Below, one piece after another: positions 1-63,290 of a stretch of 63,290 nucleotides of DNA. A model generated the notes under the pieces. It was not told where the DNA came from. It searched no databases and saw only the letters and a program-made list of their open reading frames with translations. The first letter of the stretch is position 1; each line of letters opens with the position of its first letter. The position numbers and the translations under genes were made by a program. Source of the DNA: Chloroflexota bacterium (GTDB lineage Bacteria > Chloroflexota > Dehalococcoidia > Dehalococcoidales > UBA5760); contig JADFUW010000027.1 in the NCBI GenBank assembly GCA_015222205.1, forward strand, positions 1 through 63,290. The letters run 5' to 3'.

Positions 1-204
1 ATAAGCAAATCAGGTTTCAGGTAGCAGCGCAGCCTCTTTTCCCAGGTACCATCGGCTCTACCTCCTCCCAGATCAGACAGCAGCCGATTTGCCTTGATAA
101 ACAGGGCACTTCACCAGAGTGACAGACAATAGCCAGTCTCTAATTGCCTTGGGTTAGTACACGATGCGGATTCATAAACATAAAAGTATCTTCACTAGTT
201 GTAG

Positions 205-1257
205 TTATCTCTGGGGCTGGATAATCACCTTGATAGAATTCTGGGCCTCGGCAACAAGCTGGAAGCCTAAGCCTGCCTCTGCCAGACCTAAGCGATGGGT
301 AATCATCTGGCGTACAGGGATAGTGCCAGCCCGAATTAGTTCTAGCGCCGTTTGGTAGTCAGCAGGGCTGCCGGCATAGGAAGTGGTGAGCGTTATATCA
401 TTACGCCAAAAGAGTTCATTTATTGAAATGGGAATAGTGATGCCAGGGTCTGTCGGCGCGAAGAAGAGAACAGTGCCCCCACGCTCCACTGACTCTAAGG
501 CTTGGACAATGGCCGATGTGGCACCGGTACTCACTATCACTAGGTCAGCTAGGCGACCTTGATTGACCTGTTGCAGGCGGGCGGACAAGTCCTCTTTAGC
601 CTGGATGGTAGCATCAGCCCCAAACCGCTCTGCTGCCTCTAGCCGATAAGGAGTTATGTCCGTGGCTATGACGTGCCCTGCACCCAGAGCACGGGCTAGC
701 TGCACGTGGAGCAGCCCAGCAATGCCACTACCGATGACGAGCACGCTACTCCCTGGCCGCATGTGTGCCTTACCTTGCCCACGCAGGATGCAAGCTAGCG
801 GCTCAATAAATGTTGCCTCTTCGTAAGATACTTCGCCAGGGAGCAGGAATACCCCGCGGTTGACATTGACGGCTGGCAAACGGACGTATTCAGCAAAGCC
901 ACCGGGGTCAAAATTCGTCTGGCGGAGCATATCGCAGACAGTGTGATGGCCGTTCAGGCAATAATGGCATGTGTTACACGGGACGTGATGAGCCGCTGAT
1001 ACCCGGTCACCCTTTCGGTAATGCTCCACTCCCTCCCCCACAGCCACAATCTGCCCACCAATCTCATGACCCAGTACCAGGGGCGCCCGGTCAAGGCGAT
1101 ACCATTCCATTACATCGCTACCACAGATACCGCAAGCCTCCACACGCACCAATAGCTCACCAAAACCTATCTCCGGGATGGGCACCTCCTCTGTCCGTAC
1201 ATCCCGGTTGTTATACCACATCGCAACACGCATTGTATTTCTCCCGATGCCGGTCAC
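205..1257 (-). CDS. Zinc-dependent medium-chain alcohol/polyol dehydrogenase family
   Basis: ACGICGSDV, GHEIGGQIVAVGEGV and CNTCHYCLNGHHTVC zinc-binding motifs; MDR fold pattern. Confidence 0.9.
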   Translation of the reverse strand: MTGIGRNTMRVAMWYNNRDVRTEEVPIPEIGFGELLVRVEACGICGSDVMEWYRLDRAPLVLGHEIGGQIVAVGEGVEHYRKGDRVSAAHHVPCNTCHYCLNGHHTVCDMLRQTNFDPGGFAEYVRLPAVNVNRGVFLLPGEVSYEEATFIEPLACILRGQGKAHMRPGSSVLVIGSGIAGLLHVQLARALGAGHVIATDITPYRLEAAERFGADATIQAKEDLSARLQQVNQGRLADLVIVSTGATSAIVQALESVERGGTVLFFAPTDPGITIPISINELFWRNDITLTTSYAGSPADYQTALELIRAGTIPVRQMITHRLGLAEAGLGFQLVAEAQNSIKVIIQPQR

Positions 1258-2057
1258 AACTTCTTCCCTGCCTTCTCCTTTTCACTGCTGAATATCCCTT
1301 GAGCCTGTTTTGGGGTAGCGTTTTGGTGAACAAGGGCCCGGATTGCCTTAATCATTGCCACGGGGAAATCATTTTGCCAGATGTTCCTTCCCAGATTCAC
1401 TCCTATAGCGCCTTTTTGCATGCCATCGTAGACAAACTCAAACACCTCAAGCTCAGTGTCAACCTGAGGTCCACCTGCTATAATTACTGGAACAGGACAG
1501 CCCCTTACCACCCGCCCAAAGTCTTCACACCAGTAGGTTTTTACCACGCGTGCCCCCAGCTCAGCGGCGATGCGGCAGGCCAAGGCGAGGTAGCGGGTGT
1601 CTCGTTTTTCAAGCTCTTTACCCACAGCGGTAACTGCCATTACTGGTATACCATACCTTTCACCCTCATCAACAAGCTTTGACAGGTTTAATAACGACTC
1701 TTTCTCATAGTCAGTACCAACAAAGATAGATATGCCTACTGCCGAAACGTTAAGACGGATAGCCTCCTCCATAGAGGTGGTAATTCCTTCATTAGCTAGG
1801 TCTTTCCCTACCATACTGGTGCCCCCAGATACCCTCAGAATAATCGGCTTAGTGTTGCCCGGGTCTACTGATGAGCGTAACACGCCCCTAGTAATGAAGA
1901 TTGCATCTGCATAGGGCAGCAGTGGCTCAATAGTCTTACGTGGTTCTTCCAACCTTCTGGTGGGACCTTGAAAGTATCCATGGTCTACTGGTAGGAACAG
2001 AGCATGCCCGTCCGATTGGATTAATTGTGCCATACGGTTTGCCATTCCCCATTCCAT
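1254..2057 (-). CDS. Class I aldolase, DeoC/LsrF/FbaB-like family
   Basis: FLPVDHGYFQGP, ISIFVGTDYEKESL, VVKTYWCEDF, PVIIAGGP motifs typical of LsrF/ADH-synthase-like aldolases; 4-nt overlap with the dehydrogenase. Confidence 0.8.
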   Translation of the reverse strand: MEWGMANRMAQLIQSDGHALFLPVDHGYFQGPTRRLEEPRKTIEPLLPYADAIFITRGVLRSSVDPGNTKPIILRVSGGTSMVGKDLANEGITTSMEEAIRLNVSAVGISIFVGTDYEKESLLNLSKLVDEGERYGIPVMAVTAVGKELEKRDTRYLALACRIAAELGARVVKTYWCEDFGRVVRGCPVPVIIAGGPQVDTELEVFEFVYDGMQKGAIGVNLGRNIWQNDFPVAMIKAIRALVHQNATPKQAQGIFSSEKEKAGKKL

Positions 2058-2369
2058 GTTAGTAATCCTCCTTTTATCTGTTGCCCAGTTGCAGTGCTAA
2101 CCGGTCAATTTTTGTGCTGTCTTATTGACTCCATTTTATACTATAAGATATTAATTTGCATCTGTCGGGTTGGCAAAAGCAAGATTGCTCTCGAAGATGT
2201 CAAACTTTCTTAAAGGGTTGATGTCATTGATTTCCTTCCCCTTCTTAGTATCCTTATGCTAAAATTTGATTACACATAGCAGTGCAACTAGTTATAGTCT
2301 ATTAACCCTGTTACCTGTTATGCTGTGGTCGTGCCTTGGATTATCTCGGTAATATTGTGAAGAAAATCT

Positions 2370-3602
2370 GTGGAGGGGTATATGTCCTCTAAACCAGTCG
2401 GCTACTTGCTGGGCAACTGTAGCCTGATAGTCATGCTCGTTGGATTAATCATTGCTGCCTACAACGGCAAGGTATTAATCGTCGTCCTGCTTGGACTGAT
2501 TCTGTCGGCTGCCGGCCTGGCTAAACTGTATAGCTACCTCTCATTGGTCAGGGTTCATTGCCAGCGGTCACTAAACTGGCAGCGTGTTTTCCCGGGAGAG
2601 CGTGTTGAAGTAAACATGCGTGTTGTAAACTTTAAGCCGCTACCCCTTCCCTGGCTAAAAGTGGATAGCGAAATACCAGCCGGGCTTATTCCTGAAGCGT
2701 CCCCGGCTAGAGATGGTTTGCTCAGTAAAGTGATAGCACTTCTATGGTATGCCCGAGCTAGTTGGCAACATAAGCTAGTTTGTCCAAGACGTGGATATTA
2801 CCCTCTGGGACAAATCAGAATTACATCTGGGGACATATTTGGCCTCTATCGCCGTACCCGCTTAAAGAAAGTAAGCGACCCTATCATTGTCTACCCCCGG
2901 CTTTTTGCTATTGATAAAATGGCAATACCATCTTGGTATCCCTTAGGAGAAACCAGAGCCGCACAGCGCATCTTTCGGGATCCAACTAGGGTTATTGGAA
3001 TACGTGACTATACTCCGCACGATAGCCCCCGCTATATTCACTGGAAGGCAACCGCCATTCATCAGAAACTACAGGTGAAGGTTTTCGAGCCGACGACAAA
3101 TCCAAAATTAGCCCTGCTTCTTGACCTCGAAAGCTTCGGCTACGATGAGGTTAGTAGTGAGCGCACTGGTTCACTGTCCAGCAAAACCGACGAAGTATTT
3201 GAAACAGCTCTCAGTACCGCTGCTTCTCTGGCTAAATATTTTATCGAGCACAAAAGTGCCGTTGGCCTATTTGTTAACACCTGTCTTGCTGACTCAGGCC
3301 GACCAGTGGGTATTCCCCCGGGTAGCGGGACTGGCCATCTGGTGAGTATCCTGGAGGCTTTAGCTAAAGTTACACCACACTCCAGTGGACTTCTCGCTGA
3401 ATTAATACAGGGCGAGCAGAAACACCTACCATGGGGCACCACTCTCATCTTTATACTATCTAAACCAACCGTCTCTATATCCAGGCTGCTATCTTCTCTT
3501 AAAGAAAGGGGGCACAAGTCGGTAACTATCCCTGTGGGTGAGCATGACTGGAAAGAGGATGATGCGCTAAATCAAAGCGAAGCTGTTGGGGTAATCAGCT
3601 AA
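2370..3602 (+). CDS. DUF58 domain-containing protein
   Basis: Two N-terminal TM segments, RDYTPHDSPRYIHWKATA motif; followed by DUF4129-like protein and MoxR ATPase. Confidence 0.85.
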   Translation: MEGYMSSKPVGYLLGNCSLIVMLVGLIIAAYNGKVLIVVLLGLILSAAGLAKLYSYLSLVRVHCQRSLNWQRVFPGERVEVNMRVVNFKPLPLPWLKVDSEIPAGLIPEASPARDGLLSKVIALLWYARASWQHKLVCPRRGYYPLGQIRITSGDIFGLYRRTRLKKVSDPIIVYPRLFAIDKMAIPSWYPLGETRAAQRIFRDPTRVIGIRDYTPHDSPRYIHWKATAIHQKLQVKVFEPTTNPKLALLLDLESFGYDEVSSERTGSLSSKTDEVFETALSTAASLAKYFIEHKSAVGLFVNTCLADSGRPVGIPPGSGTGHLVSILEALAKVTPHSSGLLAELIQGEQKHLPWGTTLIFILSKPTVSISRLLSSLKERGHKSVTIPVGEHDWKEDDALNQSEAVGVIS

Positions 3603-3613
3603 GAGGAAATTCA

Positions 3614-5005
3614 ATGAAAGCAAGTTGGTCTCGAATGGCTCTATATATAACCATAATGGGCATGGAGTGCTGCTGGCTCTTTGCCATCCTGTCGCTGGTA
3701 AATGGACTGGTTCTACAGGGACGCTTGTCCATTATTGGTCTTCTGGCTCTCTACCCCATCGCCTTTGGCATCAATATGCTGGTCGCACGGCTCAAGTTGC
3801 CCAAGGCTTATCTTAATCTCATTAGCTGGTTGATATGGGTTGGTGCCATGCTACTGCTGGTTAAGCTTCAGATCTACGGTAGCCTGGCATTATGGGACCA
3901 GAGCTGGCTAAGGGCAATTCCTGCAGCACTAAGGCAGGCACCCTATGATTTCCAGCCCGAGGTTCTGCTGTTTATCGGTAGCATTATCGTCTGGTGGCTC
4001 AGTCAGCGGTTGGTTCATCTTAAAACTGATTTTCCCAGGCTTGTTATTGAATTCCAGTTCGGCATACCGATGCTAATTATCGCCTTTATTATCAGCTCAT
4101 ATTTTGCCGGCGTATTGGAACATGCAGTATTTATTGCGGTTGCCTTTTTCGCCTTCGCTTTATCGGGACTGTCTATTAGTCACGCTCAGCAGACAGACAG
4201 TCCTATCTGGCAGATATATCGAGGTCGCTGGTTGGGTATTCTTATTGCCGGCATTAGTCTGGTGATTGCACTGGGCATGCTCAGTGGCTCTGCAGTTAAC
4301 CCTGATTTCTTCGAGCGTATCCTCAACATAGCAAAATGGGCTTGGGGAGTTGCGGTCAGGGCGTTAATATGGGTAGCCAATTTGCTACCCACTCTTGGAG
4401 CAGAACCATCTAGTGATCTACTTGGTGGTATTGATCAAGATGTCTTCATTAAACCAAAGACATACATATTCGGCATATCCGAATCACTAAGAAGTGGTCT
4501 TAGGTTTGCTCTAGCCATTTTTTTTGCTTTTTGGTTTATTTTTGCCCTGTGGCGAATCTCAGGGCAAGTGCTCAATTGGCTGAGTCGGCGGTTAGCCAGC
4601 ATGGCGGGGGTAGAGACGGAATCACTGTCCGGGGCATTCAGGTCTGATGTGCTCCGGCTGGCAAAGTGTATTTTGGCTAGGTTCCTGGGCTTTATGGTAT
4701 TCTTACGGCGAGGACGAAAAACCAGGAACCTTCCGCCGGAGGTAGCCTCTATTCAACAGCTTTATCACCAGATGGTACGCTGGGCAGCCGCCAAGGGTTG
4801 CCCCCGCCAACCGACACAGACGGCCTACGAATACCAGGCTCATCTGGTTGACCTGCTTCCTGAATTTGGGGAGGAGTTTAACCTCATTACCGGCCAGTTC
4901 GTTAGCGCCCGCTATGGTAGCGTAGTACCCGGAAGGGATGAATTAAGCCGGCTAAGACAAAGTTGGCGAAAGATACGGCAGATACGACGGAAAAGCCTGG
5001 CTTAG
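3614..5005 (+). CDS. Multi-pass membrane protein with DUF4129-like C-terminus
   Basis: Several TM segments; C-terminal YHQMVRWAAAKGCPRQPTQTAYEY pattern; sits between DUF58 and MoxR. Confidence 0.7.
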   Translation: MKASWSRMALYITIMGMECCWLFAILSLVNGLVLQGRLSIIGLLALYPIAFGINMLVARLKLPKAYLNLISWLIWVGAMLLLVKLQIYGSLALWDQSWLRAIPAALRQAPYDFQPEVLLFIGSIIVWWLSQRLVHLKTDFPRLVIEFQFGIPMLIIAFIISSYFAGVLEHAVFIAVAFFAFALSGLSISHAQQTDSPIWQIYRGRWLGILIAGISLVIALGMLSGSAVNPDFFERILNIAKWAWGVAVRALIWVANLLPTLGAEPSSDLLGGIDQDVFIKPKTYIFGISESLRSGLRFALAIFFAFWFIFALWRISGQVLNWLSRRLASMAGVETESLSGAFRSDVLRLAKCILARFLGFMVFLRRGRKTRNLPPEVASIQQLYHQMVRWAAAKGCPRQPTQTAYEYQAHLVDLLPEFGEEFNLITGQFVSARYGSVVPGRDELSRLRQSWRKIRQIRRKSLA

Positions 5006-5044
5006 CTTAACAGCTATATCATGATACAGGAGGGATAATGTATT

Positions 5045-6007
5045 ATGGGAGACTCTAATCAGCAACTGAATCAGATAGCAACGTTCACCAATCGTTTTAT
5101 GGATAATGTGGGTAAGGTAATTGTGGGTAGGAGGGATGCCGTAGAGCTTATTCTGGTGGCGCTGCTCTGTGAAGGACATGTCTTAATTGAGGATGTCCCG
5201 GGTACCGGAAAGACAATGCTGGCTAAGACAACTGCCAAGTCAGTCAGCTGTAGTTTTCAGAGAATTCAGTGCACCCCCGACCTATTACCGTCGGATATCA
5301 CCGGGATTCATTACTTCAATCAGAAGACCGCGGAGTTTGAGTTCCGCCCTGGTCCGATAATGGCTAATATCTTGCTGGTTGATGAAATAAACCGGGCTAC
5401 GCCTCGCACTCAATCATGCCTTCTAGAATGTATGCAGGAGCAGCAGGTTACTGTTGACCTCGAAACGATACTGCTACCGCGCCCTTTCCTGCTGATTGCT
5501 ACCCAGAATCCCGTAGAACTGGAGGGGACCTTTCCGTTGCCTGAAGCCCAGCTTGACCGATTCCTGATGAAGATTACCATGGGGTATCCTGAAGAAGACG
5601 AAGAAGAAGCCATTTTGCAGCGTTTCCAACAGGAGAATCCTCTGGCAAGTCTTCCCAGTGTTATCGAAACTAAAGAACTGCTAGCATTACAAAAACTGTC
5701 CCGCCAGGTATATGTGGAAGACTCGGTACGGAGCTATCTTCTCGCTATTACTAGGGCCACTCGTGAGCATGGGAGCGTTGAGCTGGGGGCTAGCCCGAGG
5801 GCTTCGCTGAACCTCGATTTGGCTTCAAGAGCGCTGGCTGCTGTTAGGGGACGTGGCTACGTTATCCCCGATGACGTAAAGTATCTAGCTCTCCCTATCC
5901 TGGGGCATCGTTTGATTGCAAAACCCGAAGCCAGGTTACGAAAACACTCAACAGAAGCCATATTGGGAGAAGTCCTCTCTAATTTACCTGTCCCCGTCGA
6001 GGAATAG
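5045..6007 (+). CDS. MoxR family AAA+ ATPase
   Basis: Walker A DVPGTGKT, LLVDEINRA, ATQNPVELEGTFPLPEAQLDRF. Confidence 0.95.
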   Translation: MGDSNQQLNQIATFTNRFMDNVGKVIVGRRDAVELILVALLCEGHVLIEDVPGTGKTMLAKTTAKSVSCSFQRIQCTPDLLPSDITGIHYFNQKTAEFEFRPGPIMANILLVDEINRATPRTQSCLLECMQEQQVTVDLETILLPRPFLLIATQNPVELEGTFPLPEAQLDRFLMKITMGYPEEDEEEAILQRFQQENPLASLPSVIETKELLALQKLSRQVYVEDSVRSYLLAITRATREHGSVELGASPRASLNLDLASRALAAVRGRGYVIPDDVKYLALPILGHRLIAKPEARLRKHSTEAILGEVLSNLPVPVEE

Positions 6008-6327
6008 AGGGCTGCGCATGTTCAGTTATTGTCTTGAATCAAAAGCCAATATGCGTCGTTGTTACACTCGACTCACCTATTGGTAAACAACTCCACAAAT
6101 TCCTCTCCGCTCCAAAAGGCTCATCGCTGAGCTGGTTCAGATAGATGGGTGACATTATAATAGTGTCACTAATCATATTAACGCTACAAAGACTAGAATT
6201 CTGGGAAACTTTCTGCTAAAATAACAAAAGCTATCCTTGGACTGTTTTTATAGCTTTCCTTCTCCCAAGGGTCATGTTCTTCACTTTGAGTGGTTATACA
6301 CGGCTTGAAAGGCTAAGCATAGAAAGT

Positions 6328-7335
6328 ATGAGAAAACCTTACTGGGTTATAGTGGGTGTTTTAATCCTCCTCATTGCTACGCTCGGCGCCCCTGGTTGCA
6401 TTGGCTCGTCTCTAAAGAAGTTTGAAGCGACCCGCTCGATGATGGACACCTTTGTCACCATTACTGTTTACTCCCGTGATGAAAAAGTAGCTGAAGGGGC
6501 AATAAGTGCTGCCTTTGCTCGAATGGAGGAAGTAGAGAGAGTGGCCTCAATATTTGATGAAGAAAGCGAGGCATTTCAGCTTAACCAGGATGGATATTTG
6601 GAAGCACCATCCGACGACCTTCTGGAGCTAATAACTATGTCCCTTGACTACAACCAACTTACGGATGGGTGTTTTGATATAACCGTTCAGCCACTGTTAG
6701 AACTGTGGCAGGCTGGCTTGTGGCAAGAGAGTAAGGTAATTCAGAAAATCAGGATACAAGAGACACAAGGGTGTGTCGGTTCAGATAAGATAAGCATTGA
6801 GGACAATAGAATATCCTTCAAGTTAGAGGGAATGAAAATCACCCTCGGTGGCATCGCCAAGGGCTATGCTGTCGATGAAGCATTAGAAGTCATGGGGGAG
6901 ATGGGTATTAAGCATGCTCTGGTGAACGCCGGTGGCGACATGAGTATGCTTGGCTCCAAGCCGAAAGATGAACCCTGGCTCGTTGCTTTGGTAAACCCCG
7001 ATGATACCAGCCAGAGCCTGGCTAACTTCAGTGCCTTCGATAAAGCGATAGCTACCTCAGGAAACTACGAAAGATACTTTGACCCGGATAAGGAGGCACA
7101 TCACATAATTAACCCCGAGACGGGATATTCGGCAGATGAATGCATCAGTGTTACTGTGATAGCCGACGGTGCCGCCCGGGCTGATGCTCTGGCTACCAGC
7201 GTTTTTGTGATGGGACATGAAGACGGCGTAGAGCTAATTGAATCGCTGGCTGATGCGGAGTGTCTCATCGTAGACGCCGACAGGACAAATATATATGTCT
7301 CCTCTGGGTTATCCATGTACCTGGTTGAAGATTAG
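6328..7335 (+). CDS. apbE: FAD:protein FMN transferase (ApbE), predicted lipoprotein
   Basis: Lipobox-like GAPGC, LGGIAKGYAVDEAL, NAGGDM, HHIINPETG; directly upstream of rnf genes. ORF opens at 6274 but MRKPYW at 6328 fits a signal peptide better. Confidence 0.9.
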   Translation: MRKPYWVIVGVLILLIATLGAPGCIGSSLKKFEATRSMMDTFVTITVYSRDEKVAEGAISAAFARMEEVERVASIFDEESEAFQLNQDGYLEAPSDDLLELITMSLDYNQLTDGCFDITVQPLLELWQAGLWQESKVIQKIRIQETQGCVGSDKISIEDNRISFKLEGMKITLGGIAKGYAVDEALEVMGEMGIKHALVNAGGDMSMLGSKPKDEPWLVALVNPDDTSQSLANFSAFDKAIATSGNYERYFDPDKEAHHIINPETGYSADECISVTVIADGAARADALATSVFVMGHEDGVELIESLADAECLIVDADRTNIYVSSGLSMYLVED

Positions 7336-7339
7336 TGGG

Positions 7340-8674
7340 GTGAACAAGTTGGTTATCAGGCTTAAAAAGAGGGGCACACCTTACGGAGTAAAGGTGCCGG
7401 AGAGCAAGCTTAGCGAGGGAAGCCCAATTGAGCCGGCACCATTACCGGAGAAGGTGATTATCCCCCTGCAACAGAATATAGGGGCTCCATGCCAGGCCCT
7501 GGTTAAAAGAGGGGATAGGGTGCTGACCGGCCAGAAGATAGGTGACTCAGAGAAGTTTGTCAGCGCACCGGTTCACGCGACACTGTCTGGTGAGGTAACT
7601 GGTACTACCGTAGTGGTTAATCCCCCCACCGGGGCACTGGTTGAGGCTTTGGTGATAACCTCTGATGGGGAAGATAAGTGGGTAGAACTCGAAGCCCCTA
7701 AGAAACCCGAGGCGCTTTCCGTAAAGGAGATTTTAGAGAGGATAAGGGAGGCCGGTTTAGTGGGGCTGGGGGGAGCTGCCTTCCCCACCCATGTTAAGCT
7801 ATCGCCACCTAAAGACAAGAAGATAGATACTGTCATTCTGAACGGCTGCGAGTGTGAGCCCTATGTAACTTCAGACCACAGGTTAATGCTAGAACAGGGG
7901 GAGAGGGTGCTCTCCGGTCTAAACATTATAAAGAAGGTACTCTCTCCTGAGGCTGTTTATGTTGCCATAGAAGATAACAAGGAAGATGCTATAGACCACA
8001 TGGAAGGGCTGATAGCGAGCCTGGGCTTTGAGGATTTCAAAATAGTTCCCCTGAAATCAAAATATCCGATGGGTGCGGAAAAGACCCTTATAGATATGAT
8101 ATTGGGCCGGGAGGTTCCTATCGGTGGGCTGCCTTTAGACGTTGGTGTGGTCGTTCACAATGTGAGCACCGCCAAGGCAATCCACGATGCTATCATTGAC
8201 GGCAAGCCGCTAATCGAGAGGGTGGTAACCGTCACCGGTGCTGTCGCGACTCCAAAGAATCTGCTAACACGGTTTGGCACTTCTCTAAGAAACCTTATAG
8301 AGTACTGTGGAGGCATGGATGGCAAAGCCAACAAGGTTATTCTCGGCGGACCAATGATGGGTATTGCCCAGTTTGACCTTGATTTTCCTGTAGTCAAGGG
8401 AACGAACAGCGTGCTGGTAACGGAAGGCACGCCAATTAGGGAGCAGGACTGTATAAGCTGTGGTAAGTGTATCGAGATCTGTCCCATGCGTCTCATGCCC
8501 ACCGTGCTGGCTAGATATGCCAAGGCTGGTAGGTACGACGAGTGCAAAGAGGCTTATATTGACGATTGTTTTGAGTGTGGGGCTTGTAGTTATACCTGTC
8601 CGGCTAACATCCCAATAGTGCAGTATATAAAAGTAGCCAAGAAAGAGCTGGCTAAGAGGGCAGCTAGCAAGTGA
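7340..8674 (+). CDS. rnfC: Rnf complex subunit RnfC
   Basis: GLGGAAFPTHVKL, NGCECEPYVTSDHRLM, two 4Fe-4S motifs CISCGKCIEICP and CFECGACSYTCP; start set at GTG 7340 rather than 7295. Confidence 0.93.
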   Translation: MNKLVIRLKKRGTPYGVKVPESKLSEGSPIEPAPLPEKVIIPLQQNIGAPCQALVKRGDRVLTGQKIGDSEKFVSAPVHATLSGEVTGTTVVVNPPTGALVEALVITSDGEDKWVELEAPKKPEALSVKEILERIREAGLVGLGGAAFPTHVKLSPPKDKKIDTVILNGCECEPYVTSDHRLMLEQGERVLSGLNIIKKVLSPEAVYVAIEDNKEDAIDHMEGLIASLGFEDFKIVPLKSKYPMGAEKTLIDMILGREVPIGGLPLDVGVVVHNVSTAKAIHDAIIDGKPLIERVVTVTGAVATPKNLLTRFGTSLRNLIEYCGGMDGKANKVILGGPMMGIAQFDLDFPVVKGTNSVLVTEGTPIREQDCISCGKCIEICPMRLMPTVLARYAKAGRYDECKEAYIDDCFECGACSYTCPANIPIVQYIKVAKKELAKRAASK

Positions 8675-9672
8675 CTCAAGAGGGCAGTCAGGGGTTGACC
8701 CAAGAGGGCAGCCAAGAAGCGATTCATGACAGAGGATTTCTGATTTCACCGGGCCCGCATCTCTGGAAGGGGCTCTCGGTGAGCAAGATAATGTACCTTG
8801 TGGTGCTTGCCCTCCTGTTTCCTGCCGGAGCGGGGGTCTATTTCTTCGGGTATAACGCCCTTTCGGTAATGGGTGTGAGTGTGGGCACGGCCATCCTTAC
8901 TGAGTATCTATGTAAGAGATTAAGGGGCCAGGCCTTTGTCATGGACGGGAGCGCCGTTGTTACCGGGCTTCTCCTCGCCCTAATCCTACCGCCGACAGTA
9001 TCCTTGTGGATGGTGGCAATTGGCTCTATATTTGCTATTGCCATTGTCAAAGAAGCCTTTGGTGGTTTGGGGCACAATATATTTAACCCTGCCCTCGGAG
9101 GCAGGGCTTTTATGTCAGTCAGCTTCTCAATGGAGATGACAACATGGGTATTGCCGATGGGCTTTGGTGCCGATGCTATAACCTCTGCCACTCCCCTGAG
9201 CGGGACTTCTGTCTGGCAGCCTTTCGACCCTTCTGTATATCAGGCAATGTTCCTGGGTAACATCGGCGGCTGCATAGGCGAGACCTCGGCTCTTCTTATA
9301 ATTATTGGCGGCGTTTTTCTTATAGCACGCGGTATCATAAACTGGAGAATTCCGGCAGTCTATATCGGAACGGTTGTCCTGATGGCTCTTGGCTTAGGCG
9401 AGGACCCCCTGTTTCATATTCTGGCGGGGGGGCTTATGCTGGGGGCTTTCTTTATGGCTACGGACTATGTGACCTCTCCCCTTACTAACCGGGGGAAAAT
9501 AATATTCAGCGTGGCTCTGGGAGTATTAACCGTGCTGATAAGGCGCTTCGGCGGTATGCCCGAGGGGGTTTGTTACTCCATCCTCTTCATGAATGCCATT
9601 ACCCCCCTTATTGACCGCTATACTAAAGTAAGGCCGTATGGCCTGGTAAAGAGGGCGGAAGGTGCCGGCTAA
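8671..9672 (+). CDS. rnfD: Rnf complex subunit RnfD
   Basis: Multi-TM; GHNIFNPALGGRAF and flavinylation-like TSATPL motif. Confidence 0.93.
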   Translation: MTQEGSQGLTQEGSQEAIHDRGFLISPGPHLWKGLSVSKIMYLVVLALLFPAGAGVYFFGYNALSVMGVSVGTAILTEYLCKRLRGQAFVMDGSAVVTGLLLALILPPTVSLWMVAIGSIFAIAIVKEAFGGLGHNIFNPALGGRAFMSVSFSMEMTTWVLPMGFGADAITSATPLSGTSVWQPFDPSVYQAMFLGNIGGCIGETSALLIIIGGVFLIARGIINWRIPAVYIGTVVLMALGLGEDPLFHILAGGLMLGAFFMATDYVTSPLTNRGKIIFSVALGVLTVLIRRFGGMPEGVCYSILFMNAITPLIDRYTKVRPYGLVKRAEGAG

Positions 9673-10201
9673 AAACACTCTTAAAAATGTTTTCCCTGTA
9701 ATCCTGCTTACGGTAGTGGTGGCTGTGGCAGTCACGCTGCTTGCTTTTACCGACAGCTTTACCCGGGATAGGATTGAAGCCCAGGAGGAGCAGAAAGTAC
9801 AGAGCATGCTCTCCGAAATGTTCCCCGATATGAGCCGATATGATTTTAAGGATGATATATATACATTATATTCTGATGGAGAGAAGGTTGGCTATGCCTT
9901 TATCGCCATAGGTAAGGGATACGGGGGTGATATTAACATCCTGGTCGGGCTTGAGGATGCGGAGACAATAAAGGGTATAACCATAATCTCCCATGAAGAG
10001 ACGCCGGGGTTGGGTAGTAGAATAGCTGAGCCGTTTTTTACCGAGCAATTTACCGGTATAAATGTTGGCGATGTGGCTTTAAGCCGGGATGGCGGTCAGA
10101 TAGATGCCATAACCAGCTCCACGATAAGCTCCTCGGCAGTCGTTGATGCTGTTAGAGCTACCGCTATGGAAAAGGTTAAACTACTAGAGGGCAGTGAGTA
10201 A
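9662..10201 (+). CDS. rnfG: Rnf complex subunit RnfG
   Basis: N-terminal TM, EETPGLGSRI, C-terminal DAITSSTISSSAVVDAV flavinylation-type motif. Confidence 0.92.
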   Translation: MPAKNTLKNVFPVILLTVVVAVAVTLLAFTDSFTRDRIEAQEEQKVQSMLSEMFPDMSRYDFKDDIYTLYSDGEKVGYAFIAIGKGYGGDINILVGLEDAETIKGITIISHEETPGLGSRIAEPFFTEQFTGINVGDVALSRDGGQIDAITSSTISSSAVVDAVRATAMEKVKLLEGSE

Positions 10202-10212
10202 GGAGGCTAAAG

Positions 10213-10827
10213 ATGGGTAAATTCGGTAAGGAGTTTGCCAAGGGGCTAATTCTATCTAATCCGGTCTTTGTCCTGGCCCTCGGTTTATGCCCAGCGCTGG
10301 CTATTAGTACCTCAATTGATAATGCACTGGGTATGACCCTGGCGGTACTTATTGTCCTTTTGGGGTCGAATATAATAATAGCCGCCATAAGAGGATTTGT
10401 TCCGAGCATAACGAGAATTCCTATATTTATTGTCGTCATTGCTACCCTGGTTACCGTTGTTAATCTAATATTTCATGCCTACCTTCCGGATATGTATGAG
10501 TCACTGGGTATATTCCTGCCCCTCGTTGTCGTAAACTGTATTATACTCGGTCGAGCTGAGGCTTTTGCCTCCAAGAATCCAATATTGCACTCCATTGCTG
10601 ATGCCCTGGGAATTACCGTTGGCTTTATGTTAGCCCTGCTTATGATATCATTCATAAGGCAGATACTCGGCACCGGTAGCCTATCGGTGTTTGGTTTTGA
10701 CTTTTTTACCCTACCTGTCCTGGGGGAACACCCCATAGTTATCTTTGTACTGCCGTACGGGGCATTCTTGATTATAGGGCTGCTCATGGCACTGTTTAAA
10801 CGAACGGGGGTGATGAAGGGTGAATGA
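10213..10827 (+). CDS. rnfE: Rnf complex subunit RnfE
   Basis: NPVFVLALGLCPALAISTS; multi-TM; operon position. Confidence 0.92.
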   Translation: MGKFGKEFAKGLILSNPVFVLALGLCPALAISTSIDNALGMTLAVLIVLLGSNIIIAAIRGFVPSITRIPIFIVVIATLVTVVNLIFHAYLPDMYESLGIFLPLVVVNCIILGRAEAFASKNPILHSIADALGITVGFMLALLMISFIRQILGTGSLSVFGFDFFTLPVLGEHPIVIFVLPYGAFLIIGLLMALFKRTGVMKGE

Positions 10828-11395
10828 GCTTATTGCCATATTCCTCGGTATGGTTTTAATCAATAACTTTATTCTGGTGAGGTTCTTGGGGCTTTGCCCC
10901 TTCTTTGGCGTCTCTAAGAAGCTAGGCCCCGCTATCAGTATGGGGGTAGCGGTCACCTTTGTCATGACTATTGCCTCCGTTGCTACCTGGCTCATCCGTA
11001 ATTATATCCTGATTCCTTTTGACATTGAGTATATGAATATCGTTATCTTCATACTGGTGATAGCCACGCTGGTCCAGATTATAGAGCTGTTCATCAAAAA
11101 GACGAATATCGGGCTTTATTTTGCCTTTGGTATATACCTGCCGCTCATTACCACGAATTGTGCTGTGCTTGGTATCACCCTGATAAACGCTACCCAGAAT
11201 TACTCGTTCGGTGGTAGCGTGGTGGCTGCCCTCGGTGGTGGCTTGGGCTTTACCCTAGTCCTGGCCATGATGTCGGGCATACGGGAAAAGCTGGAGCTGG
11301 CTAATACCCCTAAGTCAATGAGGGGACTGCCCATCGCCTTTTTAATAGCTGCGTTGCTTGGTCTTGCCTTCTCTGGATTTGGGGGGATGATATAA
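10820..11395 (+). CDS. rnfA: Rnf complex subunit RnfA
   Basis: NNFILVRFLGLCPFFGVSKK, YLPLITTNCAVLG. Confidence 0.93.
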   Translation: MNELIAIFLGMVLINNFILVRFLGLCPFFGVSKKLGPAISMGVAVTFVMTIASVATWLIRNYILIPFDIEYMNIVIFILVIATLVQIIELFIKKTNIGLYFAFGIYLPLITTNCAVLGITLINATQNYSFGGSVVAALGGGLGFTLVLAMMSGIREKLELANTPKSMRGLPIAFLIAALLGLAFSGFGGMI

Positions 11396-11434
11396 TAGAT
11401 GGTATAATATGGAATAGAGGATCTAGAAGAGAAG

Positions 11435-12277
11435 ATGATTATAGGCATACTCACCGCTATAGGCTTAGCCTGCGGGTTAATAATATACATGGTACATATT
11501 AAGGTTCCGCAAAAGGTAAAGGGACTTGAAAAAACGGAGGAGATAAACTCTATCCTGCCCGGGATGAACTGCGGTGCCTGTGGCTATCCCGGTTGTTTTG
11601 GTTATGCTCAGGCACTGGCTAAAGACCCAGACCTAGTGGTTAAGACACCGTGCTCTCAGGTGCTACAGGATGCCGAGAAGCTAGAGCAACTGGAAAAAGC
11701 CCTCGGTATAACCTTGGATGCATCGGAGATGAGCAAAAAGGCCCTTGTCCACTGTGATGGTAACTCGGAGGTTATCTGTAGTTATTCCGGAGTCCAGACA
11801 TGCAAGGCGGCCGCTCAACTTCTCCGGGGGTACAAGAAGTGCCCCTATGCCTGCCTGGGTCTTGACGATTGTGTAAAGATCTGTCCCCAGGGTGCCATAT
11901 CTATAGACCCGGAGAAGAATGTAGCTATCGTTGACCCGGAGGAATGTACCGGATGCGGGCTTTGTGTAGTTGAATGTCCGCAGGACCTCATTGAGTTGGT
12001 TTCGCCAGGGACGAAGATTGCTTTTCTCTGTAGTTACAAGCCGTTGAAGAACATTCCGGGTAGGGAGAGGTGTGATTTTGGCTGCATCCACTGTCGAAAG
12101 TGCTTTAAGGCTTGTGAAGACGAGGCTATAGAGTGGAACAAGGAATTGGCTATACCCGAGTTTAATCAGGAGAAGTGTACCCTCTGTCATAAATGCATTG
12201 AGGTGTGTGAGCAGAATACCCTGGCTGATTTTACCAAAATAGGGAAAGGGAAAGAGGCCGAACTGGTTTCAGTATGA
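11435..12277 (+). CDS. rnfB: Rnf complex subunit RnfB
   Basis: ILPGMNCGACGYPGCFGYA 4Fe-4S motif plus C-terminal ferredoxin clusters. Confidence 0.93.
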   Translation: MIIGILTAIGLACGLIIYMVHIKVPQKVKGLEKTEEINSILPGMNCGACGYPGCFGYAQALAKDPDLVVKTPCSQVLQDAEKLEQLEKALGITLDASEMSKKALVHCDGNSEVICSYSGVQTCKAAAQLLRGYKKCPYACLGLDDCVKICPQGAISIDPEKNVAIVDPEECTGCGLCVVECPQDLIELVSPGTKIAFLCSYKPLKNIPGRERCDFGCIHCRKCFKACEDEAIEWNKELAIPEFNQEKCTLCHKCIEVCEQNTLADFTKIGKGKEAELVSV

Positions 12278-12328
12278 TATTCGCCAGGAAGCAGGATAAT
12301 AAAGGCTACTTTAATAAGTTTATAGAGA

Positions 12329-12886
12329 ATGCGAGTTATCGCTGGTAAAGTAAAGGGACACCGACTTAAAGCACCAAAGGACGCTAGGATTACTCGCCCA
12401 GCAACAGATTTAGTGCGAGGTGCTATTTTCTCTATTCTGGAAGCTACTACCAGTGAGTGGACACAAGTGCTCGATTTATTCTCTGGTAGTGGTGCTTTAG
12501 GTATTGAGGCGCTAAGTCGCGGTGCTCAGTGGGTTGACTTTGTTGAGCAGGAGCCACGGTGTTGTGATATAATTAGGCAAAATTTAGAAAAGACGAGGCT
12601 CATCGCTCAGGCTCGTATTTACTGTTGTGATGTTGCTAAAGCAATTCTCTTTCTGAATAAGGAGTATAGCATTATACTAATGGACCCGCCCTATTCTAAT
12701 CCGTCTATAGGCAAATTGGTAACCCAACTGGCAACCTCCCCACTCGTCGGCCCAAACTCAATCGTAGTGGTAACACATTCCTCTCGTCTTCCCTTAGAAC
12801 CGGTATATGCTACACTGAGTCTTGCTAAAGAGCGTCGCCACGGGGATAGTTGTATTGCCGTATACCGAAAGGAGAATAAGCCTTGA
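12329..12886 (+). CDS. rsmD: 16S rRNA (guanine(966)-N(2))-methyltransferase
   Basis: MRVIAGKVKGHRL, DLFSGSGALGIEALSRGA, MDPPY. Confidence 0.93.
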   Translation: MRVIAGKVKGHRLKAPKDARITRPATDLVRGAIFSILEATTSEWTQVLDLFSGSGALGIEALSRGAQWVDFVEQEPRCCDIIRQNLEKTRLIAQARIYCCDVAKAILFLNKEYSIILMDPPYSNPSIGKLVTQLATSPLVGPNSIVVVTHSSRLPLEPVYATLSLAKERRHGDSCIAVYRKENKP

Positions 12887-13359
12887 CTATTGCTATCTAC
12901 CCCGGCAGCTTCGACCCCATAACTAATGGGCATCTTGATATTATCACCAGAGCCGCTAAACTATTCGAAAAGTTAATTATCGGGGTCTACGATAGACCAA
13001 ACAAGTCTCTACTCTTCACTACCGAGGAGAGGGTAGAGATGGTAAAGCAATCAGTAGCGACTCTACCCAGAGTTGAGGCAAGGGTTTTTAGCGGACTGAC
13101 CGTTAGCTTTGCCAGGGAGGTGAAGGCACAGGCTATAGTGCGCGGGTTAAGAATGAGTGCTGACTTCGAGAGGGAGTTCGACCTGGCTATGATGCACAAA
13201 GAGTTATCTCCTGAGATAGAGATAGTCTGTTTAATGGCAGACCTAAAATATCAGTTCCTTAGCTCTAGTCTCCTCAAGGAGGCTGCTGAGCTGGGGGCTA
13301 CTGTTGATGGTTTCGTCCCTAAACATGTAGCCATAGCGCTAAGAAAGAAGGTTAAATAA
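12883..13359 (+). CDS. coaD: Phosphopantetheine adenylyltransferase
   Basis: YPGSFDPITNGHLDII, VRGLRMSADFEREFDLAMMHKEL; TTG start preceded by AGGAG. Confidence 0.95.
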   Translation: MTIAIYPGSFDPITNGHLDIITRAAKLFEKLIIGVYDRPNKSLLFTTEERVEMVKQSVATLPRVEARVFSGLTVSFAREVKAQAIVRGLRMSADFEREFDLAMMHKELSPEIEIVCLMADLKYQFLSSSLLKEAAELGATVDGFVPKHVAIALRKKVK

Positions 13360-13432
13360 CCAAATGTAGAGATTGCTCAAAAACGGAGAGTATTAAAACC
13401 AGTTTTTTAAGGAACAAAGACAGGAGGTATAT

Positions 13433-13708
13433 ATGGCGTACAAGATTACTGACGAGTGTATTAGTTGCGGGGCCTGCGAGCCCGAGTGCCCAAATGAGGC
13501 AATTAGCGAGGGGGAGACTATCTATGTGATTGACCCCGATAAGTGTACTGAGTGTATTGGTAGCCATGAATCACCCCAGTGCGCTGAAGTCTGCCCTATA
13601 GACAACTGCTGCATACCCGACCCTGAGCATCCGGAGACCAAAGAGCAGCTTCTCGAAAAATGGCGTAAGCTGCACCCGGGTGAAGAGCCAGCTGACGGCA
13701 CCTATTAA
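13433..13708 (+). CDS. 4Fe-4S ferredoxin, YfhL-like
   Basis: [16 protein letters not shown] and [22 protein letters not shown]. Confidence 0.92.
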
Positions 13709-13733
13709 GACTAAATAATACGTGTAACGGAAA

Positions 13734-13780
13734 GCAACCCCTTGTTAGTAGCCAACGTTAGTTGGTCTAATGGGGGTTGC
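13734..13780. terminator. Strong intergenic hairpin, likely terminator between convergent genes
   Basis: GCAACCCC-TTG-TTAG-TAG-CCAAC-GTTA-GTTGG-T-CTAA-TG-GGGGTTGC followed by TCGTTGTTTCTCTTTT. Confidence 0.75.
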
Positions 13781-13823
13781 TCGTTGTTTCTCTTTTGCTA
13801 TGACTTAAACGGTCTGTAACCAG

Positions 13824-14312
13824 CTACTCAAAGAAAGGCCGTATGGCATCAAATTCGCTGGGTAGCAGAGCTAGCACCCTGGGGAATTCGTTTAATAAGA
13901 TAGGCGCTATTCTTGATTCGGTAATAGCCCCCGGGATACCTAAATATTTGACCCAGATGGCTAAAATGGCACCACAGAATATGGCTCCCAGCATAAAACC
14001 AAGCACCGCACCGACGAGACGATTAACCCAGCCTAGCATTATCACCGAGGCTGCCCGCTCTATTAAGCGTGCCAATAAAGCAGCAATCACCATTACACCA
14101 ATAAATATGATGGTAAAGGCAGCCGCCTTCGCCCAACCGGGTGAGGTAATAAGTGTTAGCTGCTCAGAGAAGGGAATATAGTAGCGCCCGGCCAGGAATA
14201 TGCCAAGTATCAGTCCAGCCAGGGTTAGGGCAGCTTTTATTATTCCCTTTCTCAGCCCAATAAAGGTAGTAATACCTATAGCTACTATGAGAACTATATC
14301 AAGCCAATTCAT
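13824..14312 (-). CDS. CvpA family membrane protein
   Basis: MNWLDIVLIVAIGITTFIGLRKGIIKAAL, four TM segments. Confidence 0.85.
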   Translation of the reverse strand: MNWLDIVLIVAIGITTFIGLRKGIIKAALTLAGLILGIFLAGRYYIPFSEQLTLITSPGWAKAAAFTIIFIGVMVIAALLARLIERAASVIMLGWVNRLVGAVLGFMLGAIFCGAILAIWVKYLGIPGAITESRIAPILLNEFPRVLALLPSEFDAIRPFFE

Positions 14313-14358
14313 AGAAACTTACTTACCTTTATATATGGCGTTTGCAGCATCTATAATA

Positions 14359-15609
14359 TCATCCGTAGTGTAGGGCATCAATGGGATTAAGCCGGGCTGC
14401 CCTCAGTGCCGGGTATATCCCGGAGACAAGACCAATAAAAATAGAGACTGATATCGCCAAGATTACAATATCTGGTGATACCACGGCTGGAATTGCTTCT
14501 CCGCCAATATTTATACGGGAAATAAGGTGTGATACAATGAAGCCCCCAATTACGCCGATAGCGCTACCGACCAGGCTAATCATGGCTGCCTCAAGCAGGA
14601 ATTGACCCAAGATATCCCGTCGCTTAGCCCCCAGTGCCTTGCGGACGCCTATCTCCCGGGTGCGCTCGGTTACGGAAACCAGCATGATATTCATAATGCC
14701 GATGCCACCAACGAGCAGGGAAATGCCAGCAATAGCCCCTAAGAATATGGTGAATACCCCGGTTATCTGCTCCAACATACCAACTATCTCCTCCTGACTG
14801 ATAGCACGGAAGTCATCCTCGTCGTCAGCGGCTAGACGATGGCGCTGCCGCAAAACATCCTCAATATCATAAATGGCTTCATCTATAGCCTTGGCACTGG
14901 CTACCTGAACCATAATTGAGTCAACAGCATCTTCGCCACTAGCCGTCTGCTGGGTAAATAGACGGGTGTGAAAGGTGGTTATGGGTACCATAAGCAGCTC
15001 ATCCTCACTAACCCCCATAAACGCCCCACCCTTAGCCTCCAGAACCCCGATAACAGTAAACCGACGCCCCTTAATCTTAATCTTTTGCCCGATAGGGTCT
15101 TCCAAATCAAACAGGTCGGTAGCCACTTTATCCCCAAGCACTGCCACCGAATCTCTACGAGACACATTCCTCTCGGAAATAAATTGACCCGAGGCTAGAG
15201 AATAATTTAATAGCCACTGACAATCAGGGGTAACTCCATTTATTATGGTGACTACACTTTCGCCACCAAATGACACCTCACCATAGTTATCACATGACGG
15301 AGCTACTGCTACTACCGAGCGGACATGGTCTGGGTTAGCCAATGCCTTGGCATCATCCATGGTGAGGGTAGGCTCCACGGAAGGTGGCCCCATTAGCCCG
15401 GGGCCGGGTATGCTAGGCAACACATAAATTACATTCGTGCCCAGGTCTTCAAAAGTAGAGGTAATCATCGCTTGGGCACCTCTACCTATTGACATAAGTC
15501 CTATTACCGCCGTCACCCCGATTATTATGCCCAGCATAGTTAGTGTGGAGCGCAGTTTATTGGACGCAAGTGACTTTATAGCACTAACTAGGGAGTCTCT
15601 GAACTTCAC
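14359..15609 (-). CDS. MacB-type ABC transporter permease (FtsX/MacB_PCD domains)
   Basis: LRSTLTMLGIIIGVTAVIGLMSIG; TERTREIGVRKALGAKRRDIL. Confidence 0.93.
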   Translation of the reverse strand: MKFRDSLVSAIKSLASNKLRSTLTMLGIIIGVTAVIGLMSIGRGAQAMITSTFEDLGTNVIYVLPSIPGPGLMGPPSVEPTLTMDDAKALANPDHVRSVVAVAPSCDNYGEVSFGGESVVTIINGVTPDCQWLLNYSLASGQFISERNVSRRDSVAVLGDKVATDLFDLEDPIGQKIKIKGRRFTVIGVLEAKGGAFMGVSEDELLMVPITTFHTRLFTQQTASGEDAVDSIMVQVASAKAIDEAIYDIEDVLRQRHRLAADDEDDFRAISQEEIVGMLEQITGVFTIFLGAIAGISLLVGGIGIMNIMLVSVTERTREIGVRKALGAKRRDILGQFLLEAAMISLVGSAIGVIGGFIVSHLISRINIGGEAIPAVVSPDIVILAISVSIFIGLVSGIYPALRAARLNPIDALHYG

Positions 15610-16280
15610 TAGCTGGTAATCCTCCCATCAGAAAGGCGAATCGTTCTCTGGGCCTGAGCAGCTATATCTGTCTCATGGGTAATCAGGATTATAGTTTTAC
15701 CCTCTTGGTGAAGCTGGCGGAAAATAGACATAATCTCGGCAGAAGAATGAGTGTCAAGATTACCCGTTGGCTCATCAGCTAGGATGAGAGCGGGATTATT
15801 AACCAGCGCCCGGGCGATGGCTACCCGTTGTTGCTCACCGCCGGATAGCTCGGTAGGTTTATGATTGGCCCTCCCCCCCAGTCCTACCCACTCTAGTGCC
15901 TCGGCAGTACGTTCTCGTCTGTGGTGGACACCGCCACTATAGATAAGGGGCAGCTCTACATTGGCTAAGGCAGTAGCCCGCGGCAGAAGGTTAAAGTCCT
16001 GAAAGACAAAACCAATCTTTTTATTTCTCATCTCGGCTAACTGATTATCATTGAGCTGACTGACATCAACCCCGTCAAAGAGATATTTACCCGAAGTAGG
16101 CTTATCCAGACAGCCTATTATGTTTAACATGGTTGATTTACCCGAGCCTGAGGCACCAATAATGGACACCATCTCTCCCGCGGTAATAGAGAGAGTTACT
16201 CCCCTCAGGGCATTAATCTCTACCTTACCCATGCGGTAAACCTTGGTAATATTTTCCAGCTCTATCATATCTTTAGGCAT
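15609..16280 (-). CDS. MacB/LolD-type ABC transporter ATPase
   Basis: Walker [34 protein letters not shown]. Confidence 0.95.
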
Positions 16281-16312
16281 ATAATAATCCTGTCAACCCG
16301 AGGTTCTATTTA

Positions 16313-17548
16313 TTAATGAAAAGCACCGAACATTCCTGAGTTTGGCCTAGGCCGCTCTTCTACAGCCACTATTTCTCCCTCGCTAAGTCCAGACTTAATC
16401 TCTGTCTGGAAGCCATCGCTTAAGCCGATAACTACCGGCCGTTCCTCAATCTCCCCAAGCTGTTCATCGACCACAACATAGACCACCGGGCTACCGTTGA
16501 TATATTCAATCGCCCGGTCGGGTATTAGCAAGACATCACTTTGGTCACTGAGTATAATATCAGCGGTAGCACTCATGCCAATCCTCAGGCCAGAACCCTC
16601 AGGAACATCAAAGCCAATCTTAGTACTGTATATAACTATGCCAGCCTCTACCGTTGGCAGTGGAGAAATGGAGATAACCCTGCCCTCAAGCTGAAGCTCC
16701 GGCAGGGCATCAATTTCAATAATGACTCTTTGTTCCGGCACTACTCCGGGGATATCTATCTCATCTAGGTCTACATCTAACTCCATAGTCTTAGTGTCAA
16801 TCAGGTGAATAATTGTTACTTGTGACACACCTGGGGCTGGGATAACATCCCCCTCATCAACATATATATTAGCCACGACTCCGTCAAAGAGGGTAGTGAT
16901 AGTTTCCCCTTCTAGGTCACCCTGTGCCTTTTCTAGAGCCTGCCTGGCTGCTTCTACCTCCTGCTTTCTTAATGCTACCTCCTTGGCATCACCACCAGTC
17001 AGTATTCTGTCCAATTCCTGTTGGGCTCTAGCCAGATCTAACTCGGCATGGTACACTTCATTGGCCCATACATCTTTATATATGTTAGCTTCTTCTAACC
17101 TGTCTTTAGCATAATCCAGGTAGTCCTCAGCACTATAAACCGCCTGTCGCGCCTTATGGATATCAGGTTTAGTATATATCTCTTGAGCATTATCCAGATT
17201 ATATTCTGCCGTCGCCAGGGCTAGCTCTGCCTGGGTTACCGCCAGCTCCAGTTCATCAACATTAAGTGGGGCTAACGAAGCTAACGCTTGACCTGTGCTG
17301 ACCTCATCACCCTCCTCAACATATATCTTCTCCACCTCGCCACCATCGTCAAAAGCTAAATTCACCTCATTTGATGCCTCTACGGAGCCACTGCCGCTAA
17401 CACTAACGGTTAAATCACCCCGAACTACCTCGACCAGTTGCTGTGTGCTCTCTTCTTCATTTCCCCCACTCCCAAATGGGCTACAAGCCACAGTACCGGC
17501 TAAAGCCACACACAATAGTAAGGCGGCTACAATTTCCCAACGCTTCAT
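16313..17548 (-). CDS. Efflux periplasmic adaptor (HlyD/MacA-like) lipoprotein
   Basis: Lipobox-like GTVACS; VSGSGSVEASNEVNLAFDDGGEVEKIYVEEGDEV barrel-sandwich; coiled coil. Confidence 0.9.
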   Translation of the reverse strand: MKRWEIVAALLLCVALAGTVACSPFGSGGNEEESTQQLVEVVRGDLTVSVSGSGSVEASNEVNLAFDDGGEVEKIYVEEGDEVSTGQALASLAPLNVDELELAVTQAELALATAEYNLDNAQEIYTKPDIHKARQAVYSAEDYLDYAKDRLEEANIYKDVWANEVYHAELDLARAQQELDRILTGGDAKEVALRKQEVEAARQALEKAQGDLEGETITTLFDGVVANIYVDEGDVIPAPGVSQVTIIHLIDTKTMELDVDLDEIDIPGVVPEQRVIIEIDALPELQLEGRVISISPLPTVEAGIVIYSTKIGFDVPEGSGLRIGMSATADIILSDQSDVLLIPDRAIEYINGSPVVYVVVDEQLGEIEERPVVIGLSDGFQTEIKSGLSEGEIVAVEERPRPNSGMFGAFH

Positions 17549-17552
17549 CTAA

Positions 17553-17834
17553 CTAATCCCCCTTTTCTTGCTCGGCTGCTTCTGATTTATACTCTTTCAC
17601 CAGCTTCTCGAAGCGAGCAATCCCTTCACTCATCATACCTAACATGTGTTCCATGACATCGGCTTTGAGTAATGCTAACATTCCTTTTTCATGGCCGGTA
17701 AAAAATAGGAGTGTAGTTCCGGTATCTATGCCCAGCTCCTTGCGGGCATTGACGGGTATAACTATTTGTCCTTTAGGTCCAACCGTAGTTGAGCCAAAGT
17801 ATTTAGGCTCACCCCAGATATTCTTAATTTTCAC
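17553..17834 (-). CDS. AbrB/MazE/SpoVT-like DNA-binding protein
   Basis: STTVGPKGQIVIPVNARKELGIDTGTTLLFF. Confidence 0.85.
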   Translation of the reverse strand: MKIKNIWGEPKYFGSTTVGPKGQIVIPVNARKELGIDTGTTLLFFTGHEKGMLALLKADVMEHMLGMMSEGIARFEKLVKEYKSEAAEQEKGD

Positions 17835-18023
17835 GATACCCCCCTTTAGCTAAGTAGTAATATAAATCTAACCTTCCCTACTTATACTACTTATAAGAAA
17901 AATTGTCAAGTGGTTGCTGGAGGATTCGGGGCTAGAATTTAAACGGCAAGGTTAACAAATAGTGCCTAATTAACAAGAATTACCAAGCGGCCAATTGTCT
18001 GCAAAAATCTGAAGCACTGCTGG

Positions 18024-18857
18024 CTAATTACCCAGTTCTTTAGCTTTATTATAGGCAGCTATAACTGCTTGCTTAATTAGCTCGGTAAACTGTCCTTTTT
18101 CCAGCTGGGCTAACGCTTCAGCGGTAGTGCCGCCGGGGGAGGTAACCATCCTTCGTAGCTCTGACGGGAGCTTACCTGACTGCTGCATAAACTGAGTTGA
18201 ACCCAGAATTGTTTGTAAGACCAGCTCCTGTGCTATATCATGAGAGAGGCCGATATGTATGGCGGCATCAACCAGTGCCTCGGCAAAGAGAAAAACATAG
18301 GCTGGCCCGCTACCGCTTACTGCCGTCGCCATATCAATATACTTCTCATCGTCAACATAAATCTCCCTACCCATAGCACCGAGAATAGAGCCAGCCCATG
18401 TTTTTTGTTGCTTGGTTACCTCTTTAGTAGCTGTCCAGGCACTCATCCCCTCACCAATCTGGGCGGGGGTGTTGGGCATCACCCGGACGATATGATTATG
18501 GCTAAGCCCATGACGCAGAGTGCTAATTCTGGCGCCGGCAATGATAGATAATGCCAGCTGAGACGGCTTAAGCTGACTGTTAAGCTCTGCCATTACCTCA
18601 GCTAGCTGCTGCGGTTTAATCGCTAGGACTACTATGTCACCCTTGCTTACTGCCTGACGATTATCACCCACCACGGTAACACCATATTTCTGTCCCAGAT
18701 ACTGACGACGAGTCTGACTAACATCACTGACCGAGATAGCCTCTTTAGAGCTGAGTCCCTTAGCTAAGATAGCGGCTAGTATTGCCTCCCCCATATTGCC
18801 ACCACCAATAAATGCTACTTTCATACTAACTTCCCTTCCCTCATACTGCTTCTTCAC
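18024..18857 (-). CDS. proC: Pyrroline-5-carboxylate reductase
   Basis: KVAFIGGGNMGEAI, VRVMPNTPAQIGEGMSAW, VSGSGPAYVFLFAEAL. Confidence 0.95.
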   Translation of the reverse strand: MKKQYEGREVSMKVAFIGGGNMGEAILAAILAKGLSSKEAISVSDVSQTRRQYLGQKYGVTVVGDNRQAVSKGDIVVLAIKPQQLAEVMAELNSQLKPSQLALSIIAGARISTLRHGLSHNHIVRVMPNTPAQIGEGMSAWTATKEVTKQQKTWAGSILGAMGREIYVDDEKYIDMATAVSGSGPAYVFLFAEALVDAAIHIGLSHDIAQELVLQTILGSTQFMQQSGKLPSELRRMVTSPGGTTAEALAQLEKGQFTELIKQAVIAAYNKAKELGN

Positions 18858-21337
18858 CGCACTACCAGATTTACCAGCTTCCCTGGAACATATATTTCTT
18901 TTAATGTCACTTTATCCTTGAGATAAGCCTTCACCCGCTGGCTTTCCAGCGCCAGTTTTTTGGCTTCAGCCTCAGTAATACCTGCCGGAACAATAATCTT
19001 GTCACGCAGCTTGCCATTAACCTGAACTACTAGAGTAACCTCTTCGTCCTTAGCCAGCTCCTCATCCCACTGGGGCCAGCTCTGATTATGAATGCTATAG
19101 TTATGCCCTGTCCTCTCCCATAGCTCCTCAGCCAGGTGGGGTGCTGTGGGTGCTAGAAGTAACAGCAAAATATCTATTGACTCGTTCCAGACTGAGGGAG
19201 TAACAGAGCCTGCTTCTTTAACCTTAGCCAGATAGTTGGTGAACTCCATAAGGGCGGCTATCATCGTATTAAACCGTAGCTTTTCCAAGTCTCCGGTTAC
19301 CTTTCTGATAGTCTGGTGAGTAATGCGGGATAGCTCCCGTTCTACCTGCTCTATATCAGCTTGCTCCCCCTTCAGTTTCTCTAGAGCATGGTCTGGGGTT
19401 CTCGGTTTGTATTCCTCCAGCACCAGGTTCCACACCCGGTTAAGCCAGCGGCTGATGCCACTAATGCCGCTATCATCCCACTCACCGCCCTGCTCCCAGG
19501 GGGCGACAAACATGAGGTAGGCACGCACGGCATCAGCTCCTAGTTCAGAAACATACTCATCGGGAGTAATCACATTGCCCCGTGATTTACTCATCTTTTG
19601 CTTCTCAACAATAATAACCCCCTGGTTAAATAGGCGACTAAACGGCTCGCTAAAACTAACCAGGCCCATGTCCCGCAGCGCCTTGATAAAGAAGCGGGCA
19701 TAGAACAGGTGCATAACCGCATGCTCAGCACCACCGGTATACAGGTCTACCGGTAGCCAGTACTTGACCTTCTCAGCATCAAAAGGAGCCGTATCACAAT
19801 GGGGACTGGCATAGCGCAGGAAATACCACGAGGAGCACATAAATGTATCCATAGTGTCCGTCTCCCGCTTGGCTGGAGCTGAGCACCTGGGGCAGGTAGT
19901 GTTGACAAACTCCTCACAGTACTTTAAGGGAGATTCGCCAGTAGGCTTGAAATCAGCATTTTCCGGTAGTAATACAGGCAGGTCCTCCTCAGGAACCGGG
20001 ACAATGCCACACTTCTCGCAGTAAATCATGGGTATTGGTGCCCCCCAGTAGCGTTGGCGGGAGATGAGCCAATCGCGAAGCCGATAGGTTATAGCCCGCT
20101 TTCCCCAGCCCTTGCCCTCCAGGAAATCACAAATTGCCTCTATGCCTTGTTGGCTGGGCAGTCCATCAAACTGCCCTGAGTTCACCATCGTGCCCGGTTC
20201 AGTATAGGCTTCTGCTAGCTTCCCACCCTGCCACCCCGGCGGGGCTATGACCAGCTTGATGGGCAGGTTATACTTTTTGGCGAAAGCATAGTCACGTTCG
20301 TCGTGAGCCGGCACCGCCATTACTGCCCCGGTGCCATAGCTCATAAGTACATAGTCGGCAATCCACACTGGCACCTTGTCACCGGTGAGCCGATTTACCA
20401 CATAAGCCCCGATAAACACCCCGTCCTTTTCCTTCTCAGTAGACAGCCGCTCTATTTCACTCTGGCGGCGTGACCGGGTAATATACGCCTCAACCTCAGC
20501 CTTTTTCTCTGGTGATGTCAGTTTAGCCACCAGGGGGTGCTCGGGGGCTAGAACCATAAAGGTAACCCCGAAGGCAGTATCCGGGCGGGTAGTGAATACC
20601 CGAATCTCCTTCTCATCTATCCCCGGGCAGTCAAGGGCAAAGGAAATCTCAGCGCCGACGCTCTTACCTACCCAGTTCCGCTGCATTATTTTTATCCGCT
20701 CCGGCCAGTCAATGCCATCATGCTGCATAAGCTCATCAGCATATTTGGTGATACGGAAGAACCACTGTGCCAGGTCTCGCCGGATAACTGCTGTCCCACA
20801 GCGTTCACAGACCCCTCCACCCACCACCTGTTCGTTAGCCAGCACCGTCTGACAGCGAGGGCACCAGTTAACCGGAGCCTTAGCCCGATAAGCCAGACCT
20901 GCCTCATAGAGTTTCAAAAAGAACCACTGTGTCCACTTATAATACTCCGGCAGGCAGGTAACTACCTCACGGCTCCAGTCATAGATAGTGCCCATACTAC
21001 GGAGTTGACGACGCATATTGTCTATGTTTTGCATTGTCCAGGTAAAGGGGTGAATACCCCGCTTAATCGCCGCATTCTCGGCCGGTAGCCCGAAGGCATC
21101 AAAGCCCATCGGGTGGAGCACATTATAGCCCTGCATCCGCTTAAACCGGGCGTGGACATCAGATGGAGCCAGGGCATACCAGTGCCCAATATGGAGGTCT
21201 CCCGATGTATAAGCGAACATGGTCAGGGCATATAACTTGGGCCGGGTATCGTCCTCAGTTACCTCATACAGCCTATCCTCAGCCCACCGCCGCTGCCACT
21301 TCTTTTCTATTTCCTGCGGATTATACTTAGCTAGCAT
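18854..21337 (-). CDS. leuS: Leucyl-tRNA synthetase
   Basis: HIGHWYALAPSDVHARFKRMQGYNVLHPMGFDAFGLPAENAA; KMSKSRGNV; full length. Confidence 0.98.
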   Translation of the reverse strand: MLAKYNPQEIEKKWQRRWAEDRLYEVTEDDTRPKLYALTMFAYTSGDLHIGHWYALAPSDVHARFKRMQGYNVLHPMGFDAFGLPAENAAIKRGIHPFTWTMQNIDNMRRQLRSMGTIYDWSREVVTCLPEYYKWTQWFFLKLYEAGLAYRAKAPVNWCPRCQTVLANEQVVGGGVCERCGTAVIRRDLAQWFFRITKYADELMQHDGIDWPERIKIMQRNWVGKSVGAEISFALDCPGIDEKEIRVFTTRPDTAFGVTFMVLAPEHPLVAKLTSPEKKAEVEAYITRSRRQSEIERLSTEKEKDGVFIGAYVVNRLTGDKVPVWIADYVLMSYGTGAVMAVPAHDERDYAFAKKYNLPIKLVIAPPGWQGGKLAEAYTEPGTMVNSGQFDGLPSQQGIEAICDFLEGKGWGKRAITYRLRDWLISRQRYWGAPIPMIYCEKCGIVPVPEEDLPVLLPENADFKPTGESPLKYCEEFVNTTCPRCSAPAKRETDTMDTFMCSSWYFLRYASPHCDTAPFDAEKVKYWLPVDLYTGGAEHAVMHLFYARFFIKALRDMGLVSFSEPFSRLFNQGVIIVEKQKMSKSRGNVITPDEYVSELGADAVRAYLMFVAPWEQGGEWDDSGISGISRWLNRVWNLVLEEYKPRTPDHALEKLKGEQADIEQVERELSRITHQTIRKVTGDLEKLRFNTMIAALMEFTNYLAKVKEAGSVTPSVWNESIDILLLLLAPTAPHLAEELWERTGHNYSIHNQSWPQWDEELAKDEEVTLVVQVNGKLRDKIIVPAGITEAEAKKLALESQRVKAYLKDKVTLKEIYVPGKLVNLVVR

Positions 21338-21630
21338 TTATCCATCTCACCTAAATAAAAGCCCTCCGCCACCACGCATCACCAGCGAAGAGCTACCCAG
21401 CCCTTATTTAGGGTAATTGTAACAATAAGCAGTGTGGCTTGCAACCGCGGGTAATCTGTCAGCGAGACTTCCTTAGGGAGGGGAAGTCTCTAAAAGAAGT
21501 GGTTATTGAAGATTTGACCAGGGAGCAGATGATAAGTTATCTTAAGTGTGGTTAGAGAACCCAAAACGCTAGAGAAAATCTGGCTTGACTGGGTAGGCTT
21601 GTGAGATGAATGTTTTAAGGGAAGACCAAG

Positions 21631-23613
21631 ATGATAGAAGACAAGAAGGATAAATATTTAGTCACCTTTCGGCCATCGGGCAAGAGAGGCTATATCGAAG
21701 CGGGGAGGAGTGTTGGGGAGGCTGCTCTGGAGCTGGGTGTGGACCTGGAGAACATCTGTGGAGGCAGAGGTGTCTGCGGCAAGTGCCGGGTTAGGATTAA
21801 AGAAGGCTTACTGGGTAGACATGACATCAAAACAGGGGTTAAAGGTCTTTCCCCTTTGACGGATTCTGAGCGAAAGCGCCTCACCAGACAGGAGAAATCA
21901 GACGGTTATCGGTTAGCCTGTCAAGCTCGTATTTATGATAACATCACCGTCTTTGTTCCCGAGGAGAGTCGGGTAGGGAAGCAGATTGTACGCAAAGCGG
22001 CTACAGAGAGGGCGGTTAACTTAGAACCAGCGGTCAAAAAATACTATGTAGAGATGAAACCGGCTAGCCTAGAGGAGCCACAGGCAGACTGGGAGCGCCT
22101 GCAAGCTGAGCTTAAGAAAAGGTTTGGCTTGGATAACTTGATTATTGACTATACGGTGCTTCTCAATTTACGGAAGGCGATGCGCTTAAACGATTGGAAA
22201 GTAACCGTAACACTCTGGATGAATAGGGAGGTTATTAAGATAGAGCCTGGATTTGTGGATAAAGGATACGGTCTGGCTGTGGATATAGGCACCACTACCA
22301 TGGTTGGTTACCTCTGTGACCTATCTGGTGGTGAAGTGGCGGCTAGCGATTCTATGATAAATCCGCAGGTGATTTATGGTGCCGATGTCATGTCTCGCAT
22401 CACCTATATTATGGCTAATGACAGTGGATTGGAACGTGCCCACCGGGCGGTTATTAAGGCCATTAATCAGATAGCACGGCGGGCTGCTCTTCAGGCCGGC
22501 GTTAAGCGAGAGGACATAGTTGATGTGAGTGTTGTCGGCAATACCTGCATGCATCATATCTTCCTCTCCATTGACCCATCTGGTTTGGGTCAGTCTCCCT
22601 TTACGCCGGCGATACATCATTCCCTGGATATTAAGGCTCGTGATTTAGGACTCAAAATATCACCTGGGGCTTATGTTCATGTTCTCCCCATTGAGGCTGG
22701 TTTCGTAGGCGCCGATAATGTAGGGGTGCTCATTGCCGAAGAGCCCCACAAACAGAATGATATTATGCTCATCATTGACATCGGCACTAATGGCGAACTT
22801 GTCTTGGGCAACCGTAAGAGGCTCATTTCCAGTTCCTGTGCTACTGGCCCGGCCTTTGAGGGAGCCCAGATTAAATACGGCATGTGTGCTGCTCCGGAAG
22901 CTATTGAGAAAGTAAAGATAGACCCGGTCACTAAAGAAGTGCACTTCAAGGTTATCGGCGGGGCGGACTGGGATGTGGATTCAGGTGCTGTGAAGGCAAA
23001 AGGTATCTGTGGCTCGGGGATAGTTGACGCTGTAGCTGAGATGTTGAAAGCAGGTATTTTACAGCGAAGTGGTCGCTTTAACATAGATTTAGGGACGCCT
23101 CGCCTGCGCCGCACTGAGAAAGGACCGGAGTTTGTTATTGCCTGGGCAAATGAAACAGCCATCGGCCAGGATATTACCCTGTGTCAGGGTGATATCAGGG
23201 CGGTGCAGTTAGCCAAGGGCGCTATGTATGCTGGGGCCAAGCTGATGATGTGCCGTTTAGGGGTGGCTAGATTGGATAAAGTTGTCCTGGCGGGGGCATT
23301 TGGTAGCTACATTGATAAGGAATCAGCCCTAACACTGGGGCTTTTTCCCGACTGTCCTTTGGAGGATATCTATTCTGTGGGTAATGCCGCTGGTGATGGA
23401 GCTCGCCTTGCCTTACTTAATATGGATAAAAGAAGTGAAGCTGATGAGATTGCCCGGGAAGTGGAGTATATAGAATTAGCTGTGGAACCAGACTTTGCTA
23501 CCCAGTTTAGCCAGGCTATGTACTTTCCCCACAAGAAGGATGAGTTTCCTCACCTGAGCGAGCTCTTTCAGGCAAAGAAAAATTCTGAAGTTAAGGGGAT
23601 GAAAACATGCTGA
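21631..23613 (+). CDS. Corrinoid activation protein (RACo-like; 2Fe-2S ferredoxin plus ASKHA/DUF4445)
   Basis: CGGRGVCGKCRVRI N-terminal 2Fe-2S motif, AVDIGTTTMVGYL, MLIIDIGTNGELVLG, VVLAGAFGSYID. Confidence 0.88.
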   Translation: MIEDKKDKYLVTFRPSGKRGYIEAGRSVGEAALELGVDLENICGGRGVCGKCRVRIKEGLLGRHDIKTGVKGLSPLTDSERKRLTRQEKSDGYRLACQARIYDNITVFVPEESRVGKQIVRKAATERAVNLEPAVKKYYVEMKPASLEEPQADWERLQAELKKRFGLDNLIIDYTVLLNLRKAMRLNDWKVTVTLWMNREVIKIEPGFVDKGYGLAVDIGTTTMVGYLCDLSGGEVAASDSMINPQVIYGADVMSRITYIMANDSGLERAHRAVIKAINQIARRAALQAGVKREDIVDVSVVGNTCMHHIFLSIDPSGLGQSPFTPAIHHSLDIKARDLGLKISPGAYVHVLPIEAGFVGADNVGVLIAEEPHKQNDIMLIIDIGTNGELVLGNRKRLISSSCATGPAFEGAQIKYGMCAAPEAIEKVKIDPVTKEVHFKVIGGADWDVDSGAVKAKGICGSGIVDAVAEMLKAGILQRSGRFNIDLGTPRLRRTEKGPEFVIAWANETAIGQDITLCQGDIRAVQLAKGAMYAGAKLMMCRLGVARLDKVVLAGAFGSYIDKESALTLGLFPDCPLEDIYSVGNAAGDGARLALLNMDKRSEADEIAREVEYIELAVEPDFATQFSQAMYFPHKKDEFPHLSELFQAKKNSEVKGMKTC

Positions 23614-24410
23614 TAATTGGAGAGAAGATAAATGCATCTATAAAGTCGGTGAGAACGGCAATAATGGAAAGGGATGTCAACCTTTTGCAAAACCTGGCTA
23701 AATCTCAGGCGGAGAGCGGCGCCGATTATATAGACGTCAACGTTTCTACTGAGAAGGGAAGGGATTTTGACATAGAGAGTATGGAATGGGCGGTGGAAAA
23801 GATTCAGGAAGTAGTGGATAAACCTTTGACAATTGATTCCCCAGATGCCAAAACCCTTGAGGCTGGGCTACGAAGATGTCAGCAAAAGGCCATGATAAAC
23901 TCAATAACTGCTGAGCCAGGGAAACTAGAGAACATTCTTCCCTTAGCCAAGGAATTTGATTCTGAAATCATAGCCTTAGCATTAGGAGATGAAGGGATTC
24001 CACCTGAGGTAGAGGGAAGGCTTAGGGCTTGCCAGAAGATAGCAGAGAGTGCCCAGAAGCAGGGAATAGCTTTGGAGAAATTGTATTTTGACCCTCTGGT
24101 GCTCACTGTGTCAGCAGATACCTCCCAAGGAATTATTACCCTTGAGGCTTTAAGGGGGATAAAATCTCAGTTACCCGAAGCGAAGACAACGCTTGGTTTG
24201 AGCAATATATCTTTTGGCCTTCCGGGAAGGTCGCTGGTAAACAGGAGCTTCCTGCTTATGGCAATTTATGCCGGTCTTGATTCTGCAGTTATTGACCCTC
24301 TGGATAGGAAACTTATGTCCGTAGTAAAAGCTGGAGAAATGGTTTTGGGTAAGGATAATTATTGCGTGAATTACTTACGAGCCTACAAGAAGGGCCTTCT
24401 AGAATTTTAG
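23607..24410 (+). CDS. Methyltetrahydrofolate:corrinoid methyltransferase (AcsE/MtgA-like)
   Basis: IIGEKINASIKSV, GADYIDVNVS, LTIDSPDA, GLSNISFGLPGRSLVNRSFLLMAI; overlaps RACo-like gene. Confidence 0.85.
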   Translation: MLIIGEKINASIKSVRTAIMERDVNLLQNLAKSQAESGADYIDVNVSTEKGRDFDIESMEWAVEKIQEVVDKPLTIDSPDAKTLEAGLRRCQQKAMINSITAEPGKLENILPLAKEFDSEIIALALGDEGIPPEVEGRLRACQKIAESAQKQGIALEKLYFDPLVLTVSADTSQGIITLEALRGIKSQLPEAKTTLGLSNISFGLPGRSLVNRSFLLMAIYAGLDSAVIDPLDRKLMSVVKAGEMVLGKDNYCVNYLRAYKKGLLEF

Positions 24411-24548
24411 GCGTTGTTATACACTTTCCCATTGGGAAAGGCAATATAGCCGGGATAAGTCAAATAGTGAACCCATTTAGTAAACTGGCCGGCAGGATAA
24501 GATTGAGAAGCAAAGAGTAACATCAGAAGTTCTGCCTATTGTCACCCT

Positions 24549-24624
24549 TGGTGGAGATAGGGGGATTCGAACCCCCAACCTCTGCGATGCGAACGCAGCG
24601 CTCTCCCTACTGAGCTATATCCCC
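24549..24624 (-). tRNA. tRNA-Ala (anticodon CGC)
   Basis: Cloverleaf from reverse complement GGGGATATAGCTCAGTAGGGAGAGCGCTGCGTTCGCATCGCAGAGGTTGGGGGTTCGAATCCCCCTATCTCCACCA; loop TTCGCAT; G3:U70; encoded CCA. Confidence 0.96.
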
Positions 24625-24746
24625 ATGTCAGTAAAAATTATAACATACTTCACTGAACTTGGTGCCCTCTTTGGACAATTCAATAGATTCAAGCGTTGCA
24701 GTCACGCCGATTAATAGCTCCTCAGTATTCGTTATTAAGGGCAAAA

Positions 24747-26378
24747 TTATCTTGGATGCTTTTGCCGATAGTACCCATAGTACCAGGTTAGCCAAGCTAA
24801 CAATGTGAGAGCAGCAATGAGCCCTCCAATAAGCCACCAGTTGGTCCATACCAAAGTCTGGAATTCTCCACTCAGGTCACCTATCTGTACTACATAGTGG
24901 CCTGGCTTATTTTCAGTAACAGTGAAGATTACCTCCCGACTTTGTCCGGGACGAAGGGTGATATTCTTGGTGTCTTGTGTTTGCCCATTTATCTTGAGGT
25001 CGGCGACATAGCTGCCTTCCTGCCCACCATCGTTACCTATCTCGGTGCTGATGGTAACACTTTTTGCTGTTCTTACCATAAGGGTAAAGGGTTCCCATAT
25101 CCCTATCTTTTCCTGGCTGGGCGTGATGGTCAAGCCACCGGCCACAAAGTGGGCAGGTGGAGGTGGCGGCGGTGGGGGAGGTGGAGGCGAAGGTTCTGGT
25201 GAAGAAGGTGGGGATGGTGATGGGGGTAACGTCGCCATTACGGCGAGTGAAGAAAAGTGGTTTACCAGTCCAGCTGCCGTACCGACCTCAGCCACTCTAC
25301 CTGGGACACCTTGTGATTTAACCCATTTGCCGAGTTCAGTATCGTAATAGGCGATAAACAACGAGGTAGCATCCTCAGGCAGTTCCTCGGTGGGATAACT
25401 TAATAACACTGTAATTGGTGAGCCGAAGGTAACCATAGGACATTTTGGACAATCTGGGTCTTCCCAATACACTTCCTTATATCCGATAAAGTCATAAACT
25501 TGACCAACTGCTGCCATATCATCCGGTATTGGTGGCGGGTCCTCAGACGGCCTCATTACCACTATTTCTGGGTAGTTCCCACATCCTGGATGCTCACCAC
25601 AAATTACCGGCGTGCCATCGTCAATTACTAAGAAGTGTATATCTTCGGGGTCAGAGGGCTCGTAGTCTTTGAGAACCTTGTTGCCACAGCATCCGACCTT
25701 TATCTTGGTTATTTCACCCAGCATGTCTATCAGGAAATAACACGCCCCTCCACCACCGCCAGTGGGGCCACGGCTACCAGTGGTAGTGGGAGGAGGAGGA
25801 TACTCCTCGAGTGCATAATTTATGTCAAAAGATAGGCAATCTCCTTGAACATCATTACCTGTCGGGCAGGGCAGTTCCCAGTCCCAATCCAGGGTAACGG
25901 TATCACCAGAATTGAGTGGAATTATCTTGACATAATTTGGATCCAAAAAACTCTGCGGAAGGTTAAGGAGCGTCGTTGGAAGGCTTATATTGGTGCTTAA
26001 TCGGCCAGGAGGAATAGAAGAGAGGTCAAACAGTAAGTGGTCAATAAGCTCACCGGGCTCTGAGGTATCGCCCGTCTCAGGTTCCGGGTTTAAGCCTTCA
26101 GTGCTCTCAATATCGCTTATCCAGATGGTAACAAAACCATCTTCGTCACCAGCATTGTGCAGGGTGACCGTCTCAACGCCGCTATCGCAGGGCATAATAT
26201 TCTCTATATTCCAGCTAGTAGCTCCTCCACCCCCCAGCACCAGGTCTACCGGGTCAGCAGCCTGAACTGGGGTTGGTAAAGAGCCAAGCAGAGCCAGCCC
26301 TATTACCGCCGCTAGAAACAATCTGGTGGCGTATCTCGTAGTTCTGCCATTCATAATAGCTTCTTTTAACCTGTTCAT
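24747..26378 (-). CDS. Secreted membrane-anchored protein with camelysin/TasA-like N-terminal region, proline-rich stalk and C-terminal TM
   Basis: Signal peptide; VETVTLHNAGDEDGFVTIWISDI; 11 consecutive prolines; C-terminal WWLIGGLIAALTLLAWLTWYYGYYRQKHPR. Confidence 0.6.
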   Translation of the reverse strand: MNRLKEAIMNGRTTRYATRLFLAAVIGLALLGSLPTPVQAADPVDLVLGGGGATSWNIENIMPCDSGVETVTLHNAGDEDGFVTIWISDIESTEGLNPEPETGDTSEPGELIDHLLFDLSSIPPGRLSTNISLPTTLLNLPQSFLDPNYVKIIPLNSGDTVTLDWDWELPCPTGNDVQGDCLSFDINYALEEYPPPPTTTGSRGPTGGGGGACYFLIDMLGEITKIKVGCCGNKVLKDYEPSDPEDIHFLVIDDGTPVICGEHPGCGNYPEIVVMRPSEDPPPIPDDMAAVGQVYDFIGYKEVYWEDPDCPKCPMVTFGSPITVLLSYPTEELPEDATSLFIAYYDTELGKWVKSQGVPGRVAEVGTAAGLVNHFSSLAVMATLPPSPSPPSSPEPSPPPPPPPPPPPAHFVAGGLTITPSQEKIGIWEPFTLMVRTAKSVTISTEIGNDGGQEGSYVADLKINGQTQDTKNITLRPGQSREVIFTVTENKPGHYVVQIGDLSGEFQTLVWTNWWLIGGLIAALTLLAWLTWYYGYYRQKHPR

Positions 26379-26398
26379 TGCCCGCTCATCATTTATAG

Positions 26399-27268
26399 TT
26401 ATACACCCGTTGCATCAGCGTTATTACCGTCAAGTGCGAACTCAGATGTGGCATTTTCTTCAATGCCGACTCCATCAAATAGGTTGGTTATGTCATACTC
26501 ATACATCTTATCTGTACCATCATCCACCACCCACAGCGATGTACCATCAAGCATAGCCCCGGCTGGACTCTGGAGCTTATTGTTAGTTGTGTACTCTAAT
26601 AGTACCTTTGAGACGGTTACTGGTGTGCCTCCAGGGTGTGGGTACTGATAGAACCTTGTTTCTTTCGGCGTGCTCGTGCTGTAATCCACTACATAGAGGT
26701 AGTTACTGTCGATAGCTAATCCCGCGGCTCCTTTGTTATCAGTATCAAGAGTAATCTTCTGAGCAGCGTTTATGTCACCAGGTCCAGAAAATGCTGTACC
26801 CAGTGGATATCGGTATATATTCTTATCGTTACCCGAAAGCACCCACATTTCAGTACCATAAATAGCTAAACCATCTATGTTCCCAACACTACTCGGCCCA
26901 ACAGCCTTCAAGAGCTTCTTGGAGACATCTTCAAGAGTCCCACAACAGTCGTATTTATAGACCTGCTTCCGAGCATGGTCGATGACATAAACATTCGTTC
27001 CCACCGCAGCCACGCCAGTGGGGAACCCGTTGTCGCCCGAAAGGCCAAAGCTATCTACCGGAGTACCGGAAGCATTGTACTTGTAGATTTTAGCATCAGG
27101 CTTGTCGGAGACATTAAACTTCTCGCAGGTACATACAACCTCCTCTACCCATGCCGTAAACTGATTACCCGTTGAGGTCTCGGTATCACTAAAAAAAGCG
27201 GAGGTGCCACGGCTCGTTATCCCCAGAAGAAGGATAAGAGCTAATGACAGAATTAAGACCTTCTTCAC
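26399..27268 (-). CDS. SipW-dependent-type signal peptide protein with NHL/beta-propeller-like repeats
   Basis: MKKVLILSLALILLLGITSRGTSAFFSDTETSTGNQFTAW leader; repeated KIYKYNASGTPVDSFG / GLAIYGTEMWVLSGNDKNIYRYPLG / LWVVDDGTDKMYEYDI units. Confidence 0.7.
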   Translation of the reverse strand: MKKVLILSLALILLLGITSRGTSAFFSDTETSTGNQFTAWVEEVVCTCEKFNVSDKPDAKIYKYNASGTPVDSFGLSGDNGFPTGVAAVGTNVYVIDHARKQVYKYDCCGTLEDVSKKLLKAVGPSSVGNIDGLAIYGTEMWVLSGNDKNIYRYPLGTAFSGPGDINAAQKITLDTDNKGAAGLAIDSNYLYVVDYSTSTPKETRFYQYPHPGGTPVTVSKVLLEYTTNNKLQSPAGAMLDGTSLWVVDDGTDKMYEYDITNLFDGVGIEENATSEFALDGNNADATGV

Positions 27269-27472
27269 CTATGGCACCTCCTTTCTTTCAGTAGTCTCTC
27301 TATTCCTAGCGGGCTTCCGCCCGCCATTGCACAAATTCAACCATATGCCGGCTCCGAAGTAAAGGTGAAGCCGACCCCACCGCCAACCATGACACTGGGT
27401 TGGTGGTGGAGCGGGACTCCCGCCCCACCACCACTTTACTGCCACCTCCATCTAACCAACTAGCCACGGGCA

Positions 27473-28555
27473 TTAAGGTGTGTCAAGGTCGTTGTGCCAG
27501 ATGAGATAGGTCTCAAACAGGTAATCGCCGGAGTTCCAGGCTGTCATCTGACCACTAGCACCAGGGGTAGTGGTGCTATAGTCGCTGGATGGGACGAGCC
27601 ATATCTTGGCGCCGAGTGCCAAGTTGTCATCGGGCGAAGTTGGCAGGTCTATAGCAAGGTCTTGTGAACCCGACGTAGATACGATAGCGCCCGAGCCATC
27701 GGTGGTAAAGGTGGCAATCAGAGCACCAGGATTGTTGCCCGCCCATGGGTCGGCGTAGTAGATGAGGCTGTAATCGGTAGTGTTCTGAAGTCCAATGGCA
27801 CTGAAGGTGTAGTCAAAGGTTGAGCCCACCGTGTTGTAATCCAGGTATCCTGCCGTGCCATCACCGAACAGCACCAACCAGTTCTGGCTTTCATCCTTGT
27901 TCTCCAATACTAGCTGGGTGCCTGGCATCTGCTGGGCAAGGAACTCAACGGTGAAGGTCAGGGTATCGCCCTGATACTCATTGCCGGTAGCAGCATCCAG
28001 GTGATAGCTCTGGATGACATGCATCTTTCCACCCGGCGGAATTGAGCCCAATGGTACAGACACGCTGGCGAGGTCGCTAATGAGCACATTCTCGTTAAAC
28101 AGGGTCTGGTGCCATTGGTCCGTCGTTCCCCCAGTTGTAGGGTCGATAATCTCCGAGGACAGGTCATACAAAATCCAGGCATCGATGTCGTTAATGCTGT
28201 CGTTGGGGTCTACCTGCCACTCAGGCTCAGAAGAACATGTGGCACTCCCTACAGGATACGCTGGAGTACCACCGCCGGTGACGAAATCCGTGAGGTGCTT
28301 CCAGACGACGCAGGGGTTAGTGCCCACGTTGGTGATGTCATACTCTACATACCACGTCTCACACGGCTTGGCATCTTCAATGGTGAACGGCGCTGACCAC
28401 GGGTTATCGCCATCAATGGCGATGTCAATGGTTCCCGCCGAGAAGGTGTTATCCGTGCTGGTCTCAGTATCGGTGAACAAAGCCCAGGTTCCACTAGCCA
28501 CCAGGCTGATTACCACCGCTACCGCAATCGCTAAGCCAAGTATTCTCTTTTTCAT
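27473..28555 (-). CDS. SipW-dependent TasA/camelysin-like secreted protein
   Basis: MKKRILGLAIAVAVVISLVASGTWALFTDTETSTDNTFSAGTIDIAIDG leader and DITNVGTNPCVVW-type core. Confidence 0.75.
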   Translation of the reverse strand: MKKRILGLAIAVAVVISLVASGTWALFTDTETSTDNTFSAGTIDIAIDGDNPWSAPFTIEDAKPCETWYVEYDITNVGTNPCVVWKHLTDFVTGGGTPAYPVGSATCSSEPEWQVDPNDSINDIDAWILYDLSSEIIDPTTGGTTDQWHQTLFNENVLISDLASVSVPLGSIPPGGKMHVIQSYHLDAATGNEYQGDTLTFTVEFLAQQMPGTQLVLENKDESQNWLVLFGDGTAGYLDYNTVGSTFDYTFSAIGLQNTTDYSLIYYADPWAGNNPGALIATFTTDGSGAIVSTSGSQDLAIDLPTSPDDNLALGAKIWLVPSSDYSTTTPGASGQMTAWNSGDYLFETYLIWHNDLDTP

Positions 28556-28720
28556 TTCTATTATCTCCTTTAATTAATACCGATATTATTCGCCAATTGG
28601 CGAACTCGAAGGGTTAAAAAAATCCTGTTCTCTTTTAATGCACCTCCTTTCATATCTTTATTTAATGCGCTTTTTGTGTCTCTATCTAGTTATGCTGTTC
28701 CCAAGGCATCACCCCTTTTA

Positions 28721-29212
28721 TTAGGCTACCTTCTCAGATTCCCTCAGTTTTTTGCGTATGTCCCGGATAAGGAAGGCAACCAGGACGGCAGCCGGAATAA
28801 CAACTACCAACAACCAGCCGGGCTTGGTCCGGATGAAATTGGACACATAACCCATGCCGGGAATTTTGAATAAGTAAACACCTCTGACATCGGACAGGCT
28901 GACTGCCCACGGGTCAGTGTCTTCCACGGCGTCACCCTTGGTGAGCAGGGTGCTACCATCAACCGAGAGCACCCTGTGCGTGACTAGCTCCGCCCCATGG
29001 AGGTAGGTTACGATGCTCCCCGGTTTTGCCTCACCGCGTATTGGGCCATCTAAGGGACCAATGACTACCATATCCCCCATATTGATAGCTGGCTTCATGC
29101 TCTCACTCCTCACCAGGTACATGTTGTAGTCAGGTGAGAAATGCACAAAAACAAACCCGCCGATAACAACAGCCAGTACTGTGAAAACTACCCAGCCAAG
29201 AACCTTCTTCAC
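28721..29212 (-). CDS. Signal peptidase I, SipW/archaeal-type
   Basis: YLVRSESMKPAINMGDMVVIGP, GSIVTYLHGAELVTHRVLSVDGSTLLTKGDAVEDTDPWAVS; N- and C-terminal TMs. Confidence 0.9.
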   Translation of the reverse strand: MKKVLGWVVFTVLAVVIGGFVFVHFSPDYNMYLVRSESMKPAINMGDMVVIGPLDGPIRGEAKPGSIVTYLHGAELVTHRVLSVDGSTLLTKGDAVEDTDPWAVSLSDVRGVYLFKIPGMGYVSNFIRTKPGWLLVVVIPAAVLVAFLIRDIRKKLRESEKVA

Positions 29213-29306
29213 TATCTAAATCACCTCGAGATAAACCAGCAGCTTCCTGTATCTATGCCTCTATTTAGTTAGTCGCTGATTGGGGGAGAAATCCCTCATA
29301 TGGGTG

Positions 29307-29334
29307 AGTATACACCTAAATTACTAAATGTCAA
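29307..29334 (-). promoter_or_regulatory. Predicted sigma-70-type promoter for the signal peptidase/TasA-like locus
   Basis: Minus strand TTGACA-N16-TATACT about 95 nt upstream of the signal peptidase start. Confidence 0.65.
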
Positions 29335-29442
29335 CATATATTAACCTCATTTTAAGTTACCATTGGATAAATTTAGATACTATTGGTGCTTGTCAATACC
29401 CTTCTAACAGAAGCTATCCAACACTCCGCTATAATGTTAAGT

Positions 29443-29469
29443 AAAGGCAAGGTAATTGAACTTGCCTTT
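29443..29469. terminator. Perfect 9-bp hairpin, terminator-like
   Basis: AAAGGCAAG-gtaattgaa-CTTGCCTTT followed by TCTCTT on the + strand. Confidence 0.5.
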
Positions 29470-29506
29470 TCTCTTATGGGATATATATAGTATTAGTACT
29501 AATGTA

Positions 29507-29799
29507 TTATGCTTTATCAAGCGAGGCTGGTAGGGCAAGTGTGGTCAAATGCTTTAACGCTGACCTTCGGGCAAGAGGGCTTACCATTTTTTGTGTTGAT
29601 TTCCTTAAGCAGCTCGTTATCCAGAGCTTGCTGAGCTATTATCCGCTTCAGCCTGGCGTTTTCTTCCTCCAATACCTTCAAGTGTTTAAGCTCAGGGAGA
29701 GTCATCCCACCATATCTGCTTGTTTTCACGATTACCCTCCTGTAGTTATTTTACAGGAGTCTCGCATTCAATGTGGGCCTATTTTCGGGGGGCAGGCCA
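29507..29799 (-). mobile_element. IS3-family insertion sequence remnant (left end, internally deleted orfA, start of orfB)
   Basis: IR-like end TGGCCTGCCCCCCGAAAATAGGCCCACATT (29770-29799); OrfA-like LKVLEEENARLKRIIAQQALDNELLKEI; AAAAAATGG then OrfB-like MVSPLARRSALKHL. Confidence 0.75.
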
Positions 29800-29951
29800 G
29801 CAGCACTCTTGAATACTTTACTTAATGCCTAACTTAATACCTGCTTCTAGGGCAGTCGTCTTTGTGAACTAGACAGAGATGACCGAAGTGGGGTAATATT
29901 TAACAGGTTATATTATTGGCTGGGGTTAAAGAGCCACCAGGGGGTGATAGA

Positions 29952-31286
29952 ATGAGCGAAAAGGAAAAAGCAAAAGAGTATGTCCTCAAAACAGTCAAGG
30001 ATAGGGATGTCAAGTTAGTAAGTCTCTGGTTCACAGATATTCTAGGCTTTCTTAAGAGTTTTGACATTGCCCCCCGCGGGTTGGAAGGGGCTTTGGCTGA
30101 CGGGATAGGATTTGACGGCTCCTCTGTTGAGGGGTTTGCCAGGGTTGATGAGAGCGATATGATAGCCCTGCCCGACCCGGCTACTTTTCAGGTCCTGCCC
30201 TGGAGCCAAACGGAATATCCGGTAGCTAGAATGTTCTGTGATATTGTAAGACCCGGCGGAAAGCCCTTTGAGGGTGACCCCCGCTATGTATTAAAGAGAA
30301 ACCTCGGGAGAGCATCTGACCTGGGTTATACCTTCAATGTAGGCCCGGAACTGGAGTACTTCTATTTTCAGAACCCAGAGGGGACCCACATTCTGGATGA
30401 AGGTGGTTATTTTGATTTGACGCCTCCTGATATAGCCAGTGGTTTAAGACTGGAGACGGTACTTATCCTGGAGCAGATGGGTATTGGCATTGAGACCAGT
30501 CATCATGAGGTGGCTACGAGCCAGCATGAGATAGACCCGCTTTATACCGATGCCCTGACCATGGCTGAGAGCGTCATGACCTGCCGATTGGTTATTAAAG
30601 AGGTGGCTCAGAGACACGGTGTCTACGCAACTTTTATGCCTAAGCCTATCTTCGGTGTCAACGGTAGTGGTATGCATGTGCACCAGTCATTGTTTCAAGG
30701 TAACAGGAATGCCTTTTTTGATAAGAATGACCCATACTATCTATCAAAAGTAGCTAGACACTACACTGCTGGTCTATTGAAGCATGCTCCTGAGATTACC
30801 TCGGTGGTTAGCCAGTGGCTCAATTCCTATAAGCGGTTGGTTCCCGGCTATGAGGCGCCGGTATATATCTCCTGGGCAAGAAGAAACCGGTCAGATATGA
30901 TTAGGGTTCCTGAGTATCAATTAGGGAGGGAAAAGGCGACCAGGGTTGAATTTAGGGTTCCTGACCCGGCCTGCAATCCTTACCTGGCTTTCAGTGTAAT
31001 GCTAGCCGCTGGTCTGGAGGGCATTGAGCAGAAGTATGAACTGGCTGACCCTGTTGAGGAAAATGTTTTTGAGATGAGCAGTGAGGAGAAGGAGCAAAGG
31101 GGAATAGGTACTTTGCCCATGAACCTGTCTGACGCGATAAGTGTAACCGAAAAAAGTGAGCTGGTAAGAAAAGTCCTTGGCGACCATGTCTTTGATAGCT
31201 TTATCAGAAATAAGAAGATTGAGTGGGAGCAGTACCGTAGTCAGGTAACGGAATATGAACTAAAAAGATACTTACCTATTCTCTAA
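29952..31286 (+). CDS. glnA: Type I glutamine synthetase
   Basis: FTDILGFLKSFDI, DGIGFDGSSVEGF, GVNGSGMHVHQSL, RVPEYQLGREKATRVEFRVPDPACNPYLAF. Confidence 0.96.
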   Translation: MSEKEKAKEYVLKTVKDRDVKLVSLWFTDILGFLKSFDIAPRGLEGALADGIGFDGSSVEGFARVDESDMIALPDPATFQVLPWSQTEYPVARMFCDIVRPGGKPFEGDPRYVLKRNLGRASDLGYTFNVGPELEYFYFQNPEGTHILDEGGYFDLTPPDIASGLRLETVLILEQMGIGIETSHHEVATSQHEIDPLYTDALTMAESVMTCRLVIKEVAQRHGVYATFMPKPIFGVNGSGMHVHQSLFQGNRNAFFDKNDPYYLSKVARHYTAGLLKHAPEITSVVSQWLNSYKRLVPGYEAPVYISWARRNRSDMIRVPEYQLGREKATRVEFRVPDPACNPYLAFSVMLAAGLEGIEQKYELADPVEENVFEMSSEEKEQRGIGTLPMNLSDAISVTEKSELVRKVLGDHVFDSFIRNKKIEWEQYRSQVTEYELKRYLPIL

Positions 31287-31318
31287 TTCTCTAACAGGGT
31301 GCTAGCTTACGAAAGACT

Positions 31319-32791
31319 ATGAACTTTGAGACTATTATCGGACTAGAGGTGCATGCCCAGCTACTTACTAAGAGCAAGATGTTCTGTCGCTGCAATGCTG
31401 ATTATGCTGATACTCCACCTAATACCTGTGTCTGTCCGGTGTGCCTGGGGATGCCTGGCGTCCTGCCTGTCATCAATCAGCAGGCGGTGGACTATACAGT
31501 AATGACTGCCCTGGCACTAAACTGCACTATCCCTGGTTACACTAAGTTTGACCGTAAGAACTATCCCTATCCTGATTTGATGAAAGGCTACCAGATTTCG
31601 CAGTATGATGCCCCCCTGGGGCAAAGGGGTTGGTTAATTATTGAGGTTAGTGGTAACAAGAAGAGGGCAGGCATAACTCGTGTTCACCTAGAAGAAGATG
31701 TTGCCAAGCTGGTACATCGTGTCTCTCCGGATGGGAAACCCTATAGTCTGGTGGATGTCAATCGTTCTGGGGTGCCGCTAATGGAGGTTGTGGGTGAGCC
31801 GGACCTGAGTTCCTCTGAAGAAGCCAGGCAATACCTGATAAAGCTACGTAGCATACTTCAATATCTGGGTGTATCTACGGGGAATATGGAAGAGGGGAGC
31901 TTTCGGTGTGATGCCAATATCAGTATTCGTCCTGAGGGTAGCACAGAGCCTCTAGCTAAGGTCGAGGTCAAGAATATGAACAGCTTCAGGGCGGTCTACT
32001 GTGCCTTGGAGTATGAAGCCAGGCGACAGAGAAAGGCAGCTAGCGAGGGCAAAAAACTTGTTCAGGAGACCAGGGGGTGGGTAGAGGAAGGGGGGAAGAC
32101 GGTTTCTATGCGAAGCAAAGAGTATGCCCACGATTACCGCTACTTCCCTGAGCCAGACCTGCCCCCACTAATTCTAAGCCATGAGCGGGTGGAGGCAATA
32201 AGGTCAAGGCTTCCCGAGTTACCCGATGCTAGGCGCCAACGATTCATAGCTGAATATGGCCTCCCGGACTATGATGCCAGCCTGCTTACCAGCTCCCGGG
32301 AAATGGCTGACTATTTTGAAGACTGTTTGAAGGCTGAAGAGCATCAGAAGCTGCTGTCGGCTAAGGGGACTAAGGAGGTGAGTAATTGGCTTCTGGGTGA
32401 GGTTAGCCGTATAATAAACGCTACGGGTAGCAATATAGGTGAGTTCAGAGGAAGAGTTAGTCCTGAGCAGCTTTGTGAACTAATATCATGCTCTCACAGT
32501 AGTATTAATACTGCCACGGCTAAATCTGTGCTTGAGGAGATGTTTAATACTGGGAAAGATGCTGCTGATATTGTTACCCGGCAGGGGCTTAACCAGATAA
32601 GTGATAGTCATGAGCTTGCAAAAACAGTCATTGAAGTGATAGGCTCTAATGCTCAGGCCGTGGCTGATTATAAGGCAGGCAAAGCACAGTCTCTTAAGTT
32701 TCTCCTCGGACAGGTAATGAAGGCAACCCAGGGGCGTGCCAATCCGCAGGTAGTAAACGAATTATTAAAGCGAAAGCTTGAGGAAGAATAG
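31319..32791 (+). CDS. gatB: Aspartyl/glutamyl-tRNA amidotransferase subunit B
   Basis: ETIIGLEVHAQLLTKSKMFC, KNYPYPDLMKGYQISQYD, HLEEDVAKLVH, DVNRSGVPLMEVV. Confidence 0.97.
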   Translation: MNFETIIGLEVHAQLLTKSKMFCRCNADYADTPPNTCVCPVCLGMPGVLPVINQQAVDYTVMTALALNCTIPGYTKFDRKNYPYPDLMKGYQISQYDAPLGQRGWLIIEVSGNKKRAGITRVHLEEDVAKLVHRVSPDGKPYSLVDVNRSGVPLMEVVGEPDLSSSEEARQYLIKLRSILQYLGVSTGNMEEGSFRCDANISIRPEGSTEPLAKVEVKNMNSFRAVYCALEYEARRQRKAASEGKKLVQETRGWVEEGGKTVSMRSKEYAHDYRYFPEPDLPPLILSHERVEAIRSRLPELPDARRQRFIAEYGLPDYDASLLTSSREMADYFEDCLKAEEHQKLLSAKGTKEVSNWLLGEVSRIINATGSNIGEFRGRVSPEQLCELISCSHSSINTATAKSVLEEMFNTGKDAADIVTRQGLNQISDSHELAKTVIEVIGSNAQAVADYKAGKAQSLKFLLGQVMKATQGRANPQVVNELLKRKLEEE

Positions 32792-33016
32792 ATGCAAACC
32801 AATCTTAATATAGCCCAGATTATATTATCTATAGCCTTGATACTGATTATTTTATTTCAGGTTAGAGGTGGTGGACTGGGGGGTATCTTTGGTCAGCAGA
32901 GTAGCGTCTATCGGACTAGGCGAGGTGTGGAGCAGATATTGTTTCGACTTACCATCGTCTTTGTGGTTACATTTCTGGTGATCGCGGTGCTGACGCTTAA
33001 GTTGGGCATAGCATGA
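32792..33016 (+). CDS. secG: Preprotein translocase subunit SecG
   Basis: Two TM segments flanking QVRGGGLGGIFGQQSSVYRTRRGVE. Confidence 0.93.
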   Translation: MQTNLNIAQIILSIALILIILFQVRGGGLGGIFGQQSSVYRTRRGVEQILFRLTIVFVVTFLVIAVLTLKLGIA

Positions 33017-33111
33017 CTAAATAGAGTATACTCCCCTCCAGCCCTAGTCTGAGTGTTTTTTATTGATAGATTATCTTGTGGCTGGCCGGCATGGTCTTTG
33101 GAGGGTAACTT

Positions 33112-33456
33112 CTGGAAGCGATAGAAGTAGCGCGTCGGGTAATAGAGGCTGCTAGTAATAAAAAGGCTACCGATATTGTGTTGCTGGATACTCGGCAGGT
33201 GTGCAGCTTTACCGATTACTTTGTAATGTGCAGTGGTGACAGCCGCCAGCAGATTGAGGCTATTCGTGATGAAGTTAGCCGGGCATTAAAGAAGGAAGGC
33301 GTTTTACCTCACCACTGTGAAGGTACCGTAGACTCAGGATGGCTGCTTATTGATTTTAACGATGTTATCGTGCACATCTTTACCCCCCCCGAGCGGGAAC
33401 GATACCACTTAGACAGGCTATGGAATGAGGCTGCCCTAGTAGTCAGAATCCAGTAA
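33112..33456 (+). CDS. rsfS: Ribosomal silencing factor RsfS; predicted CTG start
   Basis: TDYFVMCSGDSRQQIEAIRDEV, WLLIDFNDVIVHIF; LEAIEVARRVIEAASNKKATDIVLLDTRQ requires extension upstream to CTG 33112; GGAGGG 6 nt before it. Confidence 0.88.
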   Translation: MEAIEVARRVIEAASNKKATDIVLLDTRQVCSFTDYFVMCSGDSRQQIEAIRDEVSRALKKEGVLPHHCEGTVDSGWLLIDFNDVIVHIFTPPERERYHLDRLWNEAALVVRIQ

Positions 33457-33479
33457 CCCGGTGCTAATCTATATGGGTT

Positions 33480-33896
33480 TTAAGCGAAAATTTCAGCTTC
33501 GTTAAAGAAGAGTCTAATTTCCTCGGTGGCCGTTTCTGTCGAATCAGAGCCGTGAACACTGTTGTGTTCGATATCTAGGCCAAAGTCACCCCTGATGGTT
33601 CCGGCTTCCGCTTTAGACGGGTCGGTCGGTCCCATTGTTTTTCTAATTAACTCCACTGCCTTATCACCCTCAAAGACCAGGGCGATTATCGGTGCCGAGG
33701 TGATGTAACCTACTAAACTTTCAAAGAAGGGTTTATCTTTGTGGACAGCGTAGTGGCGTTGGGCTAAGGTTTTATCCAGGTGGAGCATCTTTGCTGCTAC
33801 CAACTTGAGTCCTGTTTTCTCCAATCGGCTGATGATAGCGCCCGCCAGACCTCTCTCTAAAGCATCGGGCTTGATAAGTACTAGAGACCTTTGCAT
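33480..33896 (-). CDS. ndk: Nucleoside diphosphate kinase
   Basis: RSLVLIKPDALERGLAG, NSVHGSDSTETATEEIRLFF. Confidence 0.97.
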   Translation of the reverse strand: MQRSLVLIKPDALERGLAGAIISRLEKTGLKLVAAKMLHLDKTLAQRHYAVHKDKPFFESLVGYITSAPIIALVFEGDKAVELIRKTMGPTDPSKAEAGTIRGDFGLDIEHNSVHGSDSTETATEEIRLFFNEAEIFA

Positions 33897-33931
33897 TTTA
33901 TCTATTTAGCTCCTTTAATTATACTTACTAT

Positions 33932-34564
33932 CTATGAAAGGTTGACCAGACCCTCTAAATCAGCTGCTGTTACCCTCTCCAGGGTATCAACCACCAGGTT
34001 AGCCTCAGCCAGGCTTATCTCAGGGTTAGTATTGGTAACGGCTAGGCAGTGCATGCCAGCCCTCTTGGCAGCTCTAACGCCGGCAATAGCATCCTCAATG
34101 ACGACGCAGTTTTGGGGCTTAATCCCCAGTTTCTCTGCCGCCAGCAGAAAGCCTTGGGGACTTGGTTTACCCTCTGTGACCTCTCTACCAGAGATGACAA
34201 CCTGGAAGCAGTTTTCTATATCTAGTTCCCTGGTGACCAATTGGATATTTGCTATGGGGGCTGATGAAGTCAGTGCCACAGAAAAGCCATACTCTTTAAG
34301 TGATTTTAGCAGTTTTACTGCCCCCGGTAGTGGCTTTACGCTATTTTTAACGCTCTGGCGGAAGTTCTCCTCTTTCTCAGTGGCAATGGCTTCTATTTCA
34401 GCAGGCGAAGTGTCTTTTCCCAGTGTCTTTCTGATTATAGTGTCATTCCTCTGGCCAAAATTGCGCCTGAAGTCAGCCTCGGTAAAGTCTATACCCTGTT
34501 TACGAAAGACCCCTTGCCAGGCTTTGAAGTGATAAGGAGCGGTGTCAGCGATTACCCCGTCCAT
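33932..34564 (-). CDS. HAD-superfamily hydrolase, beta-phosphoglucomutase-like
   Basis: MDGVIADTAPYHFKAW, GKPSPQGFLLAAEKLG, VIEDAIAGVRAAKRAGM; ORF begins at ATG but DxD motif may start further upstream. Confidence 0.88.
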   Translation of the reverse strand: MDGVIADTAPYHFKAWQGVFRKQGIDFTEADFRRNFGQRNDTIIRKTLGKDTSPAEIEAIATEKEENFRQSVKNSVKPLPGAVKLLKSLKEYGFSVALTSSAPIANIQLVTRELDIENCFQVVISGREVTEGKPSPQGFLLAAEKLGIKPQNCVVIEDAIAGVRAAKRAGMHCLAVTNTNPEISLAEANLVVDTLERVTAADLEGLVNLS

Positions 34565-34580
34565 ATCCCAGATTACCGCC

Positions 34581-35042
34581 TTATTGGGTATTACTATTGG
34601 GCTTACCTCCTTCGCTACTAAAAATTATCGTTTTTGAACTGATGTATTGTGTTGCTTTAGCCTCAGTTATTACGGTGCCGTCCCTAAAGGTTAGCCTGGC
34701 TTCAGTCTCGGCAAATCTTCGCTCCTTTCTGGTCACCCAGGCGGTGATAATAAGTGGTTGGCCTATTAAGGCTGGCCGCTTGAGCTTGATTTCCATAGTG
34801 GCGGTGACACCGGCTACCTCCTCGTAGTAGGCGGCGTAAGCCATAGCCTCATCAAGGAGGGTGGTTAGAATGCCGCCATGGATAATTCCTTTCCATCCCT
34901 GGTGTAGCTCAGTCGGCGTAAATTCAGATTTGACTACCTTGCCATCCCAATCAAATTTTAATTTCAGACCGCAAGGGTTATTCTGCCCGCAGCCAAAACA
35001 GAGGTCGCTGGCGGCAACTGATATTTCTTTCCCAGTTTCCAT
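34581..35042 (-). CDS. PaaI-like hotdog thioesterase
   Basis: CFGCGQNNPCGLKLKF, GIIHGGILTTLLDEAMAYAAY. Confidence 0.88.
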   Translation of the reverse strand: METGKEISVAASDLCFGCGQNNPCGLKLKFDWDGKVVKSEFTPTELHQGWKGIIHGGILTTLLDEAMAYAAYYEEVAGVTATMEIKLKRPALIGQPLIITAWVTRKERRFAETEARLTFRDGTVITEAKATQYISSKTIIFSSEGGKPNSNTQ

Positions 35043-35062
35043 TTTGAACTTCCATTCTATCG

Positions 35063-35743
35063 TTATCGGTGCTTCGGTTGGGTAATGTTTGGTCGTCTGA
35101 GGTATATCGGATGCAGGGTAGCCGGATTATCATAGTTACCGGCTTCCAGTTGCTTTTGCCCCAGCTCAGCCAGGAAGCCAGCCCGCCGCAATCGGGCTGC
35201 TGGTGATAATACTACTGCTTTTCTCTTAAGCTTATCTCTTAGTTGGGCAGAGGTTGAGGTGGTGAGTTCGCCGCAAAATATAGTCTTGGTGGTTATCTGC
35301 AAGCATAGAGCGTCAACAGTAGTTATATGTTCGCCGGTAATCTGCTGCCACTTATTTTGCTTCATCTGATATGTAGCCGTGGCAATCTCGCCTCTACCGG
35401 CATTAAATATCGGGCAGACAGGTAAATTAGTTTCCGCATGCTGGTAGGCTTCTGCTTCCAGGGTGCTGATACCCACTACAGGGATACCCAGGCTAAAAGC
35501 CAGTCCTTTAGCCGTGCTGATGCCAACTCGTAAGCCGTTGAAGCTTCCTGGTCCCTTGGCTACGATAATGCCGTTTAAGGACTGAAGACTTAACCTACTT
35601 TGCCCCAGGAGGCTAGTCAGGTGAGGTAGTAGCTCGGTAGAGTGGTTTTGTCCACAGCTCCAGGTTAGTTCGGCTATTACTTCGCTCTCTTGGACAAGAG
35701 CCAGGCTAGCCGTATTGGTTGAAGTGTCTATTGCCAGTTGCAT
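35063..35743 (-). CDS. tsaB: tRNA t6A biosynthesis protein TsaB
   Basis: LAIDTSTNTASLALV, GPGSFNGLRVGISTAKGLAF. Confidence 0.93.
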   Translation of the reverse strand: MQLAIDTSTNTASLALVQESEVIAELTWSCGQNHSTELLPHLTSLLGQSRLSLQSLNGIIVAKGPGSFNGLRVGISTAKGLAFSLGIPVVGISTLEAEAYQHAETNLPVCPIFNAGRGEIATATYQMKQNKWQQITGEHITTVDALCLQITTKTIFCGELTTSTSAQLRDKLKRKAVVLSPAARLRRAGFLAELGQKQLEAGNYDNPATLHPIYLRRPNITQPKHR

Positions 35744-35755
35744 CAGCTGCTCTTT

Positions 35756-36241
35756 CTATGAGTTTAGTGGTAGTTGTTTCAGTTGCATTAGTAATTCTTG
35801 GTAGCGCCTGCCACTGGGTTTGAAGTGGAAACCACGTTTGGTGTCATCCAGATAGCCTATTTCAATCAGCAGGTGCTCTGGTGGTAGTAGCTGTAGACCC
35901 TTCTCTGCCCATTCTACGACACAAACACCGTTACCGTACAGATAGTCATCCAAACCCAGGTCCTCAATCTCCTCTACACGCTCAAGCCGAAAGAGGTCTA
36001 TATGATAGAGGGGTAATCTGCCATAAAGCTCTCTCATTATAACAAAGGAGGGACTTAGCGCATAATCTTTGATATTTAGCCCCCAGGCAATACCCTGGGT
36101 GAGGCAGGTCTTCCCCGTTCCCAGGTTGCCGACTAAGAGAAAAACATCGCCGGCCTGAGCTAGCTCGCCAATACGGACGCCAATTTTTTGAGTCTCTTGT
36201 GGGCTAGGGCTTATTAAATCAAGGTGGTTTTTTTCGTACAT
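35756..36241 (-). CDS. tsaE: tRNA t6A biosynthesis ATPase TsaE
   Basis: LVGNLGTGKTCLTQGIAWGL, YHIDLFRL, VVEWAEKG. Confidence 0.94.
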   Translation of the reverse strand: MYEKNHLDLISPSPQETQKIGVRIGELAQAGDVFLLVGNLGTGKTCLTQGIAWGLNIKDYALSPSFVIMRELYGRLPLYHIDLFRLERVEEIEDLGLDDYLYGNGVCVVEWAEKGLQLLPPEHLLIEIGYLDDTKRGFHFKPSGRRYQELLMQLKQLPLNS

Positions 36242-36293
36242 TACTTTCAGCCTTTTGGAAACCTGAGTTTTAATGAAATGCTTCCGGTCTCTT

Positions 36294-37331
36294 TCAAGAG
36301 GTTTGCCCTTTAGTAAAATGTTCCCAGCCTTGCCTGGGGAGCTTAAAAGGATTTCCCTGATGGTCGACCAGGGTTATCTTGCTTTCTTTGCCTACTATCT
36401 CACCGATTACTGTTATCGGGCACGGGGCTATCATTTTTATCCTGTCGATAATCTCGGCGCTTCCAGTAAACAGCAGTTCGTAGTCCTCTCCCCCTGATAG
36501 TGCCAGCTCCAGCGCCCTACCTCCGAAGTTAGCCCTGACATCAGGGTGGATGGGCACACAGTCAACATCTATTCGGGCACCAAGCTGGCTGGACTGGCAG
36601 ATGTGTTTCAGGTCTGAGGCCAGCCCATCACTAATATCTATCGCTGCCTTGACCCCGTGGTCTAAGAATAGCTGCCCTTCAGCTATCCGGGGGTAAGGGT
36701 GCAGAAAAGCCTGTTTAAGATGAGCGGTAGCTTCGGCATCAAATTGAAGCTTCCGTGTAAGCATCTCCCAGCCGGCACTAGCGGCGCCTAAATAACCGGT
36801 AACGGCTATTTTATCGCCGGCTCTGGCTCCGGAGCGAGTTAGAATGTTTTCATACTGACTTCGGGGGCTGCTTTGACTTCGGGCACTGCCTAGAACCGTG
36901 ATGTTAATCACAACCTGTGGTGCCCGGCTGGTATCGCCGCCGACTATAGCCACCCCGAACTGCTGCGCCAGCTCAATCATCCCCTGGTACAGGCTGGTAA
37001 CGCTGTCAACTTCAGTATCGTTGGGTAAGGCTAGTGATATTACAGCATATTGGGGCACGCCGCCCATGGCGGCAATATCACTTAAATTTATGGCCAGTGC
37101 TTTCCAGCCCAGCTCCTTCCAGGGGGTGATATCCAGAGAAAAGTGGACATCCTGAATGAAGGAGTCAACCGTAACCAGTTGAGTTAAGGACTTGCTGTGC
37201 CAGGCGGCGGCATCATCACCAATACCAATTATGAGTTGTTGCCAGGCAGGGATTTCTTTGTCCTGAGCCTGATAAGCCATTTCAGCCAGGAGGTCAATCA
37301 GTCCAAATTCGCCCAGCTCCGAGACCTTCAT
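36294..37331 (-). CDS. thiL: Thiamine-monophosphate kinase
   Basis: GIGDDAAAW, NLSDIAAMGGVPQYAV, VGGDTSRAPQVVINITVLG, DISDGLASDL. Confidence 0.94.
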   Translation of the reverse strand: MKVSELGEFGLIDLLAEMAYQAQDKEIPAWQQLIIGIGDDAAAWHSKSLTQLVTVDSFIQDVHFSLDITPWKELGWKALAINLSDIAAMGGVPQYAVISLALPNDTEVDSVTSLYQGMIELAQQFGVAIVGGDTSRAPQVVINITVLGSARSQSSPRSQYENILTRSGARAGDKIAVTGYLGAASAGWEMLTRKLQFDAEATAHLKQAFLHPYPRIAEGQLFLDHGVKAAIDISDGLASDLKHICQSSQLGARIDVDCVPIHPDVRANFGGRALELALSGGEDYELLFTGSAEIIDRIKMIAPCPITVIGEIVGKESKITLVDHQGNPFKLPRQGWEHFTKGQTS

Positions 37332-37472
37332 GGCTAAAATTATAGCACGCCTATAGCTGGGTCACAACCAACCCCCTAATCTGTTAATAAAGGGCATTTA
37401 TCAAGGGGTATTTAAGAAGGACGAAATAGGGACTGGAAAGCCCTCTAGCCATATTGGCTAAAAGCTGTTATA

Positions 37473-38219
37473 TTGTTTAGCAGGATGCGTTACGCTATTA
37501 TTGCTGATATTCATGCTAATCTAGCTGCTTTTGCAGCCGTACTGACTGACATTAAGCACCGGGGAGGGGTGGAGGAGGTATGGTGTCTGGGAGATGTTGT
37601 CGGCTATGGCCCGGACCCTCACCAGTGTATTGAGCTTTTGTGTCAGTGTAATCATATCTGTATTGCTGGAAATCATGATTGGGCAGCCGTAGGCAAGGTT
37701 AATCTCTCTGAATTTAATCCCGATGCTGCAGCTGCTTGCCGCTGGACAGCCGAGCAGTTACGCTCGGAGGACAGGGGGTATCTGAAGAACTTGCCACTGG
37801 TTATTGAGAAGGAGGATTTTACTTTAGTGCATGGCAGCCCGAGGGAGCCTGTCTGGGAGTATCTGCTGTCAGTCAGCACGGCTAAGGAAAACTTTACCTA
37901 CTTTAGGTCGTCATATTGTCTGGTAGGTCATTCTCATGTGCCTTCAATATTCAAATATACTGAAACTGGGGCTTGTTCCTTTAGCCCGTTCTCAGCTAGT
38001 GTTGGGCTTGCCCTGGGTAAGAGCCGGCTAATTATTAATCCCGGTGCTGTCGGGCAGCCACGGGACGGTGACCCCAGGGCTAGTTATGCTATTTTTGATA
38101 GTGAGACCAGGATGGTTCGGCTCTATCGGGTTCCTTATGATATTAATGCCACTCAGCTTAAAATGGTAAAGCATAACCTGCCGGTGAGCCTGATGTCGCG
38201 CCTGAGCCATGGTGTGTGA
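37473..38219 (+). CDS. Metallophosphoesterase
   Basis: YAIIADIHANLAAFAAVL, LGDVVGYGPDP, GNHDWAAVG, LVGHSHVP. Confidence 0.92.
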   Translation: MFSRMRYAIIADIHANLAAFAAVLTDIKHRGGVEEVWCLGDVVGYGPDPHQCIELLCQCNHICIAGNHDWAAVGKVNLSEFNPDAAAACRWTAEQLRSEDRGYLKNLPLVIEKEDFTLVHGSPREPVWEYLLSVSTAKENFTYFRSSYCLVGHSHVPSIFKYTETGACSFSPFSASVGLALGKSRLIINPGAVGQPRDGDPRASYAIFDSETRMVRLYRVPYDINATQLKMVKHNLPVSLMSRLSHGV

Positions 38220-38318
38220 CCGACCCAAGCAAAGCCCTATCTCCCGTATGATTATTATCTACTTAGCTACTTTGGGAGGGGTTGAGGTAACAGAGAGGCA
38301 GCCTGCGGGAGGTGTTAC

Positions 38319-39203
38319 CTGAAGGCAGAATCACTTTTAACTCAGACCAAGCGGCTACTACGCCGTTTTGACCTCCGGGCGAGAAAAGGACTGGGGCAGC
38401 ACTTCCTCATTGATGAGGAGGTGCTTAAGCTGGTCGCTTCGTCTGCCGAGCTAATTCCCAGCGACATTGTTATAGAAGTAGGCTCTGGTCTTGGGGTATT
38501 AACCAGAGAGCTGGCTAGGCAGGCAGGCAGGCTTTTTGCCGTTGAACTGGACAGCAAATTAGCCGCCATTTTGAAAAAGAATCTGGCTTCTTTTAGCAAT
38601 GTTACCGTGATTAATGAGGATATTCTTAAGATTGACCCCGAAGCCGTGCTCCACGAAGAGCAGATGACATTCCCCACACCAGTTAGTAGCCCCTTTAGTT
38701 ATAAGATAGTAGCTAACCTTCCCTACTATATTACCTCTCCCGTTCTTCGTCATTTTTTAGAAGCCTCACTCAAGCCCCGGCTTATGGTAGTAATGGTGCA
38801 GAAGGAGGTCGCTGAGGCTATTGTGGCCGGTTCCGGTCAGATGAGTGTGCTGAGTGTTAGTGTGCAGTTTTATGGTCAGCCGGAAATAATTAGCTATGTG
38901 CCGGCGCGGTGCTTTTATCCGGCACCGGAGGTTGACTCGGCTATATTAAGGGTGATGGTGTATTCCAAACCAGCCGTAGATGTAAGCGAAGAAGACTTCT
39001 TTAGGCTGGTAAGGGCTGGTTTTACCGCCTCCCGTAAGCAGCTCTGTAACTCTTTAAGTCAGGGTCTTAAGCTACCCAAGGCTGAGGTCTTATCAATATT
39101 GGAACAGGCAGGGATAGTGCCCAAGCGCCGGGCGGAGACACTTACCCTTGAGGAGTGGGCAAACTTATGGCGGGTATTTACCCAGCTAGAGGAAGGGAGA
39201 TAG
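38319..39203 (+). CDS. rsmA: 16S rRNA adenine dimethyltransferase (KsgA); predicted CTG start
   Basis: RARKGLGQHFLIDEEVL precedes the ORF-track start; VEVGSGLGVLTRELA-type motif, VANLPYYITSPVLRHFL; GGGAGG 6 nt upstream of CTG 38319. Confidence 0.9.
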   Translation: MKAESLLTQTKRLLRRFDLRARKGLGQHFLIDEEVLKLVASSAELIPSDIVIEVGSGLGVLTRELARQAGRLFAVELDSKLAAILKKNLASFSNVTVINEDILKIDPEAVLHEEQMTFPTPVSSPFSYKIVANLPYYITSPVLRHFLEASLKPRLMVVMVQKEVAEAIVAGSGQMSVLSVSVQFYGQPEIISYVPARCFYPAPEVDSAILRVMVYSKPAVDVSEEDFFRLVRAGFTASRKQLCNSLSQGLKLPKAEVLSILEQAGIVPKRRAETLTLEEWANLWRVFTQLEEGR

Positions 39204-39204
39204 C

Positions 39205-40077
39205 ATGCTTAAAGTTCTAGCGCCGGCTAAGCTTAATCTGACCCTTGAGGTTCTGGCGAAACGCCCGGATGGTTTTCATGAAATCCGCAGTGTTGCCCAG
39301 ACCATAAATCTGTGTGACACCCTACATTTCCAGACGAGCCAGAATATTGAGTTTAGCTGTGCTGACCCTGATTGGACTTCAGGGGAGAGCCTGGTATCTA
39401 AAGCCGTAGATTTGCTACAGAAGTCCACAGAATGCTCTAAGGGGGCAGTAGTAGAGGTGAGTAAGCGTATTCCCTTGATTTCTGGGTTGAGTGGGGACAG
39501 CAGTGATGCGGCGGCTACCCTACAGGGGCTTAGCCAGCTTTGGGGACTGGGTTTATCGCAAAAAGAACTACTTGGGTTAGCCGCCCAGTTAGGTTCCGAT
39601 GTAGCCTTCTTTCTCTATGGCGGTACGGCTCTGCTTGAGGGCAGGGGTGAGATAGTAACCCCGCTACCGCCGTTTCCCCACCGGTGGGTTGTCTTGATGC
39701 TGCCGCCGGTGCCCCGGATGCCAGGCAAGACCGCCCGACTCTACGCCGGTGTCCGGGCTGAGCACTATACTGACGGGCAGATTACAGACAGGTTTGTTAC
39801 CCATCTAGCCGGGGATAGGGAAATGGCATCATATAGGTTGTTTAATGTGTTTGATAAGCTCGCCCCGGATATTTTTTCAGGGCTTGGGGCATATTGGCAG
39901 GAGTTCTTGAAGGCTGGCGCCCATGAGGTTTATCTGGCTGGCTCGGGGCCGGTTCTGTTTACTCTAGTAAAAGACAGGGCTGAGGCGGAGAAGATATACG
40001 GGAATCTCCAAGAGCAGGGGCTTGAGTCTTACCTGACTGAGACATTAGCGGGTAGTGATATGGATAAACTAGAATGA
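39205..40077 (+). CDS. ispE: 4-(cytidine 5'-diphospho)-2-C-methyl-D-erythritol kinase
   Basis: APAKLNLTLEVLAKRPDGFHEI, PLISGLSGDSSDAAATL, AGSGPVLFTL. Confidence 0.95.
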   Translation: MLKVLAPAKLNLTLEVLAKRPDGFHEIRSVAQTINLCDTLHFQTSQNIEFSCADPDWTSGESLVSKAVDLLQKSTECSKGAVVEVSKRIPLISGLSGDSSDAAATLQGLSQLWGLGLSQKELLGLAAQLGSDVAFFLYGGTALLEGRGEIVTPLPPFPHRWVVLMLPPVPRMPGKTARLYAGVRAEHYTDGQITDRFVTHLAGDREMASYRLFNVFDKLAPDIFSGLGAYWQEFLKAGAHEVYLAGSGPVLFTLVKDRAEAEKIYGNLQEQGLESYLTETLAGSDMDKLE

Positions 40078-40127
40078 AATGCCCTGTATGCGGTGCACCC
40101 CGCAGTATGTTTAAGCGGGTGGAGTAG
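40074..40127 (+). CDS. 17-aa micro-ORF MKCPVCGAPRSMFKRVE, rubredoxin/rubrerythrin knuckle-like
   Basis: ATGA overlap with the ispE stop; CPVCGAP..MFK resembles the C-terminal rubredoxin-type segment of rubrerythrins. Confidence 0.45.
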   Translation: MKCPVCGAPRSMFKRVE

Positions 40128-40167
40128 GGAGACAGTTAAAACGCTGGAATCTTTTCTCACTTGAACA

Positions 40168-40752
40168 TTAGCTGTTGAACAGATTAATAAGAGCTATAAT
40201 CAACGAGGCTAACCATAGCGTACCAAAGATGGCTGGGATACACTTTTTGGATGCGTGTTCGGCTAGGGAGCGAGATAGCATTCCCCAACGGCCTGAGGCC
40301 GTGCTTTCATATGTCCATATATTTTTATCGTTTTGTTTCCACTTCCTGTCTTTTGCTAGGAAGTCAGTTCTGTCAGTGTAAGGGGCAAATTTTTTGTCTT
40401 TCATGTAGGTAAACTCTGGGCTTTCCCTTTCCATATTCTCCTGAGAGTGCCAAAGGAACTCTAAGCGTTCAATAGAACCTCGGGCAAGGGAGTAGAAAAC
40501 AAGAGTTAGGAAAATGCCTAAAGACGACAGGATAATGCTAAGTGGCTTAGCCAATATTAGTGATAGTGTGGTCGAAGACTGATTCAACATGACGAAGGCT
40601 AAGAACAAAATTGAACTGGCTGCTAGGAATATGGTGGTTCTTTCTGTGAGTAAGCGGTTTTCGTCTATAGTACGCTGCATAAGAATATCGTAAGCTTCAA
40701 CAGGGCCTATATTTTTCATTTCTCTAGTCTCTTTAGCTGGCTTTTCTGACAT
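40168..40752 (-). CDS. Hypothetical membrane protein, about three TM segments
   Basis: Two central hydrophobic segments plus C-terminal IPAIFGTLWLASLIIALINLF. Confidence 0.65.
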   Translation of the reverse strand: MSEKPAKETREMKNIGPVEAYDILMQRTIDENRLLTERTTIFLAASSILFLAFVMLNQSSTTLSLILAKPLSIILSSLGIFLTLVFYSLARGSIERLEFLWHSQENMERESPEFTYMKDKKFAPYTDRTDFLAKDRKWKQNDKNIWTYESTASGRWGMLSRSLAEHASKKCIPAIFGTLWLASLIIALINLFNS

Positions 40753-40786
40753 ATCGGTCTCCTTGTAAGCCCTCGCTATCTAGTCG

Positions 40787-42046
40787 CTATTCTTTATTAT
40801 CTACCCACCCCTTGACTAGCTCCTCCTCATCCTGTTTACTGGTTACTTTTCCATTCAGCCTGGCTTCGTATAGGCGTTCTAGGATTTCTTTAATCTGGGG
40901 GCCGGGGGCAATACCCAGTCTGATTAGGTCATTGCCATTCAGGGCTGGCTTGACATAATGTAACTCGTGAAGAAAGGTTTCCAGGTGCTGGTGGGCTATG
41001 GGAGAGGTGGTGGTTAATGAATTGGCTATGATGGCTGAGGGTGAAAAACCGTGAAGGAGTCGGTAGATATTGCTGTGGCTGAGCTCAGGGTAAGTCAGTA
41101 TCTCGAGTTTGGCTTTGATGGCACTACTATCTCGCAATGCTTGGGCTACTGTCTTTGGTAACCTGAGATATGAAATCAGTTGCTCACTTTCTTCAGTACT
41201 CAGGTGGTAAGTCCACAGTGCCATATAGAGCCCGAAGGGGGGCAGGTTTGGTGAAGTCTGCTTCCGGGCGGCCTTAAATTTATCTTCAAGCCAGCTGTTA
41301 CCCTTGAGTGACGGGTGCAGCTTGGAGAGAACACCGAGTTCCTCGGCACGGTGTAAGACCTTCTCCGGCTCTGGCTCCTGAAATACACATTCCAGCTCAT
41401 ACCGTATGCGGTCGCCACTAATAGTATCCAGCATTGTTAAATCTTGTTTAAGTAGCTTGAGGGTAGTCTCTTCCAGTTGGAAGTCCAGCCGTTGCTCGTA
41501 GCGAAGCCCGCGCCAGATACGGGTAGCATCATCGGTAAAGCTTTTTTTGTGCAGGATGCGGATGAGTTTTTGCTCAAGGTCTTTCCGTCCCTCATAAAGG
41601 TCAATGAGTTTACCGTAGCGGCGGGGGTTGAGATAGATAGCCATAGCATTGATGGTGAAATCACGACGGAAGAGGTCAGCCTTAATAGAGCTGGGTGTTA
41701 CGGTGGGTAGGGCACCGGGCTTGGCATAGGTTTCGGAGCGGGCAGTGGCAAAGTCAACACTCCAGTTATTCCACTTTAGTTTGGCGGTATTGAAGAGGGG
41801 ATGGGTAGTAATCTCCCCTGGCTTTATCTCGGCTAGCTTGCGGGCTAGCTCAATGGCATTTCCCTCGACCACCAGGTCAAGGTCAAAATTAGGTTTCCCC
41901 AGTAAGAGGTCACGAACTACACCGCCGACAAGGTATAGACTCTGTCCCTGACTGGCAGCAACCCTACCGGCTACCCACATAAAGTTAACCAGCTCCGCTG
42001 GTAGCTGCTTTTCAACTTTATTGGCTAAATTAGTAGTCTTTGTCAT
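40787..42046 (-). CDS. CCA tRNA nucleotidyltransferase / poly(A) polymerase family
   Basis: LYLVGGVVRDLLLGKPNFDLDLVVEG, RRDFTINAMAIYLNP, DDATRIWRGLRYEQRL. Confidence 0.93.
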   Translation of the reverse strand: MTKTTNLANKVEKQLPAELVNFMWVAGRVAASQGQSLYLVGGVVRDLLLGKPNFDLDLVVEGNAIELARKLAEIKPGEITTHPLFNTAKLKWNNWSVDFATARSETYAKPGALPTVTPSSIKADLFRRDFTINAMAIYLNPRRYGKLIDLYEGRKDLEQKLIRILHKKSFTDDATRIWRGLRYEQRLDFQLEETTLKLLKQDLTMLDTISGDRIRYELECVFQEPEPEKVLHRAEELGVLSKLHPSLKGNSWLEDKFKAARKQTSPNLPPFGLYMALWTYHLSTEESEQLISYLRLPKTVAQALRDSSAIKAKLEILTYPELSHSNIYRLLHGFSPSAIIANSLTTTSPIAHQHLETFLHELHYVKPALNGNDLIRLGIAPGPQIKEILERLYEARLNGKVTSKQDEEELVKGWVDNKE

Positions 42047-42129
42047 TTCCCGAATTATATCACAGGTTTACGGTGTATTCATTGCTATTTACCGGCTATT
42101 TTTCCTATAATGAAGCTCGTATAGTTATT

Positions 42130-42681
42130 ATGAAAAAAGTAGTCTCAATAGTAGGTATGGCGGGTGCGGGAAAGTCTGAGGTAGCCAGGGTGTTTGAAGA
42201 GAATGGCTTTACCCGGATACGATTTGGGGATGTTACCGATGAGGAGATAAAGAAGAGGGGCTTAGAGCTAAATGAGAAGAATGAGTGCCATATAAGGGAG
42301 CTCTTGAGACAAGAACATGGTATGGATGTATACGCTAGGCTGAACCTGCCCAGAATTGATTCATCCTTAGGGCACTCCCCTGTGGTAGTTGATGGGCTTT
42401 ACTCATGGGAGGAGTATACCCTGCTTAAGGATTACTATGGAGAGTGCTTTTACATGGTTGCTGTTTGGGCCTCACCTGGAACTAGGCATGCCCGGCTGAG
42501 CTATCGGGTAAACCGGCGCCTGACACCAGAAGAGGCTGTCAGCCGGGACAGGGAAGAGATAGAGGATATCAATAAGGGTGGGCCCATCGCTATGGCTGAC
42601 TTCACCATTATAAACGAGTCTTCCCTAGAAAACCTGGTGACGGAGACAAAGAAGATTGTCTTGGAACTAACTGGGGGCTAA
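42130..42681 (+). CDS. UPF0200/dephospho-CoA kinase-like P-loop nucleoside kinase
   Basis: MKKVVSIVGMAGAGKSEVARVFEENGF; VVDGLYSWEEYTLLKD; YRVNRRLTPEEAVSRDREE. Confidence 0.8.
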   Translation: MKKVVSIVGMAGAGKSEVARVFEENGFTRIRFGDVTDEEIKKRGLELNEKNECHIRELLRQEHGMDVYARLNLPRIDSSLGHSPVVVDGLYSWEEYTLLKDYYGECFYMVAVWASPGTRHARLSYRVNRRLTPEEAVSRDREEIEDINKGGPIAMADFTIINESSLENLVTETKKIVLELTGG

Positions 42682-42712
42682 GAATAAGGGGAGTTGTTCT
42701 GTAATTAATAAG

Positions 42713-43195
42713 ATGAAAATGTCAGCTAGGCCGGGTATAGAAGAGTATTTTTTGAAGATAGCCTCGGTAGTTGCCGAACGCTCAACCTGTCGCCGGCATC
42801 ATGTTGGTGCTGTGGCGGTGAGGGATAAACACATACTGGCCACAGGCTATAATGGGGCTGCTTCTGGTCTTAAGGACTGCCTTGAGCTTGGCTGCCTCAG
42901 GGACGAGATGAATATACCGTCGGGGACACGGCACGAAATATGTCGGGGTATTCATGCCGAGCAGAATGTAATCATACAGGCTGGTCTGCATGGTGTCAGC
43001 CTTGAGGGGAGCACTATTTACTGCACCCATACGCCGTGCGTGCTGTGTGCCAAGATGCTGGTAAATGCCAGGATAAAACGGTATGTTAGTTTTGGTCGGT
43101 ATAACGATAAAGGGTTTATCAGCCTATTTAAGGAAGCCGGCATAGAGGTTGACATAAAGAAAAAGCCGCCATCCCGGATAAGCTATCTAGATTAG
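42713..43195 (+). CDS. dCMP/cytidine deaminase family protein
   Basis: HHVGAVAVRDKHILATGYNGAASG, GIHAEQNVIIQAG, CTHTPCVLCAKMLVNA. Confidence 0.93.
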   Translation: MKMSARPGIEEYFLKIASVVAERSTCRRHHVGAVAVRDKHILATGYNGAASGLKDCLELGCLRDEMNIPSGTRHEICRGIHAEQNVIIQAGLHGVSLEGSTIYCTHTPCVLCAKMLVNARIKRYVSFGRYNDKGFISLFKEAGIEVDIKKKPPSRISYLD

Positions 43196-44085
43196 TGTTC
43201 TGGTGGTGGCTTCTGTAGCGTGTCTATGAGTTTATACATATCTTCGTAAGCGCTACTAAAATCAGGATTAACCTTATTAAATTTGTCTTTCAGTACCCTC
43301 ATTTTCTGGGCGAATTCCGGTTGGTCTTTGCTTTCGACTAAGTCGGCCCAGGTTCTTACTTTTTCCTGGAACGACCTTTCGATTTCTGCCAGTTTCGGTA
43401 GATTTGTCTGTAAGGAGGCATAAAGTTCAGGGTCTTCAGTAATAACACTTTCTGTCAGGGTTACCAGCAGTTTGAAGGTGACACCACTGACTACGTCCAT
43501 CTGTTTTAACCTGTCAAAGCTAAGCAGGGTATCGGCGGAGACTATAGCAATGAAGTGGGATAGCCCCAGAACGACGGCCATGGTTTCATCGTGTTCGTTG
43601 GGACTCATTAAGATAGCTCTAGCCCCTCTGGTTTCTAGGTACTTCTTGACTCTTTGGGCTAAGGCTGTCTCTGTGTCATTAGTTGGTGTTAGGACAAAGC
43701 TTCGGTTAGCAATATCTTTAGCCCCGGGACCAAATAGGGGGTGTGCGCCAAGCACTACCCCTGCTTTTATATGTTTGTGCATGGCTGCTACGGGGGATGC
43801 TTTGATGGAGGTAATGTCTATGATGACCTGCTCAGGGCGGGTGTAAGGTCCAATCTGCTCTACAACCGCCTCAAAATTATCTATTGGTACTGATATTAAG
43901 ATAACCTGGGCATTCTCAACCGCTTCTATATTATCAGTGGTGGCTGTAATTCCTAGTCGCCGCTTGGCCTCCAGCAACTTGCCTTCGTTTCTACCGGTGA
44001 TTATTACCTCACGACCCTCTTTCAGTAGAAAACGGGTAAGCCAGCGCCCCATATTTCCTGAGCCACCAATTATTGCTACTCTCAC
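43192..44085 (-). CDS. tyrA: Prephenate dehydrogenase
   Basis: AIIGGSGNMGRWLTRFL; VIIDITSIKASPVAAM; GAHPLFGPG. Confidence 0.9.
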   Translation of the reverse strand: MRVAIIGGSGNMGRWLTRFLLKEGREVIITGRNEGKLLEAKRRLGITATTDNIEAVENAQVILISVPIDNFEAVVEQIGPYTRPEQVIIDITSIKASPVAAMHKHIKAGVVLGAHPLFGPGAKDIANRSFVLTPTNDTETALAQRVKKYLETRGARAILMSPNEHDETMAVVLGLSHFIAIVSADTLLSFDRLKQMDVVSGVTFKLLVTLTESVITEDPELYASLQTNLPKLAEIERSFQEKVRTWADLVESKDQPEFAQKMRVLKDKFNKVNPDFSSAYEDMYKLIDTLQKPPPEH

Positions 44086-44105
44086 GATTACCTCATAGCT
44101 TTGCT

Positions 44106-45173
44106 TTATTTTGCCTTAGGATAAGAACCCAGGATTTTCAGAAAACGTGCCTTTGTTTCTAAACTGGCTAGAACATCTCGTGATACCTTATCTTCTCGGT
44201 GGCCTTCGAAGTCAAGGTAAAAGTTATAGTCCCAGGCCTTTTGCCTTGTTGGTCGGGATTCAATCTTGGTCAGGTTAATGTCTCTAGTAGCAAATTCTTT
44301 CAGGAAATCATAAAGTGCCCTTGGTTTATGTTTTACTGAGAAAACTATGGAGGTTTTGTCGTTCCCTGACGGTGGGCAGTCCTCCTTGGACAGAATAAAG
44401 AATCTGGTAAAATTATTCGGGTTATCTTCTATTTCACAGGTAATCGTCTTCATCTTATAGATTTCTGCCGCCCGGCTACTAGCAATGGCGCCGCCATCGG
44501 TCATCTGTTTTTCCTTTATCATCCTTACACTGCCGGCAGTATCGGTGGTAGGGATTAATTCACAGCCCAGGTGCTTTAAGAAGGTTTTGCATTGCCCCAG
44601 GGCTTGAGGGTGGGAATAAATCCTTTTGATAGCGTCCAGCCGCGTGGTGGGATTGGTTATCAGGCAGTGGGCGATTCGGAGTTCTATTTCACCACATACC
44701 TTAAGACTTGAGTCTAAAAGCAGGTCGTATGACTGGCCTACGGTACCCTCCAGTGAGTTCTCTACCGGTACGATGCCAAACTGGACATCATCTTGCTCTA
44801 CGACCTTGAAGACCTCTTCCAGGGTTTCCTGGGGCTTAGTTATTACTAGATGCCCAAAAAACTGAAGAGCCGCCCCTTCGCTATAGGCACCAAATTCTCC
44901 TTGAAAAGCAACCTCAGCACCCTGTGTCCTTCGGCACTCCCTCATTATTTGTTCGTAGATGCTCTCGATAGCTTCTTGTTCTATGTTTTCGTTCTGGGCA
45001 ATGCGTTTGATATGGTCTAAGACCCTTTTTTCCCTGGCGGTATCGTTAATTTGTTTGCCCTGTACCCGTTTCTCCTCACCGATTTCACTAGCAATCTTTA
45101 ACCGCTCACCGATTAGCCTAACAATCTCGGCATCGGTGACATCTATTTTCTTCCTTAAATCATCCAGGCTCAT
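44106..45173 (-). CDS. pheA: Chorismate mutase-prephenate dehydratase (P-protein) with ACT domain
   Basis: [58 protein letters not shown]-terminal ACT with KIESRPTR. Confidence 0.96.
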
Positions 45174-46261
45174 TTTATCACCCTTAGAATTAGTCCCGCC
45201 CTCATGGCTAAATCACACAGGGTTATGGCTATCATTGATTCAACGACCACCACTGCCCGGGGTACAATGCAAATATCATGTCTTCCCTTGATGCTCAAGC
45301 TGGTATTCTCCATATCTTTGATATTCACCGTGGGCTGGTTTTTGGCTATAGATGGGGTTGGCTTAATAGCTACCCTGAGTATTATCGGCATGCCGTTACT
45401 TATGCCACCGAGAATGCCGCCGGAGTTGTTGGTTGTGGTGATTATCTTGCCATTTTTGAGGGCGAACGGGTCATTGTTCTCGGAGCCTTTTTTGCTGGCG
45501 GCGGAGAAACCGGAGCCGAACTCAACCCCCTTGACAGCGGGGATAGCCAAAAGGGCTTTAGCCAGCTCGCCATCCAGTGTATCAAATATTGGCTCTCCCA
45601 GACCAGCGGGTACATTAAGGGCTATACCTTCAATAATGCCACCGAGGCTATCCCCCTCCTTCTTAGCCTCCTCAATGGCTCTAGCCATCTCTTCGGCAGC
45701 CTCAGGGTCAGCGCAGTTTAACGAATTCTTACCCGTATTCTCTCTAATCTCGTCAAATTTCTCTGGTTTGGCGGTTATTCCCCCTATCTGGATAGTATGA
45801 GCCAGAACCTCAACACCAGCGAGGCCCAGGATTTTTCTGGCAATAGCCCCACCCATCACCAGAGTGGCGGTAATTCTTCCGGAGAATCTACCCCCGCCCC
45901 GGAAGTCGTTAAACCCCCCGTACTTCATAAAGGCGGTGTAGTCAGCCTGACCCGGCCTCGGCAGAAATCTATTTTTTTCATACTCGCTTGAGTCTATATC
46001 CTGGTTCCATACCATGAGGCAAATAGGGGCCCCGGTAGTGATACCGTTAAAGATGCCGGAAAGAATCTCTACCTTATCTGCCTCTGCCCTTGTGGTTACC
46101 GCTATACTTTTCCCTGGTCTTCTCCTATCTAGGTCTCTTTGGATATCCTCCTCAGTGATGGCTAGACCAGCAGGGCAGCCATCAATGATGGCACCCACAC
46201 ACCTACCGTGGCTTTCGCCAAAGCTGGTTATAGTAAAAAGCTTACCCAGACTATTCGCCAT
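45170..46261 (-). CDS. aroC: Chorismate synthase
   Basis: [60 protein letters not shown]. Confidence 0.97.
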
Positions 46262-47516
46262 CTACCTTCACCTCGCCGCCGATGCTTCTTAGTATCTTCC
46301 AGAAGTCGGGGAATGTCTTAGAGACACAGTCCGCTTGATTTATTACCGTTTCCCCGGTAGCCGTGCCCAGTACACCGAAAGCCATGGCAATCCGGTGGTC
46401 ATTTCTGGGGTCTATCACAGCCCCTCTCGGTCTTGAGCCGGTGATGAGCAGTCTATTTCTTTCCTCCTGGACCTTTATGCCCATTCTTTCCAAGCCTTCC
46501 CGTAAGGCTGAAACCCGGTTTGATTCCTTTATTCGGGCTCTATCTATCCCGGTAAACTCACTTGTGCCGTCGGCTACGGCCGCCAGAATAGCCACGGTCG
46601 GCAACAGGTCAATGTAGTCAGCCATATCAACCTTTATAGCCCTTAGTTCTGATTTTCTCACGGTTACCGCATTTTTGTCTATACTAACTTGCGCCCCCAT
46701 ATCTGTTAAGAAACTTAATATAATCTTATCACCCTGTAAGCTTTCTGGATTCAGGTTGTCTAGCTGCATCCACCCTGATAGCGCCCCTAGAGCCAAAAGA
46801 TATGAGGCTGAGGACCAGTCCCCCTCTACCAGGTACTTCGCCGGGGTATAGCTTTGTAGTGATATATTAAATTCCCTTAAATCCGGGGAGGTTTCTACCT
46901 TTATGCCGAACTTGCTAAGACAGTCTAGGGTCATCAGTATGAAGGGCTTTGACTCCGGTGGTGTCGTCAGTCTGATTTTAACCCCCAGCTCGGCTAGCGG
47001 GGACACGAGTAGTAGTGCCGAGACGAACTGGGAGCTTATGTTGCCGGCTAGCTCGGTTGTTCCGCCTTTCAATCTACCTCCGTGAACTATTACCGGGGCT
47101 ACCTCGCCCTGAGAGGAGCAATCTACCCCCAGTTGCCTCAGTGCCTCTAGCAATGGTTTGATTGGCCTCTGGGATAGGGAGGGGCCGGGGACTAATCGGC
47201 ATCTCCCGGGGACTTGCGAACAGATAGCCGTCATGAATCTCAAGGTGGCTGCCGAATCACCACAGAACAGGTCTATAGTTGGCTCACAGAAATTGCCTCC
47301 CAAGACCTTCCACGAATCCTCTTCCTGCTGGATATCTGCCCCGATCTTGCGTAACACATTCAGGGCAGCTTCGGTATCATCTGAGCTTAAAGGACGAACA
47401 ATTTCACTCTCGCCCTTAGCCAGGGCAGCACACATGAGTCCCCGAATGGTATAGCTCTTTGACGCCGGGGCAAAGGCCCTTCCCTCTATCTCGCTTTTAT
47501 TGATTAAGGCCTTCAT
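46251..47516 (-). CDS. aroA: 3-phosphoshikimate 1-carboxyvinyltransferase (EPSP synthase)
   Basis: [54 protein letters not shown]. Confidence 0.97.
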
Positions 47517-48027
47517 GCTCTTTTATCCTGGCTATTATCTGGTCGGCGGCAGAATCAATATCCAGCCTTGAAGTATCTATGGCGATGTCAGCGGCTCGCT
47601 GGTAAAATGGCTCACGAAATGTTAACAGTTCCTGGATAGCCTGGGCCGGGTTAGCCACTTTAAGGAGCGGCCTCTCTTCGGTATCGTTTGATGTCCGCTT
47701 TAGTATTACTTCCGGGGAGGTAGTGAGGTAGACTATTACGGCTTCTTTCTTTAGTCGGTCAATGTTTATTTTATTAAGGATTAACCCACCCCCACAGGCA
47801 ATCACGGCGTTTTTCTTTTGGCTAACCTCTTTAGTGACTTCAATCTCAAGCTCCCGAAAGGCTATCTCTCCGTCCTCTCGGAATACCTCGGGTATGGGCT
47901 TACCTGCCTTCTGCTCAATCAACGGGTCTAGCTCAATAAATTCCTTACCCAGTTTTCCAGCTAGGGCCCTCCCCACCACAGTTTTCCCCGTCCCCATGAA
48001 ACCAATTAGGGCGATGCTAGTTTTCAT
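47497..48027 (-). CDS. aroK: Shikimate kinase
   Basis: IALIGFMGTGKTVVGRALA, IACGGGLILNKINIDRLK. Confidence 0.96.
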   Translation of the reverse strand: MKTSIALIGFMGTGKTVVGRALAGKLGKEFIELDPLIEQKAGKPIPEVFREDGEIAFRELEIEVTKEVSQKKNAVIACGGGLILNKINIDRLKKEAVIVYLTTSPEVILKRTSNDTEERPLLKVANPAQAIQELLTFREPFYQRAADIAIDTSRLDIDSAADQIIARIKEHEGLNQ

Positions 48028-48895
48028 TAGCCTCTAGTGCCTTAATGGCTTCCTTTTTCATCAGGTCAACGGGGGCTTTTTGTCCCGTCCACTTCTCAAA
48101 GGCCAAAGCCCCTTGCCAGACCAGCATATCAAGCCCGCCGATAGTTTTGGCACCAGCTGCCCCTGCCTCTCTCAGTAACCTCGTCTTTAGCGGGTTATAC
48201 ACGACATCAAAAACAACCAGGCTAGATTTTAGCAGTTTAGCTGGAACGAGGGTGTCATCAATATTCGGACTCATGCCGATACTGGTGGCATTAATCAGCA
48301 CATCGGCTCCTTCCAGTGCCGTTGCTAGATTTTCCTCATCCAGTTCTAGTGCGTTAACCTCTTTCTTAAAGGTATTAAAGATTTCCTGAGCTAGCTCCTC
48401 TGCCCAGTCTAATTCCAGTGGGCGGTTAAGGATAACCAGATTAGCCCCCCTATCAGCAAGAATAAAGGAAATCGCTCTTGAGACACCACCTGCCCCTAGG
48501 ATGACTATGTTTTTTCCCTCCGGCTCGACCCCCTTATCCCGTAGTGCTTGCAGGAATCCGGTGGCATCGGTATTATAGCCCCTTAAAACACCGTCGTCAC
48601 TCACTATGGTATTAACGGCACCTATCTTTTGGGCCAGGGGGTCTAGTTCATCCAGAAATGGAATGACTGCCACCTTGTGGGGTATAGTGACATTTAAGCC
48701 CCTTATATTCAGGGCTGTCATTCCATGAATTGCCTTACCCAGTTCTTCTTTTCTTACCCGGAAAGCAATATAAATATAATCTAACCCCAACTCTTTAAAG
48801 GCGGCATTATGCATCACCGGTGACATAGTGTGCTCTATAGGGTCACCGATTACACCACAGATTCGTGTTTTCCCCGATATAACCATATTTCTCAT
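48017..48895 (-). CDS. aroE: Shikimate dehydrogenase
   Basis: GVIGDPIEHTMSPVMHNAAF, NVTIPHK, GAVNTIV, GYNTDATGF, ILGAGGVSRAI. Confidence 0.97.
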   Translation of the reverse strand: MRNMVISGKTRICGVIGDPIEHTMSPVMHNAAFKELGLDYIYIAFRVRKEELGKAIHGMTALNIRGLNVTIPHKVAVIPFLDELDPLAQKIGAVNTIVSDDGVLRGYNTDATGFLQALRDKGVEPEGKNIVILGAGGVSRAISFILADRGANLVILNRPLELDWAEELAQEIFNTFKKEVNALELDEENLATALEGADVLINATSIGMSPNIDDTLVPAKLLKSSLVVFDVVYNPLKTRLLREAGAAGAKTIGGLDMLVWQGALAFEKWTGQKAPVDLMKKEAIKALEANEN

Positions 48896-48923
48896 CCGTT
48901 TACCATACTATAGATTTTCTTTC

Positions 48924-49580
48924 TCATCCTGACATTATTTGGTATATTTTTGTCAGGTGGCTTACCGTTATTTGGCCGGGGGCAGATTCTTTACCCTCCC
49001 CGATGGAGGCATAGGTAAAATATCCCCCGACCAGGGGACAAAAAACCCGACTGGTAAAACCCAAGGGACCCATAGCAAACGAAACTATCTTTACCTCGGG
49101 AAACTCAGCGATGAGCTTGAGGGTGGTCAGGTTGTCCTTAAAGCTCTGTGCCGTGGTAATCACCTTGCATACATCGGCGCCAGCGGCTAGCTCTCTTTGA
49201 ACTATCTCCTTTAGCCTGTTAAGTGGAGGCGTTTTCTTAAGCTCATGAAGCGACACCAGGCACCTGGCTCGCCTCTTAATTAATGGGATAGCCGTCGCTA
49301 GATTTTTTGTTCTAAGCTCAATATCAACTATATTTGCCCCCAGCTCAACGGCCCTAATAAGCTCCTCTATTCTACCAGCTTCATCCCTTTGCCACCGTCC
49401 ACCCTCGTCTGACATTCTATTACAGGCTATCCAGGGTTTCCTAAGCTGCTTGGCTAAATTCGGCCACCCCCCGCCAATTAAGTCTATGCGAACCTCAAAT
49501 AGCTCTACGAGAGGCTCAACCTTTCTTATTGCTGATAGGTCATCTTTTATAATTGCAGCACAAATCCTCGGTTTTTTCAT
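48924..49580 (-). CDS. aroD: Type I 3-dehydroquinate dehydratase
   Basis: LFEVRIDLIG; VDIELRTKN; LVSLHELKKTPP; VCKVITTAQSF; FAMGPLGFTSRVF. Confidence 0.93.
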   Translation of the reverse strand: MKKPRICAAIIKDDLSAIRKVEPLVELFEVRIDLIGGGWPNLAKQLRKPWIACNRMSDEGGRWQRDEAGRIEELIRAVELGANIVDIELRTKNLATAIPLIKRRARCLVSLHELKKTPPLNRLKEIVQRELAAGADVCKVITTAQSFKDNLTTLKLIAEFPEVKIVSFAMGPLGFTSRVFCPLVGGYFTYASIGEGKESAPGQITVSHLTKIYQIMSG

Positions 49581-49595
49581 TCTAGTTCCAGCTTT

Positions 49596-50669
49596 TTAAT
49601 CTAATAAAACCTGCTCTATTAAAGATAGGTTTACTTCGTCGGTGATAAATACCTTGCCTAGGACTTCGGGTAAGATGAACCTTATCTTACCCATTAAAAC
49701 CTTCTTGTCGTGTTGCATCGCCGAAATTAGTTCTTCTACTTTAAGCTCTGGGAGTTTGGTTGGCAAGCCAGCCTGCTTAATAAGGCTTTCTAGTCTGAGT
49801 AATTCATTTTCACTGAGTATTCCCATCTTGTTTGAAATTCTGGCGGCGGCTATCATCCCAATAGCTACTGCCTCACCGTGTCCTACTCTGAAGTCTGAGG
49901 CTGATTCAATGGCATGTCCCACCGTATGACCGTAGTTTAAAATAGCTCTTAGATTTAAGTCCTTCTCATCCTTAGCCACTACTTCAGCTTTAATTTCAGC
50001 TGACCGGAAGATAATCTCCTCAAGTGCCTCCTCATTGAGTGATTTTATTCTGTCAATGTTTTTCTCAAGATAGGTAAGGAATCCTTTATCCCAGATAACC
50101 CCGTATTTTATCACCTCGGCTAAACCGTCACTGAGTGTTTTGTTATCAAGTGTTTTTAGGGTATCAATATCAGTAATTACTAGCCTTGGTTGATAAAATG
50201 CCCCGATTTTGTTTTTCAGCTGACCGTGGTCTACGGCCACCTTACCCCCGATACTGCTATCAACCTGTGCCAGCAGGGTAGTTGGTATCTGTATTAGTGG
50301 TACCCCTCGTAGGTACGTAGCCGCTACGAATCCAGCTAAGTCGCCGATAACACCACCGCCTAAGGCTAGAATAGGTGTTGTCCTTTCTGCATGGCAATTG
50401 GCTAATTCATGGTATAGCCTGCCGGCGGTCTCCAGTGATTTTTGCTCCTCCCCGTCGGGAACCTGTAGGGTAGTTACCGTGAAGCCCTCTGGAGTCAGGC
50501 TTTGCTCTAGAGCCTCGCCATACAGACCTTTCACGACAGGGTTGGTGATAATCACCACCTTGTCAACAAAGCCGGCTTTCTTTAGTTTACGGCCGGTTTG
50601 GGAAAGTATTCCGGAATCTATATGGGCCTCGTAGCTGTTACTGCCTAGTTTTATCTTAACTTTCTTCAT
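49596..50669 (-). CDS. aroB: 3-dehydroquinate synthase
   Basis: ALGGGVIGDLAGFVAATYLRGVPLIQIPTTLLAQVDSSIGGKVAVDH; LNYGHTVGHAIE. Confidence 0.97.
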   Translation of the reverse strand: MKKVKIKLGSNSYEAHIDSGILSQTGRKLKKAGFVDKVVIITNPVVKGLYGEALEQSLTPEGFTVTTLQVPDGEEQKSLETAGRLYHELANCHAERTTPILALGGGVIGDLAGFVAATYLRGVPLIQIPTTLLAQVDSSIGGKVAVDHGQLKNKIGAFYQPRLVITDIDTLKTLDNKTLSDGLAEVIKYGVIWDKGFLTYLEKNIDRIKSLNEEALEEIIFRSAEIKAEVVAKDEKDLNLRAILNYGHTVGHAIESASDFRVGHGEAVAIGMIAAARISNKMGILSENELLRLESLIKQAGLPTKLPELKVEELISAMQHDKKVLMGKIRFILPEVLGKVFITDEVNLSLIEQVLLD

Positions 50670-51726
50670 TTTTTCTTGGCTTAGTTAGTTTGTGGATTTC
50701 TCGGCAGGTATTGATGACTTCTTTAAGTTCATCAGGGGTGATTGCCTGTTGGGCATCAACTAGAGCCTCTGCCGGATTGTAGTGCATCTCAATCATGAGT
50801 CCGCTGGCTCCGGCGGCGATAGCGGCGCAGCACATATTAAAGATGAGGTCCCGACGTCCCGAGGCATGACTGGGGTCAACAATTACCGGCAGATAGGTTT
50901 CTTTCTGAATCACGGGAACGGCAGATAGGTCTAGGGTATATCGGGTGTAGTTTTTACCTTTACCTATGGGTAGTATGCCTCTTTCACAGAGAATAATGTC
51001 TTTATTACCCTCGGCGGCGATATATTCAGCAAAAGACAGGAATTCTTCAATACCGGCACCGAAATGGCGTTTAAATAAAATGGGCTTCTTTGTCCTGGCT
51101 ATCTTGGTTAGCAGGTCCTGATTATACATGTTTCTAGACCCTATTTGGAGTATGTCGGCATACTCAGCGGCTAGGTCGACCTGTGTTTCCCCTCTTACTT
51201 CAGTCACCGTGGCTAGATTAAACCTTTCTCCAGCTTCACGTAGCCAGGCTAAAGCCTCTCTGGCTTCTTCCCAGCCTATGGAGCCCAGGCCCTGGAAAGA
51301 GTGAACTGAGCTCCTTGGTTTAAAGATGCCCCCCCTTAGAATATGAGCTCCGGCCTTCTTGGCCTCTTCGGCAATTCTTAGTAGTTGTCTGTGGCTCTCC
51401 ACGGCACAGGGTCCGGCAATGAATACGGGTTCGCTGCCACCTATCTCAATGTCACCCACCTTGATTATTGAGTGTTCCATTTCATCTTCAAGGAATTTAC
51501 TGTATTCCTTGCTGATTAGTTTATAGGGGACTTCAACCATTGTTGCCTCCTTCACCCCGGGGAAAGTGGCAAAGTGTTCGAATGGCGCTTTATTCTCATC
51601 GCCAACTAAGCCGATTATGGTTCGGTATTTCCCCTTGGAGACATCGGCTCTCAATCCGTATTTCTTTATTTCTTTCACTACCTGGGTTACTTGTTCTGGC
51701 GTTGCGTCAGTTTTCATTATAATCAT
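50656..51726 (-). CDS. aroF: 3-deoxy-7-phosphoheptulonate (DAHP) synthase, class I-beta type
   Basis: FIAGPCAVESHRQLL, LRGGIFKPRSSVHSFQGLG, QIGSRNMYNQDLL, VIVDPSHASGRRDL; N-terminal FDL-like domain. Confidence 0.96.
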   Translation of the reverse strand: MIIMKTDATPEQVTQVVKEIKKYGLRADVSKGKYRTIIGLVGDENKAPFEHFATFPGVKEATMVEVPYKLISKEYSKFLEDEMEHSIIKVGDIEIGGSEPVFIAGPCAVESHRQLLRIAEEAKKAGAHILRGGIFKPRSSVHSFQGLGSIGWEEAREALAWLREAGERFNLATVTEVRGETQVDLAAEYADILQIGSRNMYNQDLLTKIARTKKPILFKRHFGAGIEEFLSFAEYIAAEGNKDIILCERGILPIGKGKNYTRYTLDLSAVPVIQKETYLPVIVDPSHASGRRDLIFNMCCAAIAAGASGLMIEMHYNPAEALVDAQQAITPDELKEVINTCREIHKLTKPRKNEES

Positions 51727-51806
51727 TTATCCCCCTCCCAAAAATTTTATACAGATTAGGTAACCTCTTATTGGATGAAGTCCTTGTTGTTGTGCCCAAA
51801 ATAGAA

Positions 51807-51831
51807 GAACCCCCCTTGCTTGGGAGGGTTC
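51807..51831 (-). terminator. Terminator-like hairpin in the aroF leader (candidate attenuator)
   Basis: Minus strand GAACCCTCC-CAAGCAA-GGGGGGTTC then TTCTATTTT, about 80 nt before the aroF ATG. Confidence 0.65.
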
Positions 51832-52093
51832 CTGAATTTCTATAGTCTACTTTTACTGTCTTATGATATTTTCTTAAACGCTGTCCCCCCAAGCGCACCT
51901 TGTGCGCCAGCTAAACGCGAAATAAGTATAATACACTCCCTGGAGGGCAGCATAGCTTAGCATAATAATACTTACCTCATTTCCTTCTAGCTTAGCCTAT
52001 CACAAGGGATATGGTTTGTCAAGCAAGCCTGCATTACTAAGGTTTTATCTAGTAAGCCTGGCCGCTTTTATTGCTCTAGGGGGGAGATGGTGC

Positions 52094-52122
52094 TTGACGG
52101 TGGTGAAAATTTGCTGTAGAGT
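52094..52122 (+). promoter_or_regulatory. Predicted promoter of PadR-MFS genes
   Basis: TTGACG-N17-TAGAGT upstream of ATG 52155. Confidence 0.55.
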
Positions 52123-52154
52123 AATATCGTATTGCAATATCGGGGAGCGTTATT

Positions 52155-52460
52155 ATGGTGGACAGGGAGTTTTTCCTGGGATTTATTAAGATTCACATCC
52201 TATATCACGCTTCCAAGGAGCCAATCTTTGGCGTGGAAATAGCCAAGGAGCTGGCAAGACACGGCTATAATGTCAGCCCGGGCACCCTGTATCCGGTGCT
52301 GCACCGCCTGGAAAAAGAGGGCTATCTGGAGAGCAGCCCCAGGTTAGTTAATGGCAGAGTAAGGAAATACTACCAGGCTACTGGCGAGGGAAAGAGGGCA
52401 CTGGTGCAGTCGAGAAAGAAAATCAGGGAACTGGTGACTGAGGTCTTATATGATAGATAG
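52155..52460 (+). CDS. PadR family transcriptional regulator
   Basis: YGVEIAKEL-type helix (FGVEIAKELARHGYNVSPGTLYPVLHRLEKEGYLES). Confidence 0.93.
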   Translation: MVDREFFLGFIKIHILYHASKEPIFGVEIAKELARHGYNVSPGTLYPVLHRLEKEGYLESSPRLVNGRVRKYYQATGEGKRALVQSRKKIRELVTEVLYDR

Positions 52461-52499
52461 TTGGAAAAGCTATTAATTGAGGTTTTACAGGGTAAGTAG

Positions 52500-53735
52500 T
52501 TGGCAGAGCTATTAAATAATAAAGATGTGCCCCGCAGGGAAATCTGGGGATTTCATCCCAATGTATTCTTTCTGGGTATCGTCAGCTTCTTGACTGATGT
52601 CTCCAGCGAGATGATTTTTACCCTTGTCCCCCTTTTCTTGTCTAATGTGCTGGGGGTGGGGACTGCTATCATAGGCCTTGTTGGGGGATTGTCGGAAAGC
52701 ACTGATGCCCTATTTCGGATATTTAGTGGTTGGCTTAGTGACAAGATAGGCAAGCGCAAGTCCCTAGCCGTGGCTGGCTACACTATTTCTACGATTGCCA
52801 AGCCCTTTATGTATCTGGCTTCAACGTGGGGTATGGTCTTAGGTGTCAGATTTGGTGACCGGGTGGGTAAGGGCATCCGCAGTTCATCACGAGATGCCCT
52901 GATTGCTGATTCTACCCCACCTGCAGAGAGAGGCAAAAGCTTTGGGTTTCATCGGGCGATGGATACCTCCGGTGCTGTTTTGGGGTTGGCTATAGCGGCT
53001 GCTGTTATCTATCTTGTTCAGGGTGGAGGGCTAGAGCTTAGCCTGAGGACTTACCGGTGGTTGGTACTAATAGGTGTTGTGCCAGCCGTGCTGGCAGTGG
53101 CAATACTGGTAAGATTTGTTAAGGAGAGGGAAAGGAAGCCATCGCTAACTGGCCCTTCTCGCCCCGGGTTTAATCTGGTCAAACTAGCCGCTGGTTTTGA
53201 CACCCGCTTTAAGCTATTTCTGGTGGTTATGGTGTTATTTACCCTGGGTAACTCCAGCGATTTTTTCGTTATACTGCGGGCGCAGGATATGGGCTCATCT
53301 GTTTTCCATATCACGCTGATGCTTGTCCTGTTTAACGCTACCTATGCGGCGGTTTCTTTGCCGGCAGGCAGATTATCAGACCGACTGGGCAGGAGACGTG
53401 TTATCGCTATGGGCTGGGGTATTTATGCCCTGGTTTACCTTGGGTTTGCCCTGACCTCTGAGCTCTGGCAGGTGTGGCTGCTCTTTGCCGGCTACGGCAT
53501 TTATTATGGTATAGTTGAGGGGGTAGCCAGGGCTTTTGTTGCCGACCTGGTGCCTGCGGAGAGAAGAGGCACTGCTTATGGACTGTATCACGGGGTGGTT
53601 GGTCTTACTCTTTTACCTGCCAGCCTGATTGCCGGCTGGATGTGGCAGACTTATAGCCCTCAAGCCCCGTTTTTCTTTGGCGCTGGCCTGGCGGCTCTGG
53701 CAACAATAGGCATGATGGCTTTTATCAGAGAATAA
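52500..53735 (+). CDS. Major facilitator superfamily transporter
   Basis: About 12 TMs; GWLSDKIGKRKSLAVAGY and GRLSDRLGRRRVIAMGW loops. Confidence 0.93.
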   Translation: MAELLNNKDVPRREIWGFHPNVFFLGIVSFLTDVSSEMIFTLVPLFLSNVLGVGTAIIGLVGGLSESTDALFRIFSGWLSDKIGKRKSLAVAGYTISTIAKPFMYLASTWGMVLGVRFGDRVGKGIRSSSRDALIADSTPPAERGKSFGFHRAMDTSGAVLGLAIAAAVIYLVQGGGLELSLRTYRWLVLIGVVPAVLAVAILVRFVKERERKPSLTGPSRPGFNLVKLAAGFDTRFKLFLVVMVLFTLGNSSDFFVILRAQDMGSSVFHITLMLVLFNATYAAVSLPAGRLSDRLGRRRVIAMGWGIYALVYLGFALTSELWQVWLLFAGYGIYYGIVEGVARAFVADLVPAERRGTAYGLYHGVVGLTLLPASLIAGWMWQTYSPQAPFFFGAGLAALATIGMMAFIRE

Positions 53736-53754
53736 AGAGGGCGAAATCGTTCAC

Positions 53755-54249
53755 CTACTTAGGCTGCTTTGACCTAATAATGTCTTGAACTCTTTGGACT
53801 TCACTCTTCCAAGCTGGCTCGTGTGTGGGAAGAGGTTCCAAAGGCGTCTTAGGCTCTTTCTTATGAAACCTCTTCGCAGTCTCAAGAGCGTTTCTTGCCC
53901 TTATTATATCTCCATGCTCAGCAAATATCTCAGCAAGTAAGATCCAATCACTGTCTTTCCCACCGAATAATCCAAGCGATTTCACACATGTGGATGCCGC
54001 ACCCTTGGAATCACCGGAGGCTAGTTTTAATCTTGCCAACCTACGAAGTGCTTCCTGACCAACCACATTCAATACCATGTCAGCAACATTTTTGGGGAAT
54101 ACTTTGCCCTTCAGTTCCGGAAATCGCATCTTTATTTGTCTATCGATAGCACCTTTTTCCTGCTTATCAAGAACGATTGGCTCTCCAGCCTTGACCTCTT
54201 CAATCAACGGCGGCATGTCAGGGAATTGCCGCTTATGGAAAAAGCCCAT
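53755..54249 (-). CDS. Hypothetical protein with TPR-like helical repeats
   Basis: SDWILLAEIFAEHGDIIRARNALETAKRFH. Confidence 0.55.
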   Translation of the reverse strand: MGFFHKRQFPDMPPLIEEVKAGEPIVLDKQEKGAIDRQIKMRFPELKGKVFPKNVADMVLNVVGQEALRRLARLKLASGDSKGAASTCVKSLGLFGGKDSDWILLAEIFAEHGDIIRARNALETAKRFHKKEPKTPLEPLPTHEPAWKSEVQRVQDIIRSKQPK

Positions 54250-54315
54250 TTTATAATACCTCCTCCAACCAAATACATCGTTAGATTATAACAATCCCGG
54301 GTACTATAGTGCTTA

Positions 54316-55134
54316 TTAGGTGATAGGTAAGGGAATTTCTGTTACTTCTCCACCTCTCATGAAATAGACATGTCTCATTTCAGAGTAGCTTTCGGCGTTA
54401 ATGTTTGTAAAGGCTTGCATTATTTCGGGAGGGTCTATCGGTCTCTCTCTTTCTTCAATTAGCACCAGAAAAGTCTCTTTTGTATTTGATTGTTTTAGCT
54501 GTTCGTTTGCATGTGAGACTAGTTGTTCAAATTTTTCTAACTCAAGCTCGTCGAAGCTGATAGAGTAGCAGCCAGTTGTCCCGTGGTGTAGCTTTACTAC
54601 GCTACCTTGATTATTTAGTTTCTTAAGCTCAAGAAGTATGATATCAGGTAACATGAACAATAATCTTTCACTAATCTCAGGCTTTAGGTCTTCTGTCTCC
54701 CCTACATTAAGCCTTTGTGCTACTTCTATAATAGTCTCAGACAGAATGTCCTTAAATGTTTGTCTGCTTTCAGGCTGTTTCTTGAACGGGAAGTTATACT
54801 CCTTATATGTATCGACAAACAGACTGAAAGTGCCTGTCAACTTGTTGGAGAGGCTACTTGTCACCTCATCTAAAAGATTGCAGATCTCCTTTCTCTTTTT
54901 CTCTAATATCTGCTTCGTTATTCTTTTAACTTCTACCGCTATTTCATCACCTGTTTCCGTATCATAGCAGACCCAGTCCCAATTAAGCTGGCCTTCTAAG
55001 TGAGGATAGACTTCGGTGGTTTTGTCTTTAATCGCAATATGTGTCCCATATTTCTCATTGTGATAATCTAGGACACGCTGCACATGCTCTCTTTCCCATT
55101 CGTCTTTTCTATCTTGCGTGGTTCTAGCCATCAT
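54316..55134 (-). CDS. Hypothetical protein with PD-(D/E)XK nuclease-like N-terminal motif
   Basis: NWDWVCYDTETGDEIAVEVKR pattern; no neighbouring restriction-modification genes. Confidence 0.45.
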   Translation of the reverse strand: MMARTTQDRKDEWEREHVQRVLDYHNEKYGTHIAIKDKTTEVYPHLEGQLNWDWVCYDTETGDEIAVEVKRITKQILEKKRKEICNLLDEVTSSLSNKLTGTFSLFVDTYKEYNFPFKKQPESRQTFKDILSETIIEVAQRLNVGETEDLKPEISERLLFMLPDIILLELKKLNNQGSVVKLHHGTTGCYSISFDELELEKFEQLVSHANEQLKQSNTKETFLVLIEERERPIDPPEIMQAFTNINAESYSEMRHVYFMRGGEVTEIPLPIT

Positions 55135-55152
55135 CCCTTATTCTAACACGGA

Positions 55153-55177
55153 GGGGCAAAGAATAACTCTTTGCCCC
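55153..55177. terminator. Perfect 10-bp hairpin, terminator downstream of panC
   Basis: GGGGCAAAGA-ATAAC-TCTTTGCCCC with TTTT on the + strand. Confidence 0.65.
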
Positions 55178-55231
55178 TTTTATAATAGGTCTAAGGCTCC
55201 GCAAAGCCGTAGAACACATTTTGAGAAGTTA

Positions 55232-56062
55232 TTATATCACTATATTGTCAATAAGTCTAGTCCTGCCAATTTTTACTGCCAGTGAGACTAGGGCTGGTGG
55301 TTTAACCGTATCCAGTTCGTCTAGGGTTTCAGCATTGGCGATAGATACATAATCAACATTGGCTAGTGGCTGTTGCTGGATTAGTCCTATAATCTCCTGC
55401 CGTAGGCGTTCGGCGTTTTTCTCTCCGTTAGCATATAATTGTTGAGCTAAGCTTAGTGCCTGATAAAGAACTACGGCGGCTTGGCGCTCGTGGGGATTAA
55501 GATAGGTATTACGACTGCTCAACGCCAGCCCATCAGGCTCACGCACCGTAGGTAGGGTAACTATTTCTATATTCATATTTAGGTCGGTTACCATTTTTTT
55601 GATGACTATCGCCTGCTGGGCGTCTTTCTGCCCAAAGTAGGCTCTTTGGGGCTGGATAATGTTAAACAGCTTGGCACAAACTGTAGTAACTCCCCTGAAA
55701 TGACCGGGGCGGGCGGTACCTTCCAGTCGCTCTGTTACCTTGCCTATCTCTACCCGGGCACTGAACGGCTGAGGGTACACCTCATCGGCCTGTGGTATGA
55801 AGACAAGGTCAGTTCCCGCCTTGTCTAGCAAAGCAAGGTCGTGCTGGGTATTTCGGGGGTAGCTAACAAAGTCTTCCTGTGGCCCAAACTGCATTGGGTT
55901 AACAAATATACTGACCACTGCTGATGGGTTTTCCGTTCTCGCCTTTCTCACTAGGGATAAATGCCCTTCGTGGAGGTAGCCCATAGTTGGCACAAAGCCA
56001 ACCGGCTCAGTAAGCCTACGCCTTAGCTTTCTCATGTCATCTATTTTTTCAGCGATTTTCAT
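55232..56062 (-). CDS. panC: Pantothenate synthetase
   Basis: VGFVPTMGYLHEGHLSLV, SIFVNPMQFGPQEDF, YFGQKDAQQAIVIKKM. Confidence 0.97.
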   Translation of the reverse strand: MKIAEKIDDMRKLRRRLTEPVGFVPTMGYLHEGHLSLVRKARTENPSAVVSIFVNPMQFGPQEDFVSYPRNTQHDLALLDKAGTDLVFIPQADEVYPQPFSARVEIGKVTERLEGTARPGHFRGVTTVCAKLFNIIQPQRAYFGQKDAQQAIVIKKMVTDLNMNIEIVTLPTVREPDGLALSSRNTYLNPHERQAAVVLYQALSLAQQLYANGEKNAERLRQEIIGLIQQQPLANVDYVSIANAETLDELDTVKPPALVSLAVKIGRTRLIDNIVI

Positions 56063-56189
56063 AGAGGATGTTATCTACCTAACCAACTTGAATCTTAAAT
56101 TTTGTTACTTGGTAGCCCTCCCCCCTTTCCCCTTCTCTTATCAAGGGAGGGGGGAAATGTAGATGACCCATTCGGTGGAAAAGGTCTAT

Positions 56190-57017
56190 TTATTTGAGCT
56201 TATCTAGAATGCTTTCGTCCATGGAGAAGCCCTGCTCCTCGGTGGGGAAGCTGCCGTTTTTCACTTCTTTGTCGTATTCGGTAACGGTGGCTCGGATAGT
56301 ATCTGCCAGTTTGGCATATTGCTTGGCGTGCTTGGGAACAAAATCGGTAAACAGACCCAGAATATCACTTATAACCTGAACCTGACCATCACAGCCGATA
56401 CCGGCGCCGATGCCAATAGTGGGGATGCTTATACTTTGCGTAATCAGTGTTGCTAACGGGGTCGGCACAGTCTCCAGAACAACGGCGAAGGCTCCAGCCT
56501 GTTCCAGGGCGTGGGCATCCTCGAGCATTCTGGTGGCAGTTTCCTCGGTTTTACCCTGTACCTTATAGCCTCCCAGTTGATGAATTGACTGGGGGGTAAG
56601 TCCAATGTGTCCCATAACCGGTATGCCGCAACTTACGATACTTCTCACTGTTTCGGCTACGGTTACGCCTCCCTCAAGCTTAACTGATTGGGCACCACCC
56701 TCCTGAATAAAACGGGCTGCATTGCGTAGGGCGTCTGAGATACTGGTATGGTAGGTCATAAAGGGCATATCCCCGATTATTATTGCCTGTTTGGTGCCCC
56801 TGACCACCGCCTTGGTATGGTGTAGCATCTCCTCTATAGTTACCGGTATGGTTGATTCATAGCCTAGGACTACCATACCCAGGCTATCCCCCACCAGAAT
56901 TAGTGGTATTCCTGCCTCATCAATTATCTTGGCGGTGATGTAGTCGTAGGCGGTGAGTATGGTGATTTTCTCGCCCCTTTGTTTCATGCTTTTTAGCTGG
57001 CTTATAGAAATTCGCAC
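56190..57017 (-). CDS. panB: 3-methyl-2-oxobutanoate hydroxymethyltransferase
   Basis: ILTAYDYITAKIIDEAGI, VGDSLGMVVLGY, VKLEGG, PTIGIGAGIGCDGQVQVISD. Confidence 0.97.
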   Translation of the reverse strand: MRISISQLKSMKQRGEKITILTAYDYITAKIIDEAGIPLILVGDSLGMVVLGYESTIPVTIEEMLHHTKAVVRGTKQAIIIGDMPFMTYHTSISDALRNAARFIQEGGAQSVKLEGGVTVAETVRSIVSCGIPVMGHIGLTPQSIHQLGGYKVQGKTEETATRMLEDAHALEQAGAFAVVLETVPTPLATLITQSISIPTIGIGAGIGCDGQVQVISDILGLFTDFVPKHAKQYAKLADTIRATVTEYDKEVKNGSFPTEEQGFSMDESILDKLK

Positions 57018-57028
57018 TTGTTTCTCCT

Positions 57029-57403
57029 TCAGGAAGGCATAGCCTCAGCTACTTGTTTACTCCCGGTGATAGCATTTTTAGCATTAACATATACCAGTCG
57101 GGGCGTGAAGTCGTGGGCTTCAGCATCCTCAACGTGACAGTAGGCAAGGATGATAATCGTGTCCCCCTTGATGGCTAATCTAGCGGCGGCACCATTCAGG
57201 CAGACTTCACCGCTTTCTTCTCCCTCAATGGCATAAGTGGTAAAACGGGCACCGTTATTTATGTTTAATACCTGCACCTGCTCGTAGGGCAGGATGTCAG
57301 CCTCTTTTATAAGCTTCTTGTCGATGGTGATGCTGCCTTCATAACTAAGATTGAGTCGGGTAACCCGGGCTCGGTGGATTTTACTCTTGAGCATTACTCG
57401 CAT
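57029..57403 (-). CDS. panD: Aspartate 1-decarboxylase
   Basis: [25 protein letters not shown] self-processing GS site, [19 protein letters not shown]. Confidence 0.97.
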
Positions 57404-57443
57404 TGACTTCTCCTGATGGTTTTATTTCTAAGCATTGTTCGCC

Positions 57444-58334
57444 TTAACTTCCCCTCGTTGATTCTTTACCTATTTGGGTTGTTGTTAATATAGCCTTTAG
57501 CTCCTCAGCCTGGTGCTCATTTATTCTTCCCTTGGCTAAAGCAATAGGGACGGTCTTAAGTCCAAGTTCTCTGTAGGTGGTAAGCAGGCTGGGAGCAGCT
57601 TTGTGTAGGGCGTCAAGATGCTTCTTAATAGTTCCGATATCGCCACGGGCGATTGGTCCGGTGAGGCACTCCGGTATTCCGACGGTTTCAATATTGTGGA
57701 TTGTCCCTCGTATCAGCGGCAGTAGCGCTTCAGTGGCTTGGTTTGTGGGGACATCAAAGGTTTGCCATAGGTCGGTAGCCAATTTAACCAGGGTTACCAG
57801 GTAATTGCAGGCGATAACCGCTGCGGCATGGTAAATTACCTTGTCGCTTGCCTTTAGCTCAATCCAATGACCACCAAGGGCGGTAGTCATATCTTTAAGT
57901 GTTTTTAGTAATGGTTCCGCAGCCTCCAGGGCGAAGGTAGAGCCGGGTGTGTTTTCTATAGCCTGTTCTACACTGGCGAATGTCTGCAGGGGGTGAAAGA
58001 CACCAACATGGGCATCTAATTTCTTAGCTGGCTCCAGAATTTCAGTAGAATCGGCGCCACTACAATGGACTACCCCCTGCCCTATATGCCACTTTATTTG
58101 AGATGCTACGGGGGCTATAGCATCATCGGGGGTAGTAATAAAGACAAGCTCGGCTCTATCAGCCACCTCTTGATTATTACTCGCCGGTATGCATCCGTTG
58201 ATTGCTTGAGCTAGGTTTCTGGCTGAGGTTTGATGCCGGCTAGATATAGCCACTACCGAGTAGCCCTTGTTGCTTAACTGAGTGCTAAGAGCAGTGCCTA
58301 TAGTTCCCGCCCCAATAAACCCCAGCTTAATCAT
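57444..58334 (-). CDS. DUF2520/Rossmann-like NAD(P)-binding protein; possible non-canonical ketopantoate reductase
   Basis: MIKLGFIGAGTIGTALSTQL, FITTPDDAI, VHCSGADSTEIL, GVFHPLQTFAS; operonic with panBCD. ORF-track start at 58448 rejected. Confidence 0.85.
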   Translation of the reverse strand: MIKLGFIGAGTIGTALSTQLSNKGYSVVAISSRHQTSARNLAQAINGCIPASNNQEVADRAELVFITTPDDAIAPVASQIKWHIGQGVVHCSGADSTEILEPAKKLDAHVGVFHPLQTFASVEQAIENTPGSTFALEAAEPLLKTLKDMTTALGGHWIELKASDKVIYHAAAVIACNYLVTLVKLATDLWQTFDVPTNQATEALLPLIRGTIHNIETVGIPECLTGPIARGDIGTIKKHLDALHKAAPSLLTTYRELGLKTVPIALAKGRINEHQAEELKAILTTTQIGKESTRGS

Positions 58335-58371
58335 ATTCACTCTCCCACGAAACGAGTTTAATAAAAAAACA

Positions 58372-58396
58372 CCCTCTCTGCTTCTCACAGAGAAGG
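58372..58396 (-). terminator. Intrinsic terminator in the leader of the pan operon
   Basis: Minus strand CCTTCTCTG-TGAGAAG-CAGAGAGGG-TG-TTTTTTT. Confidence 0.75.
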
Positions 58397-58575
58397 CGCT
58401 CAAAACAACAATTCTAGTTTTTTGCCGTCTCGGTCGTCTCTGATCCAAGCGACTAAAGCTATATTCGCTATATTCACTTTTACAAGCTCACCGCTAAACT
58501 GGTCGGTGGCCAATAATTATTCCGGGCTTAAGTATAGAAGGTCAGGTAAATTTAGTCAATAGGCACTATTATGCA

Positions 58576-59007
58576 CTACTTATTGGCGTCTAGTTTAGCT
58601 AAACATTTATCGGCTAAACTACTAAACACGGGAACCCTATATGTCTGACCGTGATATGCCTTGTACATCAAGACTCCCCACAGTATCCACCAAATTGCGA
58701 AGAAGATAGCGAAAATAACAGTGCCGGCAATCCATTGAGGGTAGGAAACTCCCCCCCAAACTGCCCAGGCCGACCAGCGCACGGTGTTGGCAATACCCCA
58801 GATAATATTAAGAATACCAAAGGTAACTAGTGACTGCATGGCGTGGAAGCGGATTAACTTATTCTTCTTCTCCGTAACGAGAAAGATGATGCCGGTTACC
58901 CAGAAGCCGACATAACATAGCAATCCTGCTTTATTTGGTTTTAGACTCGTTGTTGAACCAGCCTCCTTTGTCTTTTTCCCCTTCTTTCCTTCTGGTGACG
59001 CTCCCAT
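58576..59007 (-). CDS. DUF4870-like small membrane protein
   Basis: GLLCYVGFWVTGIIFLVTEKKNKLIRFHAMQSLVTFG. Confidence 0.75.
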   Translation of the reverse strand: MGASPEGKKGKKTKEAGSTTSLKPNKAGLLCYVGFWVTGIIFLVTEKKNKLIRFHAMQSLVTFGILNIIWGIANTVRWSAWAVWGGVSYPQWIAGTVIFAIFFAIWWILWGVLMYKAYHGQTYRVPVFSSLADKCLAKLDANK

Positions 59008-59169
59008 TTTAAGCCTCCTTATAGTTTAATATAGCTCTCGGTTGATTAACGGGTACTCTACTGATGTGTTGACTATAGTAGCCTGTTAATGGCTAACTGT
59101 CAATACCCTATTTCACAGCATGGAGTTGACACCTGTATTGCTAGAAGATACAATAACCCTGACCTTGGC

Positions 59170-59245
<76 letters not shown>

Positions 59246-59254
59246 AAAGAAGGG

Positions 59255-59329
59255 GCGGAAGTAGTTCAGCGGTAGAATGCTTCCTTGCCAAGGAAGAGGT
59301 CGCGAGTTCGAATCTCGTCTTCCGCTCCA
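59255..59329 (+). tRNA. tRNA-Gly (anticodon GCC)
   Basis: GCGGAAGTAGTTCAGCGGTAGAATGCTTCCTTGCCAAGGAAGAGGTCGCGAGTTCGAATCTCGTCTTCCGCTCCA cloverleaf with encoded CCA. Confidence 0.97.
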
Positions 59330-59550
59330 GTGAGCTTTGACCACAATGCTACTGTGAGAGCTTTGGCCTTCCCGCAGTCCTAGAATTTATCCCTAACTAT
59401 AACTCTCGTCACCCTCTTCACCGATCCCTCGTCCTGTTATCTTAACATGGTCACCAGCCTGCCGCTCAGGGCAAGGCGATTGAAGAGGAACTGCGTAGGG
59501 TAGATGAACCTATCCGCGGTAGAGGGTAGTTGTCCTTATACTGATGCTTG

Positions 59551-59579
59551 TTTACAAACGTTGCCTTCCTGTGTATAAT
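59551..59579 (+). promoter_or_regulatory. Strong sigma-70-type promoter
   Basis: TTTACA-N17-TATAAT. Confidence 0.8.
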
Positions 59580-59639
59580 TAGAGGGTAGTTTCAGTTTAG
59601 GGCATTGTATACTTTTTGTCACTTCAGGTTTAGTTAAGG

Positions 59640-59690
59640 ATTGGATGACCCGGACTCTAACTAGAATTTCAAGAGAGGAGGTCATCCAAT
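59640..59690 (+). promoter_or_regulatory. 5'UTR stem that includes part of the start codon
   Basis: ATTGGATGACC (59640-59650) / GGTCATCCAAT (59680-59690), 11 bp perfect; SD GGAGG at its 3' arm and AT of the ATG inside the arm. Confidence 0.7.
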
Positions 59691-59994
59691 GAGTTTTCAG
59701 GACAAGTCTATCCAGTGCTCTGATTGCGGGACTACGTTCACCTTCAGCGCTGAGGATCAGGAATTTTTCCGTTCCAAAGGCTACACCAATGAGCCTAAGC
59801 GCTGCCCATCGTGTCGTCAGGCAAGGAAGCTGAACCGTCAAGGAAGTAGCTCATATAGTTATTCCCAACGACGTCAGATGTTCCCTGCGGTATGTGCTGA
59901 GTGTGGCAAGGATACTCAGGTACCCTTTGAGCCGCGTGGGGACAAACCTGTGTACTGTAGCGATTGCTATGGTAAAATCAGATTGACCCGGTAG
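59689..59994 (+). CDS. Zinc-ribbon protein (CxxC-type, cold-shock-linked candidate)
   Basis: IQCSDCGTTFTFSAEDQEFF, RCPSCRQARK, VCAECGKDTQVPF, YCSDCYGK. Confidence 0.85.
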   Translation: MSFQDKSIQCSDCGTTFTFSAEDQEFFRSKGYTNEPKRCPSCRQARKLNRQGSSSYSYSQRRQMFPAVCAECGKDTQVPFEPRGDKPVYCSDCYGKIRLTR

Positions 59995-60064
59995 TCCAAG
60001 TTAAACCTGAATTGCGTCCGGGTCTGTTGTCAGATTCGGACATAATTCTAGAAAGTATGAGTTT

Positions 60065-60256
60065 TTGTCGTTAACAGTTTCAATACGTGAAGGCGAATCC
60101 CAGGATTCTTTGTTGAGTCGTTTCCAGAGAATGATTCAGATGAGTGGCGTTCTTCGAGAAGCGAAGGCTCGTCGTAGATTCATATCTGAACGAGATGCTG
60201 CTCGTATCAAGGCCAAGAATAGTATCAGAAGAAGGCGGCGTAGAGATACTAAGTGA
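60065..60256 (+). CDS. rpsU: 30S ribosomal protein S21
   Basis: VSIREGESQDSLLSRFQRMIQMSGVLREAKARRRF...RRRRRR; TTG start. Confidence 0.85.
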   Translation: MSLTVSIREGESQDSLLSRFQRMIQMSGVLREAKARRRFISERDAARIKAKNSIRRRRRRDTK

Positions 60257-60292
60257 CGGGAAGAGAAATAATTCAAGAAAAGGGGGTGGACT

Positions 60293-60613
60293 ATGAAAAT
60301 CTATGTGGGCAATCTATCGCATGATGTAACTGAAGAAGAATTAAAGCAAGAATTCATGGCTTTTGGAGAGGTGACCTCGGCGAGCATTGTTACAGACAGG
60401 TATACGGGACAACCCAGGGGCTTTGCGTTTGTTGAAATGGCGAAAGTGTCTGAGGGGCAAGCTGCAGTTAAGGGTCTCAACGGCAAAACACTAAAGGATC
60501 AAACTGTTAAAGTAGACGAAGCCCGTCCCCGCGCTGACACCAGAGGCGGTACGTCTTATGGTGACAGGAGGGGCGGCGGGTTTGGTGGTGGGGGTAGACA
60601 GCGAAGATACTAA
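60293..60613 (+). CDS. RRM-type RNA-binding protein with Gly-rich tail
   Basis: KIYVGNLSHDVTEEEL (RNP2), RGFAFVEM (RNP1), GDRRGGGFGGGGRQRRY. Confidence 0.95.
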   Translation: MKIYVGNLSHDVTEEELKQEFMAFGEVTSASIVTDRYTGQPRGFAFVEMAKVSEGQAAVKGLNGKTLKDQTVKVDEARPRADTRGGTSYGDRRGGGFGGGGRQRRY

Positions 60614-60910
60614 ATTTATGTCGTTGTCAGATATAAGCCTAGCGTATATTGGTAGCTTCAGTCTGGAAGCGTTAATGGTAACGTAGGTAACTAAAAGCCA
60701 AGTTGTTACTACGCCCCCCCTTTTTATCTTGTTATAGCACCCTTTAACCCTCAGCATAGGGGAAACCTTGCCCAGCCCGGAAGAACGCCTATTTTTGGAT
60801 TACAGGGGCTGTTCTAGATAATAGCCTGGGGAAGCCCTCTTCTTGTGCCTAGGGTCACATTTTAAGCTTCTGTGCAGTCTATAACGCCCGCTATGGCAGT
60901 TGGAAGAGAG

Positions 60911-62200
60911 TTATCCGCTCGGGTTCACAACACACCCAACAAACAGTATGGCACCGGTCTGTATGTCGTGAATCAGAAAGAGAAAGGGGTGATCAACGGT
61001 AACCTCAACAGGCTCCTCCCCCGGTGGCATAGCCGTCGGCATTATCACTGCAGTAGCAGCTGCTGCTTCTGTACCTGCTTCATCGACGGAGACGAATGCC
61101 TTGTGGATCACATCTCCGATGAACAGGTCGCGGTTGCCCGTCATGCCTGAGAAGTCTGCAACCCCCCATAAGAAAGCATCTGGCATGCCCATCGCTGCGA
61201 GAGTCTCGCCCAGCATAAAGTCCGATTCAAACTCGAATTTCGGTATCGTCAGGGCTACCTCCCTGTACTCCATACTGCCAATAATCTCATCCAGCCGTTG
61301 GGCATCTAACGATCCTTCAAACGCCTCGAATTGGCCAGCACGGGGAAGCAAGATGAGCATCGAGAGTTCACGGCCGTCATAGGGTAGTTCAATAGCCTGA
61401 TAGTTATCTCCCTCAGCGTAGCCAAGTGATTCGGTCTGCCTCATCATCGGCACAATGACTTCATCCCCGTTGAGTAGATGGAAAGTGCCATCACTAGTTG
61501 CATCCTCGTTAAAAGGAAACGCCCAAGCTGCGTTGAAATAGATGGCGTTGGTTAAAACAAGGCGGGTCAGCTGGTCTATTAATCCCTGTGGAATAAGGTC
61601 CTCAATTTTGCCCTCAGTCTGTTCGCTTACCCAATCGTTAATGTTAATACGAGACTCCTCAGGGGCTTTTGCAAAATCGAGTATTCTTAGTCCGGCGCCA
61701 TAATTCTCGGCAAGTGTATCGAGGAAACTGGCAAGGAATTTGTAGTCCTTTTGTCCCCAAATAGCATTAACAATATTCAATCTGAAACCTTCACCATCTT
61801 TGCCCTTTACTCCTTCACCACGCTTAGCAAGTTCAATGTCCAAGCTATTAAAAGCCGGGTGTAGCCGGTCTTTTGGGAGGTTGAAGTGCAGAGCGTTAGC
61901 CATCTGCTCTTCTGTTTCCCCACTAGCACCAGCATAGGTCATCGCCAGCGCCAGTGATATGCTGTAGGGGGAATAGAATAGATTGCCATCACCTGCTCTC
62001 AATTGCTGATAGAGGTCCAGCGCGAAAGTGCTATTATTGCTAACCAGGTTATTGAGGTCGCCTTCAGTTACGCTGGGTGAGGTGATTCGTGGTTTGTCTG
62101 ATTGTAGCACATTACCCTCTACAGGCTGAACGCAGGCGGTCAAGCTAGTCATCAGAATTGCCATTGAAGCAAAGACCATCATTCTCTTCATCTCGATCAC
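60911..62200 (-). CDS. Serpin-family protease inhibitor, predicted lipoprotein
   Basis: Lipobox LTAC; NLFYSPYSISLALAMTYAGASGETEEQM, LVLTNAIYFNAAWAFPF, hinge VDEAGTEAAAATAV, DHPFLFLIHDIQTGAILFVGCVVNP. Confidence 0.96.
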   Translation of the reverse strand: MIEMKRMMVFASMAILMTSLTACVQPVEGNVLQSDKPRITSPSVTEGDLNNLVSNNSTFALDLYQQLRAGDGNLFYSPYSISLALAMTYAGASGETEEQMANALHFNLPKDRLHPAFNSLDIELAKRGEGVKGKDGEGFRLNIVNAIWGQKDYKFLASFLDTLAENYGAGLRILDFAKAPEESRININDWVSEQTEGKIEDLIPQGLIDQLTRLVLTNAIYFNAAWAFPFNEDATSDGTFHLLNGDEVIVPMMRQTESLGYAEGDNYQAIELPYDGRELSMLILLPRAGQFEAFEGSLDAQRLDEIIGSMEYREVALTIPKFEFESDFMLGETLAAMGMPDAFLWGVADFSGMTGNRDLFIGDVIHKAFVSVDEAGTEAAAATAVIMPTAMPPGEEPVEVTVDHPFLFLIHDIQTGAILFVGCVVNPSG

Positions 62201-62350
62201 CTCTCTTATCTTATGAGTTATTACCTAACATTATAACGGAAACCTTGACCTAAGGTTAGCAGCGTGCGGGACCAAAAGAAACACCATATCTTTGTGTTAA
62301 ACAGTGCGCCCACTCGGAAATGAAAAATCTATTTGATCAGGTCAGAAGAC

Positions 62351-62965
62351 TTACTCATATCCGGTGCTCACTTGTGTGATATTTCCATATTCATCGCAGA
62401 TGTAGGTACCCTTTGCTGTGCGAGAATAGAAATAATTGGTGTCAGGGGTACCATCACCATTGAAATCATGAAGAAATAGAACATAGCCTATACCGGCCTG
62501 ACCATGTCTCGTGGTATCATCGGGGAAGCGATGCATGCCACGGGTTGGTATCCTGACGGGGTTGGGAAGTTGACTCAACTTATTGTTCCTCATCATGACT
62601 TGTACTGCGTCTTGAACCTTGCGTAATTCCTCTGCCGCTGCTGCCTGTGGAGAGGGAGACGGCGCTTCAGAAGTGCTGCTTGGAGTCGTTTCCGTAGGCT
62701 GCGTCGGGGCGGGTGCAGGCGACTCGACTTCTGGCTTGGTTGCTCCTGTATCTCCAGGAATTTCTGCGTTCAGAGGATTTGAATCATACGGATCCCAATA
62801 CCCATCATTATCGGTATCTACGTTATTTGGGTTTGTGGCAGCTCTTACTTCTTGGGCATCAGACCATCCATCGCCGTCAGAATCAACTGGTTCCGCACAA
62901 GATATCGCCCCTACGAGGGAAAACGGAATAAGAGAAGTTATCAACAGTACCCTTAGTTTTCTCAT
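62351..62965 (-). CDS. Lipoprotein with thrombospondin type-3-like Ca-binding repeats and pilin-like C-terminal region
   Basis: Lipobox-like AISC; DSDGDGWSDAQEVRAATNPNNVDTDNDGYWDPYDSNPLN; C-terminal VQDAVQVMMRNNKLSQLPNP...KGTYICDEYGNITQVSTGYE. Confidence 0.7.
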   Translation of the reverse strand: MRKLRVLLITSLIPFSLVGAISCAEPVDSDGDGWSDAQEVRAATNPNNVDTDNDGYWDPYDSNPLNAEIPGDTGATKPEVESPAPAPTQPTETTPSSTSEAPSPSPQAAAAEELRKVQDAVQVMMRNNKLSQLPNPVRIPTRGMHRFPDDTTRHGQAGIGYVLFLHDFNGDGTPDTNYFYSRTAKGTYICDEYGNITQVSTGYE

Positions 62966-63165
62966 AACTCAATTCCCCTCGCCCAAACCTTAGTCACCTA
63001 ACAATAATGATATATCATCTGTCACGGTTAGGCAATCTTCTGCAGAGGGTAATGCACTGTAATCAGCGGCTCGCGCGACAAATGAGGACACATAACAAGC
63101 AGTTGTGACATTACACATTCTGGACTTTTGTACAACTACGCTAACCTTTTGTGCGAGATTCGATT

Positions 63166-63290
63166 TTATATCGAACTCAATATGCCAGGCAATTCAGCGA
63201 GGCTCTTTATTATAAAGTCGGGCTTCTCGTCTTCGCTGCCTATTATCTCCTCGTAGCGGTCATTCCACCTAAACCACACGCTTTTCATCC
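63166..63290 (-). CDS. C-terminal fragment of a HAD-family hydrolase (truncated by window edge)
   Basis: MKSVWFRWNDRYEEIIGSEDEKPDFIIKSLAELPGILSSI* read from the window end; PDF.I.SL.ELP.IL is a typical HAD C-terminus. Confidence 0.55.
   Translation of the reverse strand, partial: MKSVWFRWNDRYEEIIGSEDEKPDFIIKSLAELPGILSSI

Follow-up and report, generated by a model that had tools for sequence, protein, structure and literature searches.

A four-gene operon of an uncultured Dehalococcoidales bacterium probably builds a thin donor-strand surface fibre, made of a tip, a rod and a membrane base, without a sortase, chaperone or usher. Central to this reading is the membrane-anchored protein encoded by the fourth gene, which carries a TasA domain of its own but no donor strand, alongside a TasA-like protein predicted to have both donor and acceptor, and a third protein predicted to have only a donor.

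A SipW-TasA locus in Dehalococcoidales

The window analysed here, i.e., the whole stretch of 63,290 nucleotides, comes from a MAG of 0.94 Mb in 32 contigs (G000:C21, ~90% complete), and the closest named relatives are Dehalococcoidales MAGs such as RS_16_7, UBA5760, AUK216 and STD1_192. Four ORFs, all on the minus strand, lie between a tRNA-Ala (24549-24624) and a glutamine synthetase-like gene. The initial annotation had described four co-directional genes at this site, and their positions, strand and order were confirmed; its reading of them is broadly supported. The features of the locus are as follows:

29307..29334, minus strand: sigma-70-like promoter upstream of sipW, TTGACA-16-TATACT, 11/12 consensus (suggestive)
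28721..29212, minus strand: SipW-like ER/archaeal-type signal peptidase, GTG start, 163 aa; TIGR02228 above cut-off
27473..28555, minus strand: TasA-like fibre subunit (predicted donor + acceptor), 360 aa; PF12389 and TIGR04088 above cut-off; 8aur/5of1 by profile, 8aur by fold
28427..28555, minus strand: SipW leader and predicted donor segment FTDTETSTDNTF of the TasA-like protein, aa 1-43, aligning around TasA residues 28-38
27500..27916, minus strand: extra C-terminal domain of the TasA-like protein, aa ~214-352
27269..27472, minus strand: intergenic RNA structure, with a perfect 15-bp stem at 27401-27433
26399..27268, minus strand: SipW-leader (predicted donor-only) protein with NHL/SGL-like propeller cargo, 289 aa
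24747..26378, minus strand: membrane-anchored leaderless TasA-domain protein (predicted acceptor-only base), 543 aa
25797..26249, minus strand: leaderless TasA domain of the anchor, aa 44-194; Q232-equivalent is E, P62-equivalent kept
24798..24854, minus strand: C-terminal TM helix of the anchor, aa 509-527, with basic tail (hydropathy)

We looked for co-conservation of the four genes in relatives and found it. Their order is kept in L070 (70, 82, 53 and 55% identity), in L073/L104, L063/L076 and L064, and, with the fourth gene replaced, in L062/L077; such synteny, variation included, excludes chance. Across 156 Dehalococcoidales genomes, the TasA profile has matches in 36 and the SipW profile in 58. 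Leader-bearing TasA matches lie within 6 kb of sipW and on the same strand in 46/51 cases, and TasA-domain anchors lie within ~4.1 kb of it, also on the same strand, in 15/17. The two anchors without sipW sit on short contigs (5.8 and 5.2 kb), and the anchor in one of them (G096) is next to a leader protein and the C-terminal part of a TasA. In most loci, a further gene (hereafter the third slot) sits between the rod and anchor genes. A match was found in 33 of the 399 genomes of a phylum sample, and TasA-like neighbours were also seen in Nealsonbacteria and Gaiellales contigs. The TasA family is thus widespread outside Bacillota, in agreement with earlier work (PMC10151520).

The TasA-like protein resembles a fibre subunit

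The TasA-like protein matches the Peptidase_M73/camelysin family (PF12389) at 56 bits (cut-off 22.5), over its N-terminal 79 residues only, and the SipW-leader family TIGR04088 at 37 bits (cut-off 19). Against the TasA equivalog NF046066, it reaches 31 bits, below the curated 450, and by these scores it is best classed as a member of the TasA/camelysin family, not as TasA itself. At the sequence level, 8aur (E 6.1e-5) and 5of1 (E 2.5e-4) are recovered with the family profile; profiles were needed for such matches, as a plain phmmer search of the protein against the PDB gave nothing useful. We also modelled the mature protein (pLDDT 68, pTM 0.65; residues 1-17 of the monomer are disordered, with pLDDT < 50), and the best PDB match of the model was the TasA fibre 8aur, with a Foldseek probability of 1.00 and an E-value of 1.3e-3 at a TM-score of only 0.44 (on target). 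The likeness to TasA that we looked for was found by profile and, more tentatively, by fold, in line with the earlier description of a secreted TasA-like protein.

In TasA fibres, residues 28-38 of one subunit enter the next (PMC9674648, PMC10151520), and the most conserved contact is the proline box, formed by F29 (n), Q232 (n+1), and F200 and P62 (n+2) (PMC10151520). The equivalents of F29, P62 and Q232 in the window TasA-like protein are F27, P64 and Q209.

Separately, the protein has a second, C-terminal domain (aa 214-352) that was absent from the initial annotation. This domain is common to the TasA-like proteins of L070, L071, L072 and L075, and a separate homolog occurs in G001:C19 (L066 6133-6756).

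The signal peptidase and its predicted substrates

The peptidase encoded at 28721-29212 was correctly recognized as SipW-type, scoring 68.6 bits with TIGR02228 (cut-off 51.85). Six relatives all keep its Ser38, His79, Asp94 and Asp100, and, judged by TIGR02228 together with Ser38 and His79, it is an ER-type signal peptidase with Ser-His catalysis. The SipW equivalog of Bacilli (NF046067) scores it at 60.3 bits, below the curated 190. In several relatives, sipW has two-component genes as neighbours, and the L080 peptidase is fused to a response-regulator-like domain.

The genome also has a LepB-type peptidase gene at another site. LepB cleaves poorly at sites with an aromatic residue at P2', and the residues from P3 to P4' matter for SipW processing (PMC10269814). 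Since F29 falls at P2' relative to the cleavage site, and LepB copes poorly with aromatics there, the donor-bearing proteins would need SipW, whereas the anchors have AxA-type signals.

Third-slot proteins share a leader and differ in cargo

Two SipW-leader proteins had been proposed, and the second of them, the NHL protein (26399-27268), also exceeds the TIGR04088 cut-off, at 29.3 bits. The TasA profile matches only its residues 2-39. The NHL/propeller repeats attributed to it are sub-threshold in the window copy, and the attribution gains support from the L070 ortholog, which passes SGL (28.6 bits, cut-off 26.3). Third-slot cargo varies among loci, including NHL/SGL, a Kelch protein of 786 residues, DUF2341 joined to a CBM-like part, an FN3-like protein and others without a known domain, yet the leader motif is kept despite these differences. 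Conservation runs ~12 residues past the cleavage site (D.E.S..N.F), matches the donor segment and then ends; in some loci the leader is degenerate, with L or I in place of F. No C-terminal TM helix was seen in any third-slot protein.

TapA has a complete fold of its own and supplies the first strand of the fibre (PMC9674648, PMC10151520), and, together with the Sulfolobus thread cap Saci_0405, provides precedent for a donor-only subunit (PMC9674648, PMC10151520, PMC9715654). Domain searches found no TapA homology in the NHL protein. We do not class it as TapA; by analogy, its donor motif, along with the propeller suggested by the ortholog, points to a protein that may work like TapA.

The membrane anchor carries a TasA domain without a donor

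The fourth protein (24747-26378) has an N-terminal signal, a proline stretch, a C-terminal TM helix and a basic tail, as expected of the membrane protein with a proline stalk that had been proposed as the cell anchor. This proposal is strengthened by the fact that the anchor itself contains a TasA domain (hhalign probability 98.0, E 1.6e-13). A TasA profile built without anchors independently found the window anchor in a genome scan (E 5.6e-12, profile positions 60-203). The model of the whole anchor is of modest confidence (pLDDT 72, pTM 0.42) and has a helix at model residues 474-500. TasA was not returned by a fold search with the whole anchor, and the anchor-domain profile had no match in the PDB. 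The fold search did yield viral envelope proteins and glycosidases, but these matches were disregarded because of their low TM.

Every one of the 16 leaderless TasA-profile matches in the order starts between profile positions 41 and 64, past the donor segment. The anchors have AxA-type signals separated from the domain by only a few residues, too short a stretch to hold a donor. Most also have the C-terminal TM helix and basic tail. Taking the order as a whole, three predicted classes can be told apart from sequence: donor plus acceptor (TasA-type), donor only (third slot) and acceptor only (anchors). As MurA was not found over cut-off in any of nine family genomes, sortase wall anchoring is unlikely and a TM base plausible.

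The initial annotation did not mention a TasA domain in the TM protein (aa ~44-194).

Interface residues and origins of the anchors

We next compared the proline-box residues of the two kinds of protein. The Q232 column was mapped by exact spacing (+14 from the QGD/QGN motif), and residues are numbered on the TasA sequence, which served numbering only. The Q232-equivalent is Q in 30/31 TasA-type proteins vs 1/19 anchors (Fisher p 1.9e-11, a value that overstates independence, the anchors being largely one clade), and the single TasA-type exception is also without a donor. The P62-equivalent, in turn, is P in all 16 anchors in which the column is aligned. The residue in the Q232 column differs among anchors (E, D, G, T, N, M), as though constraint had been relaxed. 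Loss of Q232 with P62 kept fits a terminal subunit, because the last subunit needs P62 and has no n+2 partner for Q232.

Of the anchors, 16 cluster as a single clade (99/99) in a tree of TasA domains. The G004 gene in fourth position falls outside this clade and groups with that genome's own TasA (78% identity, 99/89); its product is leaderless, N-terminally membrane-tethered and encoded in the same gene slot. This anchor keeps Q, consistent with a recent origin. By this tree, a leaderless tethered TasA arose twice, the second time independently in G004.

Regulatory features

A search for promoter-like sites found 5 vs 7.4 expected in shuffles, and the sigma-70-like promoter upstream of sipW is only suggestive. 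Between the rod and putative tip genes, at 27269-27472, lies a structured intergenic RNA (z-score -5.4) that the initial annotation lacked. L070 has a hairpin in the same place with a changed stem sequence (z -5.6). We considered whether the hairpin upstream of the NHL gene is a dispersed repeat and rejected this, as it occurs in a single copy in the genome. The hairpin could protect the rod mRNA, thereby setting the rod above the tip and base.

A model for fibre assembly

In the model that we favour, SipW would cleave the leaders off both the TasA-like protein and the NHL protein. The hydrophobic residue near their mature N-termini would belong to the donor strand, making such sites poor LepB substrates. 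Having a donor segment and no TasA domain, the NHL protein would start the fibre as TapA does and end up at the far tip, whereas the TasA-like subunits, with donor and acceptor, would form the rod of a fibre that may serve in adhesion. Rod subunits would join at the end with the free donor strand, located at the membrane, until the last of them inserts its donor strand into the anchor's acceptor and growth ends; the anchor would then tie the fibre to the membrane via its stalk and C-terminal TM helix. A broader claim can be made, namely that this is a distinct, self-contained Dehalococcoidales pilus with an interchangeable donor-only tip, a TasA rod and a growth-terminating, acceptor-only TM base that evolved at least twice from rod subunits, in which the peptidase used (SipW or LepB-type) would follow from the presence of a donor strand; taken jointly, we consider these points evenly balanced between right and wrong.

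It is conceivable that a fibre is made while the TasA-like domain of the anchor is self-complemented and accepts no strand, serving instead in S-layer contact, as a receptor or in protease protection, and being merely co-expressed. TasA monomers are indeed self-complemented and stable (PMC9674648). Moreover, the C-terminal module of the anchor (stalk, CARDB-like, TM) is common to many unrelated surface proteins of the order, such that the anchor profile matches 118/156 genomes, mostly in this module. However, it is the TasA-domain version that is specifically linked to sipW (15/17), the interface residue P62 is kept with only Q232 and the donor lost, and the same slot gained a leaderless tethered TasA a second time; we hold a strand-refusing anchor to be unlikely.

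Slightly less likely still is the notion that the SipW leader is a secretion signal only, and that the third-slot proteins, the NHL protein included, are set free as enzymes or matrix adhesins and do not join the fibre. A conserved leader could equally reflect SipW recognition, for which P3 to P4' matter (PMC10269814), and some third-slot donors are degenerate. Recognition aside, the conservation extends ~12 residues beyond the cleavage site, coincides with the donor segment and stops there, and the gene lies between rod and anchor in most loci, in the window only 20 bases from the anchor gene. Finally, although PF12389 is above cut-off and its Pfam name, Peptidase_M73, evokes a camelysin-type metalloprotease, it is very improbable that the TasA-like protein is a surface endopeptidase, given that it has no HExxH and no HE dipeptide in 360 aa, that the match is limited to the N-terminal 79 residues and that the best structural match, TasA, is a fibre protein.

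Comparison with known systems

How TasA-type fibres are attached, and at which end they grow, is poorly settled even in Bacillus. The donor-strand model described above offers a concrete candidate for a base subunit, with a built-in prediction (Q232 lost, P62 kept), and points to a way in which swappable adhesins could be displayed, with no need for sortases, by bacteria that apparently lack peptidoglycan.

The closest parallel is the tapA-sipW-tasA operon of Bacillus subtilis, which likewise has a dedicated ER-type signal peptidase, a TasA-family subunit with an N-terminal donor strand and a donor-only partner (TapA there and, by analogy, the NHL protein here). Gene order and taxon differ, and no TapA homolog was found here; the partner with only a donor has a propeller or some other cargo, and a predicted acceptor-only TasA domain sits on a TM anchor, an arrangement that the papers compared do not describe for B. 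subtilis. The sipW-tasA-capP-calY locus of Bacillus cereus similarly encodes several SipW-processed TasA-family proteins and assembles filaments independently of sortase (PMC13082335). Its CapP, however, is SipW-processed and held at the cell wall by a disordered C-domain, whereas the anchor here has a TM helix, a TasA domain and an AxA-type signal.

Beyond Bacillus, archaeal bundling pili (AbpX; Pyrobaculum and others) are TasA-related donor-strand pili on cells without peptidoglycan; AbpX entries match our family profile weakly (E 0.13, not significant). Sulfolobus threads, with Saci_0406 as the rod and Saci_0405 as the putative cap, combine a donor-strand rod with a donor-only terminal subunit (PMC9715654), but are not of the TasA family, have no described acceptor-only base and are of unresolved polarity. 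Chaperone-usher pili (type 1 and P pili) share the logic of a variable tip adhesin, a rod and a terminating base; their assembly is unrelated, as there is no chaperone, usher or outer membrane here, and the donor lies on the N-terminus of the system's own subunits, with opposite polarity.

In the literature covered, we found no paper on SipW/camelysin or such fibres in Dehalococcoidia, although priority remains uncertain. SipW-TasA loci outside Bacillota are already known; what look new here are the predicted acceptor-only membrane base and the predicted interchangeable donor-only tip.

Domains of the TasA-like and anchor proteins

The link between the donor strand and Q232, the TasA proline-box glutamine, is supported by a protein from locus L119, since this protein lacks the SipW leader and has likewise lost the Q232 equivalent.

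L119:3088-3738, small protein with a TasA domain, lacking both the SipW leader and a C-terminal TM segment

The anchor's C-terminal module (aa ~200-543: stalk, CARDB-like region and TM segment) recurs in numerous further surface proteins across the order, including some that bear PKD-like repeats, and has matches in 118 of 156 genomes. In one relative, G059, an in-frame TAG divides the anchor gene into frames of 247 and 507 aa, reflecting either a pseudogene, an error or read-through.

L067:6570-7934 and G005:C18:5187-6209, other proteins sharing the anchor-type module
L106:7439-9739, split anchor gene of G059

The C-terminal domain of the TasA-like protein (aa 214-352), for which Pfam has no name, also occurs alone, as a secreted protein, in G001, and in Nealsonbacteria it forms part of a fusion with TasA. 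This distribution points to a transfer between the Dehalococcoidia and the Patescibacteria, unless it reflects mis-binning.

Window 27500-27916, minus strand, C-terminal domain of the TasA-like protein; counterparts L066:6133-6756, L072:7938-8957 and L075:3357-4385

Intergenic RNA structure and neighbouring genes

Between the TasA-like and NHL genes lies a strong, conserved RNA structure containing a perfect 15-bp stem, possibly an mRNA-processing or stoichiometry element; a dispersed repeat was ruled out.

Window 27269-27472, minus strand, intergenic RNA structure; counterpart L070:5144-5442

Directly upstream of the locus, a short coding remnant (~29581-29729, minus strand) looks, by eye, like the C-terminal portion of an OrfA of the IS3 type. 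In several relatives (L070:2264-3271, L104:2652-3656, L113:2245-3216) the locus adjoins a gene for a subtilase-like serine protease, which is absent from the window.

Beside sipW, a small receiver-like ORF overlaps the gene's start in L065 and terminates next to it in L106, while in Dehalococcoidia W265 a response-regulator-like N-terminus is fused in frame to the peptidase.

L080:120-2363, fused response-regulator-like/SipW-like protein, 747 aa

In Nealsonbacteria and one other bacterium, the gene 3' of sipW encodes a long basic N-terminal extension followed by a SipW-type leader, with an acidic or disordered tail, and its product is possibly an alternative fibre tether.

L072:9472-11061, L075:4922-5948 and L079:2813-3703, post-sipW gene
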